DNA from: Candidatus Magnetocorallium paracelense | Lineage (GTDB): Bacteria; Nitrospirota; Thermodesulfovibrionia; Thermodesulfovibrionales; Magnetobacteriaceae | DNA: 64,000 nt | Direction of reading: 5' to 3' | NCBI GenBank assembly: GCA_029001845.1 | Contig: JAREWP010000075.1 | Location: forward strand, 124,001-188,000 | In this document: one piece after another, positions 1 through 64,000 of the stretch | How the letters are laid out: each line of letters starts with the position of its first letter | Position numbering within the stretch: the first letter of the stretch is position 1 | The notes under the pieces: model-generated | What the model saw: the letters and a program-made list of their open reading frames with translations, nothing else | Database searches by the model: none | Told to the model about the DNA's origin: nothing | Program-made: the position numbers and the translations under genes

Positions 1-6
1 AGGACT

Positions 7-3000
7 CTAATCATCTTTACGAATTTTATTGTAGAATGCTGTTTGCTCTTTCATGTATCCGGAGAATAACATTTCGCTTTCAACACTCCTGCCCTTTATG
101 AGTTTAAAGAACTCTTCCTCATAATAGACCTTTCCTCTTGAATCGCTGCCTGTATCATAAAAAGCCGACAGAGAAGCGGCGTAGTATGGAGATTTTTCGA
201 GGTTAAATAATTTGTGGAGATAATATTCTATTGAGGAGAGGTTTTTTTTCTGTGCGGCGGCTTTCAGCTTATTGTGATATTGTTTCTTATGAGTATTGAA
301 AGCTCTAAAAAAATTTCGATAGGAAACAGCTTTATTGGGAACGTTGGCAGCCTCTGTGAAGTACGATTCCGATAATAAAAGCGCAAGGGAGCGTTTATTC
401 CTGAACGAATCGGATAATTTCTCAAACTCCTCTTTATTATTGGTGTATACTGCAGACAGAGCGGCGTATTCAAGTATCCTTTCATTTTGAGAGTCCTTTA
501 AATAAGTGAGAGAAGTTTTATAATCGTCTTCCAAAAAGGCTTTTAATCCTGTTAGCCTTTTTTTTGCGTTTTCATCGAATAAATTAGATATTGCTTCGGA
601 AACATGAAGTTTATTAATGTCTGCCAAGTAAACCAGAAGGTCCTCGATTAAAGAGAATCTCACTTTTCCATTGGCCCTGGTTTTTATGAGTTCAAATAAT
701 ATATCTCTGTACTTATAAAAATCCTCATCTATCAAATATGTTTGAGGGAGATATTCGGCCAGATCGTTTTTATAGATCGATATATATTGTCTTAAAAGGG
801 ACGAATACTTAAACTCCAGCATAATCTTGGCGAATCTCTTTATATTCATTGTATTAAAAGTCATAATATCCTTCTGACGAGCAGGTATGTGCATTTCCAT
901 GATAACGTTTTTTACCGTATTGCTTACTCCTGTTTGCTTTGCATAAGCCAACTTTCCGATACGGCCTTCAACGTACAAATTATTATCCGAATTAAAGGGA
1001 GAGGAATATCTGCTCGTTACTACATCGAGTATAGGCGATGAGAAACCAATCCATGACAAGATATCGGACTCATTCAGGTCGATCTGTTTAAATACCAGGT
1101 GATTTTCTTTATATTTTTCGAGAATTTTCGGGAAATCCAGTTTAAGGGGCTCCCTTGAGCCGATTAGCATAATCTCGGCAAAACGGTTATTTATAACCAG
1201 ATGATGAGGGAAAACAGAAGAAAAAGCTTTTAGTATCGATGACAGCGCCTCCTCATCCATCCTGGCGAGGTTGAACCATTGAATAAATAACCCCTGCTCA
1301 CTTAGATTATCTAAAGATATTTGCATAAACTCTTTGGTAAAGAGGTTGGCGGAACCGGTAAGCCATGCACGAGAGGGTTGAGAGACAATGGCATCGAATT
1401 TATTTTCGGAAATTAAACTGTTAAGATAGAGGTAATTCCTGCCATCTGCTATCTCCAGACGCACTCTTTTATCGTTCAAAGGATTGATCTCACTGTTTGG
1501 AGGATAGATGGTGTGTACAAGATCGACGATTTTTTTCTCATATTCAATAACTGTAATTTCCTCAAAATTATTTGCTTTTTCCAAAGACAGCAATGTTCCG
1601 CCTGCGCCAAGTCCGATTAAACAGGCATTCCGCAGATTGTCTCTTAAAAAAGAAGGGATTACACCCATCCATGTCTCTATTATACCGCCGGAAACATCTC
1701 CGTTCCTTTTGATAACAACGGCAGCTTCGGCGATACCGTTATTATATACTGAAAAACTTGCCTGATCTTTTGATTTTGTTATTGCCAAGGTAGAAATCGT
1801 ATTCTCACCTTCCTGTACAACAGCGATACGTGACTTTATTAATTCCACTCGCTCAAGGAATTGCGCTCTACTGTCGGAATACCATATTGTCAGACCGGTG
1901 GCAAGTATTTTCTTAAGATCAAAGTTTACGTTCACTCTTGGCAGTAAACATAATAATACAAGCGAGGCAGCCAAAAGTTTCTTTTGCTTAAAGCTTATTG
2001 AAAGGATCAGTGCGATGATGACATTTGCTACAATCGTATAAAAATAGGCGAAATTCAATCCGAACGATTTATATAGAAGGTAGGGGGCTGCAAAGGAACC
2101 TAAGATATTCCCTGCCGTAGTAACGGCGTAGGCCATCGATGCGCCTGTATTGGGATTTTCACCGTTTTGCACCAGCAGCTCAACGGAAAAGGGAAATAAA
2201 AATCCATATAATAATGCAGGTAAAAACATGACAAGAAAACAGAAGACGAAACGTATATGTATGGCAGTAAGGGTCGCATCGGGGAAACTTTCGGAAATTA
2301 AATAATTCAGTTCCGGCGCAAGATAAGAGAGGGGATATGCCGTTAAAGCCGAGAGTCCTATAATGAGTTGAAATGAGATGTAGAGGTTGATTCCAAAAGC
2401 GGTTCCCCTGTTCCTCAGTAAATGATAAACCAATGAGCCGATGCCGATACCCAACAGAAAGGTGGTTAACATCATGGAAAAACCGTAGATTGTACCGCTT
2501 ACAACAAGAATATTCAGTTTTGTCCATAAAATTTCGTAACAGATCGACGTTATACCCGAAAAAAGGAGTGCGCAATAAATTATATATACATTATAATTGC
2601 GCCTGGCAGGCATTTCCTTCTCCGATTTTTCGGGAATTGCTCCCTCTTTGTAGAGGGTTCTTTTATCTAATGCAAAGGAGAATAGAAAGATCAGAATGTT
2701 CAATGATGCAACGATAAATAAGGCGTTCAATCCAAAGGCGGGCAACAGATAAAATCCGGCAATGTAAGTTCCCAATGCTGCGCCCAGTGTATTTGCAAAA
2801 TAGAGAGTGGCCGTTCCAAGCCCGGCCTTTTCCTTTTCCATATCAAACCCTCTGATGAGTAAAGGAAATGTCGCACCCATAAAAAAGGTTGGTATTATGA
2901 GAATGGAAAGAGCGGAGAAAAACTGAAACAGAGGAGCGCCTGCCGGGCCGAAATGAAATATCTTTACGAGAAAGGAATAGATGAATATTGTTTTATCAAA

Positions 3001-3267
3001 AAGAAAGAGAGAGAGTATGCCATATATCCCTATTGCCAATTCGAAAATACCGTAGACAAAGATGGGTCTTTTTACATGCTTACCGGCGAAAAAGAGAGCA
3101 CCCAGAGCCATTCCGCCAAAAAAGGATGCAAGAATTATTGAAATGGCGCGATCCGTCCCGCCTAATGTGAGAATCAGTATCCTGGTCCATACAATTTCGT
3201 AAACCAACGATGTAAGACCGGATAAAACAAATAATATGGTTATGCATTTTTTTGTAAAATTGTCCAT
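7..3267 (-). CDS. Polytopic membrane protein fused to spermidine-synthase-like domain
   Basis: 1086 residues. The first ~430 residues are strongly hydrophobic with many membrane segments in two MFS-like halves; both halves carry a related start (LTSLVYEIVWT near residue 18 and ITSICYEILWTK near 240), suggesting an internal duplication. A Rossmann SAM-type domain follows: GLGAGG near residue 551, an IEYE acidic strand end, and ADGRNYL, all typical of the spermidine synthase superfamily. The last ~300 residues are helical, soluble and unassigned, an unusually long tail for the family. Real polyamine synthesis is uncertain, since many such fusions have no known substrate. It starts at an ATG and lies alone on the minus strand upstream of the pilin genes. 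Confidence 0.8.
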   Translation of the reverse strand: MDNFTKKCITILFVLSGLTSLVYEIVWTRILILTLGGTDRAISIILASFFGGMALGALFFAGKHVKRPIFVYGIFELAIGIYGILSLFLFDKTIFIYSFLVKIFHFGPAGAPLFQFFSALSILIIPTFFMGATFPLLIRGFDMEKEKAGLGTATLYFANTLGAALGTYIAGFYLLPAFGLNALFIVASLNILIFLFSFALDKRTLYKEGAIPEKSEKEMPARRNYNVYIIYCALLFSGITSICYEILWTKLNILVVSGTIYGFSMMLTTFLLGIGIGSLVYHLLRNRGTAFGINLYISFQLIIGLSALTAYPLSYLAPELNYLISESFPDATLTAIHIRFVFCFLVMFLPALLYGFLFPFSVELLVQNGENPNTGASMAYAVTTAGNILGSFAAPYLLYKSFGLNFAYFYTIVANVIIALILSISFKQKKLLAASLVLLCLLPRVNVNFDLKKILATGLTIWYSDSRAQFLERVELIKSRIAVVQEGENTISTLAITKSKDQASFSVYNNGIAEAAVVIKRNGDVSGGIIETWMGVIPSFLRDNLRNACLIGLGAGGTLLSLEKANNFEEITVIEYEKKIVDLVHTIYPPNSEINPLNDKRVRLEIADGRNYLYLNSLISENKFDAIVSQPSRAWLTGSANLFTKEFMQISLDNLSEQGLFIQWFNLARMDEEALSSILKAFSSVFPHHLVINNRFAEIMLIGSREPLKLDFPKILEKYKENHLVFKQIDLNESDILSWIGFSSPILDVVTSRYSSPFNSDNNLYVEGRIGKLAYAKQTGVSNTVKNVIMEMHIPARQKDIMTFNTMNIKRFAKIMLEFKYSSLLRQYISIYKNDLAEYLPQTYLIDEDFYKYRDILFELIKTRANGKVRFSLIEDLLVYLADINKLHVSEAISNLFDENAKKRLTGLKAFLEDDYKTSLTYLKDSQNERILEYAALSAVYTNNKEEFEKLSDSFRNKRSLALLLSESYFTEAANVPNKAVSYRNFFRAFNTHKKQYHNKLKAAAQKKNLSSIEYYLHKLFNLEKSPYYAASLSAFYDTGSDSRGKVYYEEEFFKLIKGRSVESEMLFSGYMKEQTAFYNKIRKDD

Positions 3268-3600
3268 TTTTAGATACTTTTTCGATTAAACAGAAGCAAT
3301 AAGTATTCGGAACCGGGTAAATTTATTTAAAATTTAAAATTAAGAAACAGATGTGAAATGCAAATTGTGAGTTCTCCCTATTATATTTGTTTTAACCACG
3401 GGGCACACGAAGGCCGTGTAGAAAGAATTTTGAGAAGCCGGTTTTTTTTGGTCAGGATATGACCATGGGCAGGAAAAACATTAAGGTTGAAGGCGTATTA
3501 ATTTTACTTACATTTTAATATACGATAATACCATGATTAAAGAACTGCTTTGTATGCTTATTTAACTTTGCTTAATTTGAAAGGGCTGTTTAAGTTTTTT
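3268..3600. other. Intergenic, no gene seen
   Basis: About 330 bases between the membrane/spermidine-synthase-like gene and the first pilin gene. It is AT-rich, has no convincing reading frame, and shows no strong terminator hairpin. It should hold the promoter of the downstream minus-strand gene, but I cannot point to a clear site. Confidence 0.5.
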
Positions 3601-4077
3601 TCAGTAGTTTTTCCTATTATTGCAGTCAACCATGAAAGTCAAGTCTTCCTGTATTCTTTTGTCCGAGTTTGCAATGGCAGTCGCCCTAAAGCATGGAATT
3701 TGAGCGTTGCCGTCAAAATCTATATTATTCTCTATACATATACTAAAATTTAGTCCTCCAAGTGCAACACCATTTTTGTACTCGGGATTAAAACCAGGGA
3801 GCAGACCTTTTATTACATTAACATTATCCTGATTTTTTGCACATGTTCCTGTATTGGGAGGATAGAACCCGTTATCTGAAAAATACTCCTCTGCCAACAG
3901 ACTGATAGACTCCAGATTCACCCTTGCCTCACTGTAGGTTGCATTTCTTGTAAAACCGATATAGGCGGGGATTGCGATTGCAGAGAGTATGCCTATTATT
4001 CCCATTACAATAATTAATTCAATAAGAGTAAAGCCTTTTTTTTTCGTCAATTTCGAATCGTTTATTGCATTCAGCAT
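3601..4077 (-). CDS. Type IV pilin-like prepilin
   Basis: 158 residues with a class III signal: a short basic leader ending KKKG at residue 15, then the mature start FTLIELIIVMGIIGILSA with the +5 glutamate (E20) needed for cleavage, methylation and assembly. The N-terminal helix is followed by a small globular domain with four cysteines, which could form two disulfides. It should be an inner-membrane prepilin processed by PilD peptidase, either a major or minor pilin or a pseudopilin. An AGGTGA ribosome site precedes the ATG. It lies about 140 bases downstream of a second pilin gene on the same strand, so the two may be co-transcribed. Confidence 0.88.
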   Translation of the reverse strand: MLNAINDSKLTKKKGFTLIELIIVMGIIGILSAIAIPAYIGFTRNATYSEARVNLESISLLAEEYFSDNGFYPPNTGTCAKNQDNVNVIKGLLPGFNPEYKNGVALGGLNFSICIENNIDFDGNAQIPCFRATAIANSDKRIQEDLTFMVDCNNRKNY

Positions 4078-4220
4078 TTTTCACCTGCCAATTTTTTTAT
4101 CGGTACAGTTTTTAAGCCGGAAAATAAAATTATTAAACGTCATAATAATCCTTACCTTAATAAAAAGACATCGAGGCGCCGAGGCGCCTCGATACTCTTT
4201 CATGATTATGAAAATGGAGA

Positions 4221-4751
4221 TTATTCTCTACAAACCTGTTTTCTTGATAGTGGATCGGTGTGGTTCGCGTCGTCGTCCCATCCCTGAAAGATTGCACAAT
4301 CAGCTGAAATCGAGACCTGAATAACACCTTCACCGGCAGCGGCGCCGGCGCCAGAATTAAAAAGAATACTGGAGTTCCAGGGTGAGGAAAAGCCTAAGCT
4401 GCTCTGGGCGCTGTACCACTGTACGGCAATATCGCTCACATTACTCCATTGCGTAATGATTGTGTGATCAGCAGTTGTAATGACACCGTCATAATTAACG
4501 TCGGCAGTATCGAGTTCTGCATTGTTACCGGTTGTCTGATACATATCCCATGTTGTAATCCAACCCTTTAATTCCTGATATGCTCCAAATGTACTTTCCT
4601 GAACGGACTTTAACTTCGCCTTTTGCTGCTGACCCAGATAGGCCGGGATCGCGATAGCGGACAAAATTCCTATAATAGCCAAAACCACAAGTAATTCGAT
4701 CAGGGTAAAACCCTTTTCACTGTTTCTTAAATCACCTAATTTCTTTAACAT
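4221..4751 (-). CDS. Type IV pilin with dockerin-like calcium loop
   Basis: 176 residues. Leader of 14 residues ending EKG, then FTLIELLVVLAIIGILSA with E19 at mature position +5, the canonical PilA-type N-terminal helix. The globular domain contains DVNYDGVITTAD at residues 84-95. This fits the dockerin/EF-hand loop D-x-N-x-D-G-x-I-x-x-x-D (D84, N86, D88, D95), so calcium may stabilise the pilin head. The start is set by an excellent AAGGAGG ribosome site. It is probably the first gene of a two-pilin unit and has a sigma-54 promoter candidate about 225 bases upstream. PilA identity is likely but not proven, so I give no symbol. Confidence 0.88.
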   Translation of the reverse strand: MLKKLGDLRNSEKGFTLIELLVVLAIIGILSAIAIPAYLGQQQKAKLKSVQESTFGAYQELKGWITTWDMYQTTGNNAELDTADVNYDGVITTADHTIITQWSNVSDIAVQWYSAQSSLGFSSPWNSSILFNSGAGAAAGEGVIQVSISADCAIFQGWDDDANHTDPLSRKQVCRE

Positions 4752-4975
4752 TGTTTACCTCCTTAAATGTTGTGTTTGTCGTGAATTACATTACAATACA
4801 TTATTACGATGTGTCAGATACATCTATTTTGATACTTAGTAAACAGCTATTCATTTTATTATAGCTGCGCCTACTTATCACCCCCCCCTTACTATATTAG
4901 AAATTACTCCAAAATATTTTAAAAAAGATTTGTTTTGGTTAATGAAACTGAATCTGTTAATGTTTTATATTTTAA

Positions 4976-4991
4976 AGCAATCTTCATGCCG
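4976..4991 (-). promoter_or_regulatory. Sigma-54 (-24/-12) promoter candidate for the pilin gene
   Basis: Read on the minus strand the site is CGGCATGAAGATTGCT: GG and GC doublets with exactly 10 bases between them and a good fit to TGGCACGN4TTGCW. It sits ~225 bases upstream of the pilin ATG on the same strand. In several Gram-negative bacteria pilA is transcribed by RpoN under PilR, which makes the match credible. The leader would be about 210 nt. The region around it is AT-rich, so a chance match is possible. Confidence 0.55.
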
Positions 4992-5135
4992 GTGCGTTGT
5001 TGCTGTGATATCTTAATACGACCTTAAAAACAAGTGAGTTATTGTAAATAGAAATTGACAAATTTTTGCATAACATGACAATTGTTGTCAACCATCGGAT
5101 TTAGTTTGAGATATCGTAACTATATTTTAGTTTTT

Positions 5136-5345
5136 AGGCTGAAGACTGAAGGCTGAAGTAAAAAAATCAAATGAATTTGGTGTGTTGATCAATAATAAGC
5201 TTTAAATTTTATCGATAACCTATGTTTTACCTGACAGTCTTCAGCCTTCAGTCTATACACCCAAGTAGTTACAAATTTTGTAGATATTCTTGTCTTTGCC
5301 TGATAGTTCTCAGCATTCAGTCTATCTGCCTGAGTAGTTACGAGA
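5136..5345. repeat. Heptad repeats, CTGAAGN family
   Basis: 5136-5160 reads as 7-base units GGCTGAA, GACTGAA, GGCTGAA. The reverse-complement pattern recurs at 5236-5256 and, more diverged, at 5298-5330. These last two sit in ~50-base direct repeats sharing a flanking CCTGA and a trailing AGTAGTTAC. The first and second blocks are inverted and could fold across ~75 bases. A further inverted copy lies near 61305-61345. Confidence 0.7.
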
Positions 5346-5493
5346 TATTGAAATATATTAAGTTGTAAATCTTTTAGTTTTTTTGTTATGTTTGTAACAG
5401 TTAGCTCGATGCGCGAGTTCAGGTCTGAAGACATGACCGTCCTTCCGAAAGACGTTGACTTGATGCAGAGGAATTTCAGAATAATAACGAACC

Positions 5494-5558
5494 GTAGGAC
5501 AGGCGTCTCGCCTGTCCTACGTACCGAAATTTCTTTATGGTAGCCCTAAACAGAAAAG
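5494..5558. repeat. Dispersed palindrome repeat (GGACAGGCG type), copy 1
   Basis: A near-perfect palindrome with arms GTAGGACAGGCG / CGCCTGTCCTAC, followed by a conserved tail that starts GCCGAAATTT in the other copy and ACCGAAATTT here and runs to AACAGAAAAG. Two related palindromes, one with the same tail, lie at 56450-56589. It has no coding content. It resembles REP-like intergenic elements. Confidence 0.75.
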
Positions 5559-5582
5559 CAAAAAATGTAACCATAAGGCTTT

Positions 5583-5732
5583 AGCCTGCGCGAACCGTTG
5601 GTTAGCCGAACCCGGGCGCAGGCTGAAGCCTGCGGCTACATTTATGAAGTCCGCCGGAGGCGTTATGTTTTTGCATCGGAATTTCAAAGAAATTCCCTTG
5701 AAGTCACCTCTCCCCCTTTAAAGGGGGAGAGG
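5583..5732. repeat. Intergenic hairpins (GCCTGCGC and CTCTCCCCC types)
   Basis: AGCCTGCGC at 5583-5591 pairs with GCGCAGGCT at 5616-5624. A second hairpin, CCTCTCCCCCTTT / AAAGGGGGAGAGG at 5707-5732, is followed by AAGAGAAAAGTCGCTG, a tail also found after the related hairpin at 12575-12622. Further members lie at 25666-25696, 61112-61145 and 61211-61234. Between them, 5677-5696 is a GGAATTTC/GAAATTCC palindrome also seen at 25704 and 61242. Confidence 0.65.
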
Positions 5733-5815
5733 GAGTAAGAGAAAAGTCGCTGCCTGCGGCAGCTGACTTATGTAAATGTAATATATTCTAAATAATCGTA
5801 ACTAAGGGGAGCTTT

Positions 5816-6832
5816 ATGAAGGATATAAAAGTAGGAGTAATAGGTTGCGGGTATTGGGGGCCGAATTTGATAAGAAATCTGAACGAGAATCCCGATACGG
5901 ATGTTGTATACGCCTGTGATCTTGATAAAGGCAAACTGGAACGAATTAAGCTCAGATATCCCAATATAGACACTTCAATGGATTATAAGGACCTTTTGAG
6001 AGACGACCGTATAGATGCAGTCGCAATCGCCACGCCTGTTTTTACACACTACGCCATTGCATACGAGGCAATCGAGAGAGGTAAACATGTGCTTATAGAG
6101 AAGCCCTTTACTTCGAATGTCAGGGAGGCTGAGTCCCTGGTGGATTTGGCTTCTCAAAAAGGTGTTATCCTGTTTGTTGACCACACCTATTTATATACGG
6201 GAGAGATAAAAAGGATTAAAGAGCTTGTGAATTCAGGCGATATTGGCGACTTGTACTACCTCGACGCCGTGAGGATCAATCTTGGGCTCTTTCAGCAGGA
6301 TATAAATGTAATTTGGGATCTGGCCCCTCACGATATATCCATAATAGATCATATCTTCGGCGAAGACCCTGTAAGCGTTTCGGCAAACGGAACCTCTCAC
6401 ACATCCAGCGGAATAGAGGACGTAGCCTTCGTGACATTGAAGTTTCAAGGCAGCTTTATTGCTCATCTTCATATAAACTGGCTCTCTCCCGTTAAAATCA
6501 GAAAGATTATTTTAGGTGGAAGTAAAAAGATGGTTGTATTCGACGACCTCGATACAGGCAGTAAGCTAAAGATTTATGACAAAGGCATAATGTTTGCAAG
6601 AGTCAATGAGAAAGTTTCTTATACAAACAGGATTCAGTACCGGATCGGTGATATGCATGCTCCTCATATAGAGTCTGTGGAGGCTTTACAGGTAATGATC
6701 AGGCATTTTGCAGAGTGTGTAAAAAAGAAAAAGAGACCTCTCTCCGACGGTGTGGCGGGACTTCGAATCGTCAGAATACTGGAAGCAACGGAAAAATCGC
6801 TCAGAAAAGGCGGAATTAAAATCGATATATGA
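5816..6832 (+). CDS. Gfo/Idh/MocA-family sugar dehydrogenase
   Basis: 338 residues, the normal size of the family. The N-terminal Rossmann domain opens with VGVIGCGYWGPNLIRN (NAD(P) binding), and the family EKP motif is present in HVLIEKPFTS near residue 100. The C-terminal part is the substrate-binding alpha/beta domain. The next two genes encode a hexapeptide acyltransferase and a PLP aminotransferase. That trio matches the WbpB-WbpE-WbpD route in which a UDP-GlcNAc-uronate is oxidised at C3, transaminated and acetylated. The exact substrate is inferred from context. The stop overlaps the next start by 4 bases (ATGA), so translation is coupled. AAGGGGAG precedes the ATG. Confidence 0.85.
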   Translation: MKDIKVGVIGCGYWGPNLIRNLNENPDTDVVYACDLDKGKLERIKLRYPNIDTSMDYKDLLRDDRIDAVAIATPVFTHYAIAYEAIERGKHVLIEKPFTSNVREAESLVDLASQKGVILFVDHTYLYTGEIKRIKELVNSGDIGDLYYLDAVRINLGLFQQDINVIWDLAPHDISIIDHIFGEDPVSVSANGTSHTSSGIEDVAFVTLKFQGSFIAHLHINWLSPVKIRKIILGGSKKMVVFDDLDTGSKLKIYDKGIMFARVNEKVSYTNRIQYRIGDMHAPHIESVEALQVMIRHFAECVKKKKRPLSDGVAGLRIVRILEATEKSLRKGGIKIDI

Positions 6833-7491
6833 AAAATGTAATCTATAAAGGCGTTTCTATAGGTGATGGAACGGTTATTGAACCACCCTCTATAATCGGC
6901 AAACCGCCGAGAGGCTCGACTGATGGCGACCTTGAATTGATAATCGGCGAAAATTGTCACATCAGACCCTTTTCCACTATTTATTCGGGAACGAAAATTG
7001 GGGATAACCTTCAGACCGGCCACGGAATTTTTATAAGAGAAGATAATGTCCTTGGTCATAATGTAAGTATCGGCACGAATGCCGTGCTGGAGCATGGTAA
7101 CAAAATAGGCGATTACAGTCGAGTGCACAGCGGTTGCTTTATGGAGTTGACAACGATTGGAAAATATGTTTTTGCAGGTCCGAACGTAACTTTTCTGGAT
7201 GATCCCCACCCAATGTGTCCAAAATACAATGAGTGTATAGGTGGTCCCGTTGTCGAGGATTTTGCGAAGATCGGAGGTCACTCTACTATACTTCCGGGAG
7301 TAACAATCGGGAGTTACAGTCTCGTCGGGGCCGGGTCCGTTGTCACCTGCAACGTACCTTCCAAATGTGTGGTGTACGGTAATCCGGCCAGAGTTGCAAA
7401 AAACACGGATGACCTTGTATGTTGTACAGGCATGTATGACAAGCCTTATGATTGGCATCCATACAATGTAAAAGGTAAGAAAAATGCATAA
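6829..7491 (+). CDS. Left-handed beta-helix N-acyltransferase (WbpD-like)
   Basis: 220 residues made almost entirely of hexapeptide repeats (for example TIYSGTKIGDN, VSIGTNAVLEHG, SVVTCNVPSKCVVYGNPAR), the trimeric left-handed beta-helix acyltransferase fold. The loop with DDPHPMC probably shapes the acetyl-CoA/acceptor site. In WbpD-like enzymes it N-acetylates the 3-amino group made by the neighbouring aminotransferase. It overlaps both neighbours, by 4 bases upstream and 8 bases downstream, as expected for a translationally coupled pathway. The acyl donor and exact sugar are not readable from sequence. Confidence 0.85.
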   Translation: MKNVIYKGVSIGDGTVIEPPSIIGKPPRGSTDGDLELIIGENCHIRPFSTIYSGTKIGDNLQTGHGIFIREDNVLGHNVSIGTNAVLEHGNKIGDYSRVHSGCFMELTTIGKYVFAGPNVTFLDDPHPMCPKYNECIGGPVVEDFAKIGGHSTILPGVTIGSYSLVGAGSVVTCNVPSKCVVYGNPARVAKNTDDLVCCTGMYDKPYDWHPYNVKGKKNA

Positions 7492-8587
7492 TATTCCATT
7501 TGTTGATTTAAAGGCCGGCTTCAAACCTGTAAAGGATGAAGTGCTGAGGGCTCTGGAATCCGTTTTTGACGAGATGAGCCTCAATAACGGGCCAAATCTT
7601 CGCAGTTTGGAACAGGAGTTTGCAAACTATTGCAATACCGGTTTTGCTGTAGCCGTTGCTTCAGGGACAGAGGCTTTGCATTTTGCTCTCCTTGCCTGCG
7701 GGGTAAAACCCGGTGACGAGGTGATCACTACGCCAAATACTTTTTTCGCCACTGTAGAAGCGATTGTTCACAGTGGCGCACGCCCTGTATTTGTCGATAT
7801 CGATCTTAATACATATACCATGGATCCAAATCTCCTGGCAAGCAGGATTTCCTCGAAAACAAAAGTGATCATACCTGTCCATATGTATGGACAAACTGCC
7901 GGTATGTCACATATTAAAGAAACAGCCGGGGAAAGTGGCATTCACGTAATAGAAGACGCATGTCAGGCCCATGGCGCCTTGTATAACGAAAAAAAGGCCG
8001 GATCAATGGCAAAGGCGGGATGCTTTAGTTTTTACTTTACAAAAAACCTGGGCGCCTATGGCGAAGGCGGTATTGTAACGACAAGTAATGAAGAGATTGC
8101 GAATAAAATCATGCTCTATCGTAATCATGGCCATACATCCAAATTTGAACATCATGTTTCCGGTTTTAACGGTCGGATGGACGAATTGCAGGCCGCCATA
8201 TTGAGGATAAAGCTGAAAAGGCTGGAGGACTACAATAACAGCAGGAGAGAACTGGCGGACAATTACAATGCCCTCCTTAAAAATACACCCCTTATCCTGC
8301 CGTCGGAAAGTAAAGGAAGGCGTCATGTCTATCACCTTTATGTGGTACGTCACAGAATGAGAGATTCCCTTATGGAGCATCTCAACAAAAACGGAATAGG
8401 CACGGGCATACATTACAAAATCCCTGCTCACTTGCAGGAGGCTGTTAAGCATTTAGGCTATAAAAAAGGTGATTATCCCGTTACCGAGACAGCAGCTTCC
8501 GAGATTCTTTCCCTGCCTATGTACCCGGAACTTACAACCTCTGACCAGGAATATATTGCAGAGAAAATCAAGGAGTTTTTTAATTGA
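7484..8587 (+). CDS. DegT/DnrJ/EryC1-family sugar aminotransferase (WbpE-like)
   Basis: 367 residues, full length for the family. GTEALHFAL (residues ~61-69) forms part of the PLP phosphate site, VIEDACQAHGA holds the cofactor aspartate, and the Schiff-base lysine is in FYFTKNLGAYGEGG. It should transfer an amino group from glutamate to a keto-sugar nucleotide, most likely the C3-keto product of the Gfo/Idh enzyme two genes upstream. It overlaps the acyltransferase gene by 8 bases and the following epimerase by 4 bases. Confidence 0.87.
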   Translation: MHNIPFVDLKAGFKPVKDEVLRALESVFDEMSLNNGPNLRSLEQEFANYCNTGFAVAVASGTEALHFALLACGVKPGDEVITTPNTFFATVEAIVHSGARPVFVDIDLNTYTMDPNLLASRISSKTKVIIPVHMYGQTAGMSHIKETAGESGIHVIEDACQAHGALYNEKKAGSMAKAGCFSFYFTKNLGAYGEGGIVTTSNEEIANKIMLYRNHGHTSKFEHHVSGFNGRMDELQAAILRIKLKRLEDYNNSRRELADNYNALLKNTPLILPSESKGRRHVYHLYVVRHRMRDSLMEHLNKNGIGTGIHYKIPAHLQEAVKHLGYKKGDYPVTETAASEILSLPMYPELTTSDQEYIAEKIKEFFN

Positions 8588-9579
8588 AAATCAAAGGGAA
8601 AAAGATATTGGTAACAGGCGGCGCCGGTTTTATCGGGAGCAATCTCGTCGATGAACTTGCAGGAAATAACCATGTTGTTATCGTGGACAACTTCTCTTCC
8701 GGAAAGAGAGAAAATATAGCTCACCACGAAGACAATGAAAACGTGGAGATCATAACGGGAGATATAAGGGACAGGGAATTAATGAAAGAGGTTTCCGCAA
8801 ATGTGGATATTATTTTTCATTTGGCCGTACAGTGCCTGAGAGTTTCAATTAAGGATCCCGAGATCAACCATGAGGTCAATGCAACGGGAACTCTCAATCT
8901 TTGCATGGCGGCGCTTGAAAATAATATATCGAAATTTGTTTATGTCTCCTCGTCGGAAGTCTACGGCACGGCGAAATATGCGCCAATGGACGAAGAGCAT
9001 CCCTGTGATCCCATAACCGTGTATGGCGCCAGTAAACTTGCCGGCGAACTCTATGCCATGGCTTACTACAGGACATACGGACTTAATTCCATAATCGTCA
9101 GACCTTTTAACACATATGGAATGAGAGAGCATTTCAGTGGTAAACATGGCGAGGTGATACCAAGATTCGTTTTACGAGTACTAAACGAAAAGCCTCCTGT
9201 CATTTTTGGAGATGGCGCACAAACCAGAGACTTTACATACGTTACTGATACGGTGGAAGGTATTATTCGCGCTTCCCAATGTGACGATTTGATCGGTCAG
9301 ACTGTAAACATTGCAAAGGGGGAAGAGATTAGTATTAATAAAATCGCTGAGCTCATTATAGAAAAACTTGATAAACCTCACATAACGCCACTGTACGAGA
9401 AACCGAGACCAGGGGATGTCATGCGTCACTCCGCTTCTGTTGCGAAAGCCGAGAAGACCCTTTCATTTAAAGCAGAGACCGACATCGAGAGGGGAATCGA
9501 AAAATACATAGAGTGGTTTTTGTCCTGTGGTTTCGATATTAAAAAACTCTCTGTAGAGGAGCCTGTTTTCAACTGGTAA
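8584..9579 (+). CDS. NAD-dependent epimerase/dehydratase (extended SDR)
   Basis: 331 residues. GGAGFIGSN is the glycine-rich NAD motif; SSSEVYG and YGASK carry the catalytic Ser/Tyr/Lys of extended short-chain dehydrogenases; RPFNTYG is the usual substrate-loop motif. Members epimerise, dehydrate or decarboxylate nucleotide sugars; the sequence does not decide which. The start is a TTG whose last two bases are shared with the TGA stop of the aminotransferase, so it depends on coupling. A second aminotransferase follows after 10 bases, so this enzyme may supply that enzyme's keto-sugar. Confidence 0.83.
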   Translation: MKIKGKKILVTGGAGFIGSNLVDELAGNNHVVIVDNFSSGKRENIAHHEDNENVEIITGDIRDRELMKEVSANVDIIFHLAVQCLRVSIKDPEINHEVNATGTLNLCMAALENNISKFVYVSSSEVYGTAKYAPMDEEHPCDPITVYGASKLAGELYAMAYYRTYGLNSIIVRPFNTYGMREHFSGKHGEVIPRFVLRVLNEKPPVIFGDGAQTRDFTYVTDTVEGIIRASQCDDLIGQTVNIAKGEEISINKIAELIIEKLDKPHITPLYEKPRPGDVMRHSASVAKAEKTLSFKAETDIERGIEKYIEWFLSCGFDIKKLSVEEPVFNW

Positions 9580-9589
9580 TATATCTGTT

Positions 9590-10714
9590 ATGATTCCGGT
9601 AGCGAAACCATATCTTGGAGAGGATGAAAAAAATGCGCTCTCAAAAGTCATTGACAGCGGGTGGGTCACCCAAGGTCCAAAGGTCAGGGAATTTGAAGAG
9701 ATTTTCGCCGAATATACAGGATCGGGATATGCCATTGCAACGACGTCATGCACAACCGCTCTCCATGCCTCTTTGCTTGTATCTTCTATCGGCCCCGGAG
9801 ATGAAGTAATCGTCCCCTCCCTCTCTTTTATCGCCACGGCAAACGCAGTCCTTCACTCCGGCGCGACGCCGGTGTTTGTTGACATAGACCCGGAAACGTG
9901 TAATATGGCCCCCTGGAAAATTGAAGAGGCAATTACAGAAAAGACCAAAGCTGTCATGCCTGCTCATCAAATGGGACTTCCTGCTGAAATGGATGAAATC
10001 AATGCCGTTGCACAAGGACAGGGCCTTACTGTCATTGAAGATGCGGCATGCGCTCTGGGTTCGGAATACAGGGGGAAGAGAGTGGGAGGAGAGGGAAATC
10101 TCACCTGCTTCAGCTTTCACCCCAGAAAAATAATAACAACCGGAGAAGGCGGTATGATTACAACTAACTCGTCTGAAATCGCCGGCAAATTAAGACGACT
10201 CAGGCACCATGGGATGTCCCTATCGGACCTGGACAGGCATAAATCCGGCAAAGTCATGATAGAAACATACGATGAGACAGGTTATAACTACAGGATGAGC
10301 GATGTGCATGCCGCCATAGGGATCGAACAGATGAAAAAACTCCCTGAGATCATCGAAAAAAGGCGGAAAATTGCTTTTCAATACAATGAGGCCTTTCAAA
10401 AAATAAAGTGTTTAAGGATACCGAATGTCCCGCCCCATATCTTTCATAATTATCAATCATACTGGATTGAAATGCTTGATGATTCTCCTTTGGGAAGCAT
10501 TGAGGTTATGCAAAGGCTTCTTGAAAAAGGAGTCTCAACGAGAAGGGGCATAATGGCCATCCATAAAGAGGCCTGCTATAGCGGTTATAATAATCATCTG
10601 CCCGAAACCGAGAGAATAGCGAACCATACGATTTTGCTTCCAATATTTTTTTCAATGACCAATGATGAAGTACAGTATGTTATAGACGGAATAAACGCTC
10701 TTTTCTCTTACTAA
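9590..10714 (+). CDS. DegT/DnrJ/EryC1-family sugar aminotransferase, second
   Basis: 374 residues. It starts with the family pattern VAKPYLGEDEKNALSKVIDS and has TTSCTTALHASL for cofactor phosphate binding, VIEDAACALGS with the pyridine-nitrogen aspartate, and the PLP lysine in FHPRKIITTGEGG. The HPRK-type active site resembles 4-amino sugar (perosamine/PglE-type) transaminases, so it may aminate C4 of a 4-keto-6-deoxy sugar. Substrate remains inference. It lies 10 bases after the epimerase and only 4 bases before the first large membrane protein, which suggests one transcript running from 5.8 kb into the membrane-protein array. Confidence 0.85.
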   Translation: MIPVAKPYLGEDEKNALSKVIDSGWVTQGPKVREFEEIFAEYTGSGYAIATTSCTTALHASLLVSSIGPGDEVIVPSLSFIATANAVLHSGATPVFVDIDPETCNMAPWKIEEAITEKTKAVMPAHQMGLPAEMDEINAVAQGQGLTVIEDAACALGSEYRGKRVGGEGNLTCFSFHPRKIITTGEGGMITTNSSEIAGKLRRLRHHGMSLSDLDRHKSGKVMIETYDETGYNYRMSDVHAAIGIEQMKKLPEIIEKRRKIAFQYNEAFQKIKCLRIPNVPPHIFHNYQSYWIEMLDDSPLGSIEVMQRLLEKGVSTRRGIMAIHKEACYSGYNNHLPETERIANHTILLPIFFSMTNDEVQYVIDGINALFSY

Positions 10715-10718
10715 TAAA

Positions 10719-12572
10719 ATGATTACATGGAACAACTCAATCAAGATTTTATTAACCTCGCTTTTTTTTATTTATCTCTTTACCATTAATCTTTATCCCC
10801 TCTATTACGATACCGATACAGACACATACTGGCACATAAAAACAGGGGAAGTAATTTTTAATGAGCGAGGCATCCCCGAGAAAGACCCTTTTAATTTCAC
10901 ACCAACAGATCCGGTAAGAGAGCGTTTTCTATTGTCCTCTTACTGGCTTGCCGATCTGATACTCTATTTATTTTACAAAACCGGAGGTTTGTCAGGTGTC
11001 GTTATTTTAAGATCACTGATGATTTGTTTAACGATTCTCTTTGTGCATCTTAGTATTCTTAAAAGAGGTTACATTCTTTCCATCATTTTCCCACTGCTAC
11101 TTTACGAAGTTATACGGTTTCATCCTCCAAAGCCTGCCTTGTTCTCTTTTTTATTAATTTCGGCGATGATCTTTTTTATGGAAAAATACAGAAGGGAGGG
11201 CCAAAATATCTGTGGGATATGTATATTTATGGTGATGCTGTTGTGGGCCAATATACACGGAACATATATAATCGGAGTCGCTCTTCTGATCGTGTACCTT
11301 GTGTCTGCTTTTATAACACACTTACGGTCCCGCAGAGAAGAAGCCTTTTTATCGGTAAAATCGTTCAGAACAATGACGTTTACAGCAACAGCAGGTATTT
11401 TCGCTACTTTTCTGACTCCATCGGGAATAAGTTCCTATCTTGTATCGGCAAACTTATATATGGACAAGACACAACAACTGATGGCGGACAAGATAATCGC
11501 TCACTGGAGTTTCTTAAAATATATAAAAAATATTCACGATCCCTCTGTTGTGTTGGTTGTTTTTTTAATCCTTCTCATTTTGACATTCACACTGCTGAAT
11601 CTAAAAAAAAAACGAGCCGGAGTTACGGATGTTTTGTTAATATTTTCCCTCTTGGTAATGGTTTTCGGCGCCGTAAGAATGGCTCCCTATTTATTAATCA
11701 CCGGTATGATAGTGAGCATGGGGAAGGAGATATCTAATGATACATCCGTTAAATCGGGTAACAGAGTCGAATTCATCTTTTTGTTTTTTTTACTTCTTGT
11801 CGTTGTTGTGTCTTTTTATGTCAGGTTTCCGGCCAGGCACTTTGGAAAACTAAGCGAATCGTTGACTACAAATGTTAAGATCAGCGAATTTTTACTTGAA
11901 AACAGATTAAAGGGCAATATGCTTAATCAGGCGCCTATGGGTAACCTCTTTATTCTTAAGCTGTTTCCCGAATATAAAGTTTTTCACAGTACAAGACACC
12001 TGAATATGAATGTTTACAAAGATTCGTACGATATGTTTAACGGGAAAGTCAATAAAGACGATAATGCAACTCAAACCTATATGAATAATTTCTATTTCTA
12101 TATGAAAATTTTAAACAAGAGCGTTTCGGGAGATTTCAGAAACGATTACTGGTACAAACTGCTCGATAAATATGAGATAGACTTCATCGTCGGAAGGGTG
12201 ACGGACCCGATGAGCGGGAGCATGTACCCTCTCTTTTTGAAGCTGATGTACTACGATAAATGGAAACCCATATACAGAGACGGCAACTCTGTTATTCTGG
12301 TCCGAGATAACGAAAAGAACGATGAAATTCTAAAAAAAAGGCCGACACTTGACGGTTTGTCGATATTCTCCGAGATTATTCAGGAGAATCGTTTTATTTT
12401 TACCGGCAGTTCACAGGAGGCCCTCTCATTCGCCTTTGCAATGAAAGGGAAATTCAAGGAAGCTAAGAAATTGGCGGAAAGCGCTTATACTTTAAACAAT
12501 AAAAGCTATCTTGCAAAGGCAGTCCTGATGTATATAGACACACATAATAACGAAGCGGGATCGATAGAATAA
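10719..12572 (+). CDS. GT-C-like polytopic membrane protein, paralogue 1 of 6
   Basis: 617 residues. One N-terminal membrane helix (~9-28) leads straight into DTDTDTYWHIKTGE (residues 31-44). About 10-11 further hydrophobic segments run to ~360, with LLWANIHGTYIIG and TPSGI in loops. A soluble part follows with KGNMLNQ, GNLFILKLFPEYKVF and YEIDFIVGRVTDP, ending in a short TPR-like helix pair (SFAFAMKGKFKEAKKLA). An acidic motif in the first outward loop is the hallmark of GT-C glycosyltransferases using polyprenyl-phosphate sugars, so that role is inferred. It is more diverged than copies 2-4. It starts 4 bases after the upstream aminotransferase. Confidence 0.8.
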   Translation: MITWNNSIKILLTSLFFIYLFTINLYPLYYDTDTDTYWHIKTGEVIFNERGIPEKDPFNFTPTDPVRERFLLSSYWLADLILYLFYKTGGLSGVVILRSLMICLTILFVHLSILKRGYILSIIFPLLLYEVIRFHPPKPALFSFLLISAMIFFMEKYRREGQNICGICIFMVMLLWANIHGTYIIGVALLIVYLVSAFITHLRSRREEAFLSVKSFRTMTFTATAGIFATFLTPSGISSYLVSANLYMDKTQQLMADKIIAHWSFLKYIKNIHDPSVVLVVFLILLILTFTLLNLKKKRAGVTDVLLIFSLLVMVFGAVRMAPYLLITGMIVSMGKEISNDTSVKSGNRVEFIFLFFLLLVVVVSFYVRFPARHFGKLSESLTTNVKISEFLLENRLKGNMLNQAPMGNLFILKLFPEYKVFHSTRHLNMNVYKDSYDMFNGKVNKDDNATQTYMNNFYFYMKILNKSVSGDFRNDYWYKLLDKYEIDFIVGRVTDPMSGSMYPLFLKLMYYDKWKPIYRDGNSVILVRDNEKNDEILKKRPTLDGLSIFSEIIQENRFIFTGSSQEALSFAFAMKGKFKEAKKLAESAYTLNNKSYLAKAVLMYIDTHNNEAGSIE

Positions 12573-12574
12573 AG

Positions 12575-12622
12575 TCTCCTCTCCCCCTTCAAAGGGGAGA
12601 AGGGGCAAGAGAAAAGTCGCTG
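12575..12622. repeat. CTCTCCCCC-type hairpin repeat
   Basis: CTCCTCTCCCCCTT pairs imperfectly with AAAGGGGAGAAGGGG just after the stop of paralogue 1, followed by AAGAGAAAAGTCGCTG, the same tail as at 5736-5752. It could weaken transcription between paralogues 1 and 2, but there is no T-run. Confidence 0.6.
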
Positions 12623-12739
12623 ATTTGGGAGCTTACTTAAGAATTACACCAACAAAGCCTCATAGGAGTCATTCCTGTGAAAACCGGAATCCGAAAACTG
12701 CAATTAAATCCAGCTTGGTTTCTGTCAGAGGAAGTTAGA

Positions 12740-14614
12740 ATGAGAAGCAATAATAACGACATGACTATCGACAACAAACTTTTAAAGACATTATTAACGT
12801 TCCTTCTGTTTATTTACATATTTATCGTAAGCCTCTCTCCTCTTTATTTCGGTTTTGATACGGATGTGTATTGGCATATCAAGACAGGGGAGATAATTTT
12901 TAACGAACGTAGTATTCCCCAATCCGACCCTTTTGCCTATACGCCTAAAGAACCTTTGAGAGAAAAATTTTTAATGTCTTCCTACTGGCTTGCAGACCTC
13001 GTCCTTTATCTCTTTTATAAAGTCGGAGATTTTACCGGCGTCGTAACGTTAAGAGCCCTTATTGTCTCCGTAACCGCTCTCTTTGTATACCTTACTATTA
13101 TCAAAAGGGGATACTTACTCACAGTTCCTGTATTGCTTTTGCTCGTCGAGAGCATAAGAGCACAGTCTCCGAAGCCCAATCTCTTTTCCTATGCATTAAT
13201 CGCTGCAATGATTTATTTCATGGAACAATATCGGTCCCAACGAAAAGGGAGGTATCAAATATTTGTTGCCATTGTCATGCTGCTATGGGCAAATATGCAC
13301 GGTACATACATAGTGGGAGTCGGACTGCTGGCAGTGTATATCTTCTCTGCTTTATTGAGCGGTTTGTGGACATGGAAAAGGGAGTCCGCCGGTTCTTTCT
13401 TTTCATTAAAGATTTTTGACATATCTCTTATCCTTACTGCGGCTGCAGCGATAGTGATTACCTTATTTACTCCCTCAGGGATTCAGGCTTATCTTGTCTC
13501 TGCAAAACTCTATGCCAACCCCACTCACCATGAGATGGCAGGGCTTGTCGCCGCTCACAGGAGTTTTTTTGAATTTATAGGCGACTCCCGTTATCGAGAT
13601 TGGTCTGTGGTAATACTCTGTTTTTTTTCTGCTCTAATCTTTATATTTTCATTCCTTAATGTAACAAGAAAGAAGGCCGGCCTGACAGAGGCACTGTTGG
13701 TCGTCTCTCTTATAATATTGCTTCTTAGCGCCGTGAGAATGAAATACTTCTTTATAATTGCAGGAATAATGGTGAGTGCAGGTAAAGAAAGGTATCATAT
13801 GATTTCATTTAAAACAGGAAAGCCTCTCAATAACCTGGTTTTAACGTTTCTGTCGATTTTAATTGTCTCTCTGCTGTATTATAACTTCCCTGCAAGACAT
13901 CCTGGGGATATGAGGGAAACTTTAAGTACGAATTTGAGGGTCAGCAAGTTTTTGCTTCAAAATAAGATAAAGGGAAATATGCTGAATCCGGCGAATATGG
14001 GTAATCTCTTTATATTAAAACTCTTCCCCGATTACAAGGTTTTCTTCAGTACGAGATATATGAATATGAATGTGAATAAGGACGCCCTGGATTTATTTAC
14101 CGCCACATCGGAAAAGGACAACGAACAACGCTCTTTTATGAATAATTACTTTTTTTTCCTCCAAATGCTAAATAAGCGTGTTGACCAGGATTTCACAAAG
14201 GAGTACTGGTATAACCTGATCGATAAATACGAGATAGACTTTATTGTAGGAAGAATCACAAATCCGATAAACGGGATGATTTATCCGCTCTTTTTAAAAT
14301 TAATGTACAACGACAACTGGAAGCTTATCTATGTAGACGGTAATTCGGTTATTATGTTAAAGGACAACGGCATGAATAACGAGATATTGGAGAAATATCC
14401 TCCTCTCGACTTATCCGAGATGTTTTCTCAGATTATAAAAGAAAATCAATACCGTTCCACTGATTTTTCCCATGAATCCCTATCGTTCGCATTTGCGATG
14501 AAGGGGGAATATAAAATGGCGGAGAATTTTGCAAAAAGCGCCCTGGAGAGTAACAGTATGAGACATATAGCAAAGGCAGTACTCATTTATATCGATTTAA
14601 TTAATAACAAATGA
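12740..14614 (+). CDS. GT-C-like polytopic membrane protein, paralogue 2 of 6
   Basis: I place the start at 12740 (ATGAGAAGC...), preceded by GAGGAAG at good spacing; an in-frame upstream ATG-less extension to 12677 (GTG) has no counterpart in the paralogues, and another ATG at 12761 aligns best with the start of copy 3. About 624 residues. It has the family motif DTDVYWHIKTGEI, then SIPQSDPFAYTPKEPLREKF, LLWANMHGTYIVG, TPSGI, KGNMLNPANMGNLFILKLF and YEIDFIVGRITNP. Long stretches are nearly identical to copies 3 and 4, so these three arose by recent tandem duplication. Probable inner-membrane glycosyltransferase facing the periplasm (inference). Confidence 0.8.
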   Translation: MRSNNNDMTIDNKLLKTLLTFLLFIYIFIVSLSPLYFGFDTDVYWHIKTGEIIFNERSIPQSDPFAYTPKEPLREKFLMSSYWLADLVLYLFYKVGDFTGVVTLRALIVSVTALFVYLTIIKRGYLLTVPVLLLLVESIRAQSPKPNLFSYALIAAMIYFMEQYRSQRKGRYQIFVAIVMLLWANMHGTYIVGVGLLAVYIFSALLSGLWTWKRESAGSFFSLKIFDISLILTAAAAIVITLFTPSGIQAYLVSAKLYANPTHHEMAGLVAAHRSFFEFIGDSRYRDWSVVILCFFSALIFIFSFLNVTRKKAGLTEALLVVSLIILLLSAVRMKYFFIIAGIMVSAGKERYHMISFKTGKPLNNLVLTFLSILIVSLLYYNFPARHPGDMRETLSTNLRVSKFLLQNKIKGNMLNPANMGNLFILKLFPDYKVFFSTRYMNMNVNKDALDLFTATSEKDNEQRSFMNNYFFFLQMLNKRVDQDFTKEYWYNLIDKYEIDFIVGRITNPINGMIYPLFLKLMYNDNWKLIYVDGNSVIMLKDNGMNNEILEKYPPLDLSEMFSQIIKENQYRSTDFSHESLSFAFAMKGEYKMAENFAKSALESNSMRHIAKAVLIYIDLINNK

Positions 14615-14688
14615 CTATTCAGTCAGGATTACAGGATAAACACTTTTGATCCTCCTGAACACCACAAAGCATGAAAATAGTTAGAAGT

Positions 14689-14764
14689 AGCAGTGATGTC
14701 CTGCCAAAACAAGGTGGTGTCTGAGTTTACGAGTTTCAGCTTGTTTTGGCAGGACATTGCTGCT
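14689..14764. repeat. 25-bp inverted repeat between paralogues 2 and 3
   Basis: AGCAGTGATGTCCTGCCAAA... at 14689-14713 is repeated inverted at 14740-14764, with only two or three mismatches in 25 bases and a 26-base loop. It is one of the strongest hairpins in the window. It has no T-run, so it is not a classic intrinsic terminator; it may be an RNA-stabilising or attenuating structure, or a relic of a small mobile element. Confidence 0.75.
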
Positions 14765-14837
14765 GCTTCCGGTACGCATTAGTCTATTTCGGGATAAACA
14801 ATAATGAACCTTACAAAGACAGCTCCAAAGAAACAAA

Positions 14838-16706
14838 ATGACAGTCGATAACAGAATATTAAAGATATTATTAACTTCCCTTCTGTTTATTTACGTACTT
14901 CTGGTAAGCCTTTCACCTCTTTATACGGATTACGATACAGATGTGTATTGGCATATAAAGACAGGGGAGGTAATATTTAAGGAACGAAGTATTCCCCAAT
15001 CCGACCCTTTCGCCTACACAGCCAAAGACCCCCTGAGAGAAAAATTTTTAATGTCTTCCTACTGGCTTGCAGACCTTGTTCTTTATCTCTTTTATAAAGT
15101 CGGAGATTTTACCGGCGTCGTAGCGTTGAGGGCACTTATTATCTCCACGACCATGCTATTTATATATCTTTCCATTATCAAAAGGGGATACTTACTCACC
15201 ATCCCGGTACTGCTTTTGCTCCTTGAAACTATGAAGTCTCAGTCTCCGAAACCGAATCTCTTTTCATATGCATTAATAGCTGCAATGATTTTTTTTATGG
15301 AGCGATATCGGTCCGAACGAAAAAGAGAGTCTCAAATATCTCTCGTTATTGTGATGCTTTTATGGGCGAATATTCACGGTACATACATAGTGGGAGTAGG
15401 ACTTCTGATCGTGTATATCGGATCGGCTTTATTAAGCAGTTTGTGGTCACAGGTGAGAGTGACAGGTGGTTCTTCAGCTTCACCTGTGAGGATAGACAAA
15501 GGTCTGTTTTTTACAGCTGTCACTGCTATAGCTGCTACCTTAATTACTCCGTCAGGAATTCAGGCATATGTAGTTTCTGCAACACTTTATGCAGACCCGC
15601 TTCATCATGAGATGATTACAACCCTGATAGCAGCTCACAGGAACTTTTTTGAATTTATTAGCGTTTATCGTTATAGCGATCTGTCTCTCGTTATATTTTG
15701 TTTTTTTTGTGCTCTAATATTAATATTTTCATTTCTTAATATCACAAGAAAGAAAAGTGGTCTGACAGAGATACTACTGATCATCTCTCTTACGGTGTTG
15801 CTTTTAAGTGCTGCAAGAATGCTTTCTTTTTTTATAATCGCCGGACTAATGCTGAGTATGGGTAAGGAAAGATACAATATGATTTCATTGAAGTCAGGTA
15901 AAAACCTTGATCCCATGGTATTATCTTTTTTGTCGATTCTCATTTTCTCTTTATTATACTTTAACTTCTCTGCAAGGCATCCCGGGGATATGAAAGAAAC
16001 TTTAAGCACAAATTTAAGAGTCAGCAGATTTCTGCATGAGAATAAGATAGAAGGAAATATGCTGAATTTGGCCGGCATGGGTAACCTCTTTATATTAAAA
16101 CTCTTTCCTGATTACAAGGTTTTTTTTAGTACAAGATACATGAACATGAATGTTAGTAAGGACGCCCTAGATATGTTTATGGCCACATCGAAAAAGGATG
16201 ATGAACACAACTCCTTTTTGAATAACTACTTTTTTTACACGCAGATGTTAAATAAGCATGTTACGCAGGACTTAACAAAGGAGTACTGGTATAATTTAAT
16301 GGATAAATATGATATAGATTTTATTGTAGGAAGAATTACCGAACCCTCAAATGGTATGCTTTATACACTTTTTTTAAAGCTAATGTATGATGACAAATGG
16401 AAGCTTATCTATGCAGACGGTAACTCTGTCATTATGTTAAAAGATAACGGCAGGAATGAAGAGATTTTAAAGAAATTTCCTCCCCTCGACTTATCTGCTG
16501 TATTTGTCGAGATTATAAGGGAAAATCAATACAGTTACACCGATTTTTCTCATGAATCTCTATCCTTTGCATTTGCAATGAAAGGAGAATACAAAATGGC
16601 AGAGGAATTTGCAAAAAGCGCCCTTAAAAGTAACAGCATGAGACATATAGCAAGGGCGGTGCTCTCTTATATCGATTTCATAAAGAATAAAGAGGAATCC
16701 AAATAA
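14838..16706 (+). CDS. GT-C-like polytopic membrane protein, paralogue 3 of 6
   Basis: 622 residues. First helix at ~9-28, then D31/D33/D35 in DYDTDVYWHIKTGEV, a run of ~11 further membrane helices, and the C-terminal soluble part with GNMLNLAGMGNLFILKLF, FSTRYMNMNVSKDALDMF, YDIDFIVGRITEP and the closing SFAFAMKGEYKMAEEFA helix pair. It shares long identical stretches with copies 2 and 4. It is separated from copy 4 by only 4 bases, so the two are certainly in one operon. No strong ribosome site is seen; GCTCC/AAAGAAAC precedes the ATG. Function as a lipid-linked-sugar transferase is inferred from the acidic first-loop motif and gene context. Confidence 0.8.
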   Translation: MTVDNRILKILLTSLLFIYVLLVSLSPLYTDYDTDVYWHIKTGEVIFKERSIPQSDPFAYTAKDPLREKFLMSSYWLADLVLYLFYKVGDFTGVVALRALIISTTMLFIYLSIIKRGYLLTIPVLLLLLETMKSQSPKPNLFSYALIAAMIFFMERYRSERKRESQISLVIVMLLWANIHGTYIVGVGLLIVYIGSALLSSLWSQVRVTGGSSASPVRIDKGLFFTAVTAIAATLITPSGIQAYVVSATLYADPLHHEMITTLIAAHRNFFEFISVYRYSDLSLVIFCFFCALILIFSFLNITRKKSGLTEILLIISLTVLLLSAARMLSFFIIAGLMLSMGKERYNMISLKSGKNLDPMVLSFLSILIFSLLYFNFSARHPGDMKETLSTNLRVSRFLHENKIEGNMLNLAGMGNLFILKLFPDYKVFFSTRYMNMNVSKDALDMFMATSKKDDEHNSFLNNYFFYTQMLNKHVTQDLTKEYWYNLMDKYDIDFIVGRITEPSNGMLYTLFLKLMYDDKWKLIYADGNSVIMLKDNGRNEEILKKFPPLDLSAVFVEIIRENQYSYTDFSHESLSFAFAMKGEYKMAEEFAKSALKSNSMRHIARAVLSYIDFIKNKEESK

Positions 16707-16710
16707 CGAA

Positions 16711-18576
16711 ATGGTAACCGATAACAAAATATTAAAGATATCATTAACTTCCCTTCTGTTTATTTATGTTTTTCTGGTAAATCTTTCGCCTCTTTATACA
16801 GATTACGATACAGATGTGTACTGGCATATAAAGACAGGAGAGATAATATTCAATGAGCGAAGTATTCCTCAATCCGACCCTTTCGCCTACACGCCCAAAG
16901 ATCCCCTTAGAGAACAATTTTTAATGTCTTCCTATTGGCTTGCAGACCTTGTCCTTTATCTCTTTTATAAAGTTGGAGATTTTGCCGGCGTTGTAACGTT
17001 ACGGTCGATTATTATTTCCATAACCATTCTTTTTATATATCTCTCTATTATGAAAAGGGGATATTGGCTCACGATTCCTGTATTGCTTTTATTCACCGAG
17101 ACCATAAGATCGCAGTCACCAAAGCCGGCCCTCTTTTCATATGCATTAATTGCCGGTATGATTTATTTTATGGAGCAATACCGGTTCGAACGAAAGAGAC
17201 GGCACCAAGTATCTCTTGTTTTTATAATGTTGTTGTGGGCGAACATGCACGGCACATATATAGTGGGTGTGGGACTTCTGACAGTGTATATCGGGTCGGC
17301 TTTACTAAAGGGTTTGTGGGTCTGGAAAAGGGAGTCCCACAGTTCTTCTCCTTTACCAAAAATATTTGACAGAGGTCTGATCCTTACTGCCGGTGCGGCT
17401 ATGGCTATTACCCTACTCACTCCCTCGGGAATTCAGTCCTATTTGGTCTCTGCAAAGCTTTATACCGATCCTGCTCATCATAAAATGGCGAGACTTGTCG
17501 TCGCTCATTGGAATTTTTTCGATTTTATCAGTGACTACCCTTTCAGCGATCTCTCGTTGGCAATATTCTGTTTTTTTTGCGCCCTGATATTAATATTTTC
17601 ATTTCTCAACGTGACGAGAAAAAGGGCCGGGTTGACAGAGACATTGCTGATCCTCTCCCTTTTGGTGTTGCTTTTTAGCGCCATACGAATGTCTTCTTTT
17701 TTTATTATCGCAGGATTAATGCTGAGTATGGGCGTCGGGAAGTATAACATGGTTTCATTTAAAACGGGAAAGCGCCTCAATGCCGTGGTCCTATCATTTT
17801 TGGCTGTGATAATTGTTTCTCTGCTATACTATAACTTCCCTGCAAGACATCCCGGAGATATGAGGGAAACAGTAACTTCAAATTTAGAAGTCAGTAAATT
17901 TCTTCTTGAAAATAAGATAAAGGGAAATATGCTGAATTTTGCTTATATGGGTAATTTTTTTATATTAAAACTCTTCCCCGATTATAAGGTTTTCTTCAGC
18001 ACCAGATACTTGAACATGGATGTTAACAAGGACGCTCTGGATATGTTTCATGCCAAATCGGAGAAAGACAATGAACATCGATCTTTTATAAATAACTACT
18101 TTTTTTTCCTCCAAATGTTAAATAAACATGTTGAGCAGGACTTCACAAAAGAGTACTGGTATGGTCTGATGGATAAGTATGAGATAGATTTTGTTGTGGG
18201 AAGGACTACCGATCCGCTAAACGGCATGCTATTTCCTCTCTTCTTTAAGCTGATGCACGACAAAAACTGGAAACTCATTTATGCTGACGGGAGTTCGGTA
18301 ATTATATTAAAAGACAACGGCAGGAATGATGAGATATTGAAAAAATTCCGACCTCTCCCATTATCTGCGATTTTTCCCCAGATTATTATGGAAAACCGTT
18401 CCATTGTTACCGAGTACTCTCATGAATCCATGTCCTTTGCATTTGCAATGAAGGGAGATTTTAAGAGAGCTGAAGATTTTGCAAAAAGCGCCTATGAAAG
18501 CAACAGTAATTGTTTTTTAGCAAGAGCAGTGCTTATATATACCGGTTTAATGAAGAATAAGGAGAGCATTCAATAA
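16711..18576 (+). CDS. GT-C-like polytopic membrane protein, paralogue 4 of 6
   Basis: 621 residues, same architecture as its neighbour: DYDTDVYWHIKTGEI, LLWANMHGTYIVG, TPSGI, KGNMLNFAYMGNFFILKLF, FSTRYLNMDVNKDALDMF and YEIDFVVGRTTDP. Loop regions between helices, and the variable segment around residue 210-220, differ from copies 2 and 3, while the first 100 residues are almost unchanged. That pattern suggests purifying selection on the presumed catalytic entry loop with divergence elsewhere. It closes the closely spaced trio; a methyltransferase gene starts 37 bases later. Confidence 0.8.
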   Translation: MVTDNKILKISLTSLLFIYVFLVNLSPLYTDYDTDVYWHIKTGEIIFNERSIPQSDPFAYTPKDPLREQFLMSSYWLADLVLYLFYKVGDFAGVVTLRSIIISITILFIYLSIMKRGYWLTIPVLLLFTETIRSQSPKPALFSYALIAGMIYFMEQYRFERKRRHQVSLVFIMLLWANMHGTYIVGVGLLTVYIGSALLKGLWVWKRESHSSSPLPKIFDRGLILTAGAAMAITLLTPSGIQSYLVSAKLYTDPAHHKMARLVVAHWNFFDFISDYPFSDLSLAIFCFFCALILIFSFLNVTRKRAGLTETLLILSLLVLLFSAIRMSSFFIIAGLMLSMGVGKYNMVSFKTGKRLNAVVLSFLAVIIVSLLYYNFPARHPGDMRETVTSNLEVSKFLLENKIKGNMLNFAYMGNFFILKLFPDYKVFFSTRYLNMDVNKDALDMFHAKSEKDNEHRSFINNYFFFLQMLNKHVEQDFTKEYWYGLMDKYEIDFVVGRTTDPLNGMLFPLFFKLMHDKNWKLIYADGSSVIILKDNGRNDEILKKFRPLPLSAIFPQIIMENRSIVTEYSHESMSFAFAMKGDFKRAEDFAKSAYESNSNCFLARAVLIYTGLMKNKESIQ

Positions 18577-18613
18577 AGAGTGTTTTCTGCTCATACTTTT
18601 TTAGAGATGTTTT

Positions 18614-19222
18614 ATGCTAAAACAATTTTATAAAGCATTAGAGAAACCCACTGTCTATGATTTAGTACAGAAGGTGCTCGGCCAAACCAGGCTTCTTAAT
18701 CATATTAAAGAATTAATTTCAAAAGAGCTTCTCGGTTCAAATTATTTATCTGTCGTTGACATCGGTTGTGGTACAGGTATTTTAAAGGATTGCTTTCTAA
18801 GAGAAAACTATATGGGGATCGACATAAATGAAAAATATCTGCAAGGCAAAGGGGGACGTTTTATAGCAGCCGATTCCAGAGAACTTCCTTTTCAATCGGA
18901 AGTATTCGATATTGTATGTACTCTTGGCGTACTTCATCATTTGAACGACAGAAGCTGTCAGGCGATGTTATATGAAATGCACAGGGTATGTAAAGAAGGC
19001 GGATTAATTTTCATTATCGACGGCCTGATACCTTCAAGTAAGTTAAATGTTCCTGGATATCTCATAGCCAGACTTGACAGAGGCGGATTCAAGATCGAAT
19101 TTAAAAAATTTCGACAAATGATCGGCCAGGCATATTCAAATAATGAATCTATAAAGCACAATCTTTTTCGAATATTTCCCAATGAGTATGTGTTTACAAA
19201 AGTAGTAAAAGAGAAGGATTAG
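18614..19222 (+). CDS. Class I SAM-dependent methyltransferase
   Basis: 202 residues. VVDIGCGTGILKDCF is SAM motif I, GIDINEKYL supplies the ribose-binding acidic residue, and CTLGVLHHLND with the following CKEGGLIFIIDG matches motifs II/III of Methyltransf_11-type enzymes. No membrane segment. Its place between GT-C-like proteins and an acyltransferase suggests it methylates a sugar or lipid intermediate of the same glycan, but the acceptor cannot be read. It is followed after 2 bases by the acyltransferase gene. Confidence 0.82.
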   Translation: MLKQFYKALEKPTVYDLVQKVLGQTRLLNHIKELISKELLGSNYLSVVDIGCGTGILKDCFLRENYMGIDINEKYLQGKGGRFIAADSRELPFQSEVFDIVCTLGVLHHLNDRSCQAMLYEMHRVCKEGGLIFIIDGLIPSSKLNVPGYLIARLDRGGFKIEFKKFRQMIGQAYSNNESIKHNLFRIFPNEYVFTKVVKEKD

Positions 19223-19224
19223 AA

Positions 19225-19878
19225 ATGGAAAAAATAATAAAAAGTTTTTTTGGTAATCGGGAAATCCGGGAAGATCCCGATTTTGTTCAGGGATTTGCAG
19301 AATATCTGACAGACAATTTTTCGCAGGAAGAGAGAATCGATATTTACGGGCAATTCAAGAGTAGCGATACAAAATTTCACAGTCTTATGCGGCGTATCGT
19401 TATAAAAGCGATCTTCAAAAAAACGGGAACCGATGTAATCGTTCATTCAGGATTCTCCTTTGCATACCCCGAGACGATTGAGCTTGGTAATGGCGTATTT
19501 ATTGGTCAAAACAGCTCTATCTTTGGTCGCATTGAGGGCTCCTGCAAGATAGGAAATAGAGTTTGGATCGGTCCTTACAGCTTTTTAGACGCCAGGGATT
19601 TGGTCATAGAAGACTTTGTGGGATGGGGACCGGGGGCGAAAGTTTTAGGGTCGGAGCATGGGGCATACCCTGTGGATATACCGGTAATACAAACCGATCT
19701 TCAAATCAAACCTGTCAGGATCGGTCGTGGCTGCGATATAGGGATGAATGCCGTTATTTTACCCGGTATTACGATTGGAGAAGGGGCTATTGTAGGGGCA
19801 GGCGCCGTTGTAACGAGAGATGTCGAACCTTATACAGTCGTTTCCGGCGTCCCCGCCAAATTCATGAAAAAACGATAG
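19225..19878 (+). CDS. Hexapeptide-repeat acyltransferase (WbbJ/WcaF-like)
   Basis: 217 residues. About 65 N-terminal helical residues precede a left-handed beta-helix from ~residue 75 (ELGNGVFIGQNSSIFG, CKIGNRVWIGPY, VRIGRGCDIGMNAVILPGITIGEGAIVGAGAVVTRDV), ending in the usual VVSGVPAKF. SEHGAYPVDIP contains the histidine expected of the O-acetyltransferase active site. It probably O-acetylates a sugar of the glycan. It is coupled to the methyltransferase upstream (2-base gap) and followed after 9 bases by a glycosyltransferase. Confidence 0.82.
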   Translation: MEKIIKSFFGNREIREDPDFVQGFAEYLTDNFSQEERIDIYGQFKSSDTKFHSLMRRIVIKAIFKKTGTDVIVHSGFSFAYPETIELGNGVFIGQNSSIFGRIEGSCKIGNRVWIGPYSFLDARDLVIEDFVGWGPGAKVLGSEHGAYPVDIPVIQTDLQIKPVRIGRGCDIGMNAVILPGITIGEGAIVGAGAVVTRDVEPYTVVSGVPAKFMKKR

Positions 19879-19887
19879 GAGGCGCTT

Positions 19888-20826
19888 TTGGCTTTAATTT
19901 CAATAATCATACCTGTTTATAATGAAGAAGACAACCTGTTACTGATTCATGAGCGATTAAGTAATGCTTTAAAAAACGTGACCCATAATTATGAGATTAT
20001 CTTTGTAGACGACTGCTCTGTTGACAGCTCTTTTCAAATCTTAAAGGATATTTCTATTGTTGATAATCAAATCAGGGTAATACGGTTTTCAAGAAATTTC
20101 GGCAGCCATGCAGGTTGTCTGGCAGGTCTTATGAACGCAAATGGAGATGCCTGCGCTTTTCTCTCGGCCGATATGCAGGATCCGCCTGAAATGATACCCC
20201 GATTTATAGAGAAGTGGGAAGAGGGGTATGAGATCGTCATGGGTCATCGGGAGGTCGAAAAGGGGACCATTAATTCTCTGTCAAAGCTTTATTACATGCT
20301 TGTAAGAAAATTCGCACTGAAAAATATGCCGGAGACAGGAACCGATGTTTTTCTTGTCGACAGGAAAGTGATTGAAGCAATTACGGAAATGAGGGAAAAG
20401 CATACTTCCATCTTTGGTTTACTGTTATGGAGCGGATTCAATCAGACCTTTTTGCCCTATGAAAGACAGCAGAGACAAAAGGGAGTTACGAAATGGACTC
20501 TGGGAAAAAAAGTAAAGCTCTTTGTAGATACCTTTGTATCTTTCTCCTTCTTTCCAATAAGGCTTATTTCCTATACAGGCGTGATATTCGCTGTTTTAGG
20601 TTTTATATATGCCGCCGTTATAATAGCGAACAGGCTTTTTTTCTCGAAAATAATCGAAGGCTGGGCCTCCCTCATGGTTGTGCTGCTCGTTGTTTCCGGT
20701 ATTCAGATGTTGATGCTTGGCGTGCTGGGTGAGTATTTATGGCGCAGTTTCGATGAGTCAAGAAACAGACCTCCCTTTATTGTCTCCGAGAAAATTGGCT
20801 TTGATAAAGAAATTACAATAAAATGA
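19888..20826 (+). CDS. GT2 polyprenyl-phosphate glycosyltransferase (DPM1/GtrB/ArnC type)
   Basis: 312 residues. GT-A domain: IIIPVYNEEDNL, VDDCSVDSSF and SADMQDPPEMIPRF, the last replacing the usual DADLQDPPE. Two C-terminal membrane helices (~230-252 and ~265-287) are typical of enzymes that charge undecaprenyl phosphate with a sugar. The donor lipid would be flipped and used by GT-C transferases, fitting the surrounding paralogues. The start is TTG at 19888, supported by AGGAGG directly upstream. The stop overlaps the start of paralogue 5 (ATGA), a direct physical link between a lipid-sugar synthase and one GT-C-like protein. Confidence 0.87.
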   Translation: MALISIIIPVYNEEDNLLLIHERLSNALKNVTHNYEIIFVDDCSVDSSFQILKDISIVDNQIRVIRFSRNFGSHAGCLAGLMNANGDACAFLSADMQDPPEMIPRFIEKWEEGYEIVMGHREVEKGTINSLSKLYYMLVRKFALKNMPETGTDVFLVDRKVIEAITEMREKHTSIFGLLLWSGFNQTFLPYERQQRQKGVTKWTLGKKVKLFVDTFVSFSFFPIRLISYTGVIFAVLGFIYAAVIIANRLFFSKIIEGWASLMVVLLVVSGIQMLMLGVLGEYLWRSFDESRNRPPFIVSEKIGFDKEITIK

Positions 20827-22709
20827 TATTTTTTCGCGGATATCTTAACGTTTTCCTTACCTCTCTCCTTTTTCTTTACGCTTTTATCGCCTCTCTGTAT
20901 CCGGTTTACTACAACGCCGATACAGATCTTTTCTGGCATATAAAGAGCGGAGAAGTAATATTTAAAAACATTAAAATACCTGAAGCCGATTCTTTCGCTT
21001 ATACACCCAAAGATTCTGTGAGAGAACAATTCATCCTGAACTCATACTGGCTCTCCCAAATAATACTCTATTTGTTTTACAAATCAGGCCATTTTACGGG
21101 AATTGTCCTGTTAAGGGCCTTGGCAATATTGTCGGCGCTATTTTTTATATACTCAAGTATCCTCAGGAGAGGATTTTTAACCTCCATTGTGTTATCTCTT
21201 CTTTTCCTGGAGATTTTCAGAGGTTCCTCTGTAAAACCCAACCTCTTTTCCTATCCTCTTTTGGCTGCCTTACTTTATTTTATGGAAAAATACAGAAATG
21301 CCCCTGACAAGAGATATGGAATATTCGTTTTTCTAATCATGATGCTGTGGGCGAATATGCATGGCTCTTATATTATAGGAACGGCTGTACTATTTATTTA
21401 TCTTTTATCGGCTGCTGCGGTTTTTATTTTGAAAAGGAAAAACCCTGCCGATGTTTCAGATAATTCAGAGTTTTTAGATGAGAAAAAAAGAGCATTGGCC
21501 ATTATTAAAACTTCGGTTATTGCGGTGCTCGCTACTTTGATAACTCCGTCGGGAATAAGCACCTATCTGGTCACTTTGAAACTCTATACCGACCCGACCC
21601 ATAATTGGATTCTCTCCCATGTATTAAGCCACAACAATATTCTTGATTTTGCAAGACATATTACCGAAACTAATGACACGACATTTCTGTTGAGTCTTAT
21701 TGTGAGCGCCTTTGTTCTTATTTGCACAGTGTTCAATATTACCAGAAAAAGAGCAGGGGGAACGGAAACACTGATTGTCCTGTTTCTTCTGATACTGGCT
21801 GTCGATTCAGTGCGAATGATAAGTTTTTTTTTAATAGCAGGATTAATCCTGAGTGTAGGAAAAGATAGATACAATATGTTTCCCCAAACTATTTACGGAA
21901 AGCTTGCACCCGCTTTTTTAATTATGCTGTTAATTGTCCTCTCTTTCCTTCTGTACAAGAGGTTTCCTGTGACGCAACCGGGAGAGATATTGGAAACGAG
22001 ACTGATAAATTTAGGAGTGAGCGATTTTTTGGCTGAAAACGGAATTAAAGGTAATATGCTGAATCAAAGCAGCACGGGTAACACATTCATATTAAAACTT
22101 ACTCCCCAATATAAGGTCTTTACGAGCACACGTTTTTTAAACTATGAGGTGTACAAAGATTCATTGCATATGTTTGGCGCGAACATTTCTGAAAACGACG
22201 CATTATACAACAGAAAACAACGGATTGGCTTTTACCTGAAAATGCTGAAGGGAGATGTCAATGGCGACTTTAACGGGGAATATTGGCATTCTCTTTTGGA
22301 GTCATATGAAATAGACTTTATTGTCGGTAGTGTTACGCAGCCGGGCAGCGGAGAAATTTATTTTCTTTTTTTAAAGCTTATTTACGATGAAAGGTGGGTT
22401 TTTGTCTATCGTGATGGAAACTCTGTTGTTTTTGTGAAGGATAACGGGAAAAATGAAGTTTTTCTCGGAAGAAATCCTCCTCTTGACAAATCGGCCATAT
22501 TCGATGAGATTATTATGGAAAACAGCTCCATTCATACCACCACCTCGCTGGAAGCCGGTGCTTTTGCATATGCTATGAAGGGGAATTACGACAAAGCCGA
22601 AATAATTTTGGAAAGAATTATAGATATTAATAAGAAAAGACTACTTTCCCATCTAATCCTTTCTTTTGTTTTACAAAGCAAGGGGGTTGACATAACTCCT
22701 GACAATTAA
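20823..22709 (+). CDS. GT-C-like polytopic membrane protein, paralogue 5 of 6
   Basis: 628 residues. The entry motif is NADTDLFWHIKSGE (D33, D35), followed by IPEADSFAYTPKDSVREQF, LLWANMHGSYIIG-like MMLWANMHGSYIIG, ITPSGI, KGNMLNQSSTGNTFILKL and YEIDFIVGSVTQP. It is clearly diverged from copies 2-4, so it is an older duplicate. Translational coupling to the upstream polyprenyl-phosphate glycosyltransferase suggests a donor-enzyme/transferase pair. The C-terminal SFAYAMKGNYDKAEII-type helix pair is TPR-like. Confidence 0.8.
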   Translation: MIFFRGYLNVFLTSLLFLYAFIASLYPVYYNADTDLFWHIKSGEVIFKNIKIPEADSFAYTPKDSVREQFILNSYWLSQIILYLFYKSGHFTGIVLLRALAILSALFFIYSSILRRGFLTSIVLSLLFLEIFRGSSVKPNLFSYPLLAALLYFMEKYRNAPDKRYGIFVFLIMMLWANMHGSYIIGTAVLFIYLLSAAAVFILKRKNPADVSDNSEFLDEKKRALAIIKTSVIAVLATLITPSGISTYLVTLKLYTDPTHNWILSHVLSHNNILDFARHITETNDTTFLLSLIVSAFVLICTVFNITRKRAGGTETLIVLFLLILAVDSVRMISFFLIAGLILSVGKDRYNMFPQTIYGKLAPAFLIMLLIVLSFLLYKRFPVTQPGEILETRLINLGVSDFLAENGIKGNMLNQSSTGNTFILKLTPQYKVFTSTRFLNYEVYKDSLHMFGANISENDALYNRKQRIGFYLKMLKGDVNGDFNGEYWHSLLESYEIDFIVGSVTQPGSGEIYFLFLKLIYDERWVFVYRDGNSVVFVKDNGKNEVFLGRNPPLDKSAIFDEIIMENSSIHTTTSLEAGAFAYAMKGNYDKAEIILERIIDINKKRLLSHLILSFVLQSKGVDITPDN

Positions 22710-22793
22710 TCAAAGTAAATTTTTAACTCAACAGAGTCTCTTTATAAATGATTTTTTTACTAGTTAAGCGATAACCGGTTCAGAGGTTAAAAA

Positions 22794-23744
22794 ATGAAAA
22801 CAGACAAATATGACTCATTAAGTATTATAATCCCTGTATTTAACAGTCAAAGTACACTTACCGAACTAATTGAGAAACTCGATAGATTACTTAAAGCGAT
22901 ATCCTTTAATTATGAAATAATTCTTGTAAACGACTGCAGTCGTGATTCCAGTTATCAACTTATCGTCGAACTGGCAAGACGTTATAAGTCTGTCAAAGGA
23001 ATCGATCTTATGCGTAATTATGGTCAGCATAATGCCATACTTTGTGGTATACGGGCGGCCAGAAATAAAATAATCGTAACTCTTGACGATGACCTGCAAA
23101 ATCCGCCTGAGGAAATCCCTAAGCTTTTGGAGCGATTATCAGAAGGATTTGATGTCGTCTACGGGACTCCTCAGAACGAGCAGCATGGCTTTTGGCGTGA
23201 TTTGGCGTCAAAAATTACAAAAATAGTTTTACAAAATGCAATGGGGGCGGATGTTGCAAGACAAATAAGCGCATTCAGAGCTTTTAAAACAGAACTTAGG
23301 GATGCCTTTACCAATTATAGAGGTTTATTCGTTTCAATCGATGTTTTACTGACATGGGGAACAACCCGCTTTTCGTCTGTTACGGTGAGACATGACAGAA
23401 GAACTTCAGGATTTTCAAACTATACTGTAAGTAAATTAATAAACCATGCCCTTAATATGATTACAGGTTTCAGCACTCTGCCGTTACGAATTGCCGGATT
23501 AATAGGTTTTATATTTACCCTTTTTGGGGTATGTGTGTTAGGCTATGTAATTATAAGATATTTAATTCAAGGAAGTGTTGTTCCCGGTTTTCCTTTTTTG
23601 GCTTCTATTATTGCGATTTTTTCAGGTGCTCAGTTATTCGCCTTGGGGATAATTGGAGAGTACTTGGCTCGCATGCACTACCGTTCTATGGATCATCCCT
23701 CATATGCAATCCGTTCAGCGACATTTCATGTGAAAGAGGGTTGA
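22794..23744 (+). CDS. GT2 polyprenyl-phosphate glycosyltransferase, second copy
   Basis: 316 residues. IIIPVFNSQSTL, VNDCSRDSSYQL and LDDDLQNPPEEIPKL mark the GT-A donor site; two C-terminal membrane helices (~233-255 and ~268-290) mark a DPM1/GtrB-type enzyme. Sequence is only moderately like the first GT2, so a different sugar is likely. AGAGGTT precedes the ATG. It is followed by a WecE-type transaminase, and the pairing raises the possibility that a 4-amino-4,6-dideoxy sugar is loaded onto the lipid carrier. That is inference. Confidence 0.87.
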   Translation: MKTDKYDSLSIIIPVFNSQSTLTELIEKLDRLLKAISFNYEIILVNDCSRDSSYQLIVELARRYKSVKGIDLMRNYGQHNAILCGIRAARNKIIVTLDDDLQNPPEEIPKLLERLSEGFDVVYGTPQNEQHGFWRDLASKITKIVLQNAMGADVARQISAFRAFKTELRDAFTNYRGLFVSIDVLLTWGTTRFSSVTVRHDRRTSGFSNYTVSKLINHALNMITGFSTLPLRIAGLIGFIFTLFGVCVLGYVIIRYLIQGSVVPGFPFLASIIAIFSGAQLFALGIIGEYLARMHYRSMDHPSYAIRSATFHVKEG

Positions 23745-23825
23745 ATATGCTGAATAATCGTTGCTATTACTTTGAATGGAATTCGGATTTTCTACAATTG
23801 CCAAGGCATATCTGGAGACAGACAT

Positions 23826-24968
23826 ATGATTTCATATAGAGTTCCTTTTAATAAACCATTTTTTATTGAAAAAAGTTTCCAATATATTAGAGATGCAATG
23901 GAAAAGGGTAATATCTCAGGAAATGGAATATATACTTTGAAATGTCACAGTTTATTAAAACAATTATTTGGAATTAGAAAAGCAATGCTAACGACCTCCT
24001 GTACTCATGCATTGGAAATGTGCGCTTTACTCCTGGATGTACAGCCTGGAGACGAAGTTATTGTTCCTTCTTTTACATTTGTATCGACCATAAACGCCTT
24101 TGTCTTGCGAGGAGCAAAACCGGTATTCATAGATGTACGAAGTGATACATTAAATATGAACGAGAGGTTGTTGGAGAGACTGATTAACTCTCGTACAAAA
24201 GCGATCGTGCCTGTACATTATGCCGGAGTCGGGTGTGAAATGGATGTTATTTCCAGTATTGCGGCAAGCCATAATATTCCTGTTGTAGAGGATAATGCCC
24301 AAGGAATATTTGGAAAATACAGAGAGAATTTTCTTGGTACATTTGGGTGTCTCTCAACCCATAGTTTTCACGAAACGAAAAATTTTTCTTGCGGTGAAGG
24401 AGGAGCTTTATTTATCAACGATCCTCAATATATTGAACGTGCAGAAATATTATGGGAAAAAGGTACAAACCGCAATCGTTTTTTCAGAGGAGAAGTGGAT
24501 AAATACACTTGGGTGGATCTAGGTTCCAGTTATCTTCCTTCGGACATTCTAGCTGCATTTTTATATGCACAGTTAGAGGATCATATACATATTCAACTGG
24601 TAAGGAAAAAAATTTGGGAATATTACTTTGAAAATCTCAAGGATTGGGCAAGCAACCTGAATATCGGGCTTCCTTTTGTTCCAGTGCACTGTGATCAATC
24701 ATATCACATGTTTTATTTATTGTTACCATCCTTTAATATGAGGCAGTCTTTGATAAATTATCTAAAAGGTAAAAGCATATTAAGCGTTTTTCACTATGTT
24801 CCATTGCATTTATCTGAAATGGGACAAAGATTTGGAGGAAAGCTGGGAGATTGCCCTGTGACTGAGGATGTGAGTATCAGATTGTTAAGACTTCCCTTTT
24901 ACAACAGCCTGACAACGAGCGATCAGAGATATGCCATCGAAGCGCTCAAAGATTTTAATGGAGAGTGA
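23826..24968 (+). CDS. wecE: dTDP-4-amino-4,6-dideoxygalactose transaminase
   Basis: About 380 residues when started at ATG 23826 (GGAG ribosome site 8 bases upstream); an upstream TTG at 23772 only adds 18 unconserved residues. The protein follows Escherichia coli WecE closely: VPFNKP start, TTSCTHALEMCALLLDVQPG, SFTFVSTINAFVLRGAKPVF, VPVHYAGVGCEMD, the PLP lysine in SFHETKNFSCGEGGA, and KGTNRNRFFRGEVDKYTWVD. It should make dTDP-Fuc4N from dTDP-4-keto-6-deoxyglucose and glutamate. No RmlA/RmlB genes for the precursor are in this window. It overlaps the next methyltransferase by one base (TGATG). Confidence 0.85.
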   Translation: MISYRVPFNKPFFIEKSFQYIRDAMEKGNISGNGIYTLKCHSLLKQLFGIRKAMLTTSCTHALEMCALLLDVQPGDEVIVPSFTFVSTINAFVLRGAKPVFIDVRSDTLNMNERLLERLINSRTKAIVPVHYAGVGCEMDVISSIAASHNIPVVEDNAQGIFGKYRENFLGTFGCLSTHSFHETKNFSCGEGGALFINDPQYIERAEILWEKGTNRNRFFRGEVDKYTWVDLGSSYLPSDILAAFLYAQLEDHIHIQLVRKKIWEYYFENLKDWASNLNIGLPFVPVHCDQSYHMFYLLLPSFNMRQSLINYLKGKSILSVFHYVPLHLSEMGQRFGGKLGDCPVTEDVSIRLLRLPFYNSLTTSDQRYAIEALKDFNGE

Positions 24969-25594
24969 TGATGCTTAAAAAGCTTGCTCATTTTATAGCA
25001 CGAGATCCTTGGATTTATGAAAAGTTACAAAAGTTGGCCGGAAGCAACATTATACGTCAACACCTCCTTTATCAGATTCATTCCATGGAAAGTAAAACAA
25101 TGTTTATCCTTGACCTTGCCGGTGGAACAGGATTTTGGAGAGATATCTGGTCACATTCATCTTATTATATATGTTTGGACAACGATTTCATCAAATTACA
25201 GGCATATCGTAATAAAAGGACAAAAGGTATGGGGTTATATGCCGATGCTCTTAATGTTCCTTTAAAAGATGGTTCTATCGATGCCATTTCATGCATCAGC
25301 ACATCACATCACCTTACAAAAGACTGCTTTAATCAACTTCTTTATGAAAGTGTCAGGGTACTCAAAGATTCGGGGATATTTCTTTTTATGGATCCCCTGT
25401 GGGAACCTGATAACATTGCAAGCCGTTTTCTCTGGAGATACGACAGGGGGAGCAATCCTTATACATCCGGGTACCTGAGAGATGCGATATTAGAATACTT
25501 TAATATTATTTTTGTCGAAGAATTCTCAGTTTATCACAAATATCTTCTGGTAAAAGCGGTTCAATATAATCCAAAAAAGGCATCCGGTTTGTAG
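24968..25594 (+). CDS. Class I SAM-dependent methyltransferase, second
   Basis: 208 residues from ATG 24968, which shares one base with the upstream stop; ATG 24971 is equally possible. FILDLAGGTGFWRDIW is SAM motif I, with an A-G-G-T-G instead of the common G-x-G-x-G, CLDNDF is the acidic strand end, and AISCISTSHHLTKD / GIFLFMDPLWEP cover the later motifs. It could methylate the amino or hydroxyl group of the WecE product, given its coupling to wecE. It belongs to the same broad family as the methyltransferase at 18.6 kb but is not a close duplicate. Confidence 0.78.
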   Translation: MMLKKLAHFIARDPWIYEKLQKLAGSNIIRQHLLYQIHSMESKTMFILDLAGGTGFWRDIWSHSSYYICLDNDFIKLQAYRNKRTKGMGLYADALNVPLKDGSIDAISCISTSHHLTKDCFNQLLYESVRVLKDSGIFLFMDPLWEPDNIASRFLWRYDRGSNPYTSGYLRDAILEYFNIIFVEEFSVYHKYLLVKAVQYNPKKASGL

Positions 25595-25665
25595 TTTATT
25601 AAGAAAAACAGAATATGCAAAACAGGCAAATTCAAACTAAGCTGCTTGAACATCGATTTTTTTTA

Positions 25666-25727
25666 CTCCCTCGCCCCCTTCAAAGAGGGAGAGGAGGCAG
25701 AAAAAGGAATTTTATTTGAAATTCCTT
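25666..25727. repeat. CTCCCTCGCCCCC-type hairpin and GGAATTTT palindrome
   Basis: A C-rich/G-rich hairpin (25666-25696) followed by AAGGAATTTTATTTGAAATT palindrome (25704-25727). The same two-part arrangement recurs at 61211-61262 and, reversed in order, at 5677-5732. It fills the gap before paralogue 6. Confidence 0.6.
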
Positions 25728-25780
25728 AAGGACTGACTTTTTGGATTGAAGCCGGCATTTACTTCCGCCATCGTAGACTT

Positions 25781-27670
25781 ATGTTAATTATAGAATATCT
25801 AAAAAAAGAGGAGCTAATAAAAGGGGGAAAGCTTTTTTTAACTTTACTTGTTTTTTTTCAGATATTTCTCAGCTTTCTCTATCCTGTTCATAGTATCAAG
25901 GATACAGATATTTTTTGGCATCTGAAGATTGGAGAGATAATATTCCAGGATCGTTTTATACCAGATAAGGACCCCTTTACCCATACACCTAAGGACCCCC
26001 TGAGAGAAAGTAACTTAATGAGCTCCTATTGGTTATCGGAGCTTATTCTTTTTGTTCTTTATAAAACAGTCGGATTTAAAGGGCCTGTTATTTTTATTTC
26101 CATCCTGATCGTTCTTACAATCTTTTTTGTGCATGCAAGTATTCGAAAAAGAGGGTTTTTCCTGTCCATCTCTTTATGCCTCCTTCTTAGCGAAATCCTG
26201 AAGCTCGAGACACTGCTTAAGCCAAACGTTTTTTCATTCTTTTTCCTTGCAGCCGTTGTTTTTTGTATTGAAAAATACAGAGCGCTTCAGGAAAGGCGTT
26301 ATCAGATCGCTCTTATTTTATCCATCGTTCTGTGGGCTAATTGTCATGGAGCACACATTATGGGCATCGTTATACTGATCATGTACCTTTGCCTCGAAGT
26401 TCTTGTATATGCATTTCAAAATAAAGAGAGTCGAGACATTGGGAGGCTTAAAAGACTTGTACCGACTCTGCTCATCGCTATATGCTCGGGCCTTTTGATA
26501 AGACCCTCGGGAATCCGATTTTTTTATCAAATGGTGCACCATCTCTTATTGGATCGGAGTTACAGACAAGTGATCGACTCCGGTCTGATAGGAGAATTAC
26601 CTCTCTTTATGTTCATGAATTATTTTGCAGATAACAGATTTTTTTTAGTTTTCATCCTGACAGGCGTAATTCTGATCTTTACCCTTTTAAATCTTTTGCG
26701 AAGAAAGTCCGGGGTGATCGAGGCGACTGTAGTGTTCTCGCTTTTTGCTTATTCAATATTTACCGTACGCGCCGTTTCTCTCTTTTTAATAGCAGGTTTG
26801 ATAATCGCCGGTGGCAAAGAAGCCTATGGCTTTCCCTTTATAAAAAAAATCAAAAATAATTTTGCCCCTTTCTTCTTCCTTTTCTTTGTCGCCATTACGA
26901 TATTTATGCTTATCAGGACTTTTCCCGTTCATTTTAGCGGTGAACTCAGGGAAACTCGTTATATGCATCTACGGCTGGGAGAATTTTTGGAAAAAAACGA
27001 TATAAAGGGTAATATGTTAAACGATGTTGTAACAGGCAACTATATAATTTTTAAATTATTCCCTAAATATAAGGTGTTCATCGATTCCAGAAATTTGAAC
27101 TTCGATGTCTATTTTGATTTATTGAATATTTTTAGCTCTGTCGTTGAAAAAAGTGATATCAGGCGACCGAATGACTATAAAATACTTACAGGTCTTTGTG
27201 AAAACGAATTGAATAACAGGGCGAATCGCACTTCTTATTCAGAGGAATACTGGTATCGATTATTGGAATCTTATGATATCGATTATATAGTCGGAAGGGT
27301 GACTCATGTGATAAGCGGGGCCATAAAGCCTGTATTCCTGAAGTTGCTCTATCTGGAAGAGTGGAAGCTTGTTTATATGGATGGTAATGGTGTGATACTG
27401 ATAAAGGACAACGGAAAAAACGACGATATTTTAAGAAAATATCTGCCAATAGACAAAAAGTTACTTTTTAAGCAAGCCCTTTTGGAAGGACATTCCGTTG
27501 ATCGGCGATATATGGGATATGCCTCTGAAACCATTGCTTTTTCCCTTCTGAATTTAGGGAAGCATGAGGATGCATATAAATATGCAAGCCTTGCTTATTC
27601 CATGGGTAAGCAATACAAGATCGCAGGCCTGGTATACAACTTTCTAAAAGACGATTACGGAGACAGGTAA
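25781..27670 (+). CDS. GT-C-like polytopic membrane protein, paralogue 6 of 6
   Basis: 629 residues and the most diverged member. The entry loop is IKDTDIFWHLKIGEI, then IPDKDPFTHTPKDPLRE, VLWANCHGAHIMG, RPSGI in place of TPSGI, KGNMLNDVVTGNYIIFKLF, IDSRNLNFDV and YDIDYIVGRVTH. The last variant (KVFIDSRN) resembles the wider family of bacterial GT-C-like proteins with a KVFIDGR motif, so this copy may be nearest the ancestral form. It is isolated from the previous gene by ~190 bases of repeat. No strong ribosome site is seen before the ATG. Confidence 0.8.
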   Translation: MLIIEYLKKEELIKGGKLFLTLLVFFQIFLSFLYPVHSIKDTDIFWHLKIGEIIFQDRFIPDKDPFTHTPKDPLRESNLMSSYWLSELILFVLYKTVGFKGPVIFISILIVLTIFFVHASIRKRGFFLSISLCLLLSEILKLETLLKPNVFSFFFLAAVVFCIEKYRALQERRYQIALILSIVLWANCHGAHIMGIVILIMYLCLEVLVYAFQNKESRDIGRLKRLVPTLLIAICSGLLIRPSGIRFFYQMVHHLLLDRSYRQVIDSGLIGELPLFMFMNYFADNRFFLVFILTGVILIFTLLNLLRRKSGVIEATVVFSLFAYSIFTVRAVSLFLIAGLIIAGGKEAYGFPFIKKIKNNFAPFFFLFFVAITIFMLIRTFPVHFSGELRETRYMHLRLGEFLEKNDIKGNMLNDVVTGNYIIFKLFPKYKVFIDSRNLNFDVYFDLLNIFSSVVEKSDIRRPNDYKILTGLCENELNNRANRTSYSEEYWYRLLESYDIDYIVGRVTHVISGAIKPVFLKLLYLEEWKLVYMDGNGVILIKDNGKNDDILRKYLPIDKKLLFKQALLEGHSVDRRYMGYASETIAFSLLNLGKHEDAYKYASLAYSMGKQYKIAGLVYNFLKDDYGDR

Positions 27671-27778
27671 AAAACATCGATGAGTTTCACTACAGTACTT
27701 GTTTACACCATATAAGCTTTGGGTCTCGAGGATAAACCTTGTTTCTCTGTGAAATAAGGCTATCCATTTTCATGCTTT

Positions 27779-28904
27779 GTGGTGAACCGGAGGATCATAG
27801 GAGTTTACAAAAAGTTAACGGATATCTCTATGACGCAACCTGACTTGAGACATTTTACTTTTTATATTTGCCTTTTTCTGTGCCTTATTACCGTGGCCGC
27901 ATTTTGGCAGGTAACGAATAATGAATTTCTTTACCTCGACGATGACATGTACGTCACAAAAAACAGTCATGTACAGGCAGGTCTTTCTATAGACGGACTT
28001 ATTTGGGCCTTTACGACGACATGGGCTTCGAACCGGCATCCTCTAACATGGCTTTCTCATATGTTCGACTGTCAGGTTTTTGGATTAAACGCCGGTTTCC
28101 ATCATTTGAGCAGCCTGTTTTTTCATATCATCAATACACTGCTTCTTTTTCTTATACTTCAAAAGGTGACGAATACTTTCTGGCGAAGCGCCTTTGTTTC
28201 CTCTCTCTTTGCCTTGCACCCTCTTCATATAGAGTCTGTTGCGTGGGTGGCCGAACGTAAAGATGTACTGAGTACTCTTTTTTTCATGCTGACAATCCTG
28301 GCATATATCCTTTCATTGGTCTTTTTATTATGGTAGTTTGGGGAGTATACGATATATTGAGCAGACTTTCTCACAGTAAAATTGTGTCTGCTCTGTTAAT
28401 GGGTCTAATAACCATAACTCTTTCTGTCTGCACATGGAAGCAGACAGGGCATTGGCGTAATGATGAAACCCTGTTCAATCATGTGCTGCAGATCGATCAA
28501 AACAATTGGTTCGCCCATAACAACCTGGGTGTTTCATATAACCGTCAGGAAAAGCGGGCTCAGGCGCTGATTCATTTTTCGAGGCCATAGAGGAATTTCA
28601 AAAAGTATTGAAAAAAGAACCTGACCATGTCAGTATACTTTATAATGTGGGAGGAATATACACAAGGAGAGGCGATTTCCAAAAAGCTGTTGAATATTAT
28701 ACCAAGGTTTTACAAGTGCAGCCAAATTATGCAAAGGCACACAACAACCTTGGTTTTGCTTTAATGCAATTAGGCAGAATAGACGATGCTCTGGTATACT
28801 TTGAAAGGGCCATGACCTTAAAACCCGACTTTATAGCTGCCGGGAATAATTTGGAAACCGCACTGAAACGTAAAAAGGAAGCAGTGATTCAGGAGTCAAA
28901 ATAG
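27779..28904 (+). pseudogene. Broken TPR / GT-C membrane protein (TMTC-like)
   Basis: Three pieces in different frames add up to one known architecture. 27779-28336 encodes the N-terminal membrane part with the family pattern YLDDDMYVTKN, HPLTWLSHMFD and ALHPLHIESVAWVAERKD. 28330-28590 encodes the last membrane helix and first TPR (TWKQTGHWRNDETLFNH). 28608-28904 encodes two TPR units (YTKVLQVQPNYAKAHNNLG and the next). Roughly 200 residues normally found between pieces one and two are missing, so there is an internal deletion near 28,310. A one-base shift in a T-run near 28,580 separates pieces two and three. Intact relatives are polytopic proteins with C-terminal TPRs; this copy should be non-functional. 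Confidence 0.8.
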
Positions 28905-28926
28905 AAGCGACATTGTGTCATACACT

Positions 28927-29991
28927 ATGAGTAAAAAATAAGATGCTTACTCAATGCCCTCAGGGCTGTCATTAGTTATAAAAGAAAGGAAGTAAGACTC
29001 TCCTGTCTTCCAACGTTTTTATGGATCGAACCGACCAGTGTATGTAATCTGAAATGCATCATGTGTCCTAATAAAAACATACCGTCCGATCAAAAGGGAT
29101 TTCTCGATATTGAACTTTTTAAGAAAATAATCGATGAGAGTTCATCTTATATTGGAGCTGCTTTTTTCTTTGTCAGGGGAGAACCTCTTTTACATAATAA
29201 GATTCATGAAATGATCGCTTATGCCGCCGAACATAATGTGAGATCGCTGTTGCACACCAATGCAACGACATTGAGCAAAGAGAAAGCTTCCGCTTTAATC
29301 GAAGCAGGACTGGATTATCTCTCTTTTTCCTTTGACGGTATGGACAAAATGAATTATAAAAAAATAAGAGTGAATGCCGACTTCGACGACACATTACATC
29401 ATATTAACGATTTTTTAAAGATAAAAAAGGAGATGAAAAGCAGGAAGCCTTATACAGTCATTCAAATTTTAAGAACAGGTAGTGCACATTATGAGAATGA
29501 GGAAATCGCCTCGAAAAATTTCTACTCTCTTTTTAACGGCCTGCCGATAGATGAGATAAACGAGAGAATTCCCCACAATTTTGGAAATGCCTTTCAGGCG
29601 AAAGAAAACAGTAATGTTTTTTCCCCCTGCTCCTATTTGTGGTCGGCAATAACCATTCTGTGCGACGGCTCCGTTGTTCCCTGCTGTTTGGAATTTACAA
29701 AAGAGTTATGTTCTTGGAAACGTAAAAGAGAAAAAATTATCTGAAATATGGAACGATGAACCCATGCTTTTGCTGCGTAAAAAAATGATAGACAGAACTT
29801 ACTCGGATGTTATGGAGAATTGTGAGAATTATACGATATTGTGGGAAAAACCTCTGCTCGGTCTGCCAATGGGGCTGGCCCCTGTTACAGGTCAGGCAGT
29901 AATGAATATTATAGGTTCGGGCTCTGAAAAGCACCTCAAACGAGTCGCAAAATTTTTATCTCCATCGATATGGTACACAGTAAAAAGATAA
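28927..29991 (+). pseudogene. Broken radical SAM / SPASM-type protein
   Basis: Reading upstream of the obvious frame from 29061 gives LPTFLWIEPTSVCNLKCIMC, including the CxxxCxxC iron-sulfur motif of radical SAM enzymes, so the real gene starts earlier. An ATG at 28927 (MSKK) would join it if the A-run at 28933-28938 had one more base. The middle has FFVRGEPLLH and DYLSFSFDGMD. Near 29,700 the frame changes again: DGSVVPCCLEFTK should continue into SYVLGNVKEKKLSEIWND, found in the next frame and ending at 29991. Two frameshifts make it a pseudogene, unless they are sequence errors. Relatives often modify peptides or lipid/glycan intermediates. Confidence 0.78.
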
Positions 29992-30640
29992 TAGCTAAAA
30001 AAAGCAATTAGCGATCAGCCATCAGCAGTCAGCTAAGAAAAATCAAAGCGTTATGTTAAATAACAGCGCTCACCTTTAAGTGATTTGTAAGTTATTTAAA
30101 ACAGAGGGCTGACAGCTGAACGCTGATAGTTGACTGTTTTTTTAGGATAAAATGGCAATCCTTTTCCTGCAATCGACTACAGACGGCTTTTGAGGAATTC
30201 TTAACGACTCTTTTTGCGTATATAGTTGAGATTAAGATATAATATTTACAAATTACTTGTAACCATAGGGGCATACTGACAAAAAAAAGCATTCATAATC
30301 CACTGGGAAAGCGCATTTTCAGGTTACCGGAAGATAAAAATTCTTCACACAGGTCAGCTATGGTACTGACTGGAGAGCAGCTTCCAAAAGACAGATAATT
30401 ATCAACTGCAATAAACTCACAAATGGTACCTGTGTAAGAACGCGTAAAATAATGATAAAGATGTAAATTAATGCCATTAACTTTGTAGATTAGATACAGA
30501 TATTTTCCGGCTTCATCGGCTAAACTCGCAGGTTGCGCCTGTACAGAGAGCATTTGTTTTCGTCGAAGGCGCACAGCGAAGCTCTTTAAGTTAATGACAT
30601 TGGACGTTAATTAGTAACTATTTATGGTTGAGGGCAACAA
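29992..30640. other. Intergenic region with dispersed repeat
   Basis: About 650 bases. 30008-30145 is a ~140-bp heptad-bounded repeat (listed separately). 30146-30580 has no frame I can defend. CTTTAAGTTAATGACATTG at ~30584-30602 is shared with the right arm of the hairpin at 39611-39646. The rne promoter is expected near 30,600 but no clear motif is seen. Confidence 0.5.
30008..30145 (+). repeat. ~140-bp heptad-bounded dispersed repeat, copy 1
   Basis: Left end ATCAGCC ATCAGCA GTCAGCT and right end GGGCTGA CAGCTGA ACGCTGA TAGTTGA are 7-base periodic and inverted relative to each other. The core contains AATCAAAGCGTTATG, AACAGCGCTCACC and the small palindrome TCACCTTTAAGTGA. The reverse complement of 48905-49065 aligns along nearly the whole length; related copies are at 37514-37640 and 52555-52700. 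Confidence 0.75.
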
Positions 30641-33424
30641 ATGACGACAAAAAAAATAATGTTAGTAGGCGTTGACGACGATGAGACGAGAATCGCCACT
30701 GTCACCGGAGGCACGCTCAATAATCTGCATATTGAGCAAACCCACAATGATCGGATTGTAGGCAATATTTATCGAGGAGTTGTAGTGCAGGTTCACACCT
30801 CTTTTCAGGCCGCTTTTATCGATTATGGCGCAGGACGGCACGGATTTCTCGCTTTTTCGGACATCAGTAATTTTATCCTTAAAAACGTACCCGGCAGAAG
30901 AGGGAGGACTGCAATCGAAAAAGTTTTGAAGCCGGGACAATCGCTGATGGTGCAGGTTATGAAAAATGAAATGGGAAACAAAGGCGCAGGTCTGACAACA
31001 AACATAAGTTTGCCAGGTCGTTTTCTGGTTTTCATACCCAATAGCGATAAAGGCGGTGTTTCAAAAAAAATCGATGATGAAGAAGCCCGCATGCGTTTAA
31101 AACATTTGCTGGAAGGTCTTTGCGGCAAAAATGACTCTGTAATTATAAGGACAGCCGGTATTGACAGGAGTCTGCCGGAATTGAAACGCGACCTTATTAT
31201 GCTGAGGCGGAAATGGAATAAGATTAATCAGACCTATGAGAGTACAAGCACGCCCCAGTTGCTGTACGAAGAAGAGAATGTCGTGGTTCGCACTTTGCGG
31301 GACTTTTTTATTGACGATATTTCCGAAATCTGGATTGATCATCCCGAGGCCTTTCACCGCGCCCGTGAATTTTTCAGAGCCTGTATTCGAGATAAACAGA
31401 GAAGACTCCATTTTTATTCCGGAGATCGCTCTCTCTTTTCGGCATATGAAATTGAAGATCAGATAGAGATGCTCAGCAGCAACAGAGTACCTTTGCCTTC
31501 CGGTGGAAGTCTGGTTATCGATCCGACGGAAGCACTGGTTGCAATCGACGTTAACTCAGGACGCTCGAATCAAGAGAAAAACATTGAAAGCACGGCTTTA
31601 CGAACGAACATGGAGGCAGCGGAAGAAATCGCCAGACAACTCCGACTGCGTAACCTAGGAGGACTGATTGTTATAGATTTCATAGATATGATCTATGAAA
31701 AAAATCGTAATATAGTGGTAAAAACTCTGGAGGAGCACCTTCAACACGATAAAGCCAAATGGACATTAGGAACCATATCTCAATTCGGTTTACTGGAAAT
31801 GAGCCGTCAGAGAATTGCAAGAGAATTATCTCAGGAAACGAAAACCGTTTGTCCTTCCTGTGGCGGCAACGGAATGGTGTTGTCCGTTCCTTCTCTTGCA
31901 AGCGCAATACTTCGTAAAGTTCGTGAGCTCTCTGCAATGGAGAATACATCTGAAATCTTCGCATCGGTTTCAGTGGAGTTGGCTAATTTTCTGTTTAATA
32001 AGAAACGTCGTCAATTGGAAGAGCTGGAGGCCGAGTTTGGCATAAAAATTTATTTTACTGCGGATATTACTGTAGAAACCGGAAAAATGCCGACTTTTGA
32101 AGTAAAAAATAAAGACAGTATCCATGCCGTTCCTGCGGAAGAGGGACTGAAAAACAGAAGAGAAAAACGAGAGCACGATGAGACCGAAGGCAGAGTAAAG
32201 CGGCCGCGTCCCACTCCAAGGCGCAATAAACATAAGGAACCTGAAGAGCCGGAGCCATCTGCCGAAACCGCAGCGGAAACCAAGGCAACCGAAGAGCCTG
32301 CCGTCGAAGAAACCATTGTCGAGGAGATCGTAGCAGAGGAAAGTACGCCTTCTTCCGAGACCGACAATTCACTGCCAGGCGATTCCGGTGAAGATGACAA
32401 TTCACTGACAGACGACTCTGGTGAAGATAGTATAACTCCTTTGTCCAATAGCACTTCCCCTGCCAACGATAACGCTTACATTACAACTCTTTTTCGCAGT
32501 GTGCACAGACCTTCCCCAACTGAAGAAAACAGACCTGCAAAACCTGACGCCGAAACTTTGAGGCGTCAGAGAATAATGGAGATTCCTCCGGGAACTGTAT
32601 TGTACAGTAGTGTTCATCGCAGCGTTCCATCGTCAGAAGAAGCTCCTTCCGATATGTCTGACTCTGTCAGTAACAACGACCTGTCCGACAACCCTTCCGA
32701 CGAAATCGCAGCCGGCGAGCCTGAAGAGGAGAGTGTTGTCGAAAAGTATTCAGAGGAGCCGGAAGCCGTTAAAAAGGAAGAGGATTCAGGTGAAACGGCG
32801 CAGGAAGATGTGATGATTACAGACCGGGATGAAGGAGAAGAGGGAGATAGGGAGAATCGATCCGATGAAAATAACACTACAAGCGAAATTGAGGATCCTA
32901 TCGAATCTGATGAGTCGGGAAAAGATGAAGCCGCAGTAAGCGATTCCAAAGGACAGGACGCTGCAAATGTCATTGAGGAACCGGAAGAGGCCCCATATAA
33001 TTCGCAGAAGTCCGAACCGCACAGCGAGACTTCCGATGAGACAAAGAATGTCGAAGAAGAGGCAGCAGAAGCTGCCGCCCCTAAAAAAAGGAGAGTTACA
33101 AAGTCTGCAACGGCAAGGGCTTTCGGTACATTTGCAAGGGGCAGAACCGCAAGGGCCTCAAAAGCCGCTTCCTCTCAATCCGACAAACCGACTCAAAAGA
33201 GAACATATACCAGGAGGAAAAAAGTATCGGAGTCCCAATTAGAAGATAAAACAGAATCCGATAGCGTTGAAAAGGCGACGTCCGAAAATGAAGAGACAGA
33301 AGTAAAAATAAAAAAAACAAGAACAACTGCAAAAAAGACAACCGGAGATACTAAAAAACGCATAACAACTTCTTCGAAGCGAAAAACAGAATCACTAAAA
33401 GAGACGTCGGAGGCTGAGGAATAA
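30641..33424 (+). CDS. rne: Ribonuclease E/G with long disordered tail
   Basis: 927 residues. The catalytic half aligns in register with Escherichia coli RNase E: S1 domain from ~residue 35 (NIYRGVVVQVHTSFQAAFI), metal-binding aspartates at D303 (DVNSGR) and D346 (VIDFIDM), and the zinc-link cysteines C404 and C407 (CPSCGGNG). It should cleave single-stranded AU-rich RNA for mRNA decay and rRNA/tRNA processing. Residues ~510-927 are low complexity: long acidic Ser/Glu/Asp runs, two related VLYSSVHR / TLFRSVHR segments, then a basic KKRR/KKTR end, as expected for an RNA-binding, partner-binding degradosome scaffold. The N-terminal catalytic match is certain; E versus G naming rests on the tail. 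Confidence 0.92.
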   Translation: MTTKKIMLVGVDDDETRIATVTGGTLNNLHIEQTHNDRIVGNIYRGVVVQVHTSFQAAFIDYGAGRHGFLAFSDISNFILKNVPGRRGRTAIEKVLKPGQSLMVQVMKNEMGNKGAGLTTNISLPGRFLVFIPNSDKGGVSKKIDDEEARMRLKHLLEGLCGKNDSVIIRTAGIDRSLPELKRDLIMLRRKWNKINQTYESTSTPQLLYEEENVVVRTLRDFFIDDISEIWIDHPEAFHRAREFFRACIRDKQRRLHFYSGDRSLFSAYEIEDQIEMLSSNRVPLPSGGSLVIDPTEALVAIDVNSGRSNQEKNIESTALRTNMEAAEEIARQLRLRNLGGLIVIDFIDMIYEKNRNIVVKTLEEHLQHDKAKWTLGTISQFGLLEMSRQRIARELSQETKTVCPSCGGNGMVLSVPSLASAILRKVRELSAMENTSEIFASVSVELANFLFNKKRRQLEELEAEFGIKIYFTADITVETGKMPTFEVKNKDSIHAVPAEEGLKNRREKREHDETEGRVKRPRPTPRRNKHKEPEEPEPSAETAAETKATEEPAVEETIVEEIVAEESTPSSETDNSLPGDSGEDDNSLTDDSGEDSITPLSNSTSPANDNAYITTLFRSVHRPSPTEENRPAKPDAETLRRQRIMEIPPGTVLYSSVHRSVPSSEEAPSDMSDSVSNNDLSDNPSDEIAAGEPEEESVVEKYSEEPEAVKKEEDSGETAQEDVMITDRDEGEEGDRENRSDENNTTSEIEDPIESDESGKDEAAVSDSKGQDAANVIEEPEEAPYNSQKSEPHSETSDETKNVEEEAAEAAAPKKRRVTKSATARAFGTFARGRTARASKAASSQSDKPTQKRTYTRRKKVSESQLEDKTESDSVEKATSENEETEVKIKKTRTTAKKTTGDTKKRITTSSKRKTESLKETSEAEE

Positions 33425-33476
33425 GGTAAAGAAGGCATAAAATGAAATTCCCGGGGGCTTTTTTAAAACGACCTTT

Positions 33477-33650
33477 GTAACTGTTCACTGTGATCTGAGA
33501 TAAGAGGTCAGTTAAAAGTAAAAAGGACTTTTTTTATTGAATTTTACGAGCATAATTGGCATTTCCACCCTTTTTAGGAGTTCTTAGCATGAAAAATCAG
33601 GCAAATTTCTTTAAACAGATCACCTATCTCTGAACTCTGTGAACAGTTAC
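33477..33650. repeat. 174-bp element bounded by ~33-bp imperfect inverted repeats
   Basis: GTAACTGTTCACTGTGATCT at the left end (33477-33509) reappears inverted at 33618-33650, ending GAACAGTTAC. The two arms match in most positions over ~33 bases, with ~108 bases between them. It lies between the convergent ends of rne and the UMF1-type gene, so it may serve as a bidirectional terminator or be a MITE-like relic. Confidence 0.6.
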
Positions 33651-33665
33651 CGGCCTTTTAGTAAA

Positions 33666-34955
33666 TCACACGAATTCTCGAGCCTCCTTTATGCCTTTAT
33701 CTACATCAACGCGATACAACAGAGCCCATCCGATTATAAACAGTATCGCCAGAGATGCAATCCCCGATCTGGATGCGATGTTTTGTGAAAATCCCATGCT
33801 TCTTACAATTACCCCTATGCATCCCATCAGCACCGGGCCGACGATGACAGCAAACTTTCCAAGCATATTGTAAAAACCGAAAAATTCGGCTTCCCTGTTC
33901 TGCGGAATCAACCTGGAATATAATGATCGACTCAACGCCTGAACACCTCCCTGTACCAAACCGACTGTTGCCGCCAATATATAAAACTCATACCTGTGGG
34001 TCATAGACATTCCATGAATTGTGACTATAATATATACTGCGATGCCAATGTACAGGGCCTTTTTAACATCCCATTTCTCACCTGCTATTCCAAACAAAAC
34101 AGCACTTGGGAAACCGGTGAATTGTGTTATAAGGAGAGCCAAAATCAGATCGGAAGATTCAAGGCCTATGGAAAGGCCAAAATCCACAGCCATTCGAACG
34201 ATTGTATCCACTCCGTCAATATAGAACCAATAGGCGATTATAAACAACAGAGCCTCCGGCAGTTGCCGGATTTTTCTAAAAGTACTTATCACCTGTCTGA
34301 AACCGGTGAACAAAGAATTCCCGCTATGGGGCGCTCCTTTTTTCTCCACGACAGTCCACACAGCCAGAGGTATAGTGAAGACTCCCCACCACAATCCGAC
34401 TGTTAAAAAAGAAAAACGAACGGCCTCAGCGGAATCGTTCAATCCAAACCATTCCGGTTTTTGAGTCATAAGTACGTTAATGGTAAAGAGGATGCCCCCT
34501 CCGAGATATCCCAAGGCATATCCCAAGCTTGAGACATAATCGATCTCCCCCTCTTCAGCTACAAGCGGAAGCAGGGAATCATAGAAAATATTGGACCATG
34601 AAAACAGAATCGCCCCACAAACATATATTATAGCAGCAAATTCCCATTGACCTTTACCGGGGAGGAAAAGAAGGGATGTCATTAAGGCGCCGGAAAAGGC
34701 GAAAGAAAGCAGAAATTTCTTTTTCCATGAATTTCGGTCCCCTATTGCACCCAGTACAGGCGCTGACAGAGCGACGATTATGCCTGAAACGGAGTTCGCC
34801 AGACCCAACATCAATGTCGAGAGGTTAATATCGACTCCCGTACTCCAATACTGTTTAAAGAAAACAGGGAAAAACCCCGCCATCACAGTCGTAGCGAATG
34901 CGGAATTCGCCCAATCATACAAAGCCCAACCAAGAACCTGTTTTTTCTTTTTCAT
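33666..34955 (-). CDS. UMF1-type major facilitator (Atg22-like)
   Basis: About 429 residues from ATG 34955, with GGGAG upstream; an ATG at 35009 adds 18 residues with no ribosome site. VLGWALYDWANSAFATTVMAGFFPVFF is the start signature of the UMF1 family; about 12 membrane helices follow, with GAIGDRNSWKKKF as the conserved loop 2-3 motif and LSRSLYSRLIPQNREAEFFGFY near helix 10-11. Members are related to yeast vacuolar amino-acid exporter Atg22; bacterial substrates are unknown. It stands alone on its strand, with its 3' end meeting the inverted repeat after rne. Confidence 0.85.
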   Translation of the reverse strand: MKKKKQVLGWALYDWANSAFATTVMAGFFPVFFKQYWSTGVDINLSTLMLGLANSVSGIIVALSAPVLGAIGDRNSWKKKFLLSFAFSGALMTSLLFLPGKGQWEFAAIIYVCGAILFSWSNIFYDSLLPLVAEEGEIDYVSSLGYALGYLGGGILFTINVLMTQKPEWFGLNDSAEAVRFSFLTVGLWWGVFTIPLAVWTVVEKKGAPHSGNSLFTGFRQVISTFRKIRQLPEALLFIIAYWFYIDGVDTIVRMAVDFGLSIGLESSDLILALLITQFTGFPSAVLFGIAGEKWDVKKALYIGIAVYIIVTIHGMSMTHRYEFYILAATVGLVQGGVQALSRSLYSRLIPQNREAEFFGFYNMLGKFAVIVGPVLMGCIGVIVRSMGFSQNIASRSGIASLAILFIIGWALLYRVDVDKGIKEAREFV

Positions 34956-35225
34956 TGTTTCTTCAATACTCCCGTCCCTTCTCAACCGGTGATTGGATGA
35001 ATGAGACAATGCGTTGCTGTAATGTATTATATACTGTTTAATGCAAAAATTTGTAATTTCACAGGTCTTGAATAAACAAAGCTCTTATCATTTGCATCGT
35101 CAATTGTCAATCGAAAGTCGTCAATTGCAGATAGGCCCTTAGAGTTGTTTTTTGAAGTGCTGTTGTGTTATTTTTCTCAATAAGTGTGCGATATTCTGAA
35201 TTCTATAAAAGAAGGAGTTAGTATA

Positions 35226-35645
35226 ATGAATAAGGAGACCATACAAAAAAAATCTTTTGAAAATAGAATCGAAAGGCTTCCCGACATTCTCGATTTTTTA
35301 ATGGATGTGATGCAGGAACATGGCGTAGGGGAAGAAAAAATGTTCGATATACAAACAGCAGTCGACGAAGCATGCACCAACATTATTCAATACTCCTTTC
35401 CCGACAAAAAAGAGGAGACTATCGAGATATCGTGCAATAAAGAGGAGAACTCATTTATTGTAACCGTAAAGCACAGCGGCGAACCTTTCGACCCCAGGCA
35501 GGTTAAAGACCCCGATCTGGACGAGCAGATCGAGACACGTGAAGTTGGCGGTCTTGGTATCTACTTTATGAGGCAACTTCTTGATGAATTCAGATATGAG
35601 TATAAGGATGGACTGGAAATTTTGGTAATGGTAAAATACATATAA
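35226..35645 (+). CDS. RsbW-type anti-sigma serine kinase
   Basis: 139 residues from ATG 35226, preceded by GAAGGAG; an upstream in-frame start at 35184 lacks a site. GHKL-fold HATPase_c_2 protein: N-box DEACTNIIQYSF, G1-like KHSGEPFDP (His where Asp is usual), and GGLGIYFM. Such proteins bind a sigma factor and phosphorylate a STAS partner. The next gene, 35 bases on, is exactly such a STAS protein, so the two form a partner-switch pair. No sigma factor or phosphatase is adjacent on this strand; the phosphatase operon at 41.4 kb may supply it. Confidence 0.85.
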   Translation: MNKETIQKKSFENRIERLPDILDFLMDVMQEHGVGEEKMFDIQTAVDEACTNIIQYSFPDKKEETIEISCNKEENSFIVTVKHSGEPFDPRQVKDPDLDEQIETREVGGLGIYFMRQLLDEFRYEYKDGLEILVMVKYI

Positions 35646-35680
35646 TTTGAAATAAAATATACATAAAGGGGGCATAGAAA

Positions 35681-36019
35681 TTGGATATTTCAATAAAAGA
35701 GCAGACCAGTGAGATTACAATTGTAGAAATTAGCGGGAGAATCGATGCATCGAACACACCGATGCTTGATGAGGAAATGTCAAAGGTGCTTTCAGAGGGG
35801 AAGACGAAAGTCATAGTGGATCTTTCCAATCTTGCATATATAAGCAGTGCAGGGCTGAGAGTGTTTCTCTCGGCAGTAAAGAAGCTCAAAAAGTCTAACG
35901 GCGATTTAAGACTCTGCGGCCTGAGCCCGAATATTATGAAAATATTTAAACTTGCAGGCTTTAATAAGATTTTTCAAATCTTCGATTCAGAGAAAGAAGC
36001 AGTTGACAGTTTCGCATAA
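35681..36019 (+). CDS. STAS-domain anti-anti-sigma factor
   Basis: 112 residues, starting at TTG 35681 behind AAAGGGGG. A single STAS domain: VEISGRIDASNTPMLDEEM, then YISSAGLRVFLSAVKKL. The ISSAG motif replaces the classic DSSG; the serine that RsbW-type kinases phosphorylate is still present (S56). In the non-phosphorylated state it should bind the RsbW-like kinase encoded just upstream and release its target. A GH57-like gene starts 29 bases later and may be in the same transcript. Confidence 0.85.
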   Translation: MDISIKEQTSEITIVEISGRIDASNTPMLDEEMSKVLSEGKTKVIVDLSNLAYISSAGLRVFLSAVKKLKKSNGDLRLCGLSPNIMKIFKLAGFNKIFQIFDSEKEAVDSFA

Positions 36020-36048
36020 ATCAGATATTTGAATGAAAGAGGTCAATA

Positions 36049-37512
36049 ATGGTGACACTTGAGGAATACAGCAATGATATACCCAATATATCGGGTTCCG
36101 AAAAGCTCATAGAGAAAGTGATAAATGACAGTAGAGACAAGCCTGTTTTTTTGCACGAAGGCGGGATAAACTTTGATCAAGTAAAAAGCGCATGCGCCAT
36201 AGCCTTGCACATGCAACAACCACTGATTCCCGCCGGCGGCCATGAACTTCAGACTGCGGGAATTATCAGCAATCTTAAATTTATGATGGATAACCAACAC
36301 ATTCACGATTATCATAATGCTTCTCAGTTTCACTGGTGCTACAAACGAATGGGGGAGTATATTCCCCAGCTGATTCATGATGGGAAACAGCCCAGAATTA
36401 TGCTCGAATACTCTGGAGTCCTCTTTCACGGATTAAGAAATATGGGTTTAAACGATATCATAGACAGCCTCAAAACCATTACATGCGACAGGAATTACAG
36501 GCGCGCAGTAGAATGGCTCGGTTGTCCCTGGGGGCATGCCGTTGCTCCTTCGACTCCTGTACAGGATTACATATTACATGTAAAGGCGTGGCAGCATCAC
36601 TTTGCAGCAATTTTCGGCACAGAGGCATTGAGCAGAGTAAAAGGTTTCTCCCCCTCCGAAATGGCCCTTCCCAATCACCCTGATATAGCCTTCGAATTTG
36701 TAAAAACCCTTAAAAATTGCGGCTACACATGGGTTTTGGTTCAGGAACATTCCGTTGAACAACCGGAAAACGGTTACGGGCCTGAGCGAAAACATATTCC
36801 CCATCTGCTTAAATGTACGAATTCTTCAGGAGAAAGCGCAAGTATTGTCGCTGTTATAAAGACTCAGGGAAGCGATACGAAACTTGTCGCCCAGATGCAG
36901 CCTTATTATGAGGCAAAGGGGCTGTCAAGGTGGGAATTGGGAGGACAGCAGCTCCCGCCCGTTGTTACGCAGATATCGGATGGAGAGAACGGAGGAGTAA
37001 TGATTAATGAGTTTCCTGCGAAGTACTTTGAGGTTTGTTCTGAGGCAACCGGATCGGAAACTCCATTGATGAATATAACTGAATATTTGGAACATCTTTT
37101 TACAGCAGGAATCGAAGAAAACGATTTACCTCTTTTACAACCTGTTATGCAAAAACGTATATGGGATCGCTTTGCACCTGGCGATGAGCCGGAAAAAATG
37201 GAAAAGACAATAGAGGAGTTGAAAAAAGAAGGCCACGGCTTTCATATGGAAGGCGGAAGCTGGACCAACAATATATCCTGGGTCAAAGGTTACGAGGATG
37301 TACTGGGTCCCATGGAAAAACTCAGTTCTCTGTTCTACGAGAAGGTCGTTAAGCCTGGTATATCGACAGATGAATACAGGTTTAAAAACGCACTTTTTCA
37401 CCTTCTGGCTTCTCAAACCAGTTGTTATCGCTACTGGGGGCAGGGAACATGGCCCGAATATGGCAAAGAAATATGCCGCAGAGCCAATGACATCCTGACG
37501 TACGATTTTTAG
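36049..37512 (+). CDS. Glycoside hydrolase family 57-like protein
   Basis: 487 residues, no signal peptide. The (beta/alpha)7-type N-terminal half has RIMLEYSGVLFHGLRNM, GCPWGHAVAPSTP and GFSPSEMALPNHPDIA. The last matches the GH57 pattern W-x-P/S-E, giving E204 as the likely nucleophile. WVLVQEHSVEQPENGYGPER lies where the general acid region is expected. Characterised members act on alpha-glucans (amylases, branching enzymes); this subfamily is uncharacterised as far as I can tell. An AGAGG site precedes the ATG. A perfect 13-bp-stem hairpin immediately after the stop may mark the transcript end. Confidence 0.68.
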   Translation: MVTLEEYSNDIPNISGSEKLIEKVINDSRDKPVFLHEGGINFDQVKSACAIALHMQQPLIPAGGHELQTAGIISNLKFMMDNQHIHDYHNASQFHWCYKRMGEYIPQLIHDGKQPRIMLEYSGVLFHGLRNMGLNDIIDSLKTITCDRNYRRAVEWLGCPWGHAVAPSTPVQDYILHVKAWQHHFAAIFGTEALSRVKGFSPSEMALPNHPDIAFEFVKTLKNCGYTWVLVQEHSVEQPENGYGPERKHIPHLLKCTNSSGESASIVAVIKTQGSDTKLVAQMQPYYEAKGLSRWELGGQQLPPVVTQISDGENGGVMINEFPAKYFEVCSEATGSETPLMNITEYLEHLFTAGIEENDLPLLQPVMQKRIWDRFAPGDEPEKMEKTIEELKKEGHGFHMEGGSWTNNISWVKGYEDVLGPMEKLSSLFYEKVVKPGISTDEYRFKNALFHLLASQTSCYRYWGQGTWPEYGKEICRRANDILTYDF

Positions 37513-37513
37513 A

Positions 37514-37640
37514 ACTGCCGATAGCTGACTGTGAGGCTAAAAGCAACAATCAGCTATCGGCAGCCAGCCTTCAGCAAATGAAATTACTGACATTATGCTA
37601 AAAATAAGCATCACCTTAATGGTGAGTGTAAATTTTTACT
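37514..37640. repeat. Hairpin plus heptad-bounded repeat, copy 2
   Basis: TGCCGATAGCTGA (37516-37528) and TCAGCTATCGGCA (37550-37562) form a perfect 13-bp stem with a 21-base loop right after the GH57-like stop. The right arm continues as heptads AATCAGC TATCGGC AGCCAGC CTTCAGC, then a core with TTATGCTAAAAATAAGC and the palindrome TCACCTTAATGGTGA, which align to the repeats at 30008 and 48905. It lies between convergent genes. Confidence 0.65.
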
Positions 37641-37646
37641 ATAAGC

Positions 37647-38435
37647 TCAGGAATTTCCCGTTATTGTTTTAAGATAATCTCCCGGAGCAAGAGAGTCGTC
37701 AGGGGGGCGTCTGGCCAGGAAGGAGACGATTTGAGGATCGTCTGACATCTTTAGTTCATCCATCGTTCCTGTAAATACGATTTCGCCTCTGTTTAACATG
37801 ACTGCATAATCGGCGATAATATGTATGCTTGGCAGTTCGTGAGTAACCACAACGATCGTTATTTTAAATACCTTTTTCAATCTTACAATCAGCTCATCCA
37901 ACCCTGCCGCAGTAACGGGATCGAGACCGGCGGAAGGTTCGTCAAGAAAGAGCAGATCGGGGTCCAGAGCCATTGCTCTGGCTATGCCGGCTCTCTTTTT
38001 CATACCTCCCGACAGTTGTGAGGGATATAACCCGCCTGAACCGGAAAGCCCTACGAGATCGAGTTTCATCCTGACCATGATATCGATAGTGGAACCCTGC
38101 AGTTTTGTATGTTCCGTTACAGGCAACGCCACATTATCGGATACAGTCAGGGAGTTCAATAAGGCGGCGCCCTGAAAGAGCACTCCCATCTTTTTTCTCA
38201 CATCGATCATTTCAATTTCGCTTAAGGATGTGATATCCCGTTCATTTATAAAAATATTTCCCTTTGTCGGTTTCAGGAGCCCGATAATATGCCTTAAGAG
38301 AGTACTTTTACCGGATCCGCTTCCTCCCAGTATCACTGTAGTCATACCGCGAGGGATAGAGAATGTTACGTTTTTCAATATCTCCCTGGTACCGTAATGG
38401 GTAACCAGTCCTTTCACTTCAATTGCTTTTTCCAT
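37647..38435 (-). CDS. mlaF: Mla-type lipid ABC transporter ATPase
   Basis: 262 residues from ATG 38435, which starts one base after the MlaE stop; the longer frame to 38483 would lie inside mlaE. IEVKGLVTHYG start, Walker A GGSGSGKSTLLRHI, Q-loop GVLFQGAAL, signature LSGGMKKRAGIARA and Walker B LLFLDEPSAGLDPVTA. The LSGGM signature and FQGAALL/SLTV loop are typical of MlaF. It powers phospholipid movement between inner and outer membranes together with MlaE. The MCE protein MlaD, usually next, is not seen downstream; the plus-strand repeat at 37.5 kb follows, so the rest of the pathway must be elsewhere. Confidence 0.88.
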   Translation of the reverse strand: MEKAIEVKGLVTHYGTREILKNVTFSIPRGMTTVILGGSGSGKSTLLRHIIGLLKPTKGNIFINERDITSLSEIEMIDVRKKMGVLFQGAALLNSLTVSDNVALPVTEHTKLQGSTIDIMVRMKLDLVGLSGSGGLYPSQLSGGMKKRAGIARAMALDPDLLFLDEPSAGLDPVTAAGLDELIVRLKKVFKITIVVVTHELPSIHIIADYAVMLNRGEIVFTGTMDELKMSDDPQIVSFLARRPPDDSLAPGDYLKTITGNS

Positions 38436-38436
38436 A

Positions 38437-39243
38437 TCAGGTAAAAAAGAAAAACAGGATAGTAAAAAAGAGATCAAATACAATGACCAGTATTATAGAG
38501 GCAACTACGGCGGCAGTTGTCCGCTTCCCCACATCTTCAGCTCCCCCCTCCACTCTGAGACCCTGATATACGCCTACCAGGGTGATCACTATGCCAAAGG
38601 CAAGGGCTTTTACCAGACCTGTGAAGATATCCTGTATGGCAAGGGAGTTAATGGTTTGTTCTATATAGGCCCCGGGGCTTAGTCCAAGCATGGTTGACGC
38701 AAGGATCGTTCCGCCTGTTATGCCGGAAAAATCGGCGATAAGCGTCAAGGCGGGCATCATAATCATAAGAGCGATCAGTTTAGGAACAATGAGATAGCGA
38801 ATCGGGTTTATGCCCATTGTGACCAGTGCGTCGATTTCTTCTGCCGCCTTCATTGAGCCGATCTCGGCGGCAAAGGCCGAACCGCTTCTGCCCGATACGA
38901 GTACTGCCGTCAGAATGGGGCCAAGCTCTCTTGTTAAGGATATGCCTACCAGGTCCGCTACATATATAAGGGCTCCAAACTTCTTTAACTGATAAGCCGC
39001 CTGAAGAGCCAGAATGACACCGACAAAAAAGGATATAAGCGAGACGATGGGCACGGAATTATATCCTGTGCGAACCATTTCGACTATGCTTGCCCTTATT
39101 CTCGGCGGCCTTCCCGTTAGGGGGGAGATAAATGTCTGGTAAAAGACGCTGTTTATAAGTACGGATATCGTGTTTAAACTGTCAAGCAGGGAGAGAAAGG
39201 TTTTACCGGTATAGCCGAAAATTTCCTTAACAGGCAACGGCAT
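38437..39243 (-). CDS. mlaE: Mla-type lipid ABC transporter permease
   Basis: About 268 residues from ATG 39243 (MPLPVKEIFGYTG); an ATG at 39279 would extend the overlap with the STAS gene. About five membrane segments; the family core RELGPILTAVLVSGRSGSAFAAEIGSM is present, as are EEIDAL and YLIVPKLIA. It forms the transmembrane part of the phospholipid transporter. The start overlaps the end of the STAS gene by 17 bases and the stop is one base from mlaF, so the three products are translationally coupled and probably made in fixed ratio. Confidence 0.9.
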   Translation of the reverse strand: MPLPVKEIFGYTGKTFLSLLDSLNTISVLINSVFYQTFISPLTGRPPRIRASIVEMVRTGYNSVPIVSLISFFVGVILALQAAYQLKKFGALIYVADLVGISLTRELGPILTAVLVSGRSGSAFAAEIGSMKAAEEIDALVTMGINPIRYLIVPKLIALMIMMPALTLIADFSGITGGTILASTMLGLSPGAYIEQTINSLAIQDIFTGLVKALAFGIVITLVGVYQGLRVEGGAEDVGKRTTAAVVASIILVIVFDLFFTILFFFFT

Positions 39244-39562
39244 TGTCGACACTTTCATAGATATCGAAAACACTGTCAAGTCTTGCGAACCTGAATATCT
39301 CCATCACACTGTCGGGTATGCCGGTAAGCCTGAGAGCGCCACCATATTCCATCATACTCTTTAGCACTTCTACGAATGTGGCTATGCCGGAACTGTCTAT
39401 ATATGAGACTCCCCCAAAATCTACAATAAGAGGTGTTATCTTTCGATCCACAAGTTTCATTAACTCCTTTCTCAGTACAGGAGAAGAGTGCATATCGATC
39501 TCACCTGAGAGGTAAAATGCCTTTTTGTCATTTTTTGTTACTGCTTCCAGTCCGATATTCAT
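39227..39562 (-). CDS. STAS-domain protein, MlaB-like / anti-anti-sigma
   Basis: 111 residues with a clear GAGGAG site before the ATG. A single STAS domain: LSGEIDMHSSPVLRKEL, IVDFGGVSYIDSSGIATFVE; the DSSG at residues 56-59 keeps the full phosphorylation motif. By position, overlapping mlaE, it should be the MlaB subunit that regulates the transporter ATPase. By company, downstream of an RsbW-like kinase and an RsbU-like phosphatase, it should be a phospho-switch partner. Both roles may be combined: phosphorylation of this protein could control lipid transport. Confidence 0.87.
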   Translation of the reverse strand: MNIGLEAVTKNDKKAFYLSGEIDMHSSPVLRKELMKLVDRKITPLIVDFGGVSYIDSSGIATFVEVLKSMMEYGGALRLTGIPDSVMEIFRFARLDSVFDIYESVDNAVAC

Positions 39563-39610
39563 TTTTTTGCTCCTCTGTTCCGTAAGTTTTCATATCTTCA
39601 ACTCAATACC

Positions 39611-39646
39611 ATTAACTTAAGGGGTGCTTTGCTCCTTAAGTTAATG
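39611..39646. repeat. Perfect 12-bp-stem hairpin between RsbW-like and STAS genes
   Basis: ATTAACTTAAGG and CCTTAAGTTAAT flank GGTGCTTTGCT. The right arm and following GACATTG are shared with the region upstream of rne (~30584-30602), so it is a repeat as well as a hairpin. It sits inside the operon and may lower expression of the Mla genes relative to the signalling genes. Confidence 0.65.
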
Positions 39647-39664
39647 ACATTGATCTTCAACTTA

Positions 39665-40078
39665 TTAAGAACTTACCCTGTTTTTTATTAATATAAGTCT
39701 GTTACCCTCTTTTCTTTCACTGTCAAAATCGAAGACATCGAAGGTGCGTTTAACCAGATGTACGCCAAGCCCGCCTGGTCTCAAATCTTCAAAGTCCCTG
39801 CCGCGAACCTTTTCGGGCTCTGTTTTCGTCCCATTATCTTCGATTATGACAAGGAATTCGGAATCTGTTATATTAAATTTTAAAGTTATCTCGCCCTCTG
39901 TGTCTCCTCCGTATGCATGGCGTATAACGTTTGTGCATGCCTCTGTGAGAGCGACTTTAATCTCGTTTATTATAACATCGGAAATTTCAAAAATCTCGCC
40001 CAATTTTTCTATTACAGCCCTTAGCATTGTAAGATATTGGGGATGAGAAGGAATCGTAAGAATCGTCGAATACTTCAT
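39665..40078 (-). CDS. RsbW-type anti-sigma serine kinase, second
   Basis: 137 residues, HATPase_c_2 fold: N-box ALTEACTNVIRHAYGG, G1 IIEDNGTKTEPE and lid/G2 PGGLGVHLVKR. Unlike the copy at 35.2 kb it keeps the DNG aspartate, so ATP binding and kinase activity are likely. It lies 21 bases after the PP2C phosphatase gene and ~100 bases before the STAS gene on the same strand, the classical phosphatase-kinase-antagonist set. No sigma factor gene is adjacent, so its target may not be a sigma factor. Confidence 0.86.
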   Translation of the reverse strand: MKYSTILTIPSHPQYLTMLRAVIEKLGEIFEISDVIINEIKVALTEACTNVIRHAYGGDTEGEITLKFNITDSEFLVIIEDNGTKTEPEKVRGRDFEDLRPGGLGVHLVKRTFDVFDFDSERKEGNRLILIKNRVSS

Positions 40079-40099
40079 TTTCTAAAAATGATAAAAGAC

Positions 40100-41422
40100 C
40101 TAAACAGCCAATCTCCTTAATTCCAATAAAGTCAGGTCGTCAGCTTTCACTGCTCCCATAGAAAATTCGTTAATATAACTAAAAATTCCGTCTATAATGT
40201 CTTCGTCATATCTGTGGTCTCTGACATATTTGACAAAGCCGTCGAAGCCAAGCCTGAGCCCCTTTGCATTTAAAGCATCGAAAACGCCGTCAGTAAAAAA
40301 GAGCATCTTCTCTCCGATGCCGAGAGATATATTACTTGGAGGGTAAGGGGAGGGAAAAGTGCCAAGGGGAAGCCCTGAAGGAATTTCCACGACTTTGACT
40401 TCATCGGATGTAAAGTGAAGAAATGGCGGATGACCTGCCGAAGAGAGTTGCAGCTCTCCTGTATGCACATCGATTAACATATGCAAAGCTGTGAGGAACA
40501 TTCCTCTCGGTGCGTTTGAAAGAAGTCCGTTAAGGCGTTTGAGCATTACCTCTGTGGAATCGGTACGAGAGGCCAGCCATCTGAAATCGCCGAGGGCTTT
40601 GACCATATATAATGCAGCAGATACGCCCTTACCCGAAACATCGCCGATCAATGCACTTACTTTGTCCCCTTCAGGCTCCAGTATATCGTATATGTCGCCT
40701 CCGATTTCAGAGGCCGATATATTAAAGGCCGTTATTTTTATGCCTCCTCTTTCATATACAGAAGATTCAGGCAGAAAATTTCTTAAGAGAGCCATCGCAA
40801 TGTCGATTCCAAGTTTAAGGCGTTCCCTTTCAGAGGATTCCCGATAGAGGGTTTTTTCATGAAACATAGCGTTTTCTATTGCAATGGCAGCGTGTTTTGA
40901 CAGTATATTGAGCAATTCCAGGTCGGACTCTTCAAAACTCTCTTTCTCCTGTGGATTCAGCACTTCGATTACCCCTGTAAAACCTCTTTCGCCAATCATG
41001 GGAGAGGCGACCAGACTCCTTGACGGTACGCCGGCGATCCTGTCTGCAATGAGGCAGAGGTTACCTTCCGATTGGGCGTCTTTCACGAGGAGAGGTTTTT
41101 TCGATTGAGCAACCATGCCTGCTATACCCTGACCTATGTCAAGACTCGCCTTTTTTTTGAGAGAGCAAAAAAAGCTGTCCTCCTCTTTGAGCACTTCCGG
41201 TACTTCCAGCATGTTTGAGTCGCTGTTGTACAGAAAGACCAGACATATCTCTCCGTTTAAAGATATCTGAATATTTTCGACAATAGAGGATAGCGCATCA
41301 TTTAAACTCAGGTGTGAAGATATGGAAGACAGTATATCGAATATGGAATCTCCATTAAAGGTCTTTATGGCGATTTCATGGCAATTGCCTTCGGTAATCG
41401 TTGGGTTCGATTTGTGAGTCAT
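40100..41422 (-). CDS. GAF-PP2C (SpoIIE/RsbU-type) serine phosphatase
   Basis: 440 residues, soluble. The first ~190 residues form a GAF sensor (SIVENIQISLNGEICLVFLY, DIGQGIAGMVAQSKKPLLV, LLNILSKHAAIAIENAM). A helical linker leads to a PP2C-like phosphatase at ~220-440 with GGDIYDI, LIGDVSGKGVSAALYM, LSSAGHPPFLHF and FFTDGVFDA, whose acidic residues bind the two metal ions. It should dephosphorylate the STAS protein of the same operon in response to a ligand or redox signal bound by GAF. First gene of the minus-strand set reaching mlaF. Confidence 0.9.
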   Translation of the reverse strand: MTHKSNPTITEGNCHEIAIKTFNGDSIFDILSSISSHLSLNDALSSIVENIQISLNGEICLVFLYNSDSNMLEVPEVLKEEDSFFCSLKKKASLDIGQGIAGMVAQSKKPLLVKDAQSEGNLCLIADRIAGVPSRSLVASPMIGERGFTGVIEVLNPQEKESFEESDLELLNILSKHAAIAIENAMFHEKTLYRESSERERLKLGIDIAMALLRNFLPESSVYERGGIKITAFNISASEIGGDIYDILEPEGDKVSALIGDVSGKGVSAALYMVKALGDFRWLASRTDSTEVMLKRLNGLLSNAPRGMFLTALHMLIDVHTGELQLSSAGHPPFLHFTSDEVKVVEIPSGLPLGTFPSPYPPSNISLGIGEKMLFFTDGVFDALNAKGLRLGFDGFVKYVRDHRYDEDIIDGIFSYINEFSMGAVKADDLTLLELRRLAV

Positions 41423-41734
41423 ATATATTATTATCAGATTTCATGGAACAGTGTCAATCAGGCAAAGCATGGCATGGGCAGCTACATTGGCTGTCCATGC
41501 AAGCTCTCTGTGCAATATTTGCACATCCAATATGGTAAGGTGTGCAATCTTATCTCAGTATTCCTATTTTTTTATTGCCCGAGAATTGATAAAAAGGCCG
41601 GATTTTGGCGCATCGGGGCATAATCTAAAAAGATTATCAACCGGCACGGTATTTGATATATATTTATTAAACACTTTAATTTAAATTAAAACATATAAAT
41701 TATAAAGATCAGAGAATTAAGGAGGTATTATAAA
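41423..41734. promoter_or_regulatory. Divergent promoter region, weak sigma-54-like site
   Basis: About 310 bases between the phosphatase operon and the glycine-rich protein gene, no reading frame of value. On the plus strand 41641-41657 reads CCGGCACGGTATTTGAT, close to TGGCACGN4TTGCW but with GA where the -12 GC should be, so I rate it weak. A stem AATCT/AGATT lies just upstream at 41623-41637. The small-protein start has a strong AAGGAGG site. Confidence 0.35.
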
Positions 41735-42007
41735 ATGGCAACAAACGAATTCGCTAACATGAGTAAGTCAGGAGGAGATTCATCCATTGGTCAGGCCGGC
41801 ATGTCCACAGGGGCAGAAGGCGGGAGCGCTTCAGGTACCGGAGAAGGGGACGTTAACAGCTGGTGGTGGGGTCTTGGCGGAGGTTACGCAGAAGGAACCG
41901 GTTATGCATCTTCCGGAGCCGGCGCTGTCGGTCAAAATGCAATCGGCTCTTCCGGCGGCGGAGTAACTGACAATACAGATATCGATTCTATTAATATTTC
42001 ATCATAG
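41735..42007 (+). CDS. Glycine/serine-rich small protein, unknown
   Basis: 90 residues, about half Gly, Ser, Ala and Thr, with no basic residue after K11, a central NSWWWGLGGGY and an acidic-polar end TDNTDIDSINISS. No signal peptide, membrane helix or known domain is recognised. It is real by signals: AAGGAGG at ideal spacing before ATG, and a perfect 16-bp-stem terminator 45 bases after the stop, so it is a single-gene transcript probably expressed strongly. The composition suggests an unstructured or fibre-like protein, or a secreted/modified peptide precursor; I cannot choose. Confidence 0.7.
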   Translation: MATNEFANMSKSGGDSSIGQAGMSTGAEGGSASGTGEGDVNSWWWGLGGGYAEGTGYASSGAGAVGQNAIGSSGGGVTDNTDIDSINISS

Positions 42008-42051
42008 ATTGTCCCATCTGCAAAAGAGACTGAGAACTGCAGAACCCAGAC

Positions 42052-42094
42052 AAAGAGGCGGAATCGGCGCGCATCCGATTCCGCCTCTTTTATT
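42052..42094 (+). terminator. Strong intrinsic terminator
   Basis: AAAGAGGCGGAATCGG and CCGATTCCGCCTCTTT form a perfect 16-bp stem around CGCGCAT, followed by TATTTT. It ends the glycine-rich protein transcript. Confidence 0.9.
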
Positions 42095-42268
42095 TTCGTC
42101 CCGGCCGTGTGTCGTTGCTCCGGTGTGTTTGTTCGTTAGCTACCACCGGGGCAGACACGCAGGTCTGCCCCTACGAATCCCCGATCCCTGTGAAGGGTTC
42201 ATTCTATTTGTTCATCAAAGTGTTATAATACAATCTTTCTATAAAAATTTTAAGAGGAATAATTTTGT

Positions 42269-43474
42269 ATGTTAAAAACAGATATTTTAGTAGTCGGGGC
42301 CGGGATAATCGGTCTTTCGATAGCCAGGGAAATCAATTCCAGAGAGCCCGATGCGAAGATTCTAATCATTGAGAAGGAGCCTCAGCCTGCTCTTCATGCC
42401 AGCGGCAGAAACAGCGGCGTGTTGCACGCCGGTTTCTACTATACACCGGACAGCTTTAAGGCGAAGTTTTCCGTTGAAGGAAACAGAATGCTTACGGAGT
42501 ATTGCCTTTCCAATAATCTCTCTATTAACAGGTGCGGGAAGGTCGTAGTGGCTATGAATGACAAAGAGCTGGAGTACTTATATGAATTAAAGAGCCGTGG
42601 AGATAAAAACGGTGTTACCCTTGATTTGATCGATGAAAAGCAATTAAACGAGATTGAACCAAATGCGAAAACTTTTAAAAACGCACTCTTTTCTCCAACA
42701 ACATCAACAGTGAATCCCAAGGAGGTCGTCAGCCGAATCAGCAGCGAACTGATTAGTAAAAAATCTATAACAGCTATATATAATGAAGGATTTATTAAGA
42801 GAGTAAAAAAAAGCAGGTTATTAACTAAGAATAACGAAATCTCCTGTAAATATCTGATAAACGCTGCGGGATTATATGCAGACAACGTGGCCGGGCAGTT
42901 CGGAGCAGGAGAGAACTATATTTTAATCCCCTTTAAAGGGCTATATATGAAATATAATGACGACACTCTGATAAGAAGGCACATCTACCCTGTCCCGGAC
43001 AAACGCTATCACTTCCTGGGCGTTCACTTTACAAAGACTGTTGACGGCGGAGTAAAAGCAGGGCCTACAGCGATACCGGCGCTATGGAGAGAAAACTATA
43101 GTGGTCTTTCCAACTTCAAATTCAGGGAATTTATCGATATACTCCTTGCCGATGCCAGACTCTATCTAAACAACTCTTTTAACTTCCGGGACCTTGCTCA
43201 CACAGAAATCAGAAAATATGGGAAAAAGAAGTTTATCGATGACGCGGCATTGCTTACAAAAAGCATAGATAAAAGCAAATTCGGCGACCGACTGCCGGCA
43301 GGGATCAGGGCGCAATTGGTGGATACAAGGAATTATAAACTTGTAAACGATTTTATCATGGAGCATAAAGATAATTCCACCCATATTTTAAACGCCGTAT
43401 CGCCTGCATTTACCTGCGCTTTTTCTTTCTCAAGGTATGTCACGGATAAAGTGATGGAGCGTTTGGATATTTAG
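42269..43474 (+). CDS. lhgO: FAD-dependent oxidoreductase, L-2-hydroxyglutarate oxidase-like
   Basis: 401 residues of the DAO family. VVGAGIIGLSIAREI is the FAD dinucleotide motif; HASGRNSGVLHAGFYY is the LhgO/YgaF hallmark; YLINAAGLYADNVA and PFKGLYMKY follow, as do HFLGVHFTKTVDGG and GPTAIPA. It should oxidise L-2-hydroxyglutarate to 2-oxoglutarate, feeding electrons to the quinone pool, or remove this metabolic by-product. Substrate could differ in distant members. The gene is flanked by a 260-base gap upstream and stands alone. Confidence 0.83.
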   Translation: MLKTDILVVGAGIIGLSIAREINSREPDAKILIIEKEPQPALHASGRNSGVLHAGFYYTPDSFKAKFSVEGNRMLTEYCLSNNLSINRCGKVVVAMNDKELEYLYELKSRGDKNGVTLDLIDEKQLNEIEPNAKTFKNALFSPTTSTVNPKEVVSRISSELISKKSITAIYNEGFIKRVKKSRLLTKNNEISCKYLINAAGLYADNVAGQFGAGENYILIPFKGLYMKYNDDTLIRRHIYPVPDKRYHFLGVHFTKTVDGGVKAGPTAIPALWRENYSGLSNFKFREFIDILLADARLYLNNSFNFRDLAHTEIRKYGKKKFIDDAALLTKSIDKSKFGDRLPAGIRAQLVDTRNYKLVNDFIMEHKDNSTHILNAVSPAFTCAFSFSRYVTDKVMERLDI

Positions 43475-43635
43475 GGCTCAAGATGTGGATACTTACTAAG
43501 TATAATAATGCATTACTACTCAACTTCTGCCATGCTCTTCACATTCTTCCCAAGGATATTGTCCTCTATTAAAATAAGGGAACTCTCACCGGAGTCGACC
43601 TTGTGTTTCAAATTATTAGCCGTGTATAATAAAAC

Positions 43636-43905
43636 ATGGCTACGGTTACTTTCGACACATTAAAATTCGTAGAGTGCTTAAAAGAACATGACTTTACCGA
43701 AGAACAGGCCAAAGGTTTGTCAGAGGCATTTAAAGAAGCACAAAACACCTCTCTACAGGACTTAGCCGCAAAGGGAGATATTAAAGAGCTTAAGCATGAA
43801 ATAAAAGAGCTTGAGCTTCGCCTGAAACATGACCTCACACTAAGACTCGGAGGTATGCTGGTTACAGGTATAGCCGTCATCGCCGCTCTTGTTAAGTTGC
43901 TTTAA
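43636..43905 (+). CDS. DUF1640 coiled-coil membrane-anchored protein
   Basis: 89 residues. MATVTFDTLKFVECLKE start, a predicted coiled coil from ~30 to 68 (ELKHEIKELELRLKHDLTLRLGG), and one C-terminal membrane helix ending VIAALVKLL. This is the typical layout of the DUF1640 family (distantly related to the MCUR1/CCDC90 group). Function in bacteria is unknown; such genes are often multi-copy. It stands alone with no clear operon partner and no strong ribosome site. Confidence 0.82.
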   Translation: MATVTFDTLKFVECLKEHDFTEEQAKGLSEAFKEAQNTSLQDLAAKGDIKELKHEIKELELRLKHDLTLRLGGMLVTGIAVIAALVKLL

Positions 43906-44038
43906 TTGGGTTTTCATTTCATTTGATTACACTATTTCACCAATGAAAGACAGTCAGGTTATTTCGTAACAGTTCCTTCACCAGATTATCTCTATCCACT
44001 TTTCTGCCTCCTCCCGTAATACAGTTGCACGATTATTT

Positions 44039-44956
44039 TTAAATTGGTATTGCAATATCTTCGGCTATCTCCTTTATGATCTTCTTTGTTCCTCTTATAT
44101 CTGTCTTTGCCTTAAGTAATATCCTGTGGCCGAATACAAGGGGGGCCATATCCTTTATATCTTCAGGTAAAACGTAATCTCTTGCCGAATAAAAGGCGGA
44201 GCCCTTAGCTGCGGAAAGCAGGAACTGAGCGCCCCTGGTGCTTACTCCGAGCCTGATTCCGTCATGGTTTCTTGTGGCTGTAACAATATTCAAAATATAC
44301 TCGATAAGGCTCTCGTCGATATGTACTTTCCTAACCTCTTTTTGAACTTCGATTAGCTGTTCAGCAGTAATTACAGGGGTAAGTTTTTCTACAGCTTCAA
44401 AGCCTTTCATCTCCATCAGTGCTTTTTTTTCGTTTTCATAAGAGGGATAGCCAAGCCTGAGATGTATTAGAAATCTGTCGAGCTGGCTTTCAGGCAAAGG
44501 AAAGGCGCCCTGTGACTCGAGGGGATTCTGAGTGGCGATTACCATAAAAGGATCGGGAAGACGGTAGGTTTCTCTCTCTATTGTGACTTTTCTCTCGTTC
44601 ATTGCCTCGAGTAATGCGGACTGTGTTTTGGGATTCGTTCTGTTTATCTCGTCTGCAAGTACTATATTGGCAAATACAGGCCCTTTTCTGAATTCGAATG
44701 TTCGTTCCAGGGGATTATAAAGATTGACGCCCAATATATCCGAGGGCAGGAGGTCGCTTGTAAATTGTATTCTGTGAAAGGAGCAGTTTGTGGCCTTTGC
44801 CAGAGCGAGAGCCAAAGTGGTCTTGCCAACTCCGGGAACGTCCTCGATCAGCAGATGGCCTCCTGAAATGAGAGCCACAATAGCCGTTTTTATAGCTTCC
44901 TCTTTCCCTCTCAAAAGGGAGGATATCTCATTTTTTATCGATTCTGTGAAAGACAT
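44039..44956 (-). CDS. MoxR-type AAA+ ATPase
   Basis: 305 residues: Walker A DVPGVGKTTLALALAKA, Walker B LADEINRTNPKTQSALLEAMNE, sensor 1 VIATQNPLESQGAFPLPESQLDRF, and the lid domain with STRGAQFLLSAAKGSAF. MoxR ATPases act as chaperones that help insert metals or mature protein complexes, usually next to a DUF58 protein with a VWA-like domain. No such partner is adjacent on the same strand; downstream lies the oppositely oriented DUF1640 gene, so this copy is an orphan here. Confidence 0.9.
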   Translation of the reverse strand: MSFTESIKNEISSLLRGKEEAIKTAIVALISGGHLLIEDVPGVGKTTLALALAKATNCSFHRIQFTSDLLPSDILGVNLYNPLERTFEFRKGPVFANIVLADEINRTNPKTQSALLEAMNERKVTIERETYRLPDPFMVIATQNPLESQGAFPLPESQLDRFLIHLRLGYPSYENEKKALMEMKGFEAVEKLTPVITAEQLIEVQKEVRKVHIDESLIEYILNIVTATRNHDGIRLGVSTRGAQFLLSAAKGSAFYSARDYVLPEDIKDMAPLVFGHRILLKAKTDIRGTKKIIKEIAEDIAIPI

Positions 44957-45211
44957 GTCGTCTATTTTATCTCAAAAATCAGTATTAGGCAAGAGAAATC
45001 CGAGACAACGGACGTTTCTGTTGCCTCACAAGAAATCCATATGTTAATATTGATAAATGTTCAAAAAATTTTTAAACACTGCCCCCTGCCACTTTCAACA
45101 TATTTGAAGGTGATTTTCAGCTGAACCTGTCGGTCTGTGAAGTAGAAAAAGCAACAATCAATGTGGGATAAAGGTTACGACCTCAAAGAATAGAAGGTTA
45201 CATATAAAATC

Positions 45212-45556
45212 ATGAGCAGAGATTTAATTAAAAAAAATGTCGGAGAGCTTAAGAAAAAAGAAAGAGGCGAAAATCTGCCCGAAAAAATCGGTGATGGAGG
45301 AAATTCGTTTTTCAGCTTTCGTTATTCCTATAAGTCCGTTTCCTCTTTCGGAGGCAAAACCCATGTCAAAGCCAAAGAAAAACGTTTTCAAAACGGCAAG
45401 CTGGAGGAGGAAGAATTCGAAGGTGTAATGGACGGTAATGTCTATGAAAAAGCAGCTAAGGATATGCAGAGCAATTTCATGAAATCTTTTTCAAACCTGC
45501 TGAATCCTTTCTCTTTTTTGCTTCCCGGCGATTCCGATAAAGACAGAAAAAAATAG
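45212..45556 (+). CDS. Hypothetical protein, 114 residues
   Basis: No family recognised. Highly charged, lysine-rich, with a probable beta-strand middle (SFFSFRYSYKSVSSFGGKTHVKAKEKRF) followed by an acidic helix (LEEEEFEGVMDGN) and a small hydrophobic stretch FLLPGDSDKDRKK at the end. No signal peptide. Start ATG 45212 has only a weak site upstream. It precedes the CDP-alcohol phosphatidyltransferase-like gene by 21 bases and could be co-transcribed. It is supported by the absence of overlapping genes and ordinary codon use, not by homology. Confidence 0.55.
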   Translation: MSRDLIKKNVGELKKKERGENLPEKIGDGGNSFFSFRYSYKSVSSFGGKTHVKAKEKRFQNGKLEEEEFEGVMDGNVYEKAAKDMQSNFMKSFSNLLNPFSFLLPGDSDKDRKK

Positions 45557-45577
45557 TCTCACTTTACATACATCCTC

Positions 45578-46282
45578 TTGAACTCTCATTCGTTTAGCAG
45601 GAAATGGTTAATAATCCAGTCCGTTATCGGAATTAACTGGTTTATCGTCCTTCTTGCGTTTCCTTACCACCTTTTGATTTATTACATCACCGCCTTTTGG
45701 ATTTTTTTTGCTTTTATCGCTTTAGTAATCAATGGTGGAGGAATAGGAACAGTGGCTGACAAGGTTACATTGATCCGTGTAATCCTTATGGCATTTACCT
45801 GTGTGCATTCTGCTTCGTTTTCTAATCAGAATCCCAATCATGTACCTATAATATTATGCGCTCTTTTTCTTCTTATGGATAAACTGGATGGCTGTTGCGC
45901 GGAAAAATGGGGCGGAAGCGATGCAGGGGCTGTTTACGATATGGAGTCGGACCAGTTTTCAGTTGTCGTTTTGTCTATGTTGGGTTATTTACAGGCAGGC
46001 TTACCTTTTTTTATACTCTTTTTTCCCCTGATCCGCTATGTTTATGTCCTCTTTTCAGAAGCGGTCGGTATTCCGTCAAACGATCCAAAACCGGTAAGAG
46101 GAAACAACACCAGAGGAAAAACGATTTTTTTAGTAATTGCAGCAATTCTTTTTTTTAATCTGATCCCCTCTGTTTCCATGCCAATTAAAATATCTCTCAC
46201 TGCTATGGCTTTAATACTACTGATATGGTCTTTTTCTGCGGACTTTATATTTTTATACAGAAATGTTGTCAAACGAGCATAA
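45578..46282 (+). CDS. CDP-alcohol phosphatidyltransferase-like membrane protein
   Basis: 234 residues, about six membrane helices. The motif is DKLDGCCAEKWGGSDAGAVYDMESD, compared with the family D-x2-D-G-x2-A-R-x8-G-x3-D-x3-D: all four metal aspartates and DG are present, but R is E and the spacer is one residue shorter. Such enzymes transfer a phospho-alcohol group from CDP-lipid or CDP-alcohol. The start is a TTG at 45578, as no ATG lies nearby in frame. The next gene, ~150 bases on, is a phospholipid methyltransferase-like protein, which suggests a lipid head-group pathway. Confidence 0.7.
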   Translation: MNSHSFSRKWLIIQSVIGINWFIVLLAFPYHLLIYYITAFWIFFAFIALVINGGGIGTVADKVTLIRVILMAFTCVHSASFSNQNPNHVPIILCALFLLMDKLDGCCAEKWGGSDAGAVYDMESDQFSVVVLSMLGYLQAGLPFFILFFPLIRYVYVLFSEAVGIPSNDPKPVRGNNTRGKTIFLVIAAILFFNLIPSVSMPIKISLTAMALILLIWSFSADFIFLYRNVVKRA

Positions 46283-46429
46283 CAGGGTGGTTGTTTACAG
46301 AGGTGGGGATGAGCAGAATGTCCCTCTCCTCTGACGGTCATAAGCGTTAACGTAAAAGATAAATTTCGAATGTAGAGCAGGGAATAATGAATTCGAAGAG
46401 AAAACTTTATAATTTCTATGAGTGATTAA

Positions 46430-47068
46430 ATGGAAATTGTAGTTATATTCGCTTACATCAGCCTGATTGCGGAACTGCTGTTATTCCCTGTACCGAGCAT
46501 AGCATCCTGTTATAGCATAATGAGGGAAAGTAAGAACCAACCCGGAACTGTTTCATATAAAGAACACCATTTTGATGTTTACAGAGCCTCTATAATAAGA
46601 AAATTTTTACTTTATATAGTTCCCACGATATTTTGTGTAGCTCTTTTTCTGATCCCCCCTGTGTTAATAGCCTTTCCTGCTCTGACCGATTTTTTTTCAC
46701 CTGTGGAGACATTGAACAGTAACATGATCCATACGTCAGGGATTATATTGATTATTGGAGGAAGATTTGTAACACTTTATTCTGTTTTTTGTATAAGGCG
46801 GTCCTTTAAGGGTTTTTTAAAACCCCTGCCGGTAAATGGCATCGTTAGCCGGGGAGTCTTTCGTTTCAGCAGAAATCCCGGACTGGTCGGAATGTTTGTT
46901 TTTTATGGAGGCCTTTTTTTACTTTTTCCAAATCTGGTTATGGCTGTAGGTTTTTTTCTCTATTTTATAAATATGCACAACAGAGTTCTAATGGAGGAAA
47001 GCTTCCTCAGAGAGAATTTTGGAGACGCTTTTTTGAAATACATGGGGGTAGTCAGGCGATATATCTGA
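46430..47068 (+). CDS. Isoprenylcysteine/phospholipid methyltransferase-like membrane protein
   Basis: 212 residues, about five membrane helices. The C-terminal third has GVFRFSRNPGLVGMFVFYGG and NRVLMEESFLRENFGDAFLKYMGVVRRYI. This is the conserved R-NP...E-E-x-x-L...F-G-x-x-Y-x-x-Y-x-x-x-V-x-R/P pattern of the PEMT/ICMT family, which methylates lipids or prenyl groups with SAM. Substrate unknown. It may act with the CDP-alcohol transferase-like enzyme upstream. Confidence 0.78.
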   Translation: MEIVVIFAYISLIAELLLFPVPSIASCYSIMRESKNQPGTVSYKEHHFDVYRASIIRKFLLYIVPTIFCVALFLIPPVLIAFPALTDFFSPVETLNSNMIHTSGIILIIGGRFVTLYSVFCIRRSFKGFLKPLPVNGIVSRGVFRFSRNPGLVGMFVFYGGLFLLFPNLVMAVGFFLYFINMHNRVLMEESFLRENFGDAFLKYMGVVRRYI

Positions 47069-47085
47069 TCCTGACCCGGCGTAGT

Positions 47086-47250
47086 CTATACTAGAAACAG
47101 TGTTTTTCCAAATCTTCGAGGTCTGAGTATTAATATAATTTTATTATGGTCATCTATAACTTCTTTAATAAGAAGGGATTTATCGGCGTAGTAGTAGTTT
47201 TCTTCAATCAATTCTTTAAAATTTGATATACCTCTTGGCAGTTTTTTCAT
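47086..47250 (-). pseudogene. Remnant of an AAA-ATPase-like / PD-(D/E)XK nuclease family gene
   Basis: A 54-codon frame that reads MKKLPRGISNFKELIEENYY, then YADKSLLIKEVIDDHNKIIL and ILRPRRFGKTL before a TAG stop. This is the exact start of the large AAA-ATPase_like (DUF1703) family, including its Walker-A-like RPRRFGKT, whose full members exceed 500 residues. Everything after the P-loop is gone, so it is a 3'-truncated relic. A GAGG lies before the ATG. Confidence 0.75.
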
Positions 47251-47412
47251 GAGGCGCCTCTATTGTTCATTCAATACCCATACCATTGATTATTATCTGT
47301 AAAAGCCGATATTATTATACTAAATCAATATATACGCTGTCTGTCCTGAGGGGGTACGGGCGCGCTAATTTTAACTTTGCCCTGGTATGTTTATCACATC
47401 TGTATTATTTTC

Positions 47413-48510
47413 ATGAGAATAAACAATTGTACAGAAATCCGTCAAAAACTTTTAAGCCGGTATTCTGCAAACAAACGTGAACTGCCATGGCGAAGGACAA
47501 AATATCCTTACCCTGTCTGGGTCTCTGAAGTCATGCTGCAGCAAACACAGGTTAAGACTGTGTTGAAGTACTATGACCCCTTTATGGAGAAATTCCCGAA
47601 TATCGGAGAGTTGGCGCAAGCTGATGTGCAGGATGTTCTCAAAGCATGGGAGGGAATGGGGTATTATGCACGAGCGCGGAACCTGCATGATGCCGCTGCA
47701 ATTATTGTAAAACAATATAACGGTATCATTCCAAACACCAAAGAGGAGCTTTTAAAACTCCCCGGTGTGGGAGATTATATCGCTGCCGCCGTATTGAGCA
47801 TCGCCTTTGGGCGTCCTTTGGCCGTTGTCGATGGAAATGTGAAACGTCTCCTGGCCAGGTTGTTTGTCATTGATGAATACATTAATGCATCCGGCTCATT
47901 AAAAACTTTTAAGTCTGTTGCCGAACAATTACTGGATATCTCCGAACCGGGCGCATTTAATCAGGCTCTTATGGAATTTGGCGCAACAATCTGTAAATCC
48001 GGAAATCCGGCCTGCCATGCATGTCCGTTGAAAGGTGATTGCTTGGCATATCGATATCAAAAAGTCTCTGAATACCCTAAGAAAGCATCAAAAAAGGAGA
48101 GACCGGAATACCATATCGCAGTGGGAGTGGTTTTTAAAAAGGGGAAAGTCTTAATTACCCGACGTAAGCATAACGGGCTTCTTGGCGGTTTGTGGGAGTT
48201 TCCCGGCGGAAAGGTTAGAGACGGGGAAAAGGGGGAAATAGCTTGCATACGGGAGATTCGGGAGGAGGTCAATCTTGTAGTGAAGGTCGATTCCTGTCTG
48301 ACTCGGATCAGACACGAATACAGCCATTTTAAGATTGTCATGGATGTATTTATCTGTCGTTATATATCCGGCAGAGTAAGGCTGACCGGGCCGGCAGCTC
48401 ATCAATGGATAAAAATAAAAGAGACCGACCAATACCCCTTTCCCGGAGCGAATCACAAATTTTTACCTCTTTTAAAAGAAAAACAGTCAGCCCTTAAGGC
48501 TATACTGTAG
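47413..48510 (+). CDS. mutY: A/G-specific adenine glycosylase with intact Nudix domain
   Basis: 365 residues from ATG 47413; the longer GTG/ATG-less extension to 47377 is unconserved. ELPWR, SEVMLQQTQV, AWEGMGYYARARNL, the helix-hairpin-helix LPGVGDYIAAAVLS with the catalytic aspartate in VVDGNVKRLLAR, and the 4Fe-4S ligands C-x6-C-x2-C-x5-C (CKSGNPACHACPLKGDC) are all present. It removes adenine opposite 8-oxoguanine. The C-terminal domain carries GGLWEFPGGK and an almost complete Nudix box (G-x5-E-x7-REIREEV-N-L), so it may also hydrolyse 8-oxo-dGTP, whereas many MutY proteins have lost these residues. Confidence 0.93.
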   Translation: MRINNCTEIRQKLLSRYSANKRELPWRRTKYPYPVWVSEVMLQQTQVKTVLKYYDPFMEKFPNIGELAQADVQDVLKAWEGMGYYARARNLHDAAAIIVKQYNGIIPNTKEELLKLPGVGDYIAAAVLSIAFGRPLAVVDGNVKRLLARLFVIDEYINASGSLKTFKSVAEQLLDISEPGAFNQALMEFGATICKSGNPACHACPLKGDCLAYRYQKVSEYPKKASKKERPEYHIAVGVVFKKGKVLITRRKHNGLLGGLWEFPGGKVRDGEKGEIACIREIREEVNLVVKVDSCLTRIRHEYSHFKIVMDVFICRYISGRVRLTGPAAHQWIKIKETDQYPFPGANHKFLPLLKEKQSALKAIL

Positions 48511-48521
48511 GAGCTGAAAGT

Positions 48522-48845
48522 AAATTTAAGATATTAAAAAGTCCTGATATTATCAGGTTTCGTCCTGTCAGGCATTGGACTGACACTAAAATATACGCTT
48601 TCGGGTTCTGCTGTATTATGTCACTTATTTTGATAAAGGTAATGCAAATCCGGCCTTCCCGCATAGGTTTAAAAATGAGTCCTGAAGTGCTTAAGGAAGA
48701 ACTAAAGGATATGAAAGAGATTATTCTGATCTACTCTATAGATCATGCTGAAAAGCAGATAAGCCAAAGAAGCTCGGTGCAGCAAAGACTCTGGGATTTG
48801 TTTGAATTAATGCATCTGGAAAATGAGGTTAACCATACACTATAG
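48522..48845 (+). pseudogene. C-terminal remnant of a DDE transposase (IS1634/IS4-like)
   Basis: Reading through in the frame of 48618-48845 gives FRPVRHWTDTKIYAF, then LILIKVMQIRPSRIGLKMSPEVLKEELKDMKE, the typical tail of IS1634-type transposases (IRP-I/V-x-HWTD-x-KI followed by K-x-SP-x-x-L-x-x-L). The catalytic domain is absent and the first ~12 codons carry no start, so it is a fragment. It directly follows mutY and precedes a dispersed repeat. Confidence 0.55.
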
Positions 48846-49429
48846 TGATCATAAAATCCTTTAATTTCAAGAGGTTAGACGCACTTTTCAATACTATTTA
48901 GAAAACTCAGGTTAAAAACAGCATTTAGCATTCAGCTGTCAACCCTCTGTTTTCAAAGGTTTTGCATAATAACCGGCATATCACTTTTGGGTGAGTGCTG
49001 TTTTTAACGTAACGCTTTGATTTTTTTTAGCTGACTACTGATCGCTGACCGCTGACAGTTTTTTTAAAAATTATAACGATTTGTTCTCTTTATTGGCAAG
49101 ATGTTACGTTGTAAATGATTTAATTATTATAATCATGCAAAACAGAATTATTGAAAAGAGGTATAGTGACTGTATGGACTTGCTTTTTATAAATTGTTTT
49201 TTCCTTAAAATGAAAAACAGAATGAAAAGAAGGAGGGGCAAAAGAGCAGGTTTTAAAAGCTGCCAGATGGCCGTTCTGTTTATACTTAAATGAAAAAGCT
49301 GTAGCGGTGAATAAGGCATTAGCACGGAGCACATATTACCTGCGGCTGCAAAACCCAGGGCTCTGCAAAAAGATATTTTTACATAGTTGGAGCTTTGAAG
49401 CCACTTAATCCCTGATAAATAAAAAAGTA
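48846..49429. other. Intergenic region with dispersed repeat
   Basis: Nearly 600 bases. 48905-49065 is the third heptad-bounded repeat. The rest is AT-rich with only short frames of odd composition (for example near 49081-49293), which I do not accept as genes. Confidence 0.5.
48905..49065 (-). repeat. Heptad-bounded dispersed repeat, copy 3 (inverted)
   Basis: The reverse complement aligns with 30008-30145 over nearly all its length: AATCAAAGCGTTACG, AACAGCACTCACC, TCACCCAAAAGTGA and AAACAGAGGGTTGACAG all match with few changes. The ends are 7-base periodic (AGCTGAC TACTGAT CGCTGAC CGCTGAC; CAGCATT TAGCATT CAGCTGT). This is the best-matching pair of the family. Confidence 0.8.
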
Positions 49430-49797
49430 TTACTCCATCCGCAAAAAAACAACTACTAATTCAAATAAAATCAGAAGAAACGTCATATTATTATAGGATG
49501 GAGTTAAATATGGAGTAAGGAGCATGCTTATATAGGACATGAGGAAAAACGGTAGAATATCTGTAAATAAAAGCGATGTAATATTTATTAAAAACCAGAT
49601 AAACCCAAGGAAGAAAAGCTTTAAACCAAAATCCTTTCAAAAATAAACAATAACCAATACTTCTATCAGACTTGAAAAAAAAGTATAACAGCGGGATACA
49701 TTCTACCTGTAGAAGATGGAGAAACACCGGCAAAAACTACCGCAATAGAGAAAGCTAAAAGTATGAATAGCAGAGATTTAAGAAATTTTGTTTTCAT
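49430..49797 (-). pseudogene. Broken small membrane protein gene
   Basis: It starts MKTKFLKSLLFILLAFSIAV with a good signal peptide ending VFA, then GVSPSSTGRMYPAVILFF. A base is lost or gained in the T-run at ~49674-49682: the frame should continue as SSLIEVLVIVYF, then a TGA, then KDFGLKLFFLGFIWFLINIT and on to ELVVVFLRME before the TAA at 49430. So at least one frameshift and one in-frame stop. The architecture resembles the broken gene immediately upstream at 50 kb, so the two are probably old tandem paralogues. Confidence 0.6.
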
Positions 49798-49843
49798 TGT
49801 TTCATAAAGAGTTTTTAATTATAAAGATTTGACCCCGCTTAAG

Positions 49844-50362
49844 CTATTTTAAAACACGCGACAGGTAAAAAAGAGACAGTAGTGCTGAGCAGGTATTTCC
49901 GACTGCCGATGCCAAAATGGTTCTGTATAAAGAAGCTGTCCTTACCTGTTCCGTATGAAGCCATGGAATTTTTAATATATAGAAAAGTAAAAGTCCTTCT
50001 ATTAGAATAACAGGCAATTCTTCAATCAGAATAAATAGAAGTTTTCCTGTTACGGGGGAAAACGTTTTTACAAAAAAAGTATCCAAGAGAGGCTTTGAGT
50101 AGTTCAGAAAGGAAACAAAAAGAATAAAAGATATAATATTGAAAAAGAACCATGTATGTCTAAAACGGGAGGTGTTTAAAGAGAATTCATTGAGTGTATA
50201 AGAAGTAACAAACACCTCAAGCCCGACGGGAATTGAAAGCAGGATAAGGCTGAATCCAATCTCGACGGGAGAGACAACAGGATTGGCGAAAACCGGTGAT
50301 TGAGGGAGAATTAGAAATAGAAGTGTAAAGAGTGTTGTCTAAAGGTTTTTTATAATATACAT
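49844..50362 (-). pseudogene. Membrane protein gene with nonsense codon in signal peptide
   Basis: From ATG 50362: MYIIKNL, TAG at 50341-50339, then TTLFTLLFLILPQSPVFA, and a mature part with SPVEIGFSLILLSIPVGLEV and two or three membrane helices (FFFNIISFILFVSFL, LLFILIEELPVILIEGLLLF). The single TAG sits where a basic residue is expected in an otherwise ideal signal peptide. A downstream GTG at 50215 could start a shorter product without the signal. No family recognised. The break resembles that in the next gene downstream. Confidence 0.6.
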
Positions 50363-50730
50363 TTTTATATGAGAAAGCCCGAAAAGCATGAAATGAAAAT
50401 TTTTTACTGGTTTTCTTTTATATTCCACTATATTCCACAATGGTTAGTTCTCAACAAGCTTAAGTTAACAACCTCGTTGCCTCCTTTTTTCAAAGTATCT
50501 TTACCTGCCTTTCTTACCTGACACATGGAGTAATATCTATAGATATTAATGCCATTCCCGCAATTCCTTAATCGGGAAAATGTCATCTTCTCTTAATAAC
50601 CTTGGGACTATTGACTCCTCCAACCCCCTGTGTCATGTAAAGCAGTAAGTTTTAAGGGGAATTGAGGAAAAATTCCTTTTATTACTTCAACTTATAGAGA
50701 ACTTATTTTCAGCGATTTAATGTCAACCAG
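50363..50730. other. Intergenic, no supported gene
   Basis: About 370 bases within the gene-debris region. It contains a perfect 18-base palindrome TAATATCTATAGATATTA at 50531-50548 and two close TATTCCAC repeats near 50,420. Short frames on the minus strand carry no recognisable motif. Confidence 0.45.
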
Positions 50731-52412
50731 CTAAGGAACAAGGGTGCCATCTCCTACAACTTTCAATGTACTCAAATCAGTCAAAAATTCGCTTTTGAAA
50801 TTCTTAAGCACTTCACTTAATTTTCTATATTTGGAAGTTCCAGTATTTTGTCTTGCTAACTCTGCCCATAAGTGATAGCCAAAAACTCCAGCTGCTGACT
50901 GTATCGGACTACTTGTCCATGACCAATATAATAGAATATCCATGTATCAAATGAATTAGCAAATAGCAATAAAAGTCTTTTATCTGTTATTTCTACAACT
51001 GAATTTGGAACATATCCCATGTCACTCCATATTGGCAATGTATATATATACTCGGTATAATTCTTAATATCTATAAAAACTATGTAGTAGCTATCACCTG
51101 GAAGCATTTGTCCCAATATAAAATGTGCGACCTTTGATCGTCCGGCAAACTCAGGATTTGACACCGGAGCGGTAGTAGACCCTACACTTCCAAGCGAATG
51201 GGAAATCATATAAGCGCCTGCGCCTGTTTCGGGGTCTCTGACGATATATCCGACTCCTGTCCAGTCATTTAGTGTAACATTATCTCGTGATACTGTCACC
51301 TCTTTTTGTGCGTTAACTGCGTTTCTTATATCCGTTATATCCTCCTCCGATAGAGTAAGCTGAGGTAAAATGGTATCTGCATTGTTTGAATCTATGGTAT
51401 AAACGGGTATTCCCTCTTTTGCTGCTGTCTGTAATGCCTTGACTGCCGATACGGACTCAATTTGGAGAAGATTTTCCAGTATCTTATGCTCCAGATAGGA
51501 CGAGTTCAGGCCCCTCTGTTTTATAAACTCCTTTCTCCGCGACATGTCGCCATCAATGGCAACGGAGGAGGCGGCGACTTTGATGGCGTCGATGCTCAGA
51601 CCCTCCATAAGGGGAGGTGAAAAGGGCATTCCAAAGAGCTCGTCATACACGGCATGGGCTACAAAGAGCGCAACTGAGGGCATCTTTGTATTGTGTACGC
51701 GCATAAGCGATTCAAGGAGCCTTGAATTCATATGTACCTGACGAAAGTAGGAGATCGAAATATTGTGCAGCAATTCTCCGGCCCTGTCGTCCATGGCGTT
51801 GACTGAATCGTGCAAGGTCCCTTCAAAGCTCTCTACTGTGTCCAAATGACCGGTCAGCTGATCTCCCGAATAATCTAAAGCAGGGACTCCTATGGCGTAA
51901 GCAATACCGTAGGTTATATCCTTTGTCAGTTTGTCCGTACCCAAATTGGGGCTTGTCAGAGTTGTGTTGAGTTCAATGGACGATCCCAACGGTATTTCCG
52001 GCCCTGTAAGTATAACTGTATCGTTCAGTTTTATTTCAGGTTTGACATTTACCAGTTCCATCGTTCCACTCATGTACCTGCAATAGACTCCCGACACTCT
52101 GAACATTGCAATCAAAAGACTGGCCTGATCGTAATTATTTCCCGACAGTTCGCCAAGTGTCTGCTGCGCGCCTTTTAGCGAACCATAATAGGGTTCGTAT
52201 GTAATATTCTGTTTGACCCACTCATAGATTTTATGGGGATTGTTGTCGAGCTCCTCAGCCAGTTCCGTTATTTCCGTTGTAAACTGCACCTCAAGTGTCT
52301 CTGCCAGGTCTGCTTCCGTTGGCGGTGGTTTGGTTGTGCGAGCTTTACCGGCGGCCTTTGCGAGATCATAGGCAGGATCATAGTCTTGCATATCCGACGG
52401 CTCCTGTGTCAA
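50731..52412 (-). pseudogene. Damaged transglutaminase-like protein gene
   Basis: The main frame, 50856-52412, gives 518 residues with a transglutaminase-like region: NNPHKIYEWVKQNITYEPYY, GSLKGAQQTL, NNYDQASLLIAMFRVSG. The position usually held by the catalytic Cys is absent (NNYD), as in a sub-group of this superfamily. The start is only a TTG with no signal peptide, and an upstream 14-base tandem duplication (52420-52447) lies in the reading frame, suggesting N-terminal loss. At the 3' end a second frame, 50731-50943 (SAAGVFGYHLWAELARQNTG), looks like the true C-terminus, which implies a frameshift near 50,940. Role unknown; probably once an exported protein. Confidence 0.6.
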
Positions 52413-52724
52413 ATCCTGTGTGAGCAGTCCTTTGTGAGCAGTCCTTTCAGTGAGCCGTTCGATGCAACGTGAACGCCTTATGCCTTATAACGTGTTTGAT
52501 TCCGTCCTGCCGGGTAAGGAAGTTGTCAGAGCACTTATTTTTATGTTATAAATATTTATCTAAAACAGCATTTAGCTGTCAGCCATCAGCTATCAGCTCT
52601 TTAATTGCAGCACTTTATGGTTCAAAACAGATTCACCCGTAAAGTGAAGCTTATTTTGGCATAATATCAATTCTTTCCTTAGCTGAAGGCTGACTGCTTT
52701 TTTTATTTTTATTTGCTTCAGTGA
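52413..52724. repeat. Tandem duplication and heptad-bounded repeat, copy 4
   Basis: GTGAGCAGTCCTTT occurs twice in tandem at 52420-52433 and 52434-52447. 52555-52700 is a further member of the heptad-bounded family: CTGTCAG CCATCAG CTATCAG at one end, AGCTGAA GGCTGAC at the other, with TTATGGTTCAAAACAG and TCACCCGTAAAGTGA in the core. The cheR promoter must overlap its right end. Confidence 0.65.
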
Positions 52725-53567
52725 ATGGATGGGGTGCGTTACAGGAAACTATCGGATTTTCTTCTTAAGGAGAGAGGCTTTTCGCTTACTCCTTATAAGG
52801 AAAATTATATTTTAAGGCGCCTGGAGTCGCGTCTGAATATAGTAGGCCTGCCTTCACTCGACGACTATATCGATTTTTTAAAGGGGAATGAAAATGAGAT
52901 AAACAGTCTCTTAAACGCCCTTACAATCAACTTAACCTATTTCTTCAGAAACGCCGAAGTTTTTGAATATTTAACGCACTCTGTACTGCCCAATCTGATA
53001 GAACAAAAAATAAAATCAAAGGAATACAGAATCAATATATGGAGCGCCGGATGCGCAACCGGGGAAGAGCCATATTCCATTGCTTGTCTTTTATTGCAAA
53101 ACTTCGATATTAAGCTCTATAAAATTAAAATAAACATACTTGCCACAGATGTCGATTCCGTGGCGATTAAAAGGGCGGAACAAGGTGTTTATCAGGCTGA
53201 AAAACTGGCTGAAGTAGATAAAAAGTTATTATTGAACTGTTTCAGAAAATCGGGAAACAGTTATCATATCAAAGAGGAGTTACGAGATATTGTCGAATTC
53301 AGGCGCTTAAACCTTCTGGATTGTACTCCTTTACATACCGACTTTGATATAATTACCTGCAGGAATGTGTTAATATATTTTTCAAGACCATACCACTTAA
53401 AGACCTATGAGTATTTCCTCAGCCATCTTAATCAACAGGGGATATTAATCCTGGGAAAGGCCGAGATGCTGATATCGGAAATGAGATCCAATTTCGAGCA
53501 CTTAAATATTGAATACTGTATGTACAGAAAAAGGCGGCAACAAAAAGATATTTCAGATATAAAGTAG
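52725..53567 (+). CDS. cheR: Chemotaxis protein methyltransferase CheR
   Basis: 280 residues. An N-terminal helical CheR_N domain (FLLKERGFSLTPYKENYILRRLESRL) precedes a SAM domain: NLTYFFRNAEVFEYL, SAGCATGEEPYSIACLL, ILATDVDSVAIKRAEQGVY, DIITCRNVLIYF and LGKAEML. It methylates glutamates of the chemoreceptor using SAM. First gene of the chemosensory operon; the receptor gene follows after ~140 bases that contain a GTTTAC heptad repeat. No ribosome site better than GAATGG is visible at the ATG. Confidence 0.93.
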   Translation: MDGVRYRKLSDFLLKERGFSLTPYKENYILRRLESRLNIVGLPSLDDYIDFLKGNENEINSLLNALTINLTYFFRNAEVFEYLTHSVLPNLIEQKIKSKEYRINIWSAGCATGEEPYSIACLLLQNFDIKLYKIKINILATDVDSVAIKRAEQGVYQAEKLAEVDKKLLLNCFRKSGNSYHIKEELRDIVEFRRLNLLDCTPLHTDFDIITCRNVLIYFSRPYHLKTYEYFLSHLNQQGILILGKAEMLISEMRSNFEHLNIEYCMYRKRRQQKDISDIK

Positions 53568-53570
53568 TCG

Positions 53571-53690
53571 TTTACGGTTTACAATCTACAGTTAACGGTT
53601 TACAGTTGACGGTTTACGGTAAAAAGCTTCATTTACCGACTCTGTAGTTATTAAGAAAATGTAAACCGTAAGCTGTTTATCAATAATTTA
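53571..53690. repeat. Heptad repeat, GTTTACR family
   Basis: GGTTTAC AATCTAC AGTTAAC GGTTTAC AGTTGAC GGTTTAC follow each other in perfect 7-base phase; an inverted GTAAACCGTAAGC lies at the right end (~53,660). A shorter relative is at 56347-56375. It separates cheR from the receptor gene. Confidence 0.75.
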
Positions 53691-53707
53691 ATTGCAGAGG
53701 AATCGCC

Positions 53708-54949
53708 ATGAAAAAGAAATTGATAGTAGGCTTTCTTTCCGTTATTTTTATAATACTTTTAATGAACTTCCTTGGCACCTATTTCATCGAAGTAGAATGG
53801 CAGCGTCAGATATTCTCCGTATCATCTGCGCTTTTGGTTTCCATGTTCCTTGGTATGGCCATTACCAATCCTATGGTAAAAGACATAAAAAGACTGGTCG
53901 GACTGGCCGAGAAAGTGAGCGAGGGAGACCTTACACACGATCTCACGGTAACTGCAAAGGATGAAGTCGGCGCTCTTGAAGAATCTTTTTCTAAAATGAT
54001 TCAATATCTTAAGGAACTGATCGCCAATAGTCAGGAGAACTCTAATGATGTGGCGGAGTCGGCGAAAAGATTCGAGTCTTTTTCTATGGAGATGAAAAAG
54101 ACGATTGACGAAATTGTCAAGGCAATCGAAGGTATTTCAAGGGGTGCGGAAAAGCAGCTTACACTTGTAGAGAGTTCGTCGGAAATTATGAAGCGCATGG
54201 CGGATTCGACCAATCTCATTGCAAAAAAGGCGACAGCCACTTCCAATACGGCTTCAAGAACAGGAGAGCTGGCGAAATCGGGAAAGGTCTCCTCTACGAC
54301 GGCAATAAAGACCATGGAAGAGGTGGCGCAGAGGTCCATTGATTCGCTGGCCCTTGTAAAGCAGTTCGCCAAACGTGTAAAGGAGATAAATAAAATTACC
54401 GTTATGATAGCGGATATAGCGAATCAGACAAATCTCCTGGCCTTAAATGCCTCTATCGAGGCTGCCAGGGCGGGAGAATATGGAGGCGGATTCGCCGTTG
54501 TCGCCGAAGAAGTAAGAAAACTGGCCGAAAGTTCCAAGGCTTTCAGTGAAAGTATAAACACCATTGTCGAGGATATACAGGAAGAACAGGCCGTCATACT
54601 TACTCATCTGGAAAAGAATACGCAAGATGTACAGGAGGGCTCGAAAGTGGTGGTGAAAATCGGGTCTTCGCTGGAAACGATCAGTAAGGATGTACTTTTA
54701 ATGGTTTCCGCTGTTAAGGAGATATCGGTGCTTACAAACAATCAAAACAAGGAGGCAGGGGAGATGGTTCTGGCTATCGATGAAATTTCTCACCTGGCTC
54801 AGGATAATGCTTCCACTACCGAACAAACGGCAGCGGCGACCGAGGAACAGGCAACATCAATGGAAGAACTCTCCCGCCATGCCGCCGAATTATCGACGAT
54901 ATCTCAGAGACAACTTGAAAGCATAGAGAAATTCCATATAGAGTCATGA
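53708..54949 (+). CDS. Methyl-accepting chemotaxis protein without a periplasmic sensor domain
   Basis: 413 residues. Two membrane helices (~4-25 and ~36-55) are joined by only ~10 residues, so there is essentially no external sensing domain. HAMP follows ([28 protein letters not shown]), then a long coiled coil with the signalling hairpin tip [39 protein letters not shown]. Stimuli may be sensed in the membrane or through HAMP. It passes signals to CheW/CheA of this operon. Overlaps cheW by 4 bases (ATGA). Confidence 0.92.
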
Positions 54950-55422
54950 AAAAAATATTACGGGGAGACGAGCTTTTAATCGTTTTTATGCTCATAGGAG
55001 ATGTACATTTCGGACTTGAGATTCAAAAGATCATATCCATCGTCGAACCTAAACAGAGACGCACGATTCCTCTGTCTCCGCCTTATATAAACTCCATAAT
55101 GAATTATTACGGCAGTATTGTTACAATATTCGATTTAAAGACCTATTTCGCCTTTCGTTCAACTGAAGATAACGATGAAGAAGCAAAAGTGGTGTACCTG
55201 AAACACAATGAACTCAATGTCGGTCTGCTCGTAGATAAAATCACGGGAATCGATTATGTGTCTCTCTCGGTGATAGAAGAGCCGGGAGCCCTTGATTCTG
55301 ATTTTGAAGTCGAGAAGTTTTGCAACAATGTTTTTATTATTAATGAAGACGAACCTGTCGTATACCGTCTGGACGTCGAAAAAATAGAGGATTTCATGAA
55401 CCGGATCGTTTTCCCCGGATAG
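54946..55422 (+). CDS. cheW: Chemotaxis coupling protein CheW
   Basis: 158 residues, a single CheW domain: [67 protein letters not shown]. It bridges the receptor and CheA. The start codon lies within the stop of the receptor gene, supporting a fixed stoichiometry. A CheY-like gene follows after ~30 bases with a GGAGG site. Confidence 0.88.
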
Positions 55423-55453
55423 GGGAAACATCCGGGACTTTCGGAGGTTTGCA

Positions 55454-55816
55454 ATGTCTGTTGTCCTTGTTGTGGAAGATCAGAAGTTGATGCGCACTAT
55501 GTTGTGCGACGCCCTGGAAGAAGCAGGCTATGATACTCTGGAGGCTTCCGAAGGTCTGGAAGGTTTAAACATGATTGAAACGAAAAGTGTTTCGCTGGTA
55601 ATATCCGATCTTGTGATGCCATTATATGACGGAGCCAATTTTTTAAGCCTTTTAAAGACCTGCCATCCGGATATTGAAGTGCTTTCGCTGACTTCTGCGG
55701 CGCAAGACAGTACGATTTATCAGGAAGCCGTAAAAATCGTCGGAGAGGAGAAAATCATGAAAAAAACCGACAACTTCGACGATGTCATAAATAAAGTTAA
55801 GGAGATACTGGGGTGA
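55454..55816 (+). CDS. CheY-like response regulator, first
   Basis: 120 residues, receiver domain only: VVEDQKLMRTML with the acidic pair E8-D9, phospho-acceptor D52 in VISDLVMPLYDG, the switch Thr/Ser in LSLTSA and Lys in KIMKKT. Strong GGAGG before the ATG. It lies directly before cheX, so its phosphorylated form is the probable CheX substrate. It differs clearly from the second receiver protein at 56.6 kb (VEDTKFM), so the two may have different outputs, such as a motor and a phosphate sink. Confidence 0.88.
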   Translation: MSVVLVVEDQKLMRTMLCDALEEAGYDTLEASEGLEGLNMIETKSVSLVISDLVMPLYDGANFLSLLKTCHPDIEVLSLTSAAQDSTIYQEAVKIVGEEKIMKKTDNFDDVINKVKEILG

Positions 55817-56295
55817 TGGATTTACCGGGAAATATTAAGGCCATAGGAGAATCTGTCAGGAAGATTGCACCTGAGATCATATCTCAATTTTCACGAATAG
55901 AAGTCAAAGAGGGGGGGGTACAGATAAAGAAACAGTCCTATCCCTCCTATGAGTATTCGTTTATAATCGGTGTTACGGGCAGGTATAAAGGGGCTGTGAC
56001 AATGAGTTTAAAAAAGGAGGTCGCCTTTTATATCGCCTCCTCGATGCTGGGGCTTGAGGAGTTGAAAGAGTTTGACGAGACGGCTGAAAGCACTTTAAGA
56101 GAGCTGGCGAATATGACTGTCGCTCGATCATTAATGGTCGTATCCGATGAGGGGCTCATCGATCTCACTCCGCCGACTTTCGTAAAGGGCACGAATGTTT
56201 TTTTTGCCGTAGCCGATATTGACCAAACTTACGAAATCACTTTTGATACGGAAGTGGGAAAGCTCGAATTCAATATATCGTTGTCCGAGAAGTGA
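55816..56295 (+). CDS. cheX: CheX-type CheY-phosphatase
   Basis: 159 residues from ATG 55816, which shares a base with the cheY stop (TGATG). The CheC/CheX fold shows YSFIIGVTGRYKGAVTMSL, ASSMLGLEELKEFDETAES and ELANMTVARSLM. The E-x2-N pair in the last motif is the catalytic signature that removes phosphate from CheY-P. Common in spirochaetes, Thermotoga and deltaproteobacteria, where it takes the place of CheZ. Confidence 0.82.
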   Translation: MDLPGNIKAIGESVRKIAPEIISQFSRIEVKEGGVQIKKQSYPSYEYSFIIGVTGRYKGAVTMSLKKEVAFYIASSMLGLEELKEFDETAESTLRELANMTVARSLMVVSDEGLIDLTPPTFVKGTNVFFAVADIDQTYEITFDTEVGKLEFNISLSEK

Positions 56296-56631
56296 GATGG
56301 GGAGGATTGTAGAAGCATAAACAGAGTTGAGGTGATTTTTAAAGAAGTTTGCGGTTTACGGTTTACAGTTTACGGCTATATTAATGAAGTCCGCTAAAAG
56401 CGCTTCTTTAGTATATTAGGAATTTCAAAATAAAAAAGAACCGTACGTAGGACAGGCGTCTCGCCTGTCCTTTCTGCAAGCGAAATCGCAAATTACCGCG
56501 AATAGAGGCGGTTCGTTATACTGAAACGGACAGGCGGGACGCCTGTCCTAGGTGCCGAAATTTTTCTATGGTAGTTCTAAATAGAAAAGTCCGTCCATAA
56601 GGACGTTAACTTGATTATAAGGATGATGTAA
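56296..56631. repeat. Repeat-filled gap inside the chemosensory operon
   Basis: Contains GTTTACR heptads (56347-56375), a GGACAGGCG / CGCCTGTCC palindrome at 56450-56470 and a variant at 56528-56548. The latter has a downstream tail (GCCGAAATTT ... TAGAAAAG, to 56589) that matches the copy at 5494-5558. No gene. It may split the operon into two transcripts. Confidence 0.75.
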
Positions 56632-57015
56632 ATGGCAGAAGAGCAAATACCAGGTGGAACGATACTTATTGTGGAAGACACAAAATTCATGAGGCTTATG
56701 CTTCGGGACATTTTCGAGAGAAACGGTTACGAAGTTATAGGTGAGGCTGTAAACGGTAAAGAAGGTGTAGAGAAGTATGAAGAACTCCTCCCCGATCTGA
56801 CTACGCTCGATATAAGCATGCCTGAAATGGACGGCATCGAAACCTTGAGAGCTATTATGAAAATAGACCCTGCAGCCAAAGTAGTAATGGTAAGCGCCAT
56901 GGGATATAAGGATAAAATTATGGACGCCGTTAAGAGCGGCGCCAAAGATTTTATCATTAAACCTTTTGAAGAAAAAAAGGTGCTCAGCGTCGTTCAAAAT
57001 ATATTAAAAAAATGA
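56632..57015 (+). CDS. cheY: CheY-like response regulator, second
   Basis: 127 residues, receiver only: ILIVEDTKFMRLMLRDIFERNGY, D60 in TTLDISMPEMDGIETL, MVSAMGYKDKIMDAVKSGAKDFIIKPF with the conserved Ser and Lys. This is closer to classic CheY of motility systems than the first receiver gene. A 7-residue N-terminal extension is present. It precedes the FapA/DUF342 gene by ~55 bases. Confidence 0.9.
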   Translation: MAEEQIPGGTILIVEDTKFMRLMLRDIFERNGYEVIGEAVNGKEGVEKYEELLPDLTTLDISMPEMDGIETLRAIMKIDPAAKVVMVSAMGYKDKIMDAVKSGAKDFIIKPFEEKKVLSVVQNILKK

Positions 57016-57075
57016 TAATACATTGCCTGTGCAAAAACACAAGAATCGACGTGCCCCTTAAAAGCGGTTTTGGGT

Positions 57076-58980
57076 ATGTCCAGGGAGATTAGCGAAGTTG
57101 TTGATGTCGTTTTCCAGGGCGAGGATGTGCTTGTCAGTATCCGAAAGCCTAAACCGCCGGGCAAGCTTGTTCCCTACGGGCGTGTTACCGAATATATTCG
57201 TTCGTTAAATCTCAAGGATGTCGATTATGAGATTTTAAAGAAGATATACAAAAACCCTGATCAATTCCCGCAAAAGTTCGCCAAAAATCCTGAGGTCCTG
57301 AAAAATAAAGAACCCGATAAACCCAAAGAGGTCAGGCTCTCAAAAAACATATACACCTTAGACGATCTGGTCAGCTTAATCTTCCACGGCGATGATGTGT
57401 TTATTAAAATAGATAAGCCTGTCCCGCCCAAAAGACTCACCCCCTACGGCAGAATAACGGAATTCCTGGGCTCTTTCAATTTACGGGAAGTCGATTACAA
57501 TACCCTGAGAACGGTCTATAAAAACCCCGGCGCCGAGATGATCGAAATCGCCAAACGCTCCTTTGAGCAAATACAAACCGAGAAATTTACAATAGAAATC
57601 AGTGAGGACAGATTGACATGTTATGTAACTCTTTCTCCTGTGAAAGAGAGTGAACCGTTGCCCGAAGCGGAACAAATTTTAAACGAGATGGAGTCACAAA
57701 ACGTCGTATACGGTCTTCAACAATATGTTATTAAAAAGGCCCTTCATACCAGAGCCTTCAATAAAAAGATAATTGCCGCCAAGGGAATTTATCCTATACC
57801 CGGAGAAGATGAGAAAATTAATTTATCGATTCCGGCAGATAACAGACTGAACGATATTGTCTTAAAACTTTCCGATTCCGACCTTTTTGAAAAATTCGAG
57901 TTCGTTACAACAGTGAAAAGCGACGACAGGATCGCTGAAATAGAGCCGCTAACGAAAGGTACAAACGGCGCCACCGTTCACGGAGACAGAGTCTTTACTA
58001 TACCTGGTCTGCCTCTGGAACATAAGGGCAGGAATGTAAATGTAAAGGGTCGTGAGCTTACGGCCGCCATTGACGGGCGTCCGCTTATGACATCGAAGGG
58101 ATTGGAGGTGGAACCTGTACTTGTTTTAAGAGAGGCCCGGGAAAAGGAGATCAGATTCACCGGTTCCATAAAAGTAAGAGGCGATCTGTCACTCTGCCCC
58201 CTGGTTCAGGCTACCGGAGACATCGAGGTTCATGGCGTCGTAACGGAGAGCTCATTGGTGGCGGGGAGAAATATTGTTATCCATGAAAATATTCTTTCCA
58301 GACCTGACAAAAGCATTGTAGCAGGCGGAGATTTCATCAGCCGCCATGTATCTTATGCAAAGGTTATTGCAGAAAATATTTTTATAGTCTCCACTGCTTT
58401 TAATTCGGAGTTGACTGCTTTAAACTCAATTGTGACGATTGACCCTGACAGCAGAGTCGTGGGAGGTCATTTGCGCGCCGGGCTAAAGGCGGATATTTCA
58501 ATTATAGGCAACGAATCAAAGGCGAGCACAAAAGTAAGTGTCTCTACTCCGGAGATTTTGAGAAAATACAAGCAGAAAATTATCTCTGTTTACGATCCTG
58601 TTATAGAGAAAATAAAGAATAAGAGGGAGAGTTATAAGAAAAAATTATCGAAACTGGAGGAACTCAAAAAAAGACCGGGGGAAAAGTATCCAAGCGCCTA
58701 TAATTGGCTCTACTCTCTTTTCTTTTCGGAAATGAAGCGTTGCGACGATAAACTCTCCCAAATTGCGCAACTTCAGGCCGCCATCAAGGAGGAGAACCTT
58801 TTTACACAAAAGGGTACCCTTAAAACAGGGCAAATATTTCCCTCTACAACCTTGTACATGGGGCATGACGTTCTGGAAATAGAGGAACGAACCGGAATGA
58901 AAAGGTTTGTCATAGAAGAATCTAAAATCAGAGAAACCGATAAGGAGAACTCCGAAAATGATAGATCCTTCGAAATATAA
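57076..58980 (+). CDS. FapA (DUF342) protein with duplicated N-terminal domain
   Basis: 634 residues from ATG 57076 (a TTG at 57070 adds two). Residues ~10-62 (VVDVVFQGEDVLVSIRKPKP ... KKIYKNP) repeat at ~95-150 (LVSLIFHGDDVFIKIDKPVP ... RTVYKNP), a clear internal duplication. The FapA core follows: AKGIYPIPGEDEKI, a beta-helix region (FTGSIKVRGDLSLCPLVQATGDIEVHGVV, GRNIVIHENI) and a C-terminal coiled coil with KIKNKRESYKKKLSKLEEL. FapA proteins bind polymerised partners; in some bacteria they influence flagella or histidine kinases. The stop lies 23 bases inside cheA, so it is coupled to CheA. Confidence 0.83.
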   Translation: MSREISEVVDVVFQGEDVLVSIRKPKPPGKLVPYGRVTEYIRSLNLKDVDYEILKKIYKNPDQFPQKFAKNPEVLKNKEPDKPKEVRLSKNIYTLDDLVSLIFHGDDVFIKIDKPVPPKRLTPYGRITEFLGSFNLREVDYNTLRTVYKNPGAEMIEIAKRSFEQIQTEKFTIEISEDRLTCYVTLSPVKESEPLPEAEQILNEMESQNVVYGLQQYVIKKALHTRAFNKKIIAAKGIYPIPGEDEKINLSIPADNRLNDIVLKLSDSDLFEKFEFVTTVKSDDRIAEIEPLTKGTNGATVHGDRVFTIPGLPLEHKGRNVNVKGRELTAAIDGRPLMTSKGLEVEPVLVLREAREKEIRFTGSIKVRGDLSLCPLVQATGDIEVHGVVTESSLVAGRNIVIHENILSRPDKSIVAGGDFISRHVSYAKVIAENIFIVSTAFNSELTALNSIVTIDPDSRVVGGHLRAGLKADISIIGNESKASTKVSVSTPEILRKYKQKIISVYDPVIEKIKNKRESYKKKLSKLEELKKRPGEKYPSAYNWLYSLFFSEMKRCDDKLSQIAQLQAAIKEENLFTQKGTLKTGQIFPSTTLYMGHDVLEIEERTGMKRFVIEESKIRETDKENSENDRSFEI

Positions 58981-61042
58981 AAAGATGTTCATTGACGAAA
59001 CAATGGAGCATATCTCCCTGGTTAATGACACTGTCCCCGGGTTTGAAAAGGATGTTCACAACATCGAGGCAATTAATGTACTTTTTCGCTCCTTCCACTC
59101 AATTAAAGGAATGGCGGCTTCTATGAGCTATTCACATATTCAGGAATTAAGTCACAAACTGGAAGACCTCCTGGACAGTCTGAGACAGGGAACAGCCTAT
59201 GACAGCGAAGATGTAATTAATATTCTCTATGACGGTACGGAATTAATAGAGAAGATGGTACGGCTCATAGAGGAGGATTCAGAGGAAATTCCTGATTCTG
59301 CAGCTCTTTTAAAGTCGATCTCCAACCTTATGGCGCAGAATTCAGGTGAAACCGGCACAGACGATCAGGGCATGAGCAGAGACAATACCGATCTGTCCGG
59401 GCCATTATCGGAGGCGCCTGAAAACAACAATGTCGTAATATCCGGGGAAGGAGATATCTCTGAAGAAGAGAAGAGCTTCAGAAATCATTATAAGATAGAG
59501 GTCACTATCTCCGAAGAGTGTGTAAGTGCGGCGGCGCGGGCCTATATATTGACAGGAATGCTTGTAGAAAGCGGAACAATAATCGAATCTGTTCCTCCAA
59601 TGAGCGATATAGAAGAAGGAAGGGTGGAGAGAGAGTTAAAAATCGATTTCGGCACCGATCTCTCCACTGACGATATGGACACTCTGATCGGTTCGGTGGT
59701 GGAAATAGAAAAGTATGTGATCACTGAAATAGAACCAAAGGAGGGTCGAAGGACTGAAGACGTCAGAACACCCTGCCTCGTGGCCAGGGAAAAAGTTCCT
59801 GACGAAAAGATTTTAAGATACAGAAAACCGGGCGCCGTTAAGGTGGACACCCCTGTTCTGGATAATTTAATTAATATTGTTGGAGAGATGTTTATACAGG
59901 AAAACAGATTGATAGAGATTACAAGAAATAACAGAATGCCTGAAACTCTCGAAACCGTAAATCTGATTCAGAAGCTCATAAAACGTTTATATAAGGAGGT
60001 CATGACTTTACGACTCGTACCGATTTCTCTTCTTACAGATATGGCGCCAAGGATAAAGCGGGAAGTGCTGCAAGGTTCCGAAAAGAAAGTCAACATAGAA
60101 ATTACGGGCAAGGAGATAAAGCTCGATCGTTCCATCGTAGAGAAACTGGGCGACCCTTTTATGCACCTCCTTAGAAACAGCATCGATCACGGCGTCGAAT
60201 CTCCAGAGGAAAGGATAAAAGCAGGCAAGAGCGAAGAGGGCAGTATAATCATTAAGACCACAAGAGAAAAGGATATGATAAGCATCGATTTTACGGACGA
60301 CGGGAAGGGACTGGATCGAGACATAATAAAAAACAAAGCAGTTTCCTGCGGACTTATTTCAGCAGAGGAGGCAGAGCTGCTGGAGGATGATGAAATCCAT
60401 AGTTTTATATGGCATCCCGGATTTTCTACGGCAGGAGAGGTTACATCGCTGTCAGGCAGGGGAGTCGGTATGGATGTTGTAAAAAATGTTGTAGAGGAAC
60501 TGGGAGGAAAGATATGGGTCGATTCAACAAAGGGACAGGGGTGCTCCTTTCATATGGAGATTCCCATGACAATTGCGATAATCAGGACATTCAGAATAAA
60601 ACTGAATGATGATATATTCGCCTTCCCTTTAAACAAAATCGTCCGCACAATAGAGATAAAGGACGACGAATTAATAAAAAACGAAGATGGGATGCATTTT
60701 TTCTATCGAGATGAGAAAATTAATGTGTACGATCTTAAAGACATCCTGCAATATTCTTCAAATGGAGTCAAAAGCAAGGAGTCGGTTGCAATTCTCATTG
60801 TCGAATCGGGCAGGGAGAGCCTGGGAGTCATTGTGGACTCCTTTATCGCAGGTTACGAAACCGTTGTGAAACCCCTTGGTAAACCACTTGAAAGGCTTGA
60901 GATACTCTCAGGCACGACCGTTTCAGAAAAAGGAGAGCTTATCCTGATCCTTGATGTAGATAAAATAATCGCAAGAGCCCTGGCGTCGTCGAATCAATTT
61001 TTAGGTAAGACCGGTTTCATATCTCTTTCCTCGAAAGAATAA
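58958..61042 (+). CDS. cheA: Chemotaxis histidine kinase CheA
   Basis: 694 residues. Hpt domain with phosphorylated H47 in FRSFHSIKGMAAS; a linker with a CheY-binding-type region (~150-260); dimerisation helices from ~300; HATPase with N-box HLLRNSIDHGVESPEERI, G1 DFTDDGKGLD, GRGVGMDVVKNVVEELGGKI; and a C-terminal CheW-like domain ending QFLGKTGFISLSSKE. It phosphorylates the CheY proteins of this operon. It begins inside fapA. No cheB is in the window, so methylation would be reset by an enzyme encoded elsewhere or not at all. Confidence 0.94.
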   Translation: MIDPSKYKKMFIDETMEHISLVNDTVPGFEKDVHNIEAINVLFRSFHSIKGMAASMSYSHIQELSHKLEDLLDSLRQGTAYDSEDVINILYDGTELIEKMVRLIEEDSEEIPDSAALLKSISNLMAQNSGETGTDDQGMSRDNTDLSGPLSEAPENNNVVISGEGDISEEEKSFRNHYKIEVTISEECVSAAARAYILTGMLVESGTIIESVPPMSDIEEGRVERELKIDFGTDLSTDDMDTLIGSVVEIEKYVITEIEPKEGRRTEDVRTPCLVAREKVPDEKILRYRKPGAVKVDTPVLDNLINIVGEMFIQENRLIEITRNNRMPETLETVNLIQKLIKRLYKEVMTLRLVPISLLTDMAPRIKREVLQGSEKKVNIEITGKEIKLDRSIVEKLGDPFMHLLRNSIDHGVESPEERIKAGKSEEGSIIIKTTREKDMISIDFTDDGKGLDRDIIKNKAVSCGLISAEEAELLEDDEIHSFIWHPGFSTAGEVTSLSGRGVGMDVVKNVVEELGGKIWVDSTKGQGCSFHMEIPMTIAIIRTFRIKLNDDIFAFPLNKIVRTIEIKDDELIKNEDGMHFFYRDEKINVYDLKDILQYSSNGVKSKESVAILIVESGRESLGVIVDSFIAGYETVVKPLGKPLERLEILSGTTVSEKGELILILDVDKIIARALASSNQFLGKTGFISLSSKE

Positions 61043-61366
61043 TTGTAAACATTCAGCTATCAGCGGTCAGCATTTTTTCGACTTTTCAGGTTTATGTGCG
61101 CTGCTATTCTTACTCCCTCTCCCCCTTTGAAGGGAGAGAGGGTTGGGGTGAGGGGGGTCGTTACGGTACTCGATACGGTTACGATTCTCCACCGTTACCC
61201 CTCACCTTAGTCCTCTCCCCTCAAGGGGAGAGGAGACCAAAGGGAATTTCTTCGAAATTCCTAAGCGCTGCATCAAGCCTGTTTAGTTCCGGCGACACCG
61301 GGTTAGATGTATAGACTGAAGGCTGAAGACTTTTAGGTAAAACTGTGTTTTTAAAGGAGGTTTACA
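61043..61366. repeat. Repeat-filled gap before aconitase
   Basis: Heptads ATTCAGC TATCAGC GGTCAGC at 61050-61071, a CTCTCCCCC-type hairpin at 61112-61145, another at 61211-61234, the GGGAATTTC/GAAATTCC palindrome at 61242-61261, and the inverted copy of the 5.2-kb repeat at 61303-61345 (ACTGAAGGCTGAAGAC). No gene. It holds representatives of three different repeat families within 300 bases. The aconitase promoter is not identifiable. Confidence 0.7.
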
Positions 61367-63310
61367 TTGGCTTTAAATATAGTCCGGAAAATTTTGGAAT
61401 CTCATAAAGTAAGCGGAGATATTACACCCGGCAGTTCTGTTGCATTAAACATTGATGAGGTGTACACACAGGACGCCACAGGCACAATGGCATGGCTTCA
61501 GTTTGAAGCCATGGGTATCGACAAGGTGAAAGTGCCTCTCGCTGTCTCTTATGTGGATCATAATATGATTCAGTCCAACTTCATGAATCCCGATGATCAT
61601 GTCTTTTTGCAGAGCGCCGCAGCAAAATTCGGGGCCTGGTTTTCAAGACCGGGTAACGGTATATGCCATCAGATTAATTTGGAGCGTTTTGCAGCCCCCG
61701 GTAAAATCGCTCTCGGAACGGACAGCCATACGCCCACGAACGGGGGGATAGGAATGATGGCCATAGGGGTAGGAGGGCTTGACGCAGCGACTGTAATGGC
61801 GGGTTCTCCCTATGAATTGACTGCTCCGAAAACAGCTCTCGTCAAATTGACAGGCGCCTTGGAGCGTCCTTGGGTAACGGCAATGGATGTTATTCTCGAA
61901 TTATTGAGGAGACTCACTGTAAAGGGAGGCGTTGGAAAGATATTCGAGTATGGCGGAGAGGGCGTGAAGACATTAAATGTTACCGAACGGGCGACAATAA
62001 CGAACATGGGAGCAGAGCTTGGGGCCACGACTTCGGTTTTTCCCAGTGACGAGGCTACCTTAAAGTTCTTAAAAGCGCAGGGAAGGGAGTCCGATTGGAT
62101 CGAACTTACGGCAGACGAGGGCGCAGAGTACGATGAAGTCATTGAGATCGATTTGAGTTCCCTTGAGCCCCTGATGTCCAAACCCCACAGCCCGGATGCT
62201 GTCATCGCGGTAAAAGAGCTCTCAGGCACGGAGATCAATCAGGTCTGTATAGGGAGCTGTACAAATTCGTCCTATCAGGCAATGCAGGCCGTTGCATCGA
62301 TCCTTAAGGGCAGGAGAGTTGCAGAGCATGTTAATTTAATGATAAATCCCGGATCGAAGCAGGTCTATGAAATGATTGCCGGAGACGGCAGTCTTGCAGA
62401 TATGATCGCAGCCGGCGCCAGGCTGCTGGAAGCTTCATGCGGCCCCTGTATAGGTATGGGAGCGTCTCCGGGCACCGGGCAGAATTCGATACGCACATAT
62501 AACAGAAATTTTAAGGGACGATCCGGAAATAAAGATGCCTTTGTATATCTCACAAGCCCTCTGACAGCCGCTGTGATGGCTTTAAAGGGAGAAATGATCG
62601 ATCCAAGGGAAAGCGGTATTGAAATCAGTGAGTTTAATGAGCCCGAGTCCTATCGGATTAACGATAATATGTTGATTCCCCCCCAAGCCGGTTCAACCGA
62701 TAAAGAGATTAAAAAGGGCCCCAACATCAAAGAGGTTCCTGTCAAGGATGCTCCCGGCGATGAGATACGGGCCGAGGTGCTTTTAAAAGCAGGCGATAAT
62801 ATTACAACTGACGACATTATGCCCGCCGGATCGAAGGTACTGCCCTACCGGTCGAATATTCCGGCGATCTCTGAATTCGTTTTCACCAATATTGATTCCT
62901 CTTTTGCTGAAAGAGCGGTAAAGTCGATTGAAAAGGGCGGAGGTATCATCGTAGGAGGCGAGAACTACGGTCAGGGCTCCTCCAGAGAGCACGCCGCCAT
63001 TGCACCCATGCATCTCGGTATTCAGGCGGTAATCGTTATATCATTCGCCAGAATACACAGAGCCAATCTGATAAATTTCGGAATCCTTCCTTTGGTTTTT
63101 AAAAATCCAGAGGATATCGAGGGGATTCATAAAGGAGATTTTTTGGTAATCGGTGATGTCAAAAATACTCTTTTACATAATGGTGAGTTTACTATAGAAA
63201 ATACATCCAGGGGGAACGTTTTTCAATGTACCGCCAATTTGAACGAAAGAGAACGGGATGTTATCTTAAAGGGCGGGCTTTTACCTTTTACAAAGGAGAA
63301 GGTGGCATAG
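61367..63310 (+). CDS. Aconitate hydratase
   Basis: 647 residues, the short AcnA-type fused form with both large and small domains. 4Fe-4S ligands are in QVCIGSCTNSS and LLEASCGPCIGMGASPG; TDSHTPTNGGIGM and GENYGQGSSREHAAI (swivelling-domain substrate site) are present. It converts citrate to isocitrate through cis-aconitate. The start is TTG 61367 behind an excellent AAAGGAGG site. The length fits the monofunctional family seen in many anaerobes and deltaproteobacteria; homoaconitase activity is a less likely alternative. A histidine-phosphatase gene follows after 3 bases. Confidence 0.92.
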   Translation: MALNIVRKILESHKVSGDITPGSSVALNIDEVYTQDATGTMAWLQFEAMGIDKVKVPLAVSYVDHNMIQSNFMNPDDHVFLQSAAAKFGAWFSRPGNGICHQINLERFAAPGKIALGTDSHTPTNGGIGMMAIGVGGLDAATVMAGSPYELTAPKTALVKLTGALERPWVTAMDVILELLRRLTVKGGVGKIFEYGGEGVKTLNVTERATITNMGAELGATTSVFPSDEATLKFLKAQGRESDWIELTADEGAEYDEVIEIDLSSLEPLMSKPHSPDAVIAVKELSGTEINQVCIGSCTNSSYQAMQAVASILKGRRVAEHVNLMINPGSKQVYEMIAGDGSLADMIAAGARLLEASCGPCIGMGASPGTGQNSIRTYNRNFKGRSGNKDAFVYLTSPLTAAVMALKGEMIDPRESGIEISEFNEPESYRINDNMLIPPQAGSTDKEIKKGPNIKEVPVKDAPGDEIRAEVLLKAGDNITTDDIMPAGSKVLPYRSNIPAISEFVFTNIDSSFAERAVKSIEKGGGIIVGGENYGQGSSREHAAIAPMHLGIQAVIVISFARIHRANLINFGILPLVFKNPEDIEGIHKGDFLVIGDVKNTLLHNGEFTIENTSRGNVFQCTANLNERERDVILKGGLLPFTKEKVA

Positions 63311-63313
63311 GAG

Positions 63314-63940
63314 ATGGTTACGACATTCTATCTGGTGCGCCATGGAATGACTGTGGGAGGAGAGGAAAAGAGGTACAAAGGGCAGACCGATGTGCCTCTT
63401 TCCAAAGAGGGCGAAGCACAGGCCGAGAAAGTAGCGGAATATTTAGCGGAGAAACTTTCGAAAGAGCATACAAAGGGGCGGAGCATACGTTTTTATTCTT
63501 CCGATCTCTCCCGTGCTGTCAAAACAGCCGAGATAATCGCAGCTCCTTTCGGAGCACTCCCTGTTATGGATCCTATATTTAAAGAGCGTCATTTTGGCAG
63601 ATGGGAAGGTATGACCTTTGACGAGATAAGAGATGAATTCCCAGAGGAATTCGATTCATGGGCCGCTAATCCCCTTCAATTCAGTCCTATGGGCGGAGAG
63701 AGCACGGCAGACGTGGATAAAAGGGTTATGCCTCATTTTTATGATATTTTACAAAAAGAAAGAAGCAATATTTTTTTTATTGTCGCCCACGGCGGTGTGA
63801 ACAGGGTGATTCTTTGTAACCTCCTGTGTACATCTCTTGAGCATATATTCAAGGTAGAGCAGGACTTTGCCTGTTTTAACAGAATCGATTTTTTCGAAGA
63901 CACCCATGTCGTAAAGTCACTGAATACAGTCGTCTATTGA
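63314..63940 (+). CDS. Histidine phosphatase (phosphoglycerate mutase-like)
   Basis: 208 residues. YLVRHGMT holds the phospho-accepting histidine; RYKGQTDVPLSKEGEAQA and SSDLSRAVKTAEIIA supply the phosphate-pocket arginines, and VAHGGVNRVI the second histidine. FKERHFGRWEGMTFDEI is typical of the GpmB/CobC group. It might act on a small phosphoester or on alpha-ribazole phosphate; context does not decide. It lies 3 bases after the aconitase stop, so it is co-transcribed. It ends 60 bases before the window edge, where nothing further is seen. Confidence 0.85.
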   Translation: MVTTFYLVRHGMTVGGEEKRYKGQTDVPLSKEGEAQAEKVAEYLAEKLSKEHTKGRSIRFYSSDLSRAVKTAEIIAAPFGALPVMDPIFKERHFGRWEGMTFDEIRDEFPEEFDSWAANPLQFSPMGGESTADVDKRVMPHFYDILQKERSNIFFIVAHGGVNRVILCNLLCTSLEHIFKVEQDFACFNRIDFFEDTHVVKSLNTVVY

Positions 63941-64000
63941 CGATGAACCGCTTTTTCCGACAGGAATAATTTGCCTGATAGGAAATTTTTTCCTTTTATT

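Follow-up and report, generated by a model that had tools for sequence, protein, structure and literature searches.

The DNA analysed here, a stretch of 64,000 nucleotides from Candidatus Magnetocorallium paracelense (the window), contains an operon that quite probably encodes an Mla-type (MCE-family) lipid ABC transporter with an MlaB-like STAS subunit that is targeted by a co-encoded partner switch, the binding of STAS to MlaF being gated by an RsbW-type kinase and a PP2C phosphatase. There is also a reasonable likelihood that the assembly of this lipid-transport ABC is switched directly, through the STAS protein, by two dedicated enzymes, the serine kinase and the phosphatase, which would make these the first candidate enzymes for MlaB phosphoregulation. 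The gene content and order, their conservation, the intact catalytic and acceptor residues, and an MlaF extension of the MlaB-gripping type were all observed, and involve the following features.

41430-41457, minus strand: promoter-like site TTGACA-16-GATAAT, 5' of the operon (phosphatase gene), with 11 of 12 consensus matches
40100-41422, minus strand: GAF-PP2C (SpoIIE/RsbU-type) serine phosphatase, 440 aa (Pfam SpoIIE, 2.1e-38, and GAF)
39665-40078, minus strand: RsbW/SpoIIAB-type serine kinase, 137 aa (Pfam HATPase_c_2, 4.1e-24)
39590-39664, no strand: palindromic dispersed repeat (MITE/REP-like) between rsbW and the STAS gene, outside the ancestral operon (20-bp hairpin, z -4.6)
39227-39562, minus strand: STAS protein, 111 aa, an RsbV-like sequence in the MlaB position, with candidate phosphosite Ser57 (Pfam STAS, 8.9e-22)
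38437-39279, minus strand: MlaE permease (Pfam MlaE, 9.6e-80; TIGR00056 over its cut-off)
37647-38435, minus strand: MlaF ATPase, 262 aa (nearest PDB chains are MlaF structures)
~37650-37709, minus strand: C-terminal extension of MlaF, of the MlaB-contacting type (...LAPGDYLKTITGNS), from the extension alignment

The genes for the GAF-PP2C phosphatase, the RsbW-like kinase, STAS, MlaE and MlaF are read in this order along the minus strand (41422 to 37647). This single-strand order, the overlap of the STAS gene with mlaE, and the spacing of one base between the end of mlaE and the ATG of mlaF had been claimed by a sequence-only reading of the window and were all confirmed on the sequence. The overlap amounts to 17 nt with the mlaE ATG at 39243, probably the true start judging from an alignment of relatives, and to 53 nt with the TTG at 39279. 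The rsbW and STAS genes are separated by 102 nt containing the palindrome, and in most relatives they overlap or nearly touch. In the source genome (assembly size 6.0 Mb), the palindrome had 66 matches at approximately 40 or more places, and in some copies the two arms were spaced by about 110 bp, suggesting a MITE that has a solo-hairpin form. A function of this hairpin as a terminator was set aside, as it is a dispersed repeat without a T-run. The promoter-like site is a consensus match only, the count of such sites in the region not being above that in shuffled sequences. Divergent from the operon, a small ORF (41735-42007, plus strand) encodes a Gly/Ser-rich product of 90 aa and is preceded by a strong ribosome-binding site (aaggaggtattataaaATG). 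A gene of the CDP-alcohol phosphatidyltransferase family, involved in phospholipid synthesis, is located about 4 kb from the operon (45578-46282, plus strand).

Three of the genes constitute a candidate partner-switching module of the RsbU/RsbW/RsbV type, in that a PP2C phosphatase, a GHKL serine kinase and a STAS antagonist are encoded together, with intact catalytic motifs and a D-S-[ST]-G loop that has the acceptor-type serine. The phosphatase, which matched Rv1364c, a response-regulator phosphatase and the SpoIIE phosphatase in the PDB, kept all metal-binding motifs (GGDxxD, DVSGKG, TDG and DDLT) in a motif survey. Similarly, the kinase, with RsbW (6m36_A) as top PDB match, retained E46 and N50 of the N-box, D81 and GGLG, its glycine motifs being as in RsbW and SpoIIAB; E46, N50, G83, G102, G103 and G105 were invariant in the kinase alignment. 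Among 59 non-redundant kinase-linked loci, the kinase N-box and the STAS motif DSS[GA] were present in 59 each and the PP2C motifs in 56 to 58, the loci without the full PP2C motifs corresponding to contig-edge, short or atypical ORFs. The DSSG reported for the STAS protein of the window was indeed present, and its Ser57 (codon 39394-39392) aligned with the serine of the DS[ST]G motif in RsbV and in SpoIIAA, the residue that is phosphorylated in these proteins. A second RsbW-STAS pair (35184-36019, plus strand), with ISSAG in place of DSSG, was found approximately 3 kb from the operon STAS gene and might cross-talk with it. This pair is followed by a gene of 487 aa (36049-37512) without Pfam match, the product of which presumably resembles glutamate-cysteine ligase. 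A third RsbW-STAS pair of the genome (L239:5335-6175, contig C9) scored only about 56 bits against the operon families.

The sequence-only reading would have been undermined by a neighbourhood unique to this genome. This is not the case, as the linkage recurs in dozens of genomes from several families, even where identity is as low as 33-44%. In a scan of named genomes, phosphatase, kinase, STAS and MlaE occurred in order at 37 of the 38 MlaE loci with at least 60% identity. In a phylum-wide sweep of 296 Nitrospirota genomes, the kinase, and with it this ordered set, was found at the locus in 30 of the 33 genomes of the main MlaE clade (above 447 bits), the remaining three belonging to a single genus (g3). 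The set was likewise present in genome G070 (MlaE, 387 bits) and in bacterium L099, whose MlaE is 49% identical to that of the window. In addition, eight genomes of family f23 carried a second, deeply diverged version, in which MlaE, STAS and RsbW were 38-41%, 33-41% and 33-38% identical, respectively, to those of the window (four compared). Gene order was retained in f23 and L099 at about 30-50% identity, and MlaE paralogues of f23 having no STAS gene had no kinase gene either. Across the 59 non-redundant loci, the order phosphatase-kinase-STAS was strict and overlaps were frequent. In most relatives, MlaE is followed by MlaF and an MCE (MlaD) protein, and often by a PqiC-like lipoprotein; a further downstream gene was common to 26 loci, and the example tested encodes a PF03886 PqiC-like lipoprotein. 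In the source genome, an MCE gene (C38:26149-27099), closest to the operon MCE genes of the relatives, and a PqiC-like lipoprotein gene (near C38:26 kb) are situated about 135 kb from the operon, outside the window; the MCE (MlaD) component is thus encoded, both genes having moved elsewhere on the contig.

That the STAS protein represents an MlaB-type subunit, as had been proposed, is supported by three lines of evidence, namely its place beside mlaE, the extension of MlaF and a structure match. Its position at mlaE is fixed with or without a kinase. Indeed, STAS adjoins mlaE without an adjacent kinase gene in genus g3, Acidobacteriota and family f33, and other phyla have it as a fusion with MlaE; on a quick MlaE tree with some forks open, the STAS-bearing systems fell in one half. 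As to structure, profile comparison gave RsbV of the RsbW-RsbV complex (6m36_B) as top match, with weaker MlaB matches. The AlphaFold2 model (pLDDT 92.7) displayed an RsbV/TM1442-like fold, with VIA Z of 18-19 and rmsd of 1.2-1.8 over 100-111 residues for structures of that type, versus Z of about 13 and rmsd of 2.0 over 97 residues for MlaB chains. The protein scored 25.6 bits against NCBIfam MlaB (NF033618), of which the cut-off is 90. Furthermore, the MlaB of E. coli is short, without the additional (fifth) strand and the final helix of the RsbV type (PMC7367683). The model possesses a strand at 100-102 and a helix at 105-110 and so departs from this short form; its longer, RsbV-type C-terminus argues against the MlaB-type reading. 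In such STAS proteins, the final helix is packed against the sheet face, whereas MlaF is bound by the helical face on the opposite side (PMC7367683).

The MlaE permease is accompanied by an MlaF ATPase, as in Mla-type (MCE) ABC transporters, and the free-standing STAS protein is paired with an MlaF having a C-terminal extension. In E. coli, Y261, L265 and L266 of this extension lie between MlaB and MlaF and contact MlaB (PMC7367683). For the MlaF of the window, a C-terminal helix (251-259) was predicted with low confidence. Using a simple regular expression as criterion, by which 25 rows were not anchorable, the extension was detected in all scored MlaFs of systems with a free-standing STAS protein (58/58), comprising 49/49 kinase-linked and 9/9 STAS-only systems. 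It occurred in one of the 14 scored MlaFs without free-standing STAS, at a locus starting at a contig edge, and in none of the 17 MlaFs of systems with fused or long N-termini. By eye, most of the unanchored STAS-less rows ended soon after the NBD. The MlaF tails of family f23 (DGPISF..SS.DYREDLL) closely resemble the E. coli sequence DGPVPFRYPAGDYHADLL. The two paralogous MlaFs of the source genome, neither of them next to STAS, end in a different C-terminal domain. In these paralogues (L051:10242-11525, contig C2, and L052:7554-8810, contig C75), this long extra domain appears by eye to be GGDEF-like and degenerate-GGDEF-like, respectively, so that a further signalling domain may be linked to those transporters.

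Genus g3 provides a natural kinase-loss control. In this genus (L043-L045 and L049), the kinase and phosphatase genes are gone from the operon and mlaF is located elsewhere, with STAS still overlapping mlaE; the best RsbW match is only about 30% identical. On the MlaE tree, g3 branches from within the kinase-linked clade, so that its lack of the kinase is a loss. The MlaF encoded elsewhere bears the extension. At equal MlaE distance, STAS identity was 43.7% in g3 versus 49.2% for kinase-linked STAS, reflecting faster drift, and Y54 (3/3) and D23 (2/3) were changed, both being invariant in 28/28 kinase-linked STAS proteins. Drift and changes of this kind would be expected once STAS is released from a kinase interface; they stem from one event, with positions picked post hoc. 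Ser57 was retained. Consequently, serine conservation as such was rejected as proof of phosphorylation, the serine outliving the loss of the kinase, and Ser57 probably has an additional role, as T52 does in E. coli.

The proposed mechanism would be as follows. Unphosphorylated STAS would bind MlaF via its helical face and be held by the MlaF C-terminal extension, giving an assembled, active transporter. RsbW would phosphorylate Ser57, at the centre of this face, and thereby release STAS from MlaF and lower transport; it may also bind and hold unphosphorylated STAS. A cytoplasmic signal sensed by the GAF domain would activate the GAF-PP2C phosphatase, which would remove the phosphate and restore transport. 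As the Ser57 face would serve both partners, binding of RsbW and MlaF to STAS would be mutually exclusive. In E. coli MlaB, T52 occupies an almost central position in the interface with MlaF, to which the T52E variant binds more weakly (PMC7367683). The T52A variant, by contrast, abolishes ATPase activity with binding persisting (PMC5016091), indicating that this residue may serve something other than phosphorylation. Retention of the Ser/Thr in Acidobacteriota systems without an adjacent kinase is a further point against the mechanism. Of the phospho-switched lipid transport originally claimed, the conserved linkage, the phosphosite and both intact enzymes thus stood, whereas phosphorylation of STAS by RsbW, the binding partners (STAS with MlaF), the signal and the direction of the control are what we infer from them.

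The transporter could also act as a sensor: STAS would be held by MlaF, and its release or its phosphorylation state would report lipid transport to RsbW, which would in turn control a sigma factor or some other target elsewhere. In Bacillus, RsbW and SpoIIAB act as anti-sigma factors. The kinase is RsbW-like and STAS is RsbV-like, and the structural links of the main explanation fit such a sensor equally. Yet, clustering of the genes flanking the operon recognised the PqiC-like lipoprotein as sole conserved gene, the rest being mostly antisense ORFs, and no sigma factor was seen among them; moreover, g3 keeps STAS with mlaE after kinase loss, indicating that STAS serves the transporter without the switch. 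The sensor is considered unlikely.

It is quite improbable that the STAS protein is an ordinary structural MlaB with a serine for folding or ATPase stimulation, the co-transcribed kinase and phosphatase targeting another STAS protein. Persistence of the serine without a kinase and the T52A effect in E. coli (PMC5016091) would agree with this, as would the other free-standing STAS genes of the genome, including that of the nearby second RsbW-STAS pair. However, two of these other STAS genes have RsbW neighbours of their own (at 35184 and on contig C9), the strict gene order and frequent overlaps at the 59 loci tie the enzymes to the operon STAS, and Y54 is invariant with the kinase and altered where it was lost. 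Control of the transcription of the transporter operon by the trio through an unlinked sigma factor, with STAS never touching MlaF, would be in line with the classical action of partner switches on transcription (established knowledge; reviewed in PMC8256260), but is very improbable, given that in several phyla STAS is found next to mlaE whether or not a kinase is present, that other phyla have STAS domains fused to MlaE, and that the MlaF extension tracks free-standing STAS.

The proposed partner-switched transporter resembles the E. coli MlaFEDB system in its MlaE and MlaF families, its STAS subunit, the C-terminal extension of MlaF and the Ser/Thr at the T52 position. It differs in that the operon encodes RsbW and PP2C proteins, no MlaB kinase or phosphatase being known in E. 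coli, and in its longer, RsbV-like STAS. With RsbU/RsbW/RsbV of sigma B and SpoIIE/SpoIIAB/SpoIIAA, it shares the PP2C phosphatase, the GHKL kinase and the STAS protein with acceptor serine, the best PDB matches being RsbW and RsbV/TM1442; unlike in those switches, no sigma factor gene was seen in the operon and the apparent output is a membrane transporter. A partner switch with a non-sigma output, the diguanylate cyclase SiaD, occurs in SiaABC(D) of Pseudomonas aeruginosa, whereas the output here is an ABC transporter and the trio is located inside the transporter operon. The MCE protein and PF03886 PqiC-like lipoprotein at the end of the operon of the relatives recall Mla-Pqi hybrid MCE systems, such as Brucella Mpc (PMC12436622), from which the present operon differs by including kinase and phosphatase genes. 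A search of the open-access literature retrieved no paper joining a partner switch (RsbW, SpoIIE) to MlaE, MlaB or an Mla transporter. Hence, each component is of a known kind, and the link between partner switch and Mla transporter is the new part, within the open-access literature searched.

Studies of the E. coli Mla system proposed phosphoregulation of MlaB at T52, naming no enzyme (PMC5016091, PMC7367683). Here, enzymes of the appropriate kinase and phosphatase families are encoded beside the STAS subunit in dozens of genomes and offer defined candidate enzymes and substrates for such regulation. If true, membrane transport would join transcription and second messengers as an output of partner switching, and lipid trafficking between membranes would be switched post-translationally.
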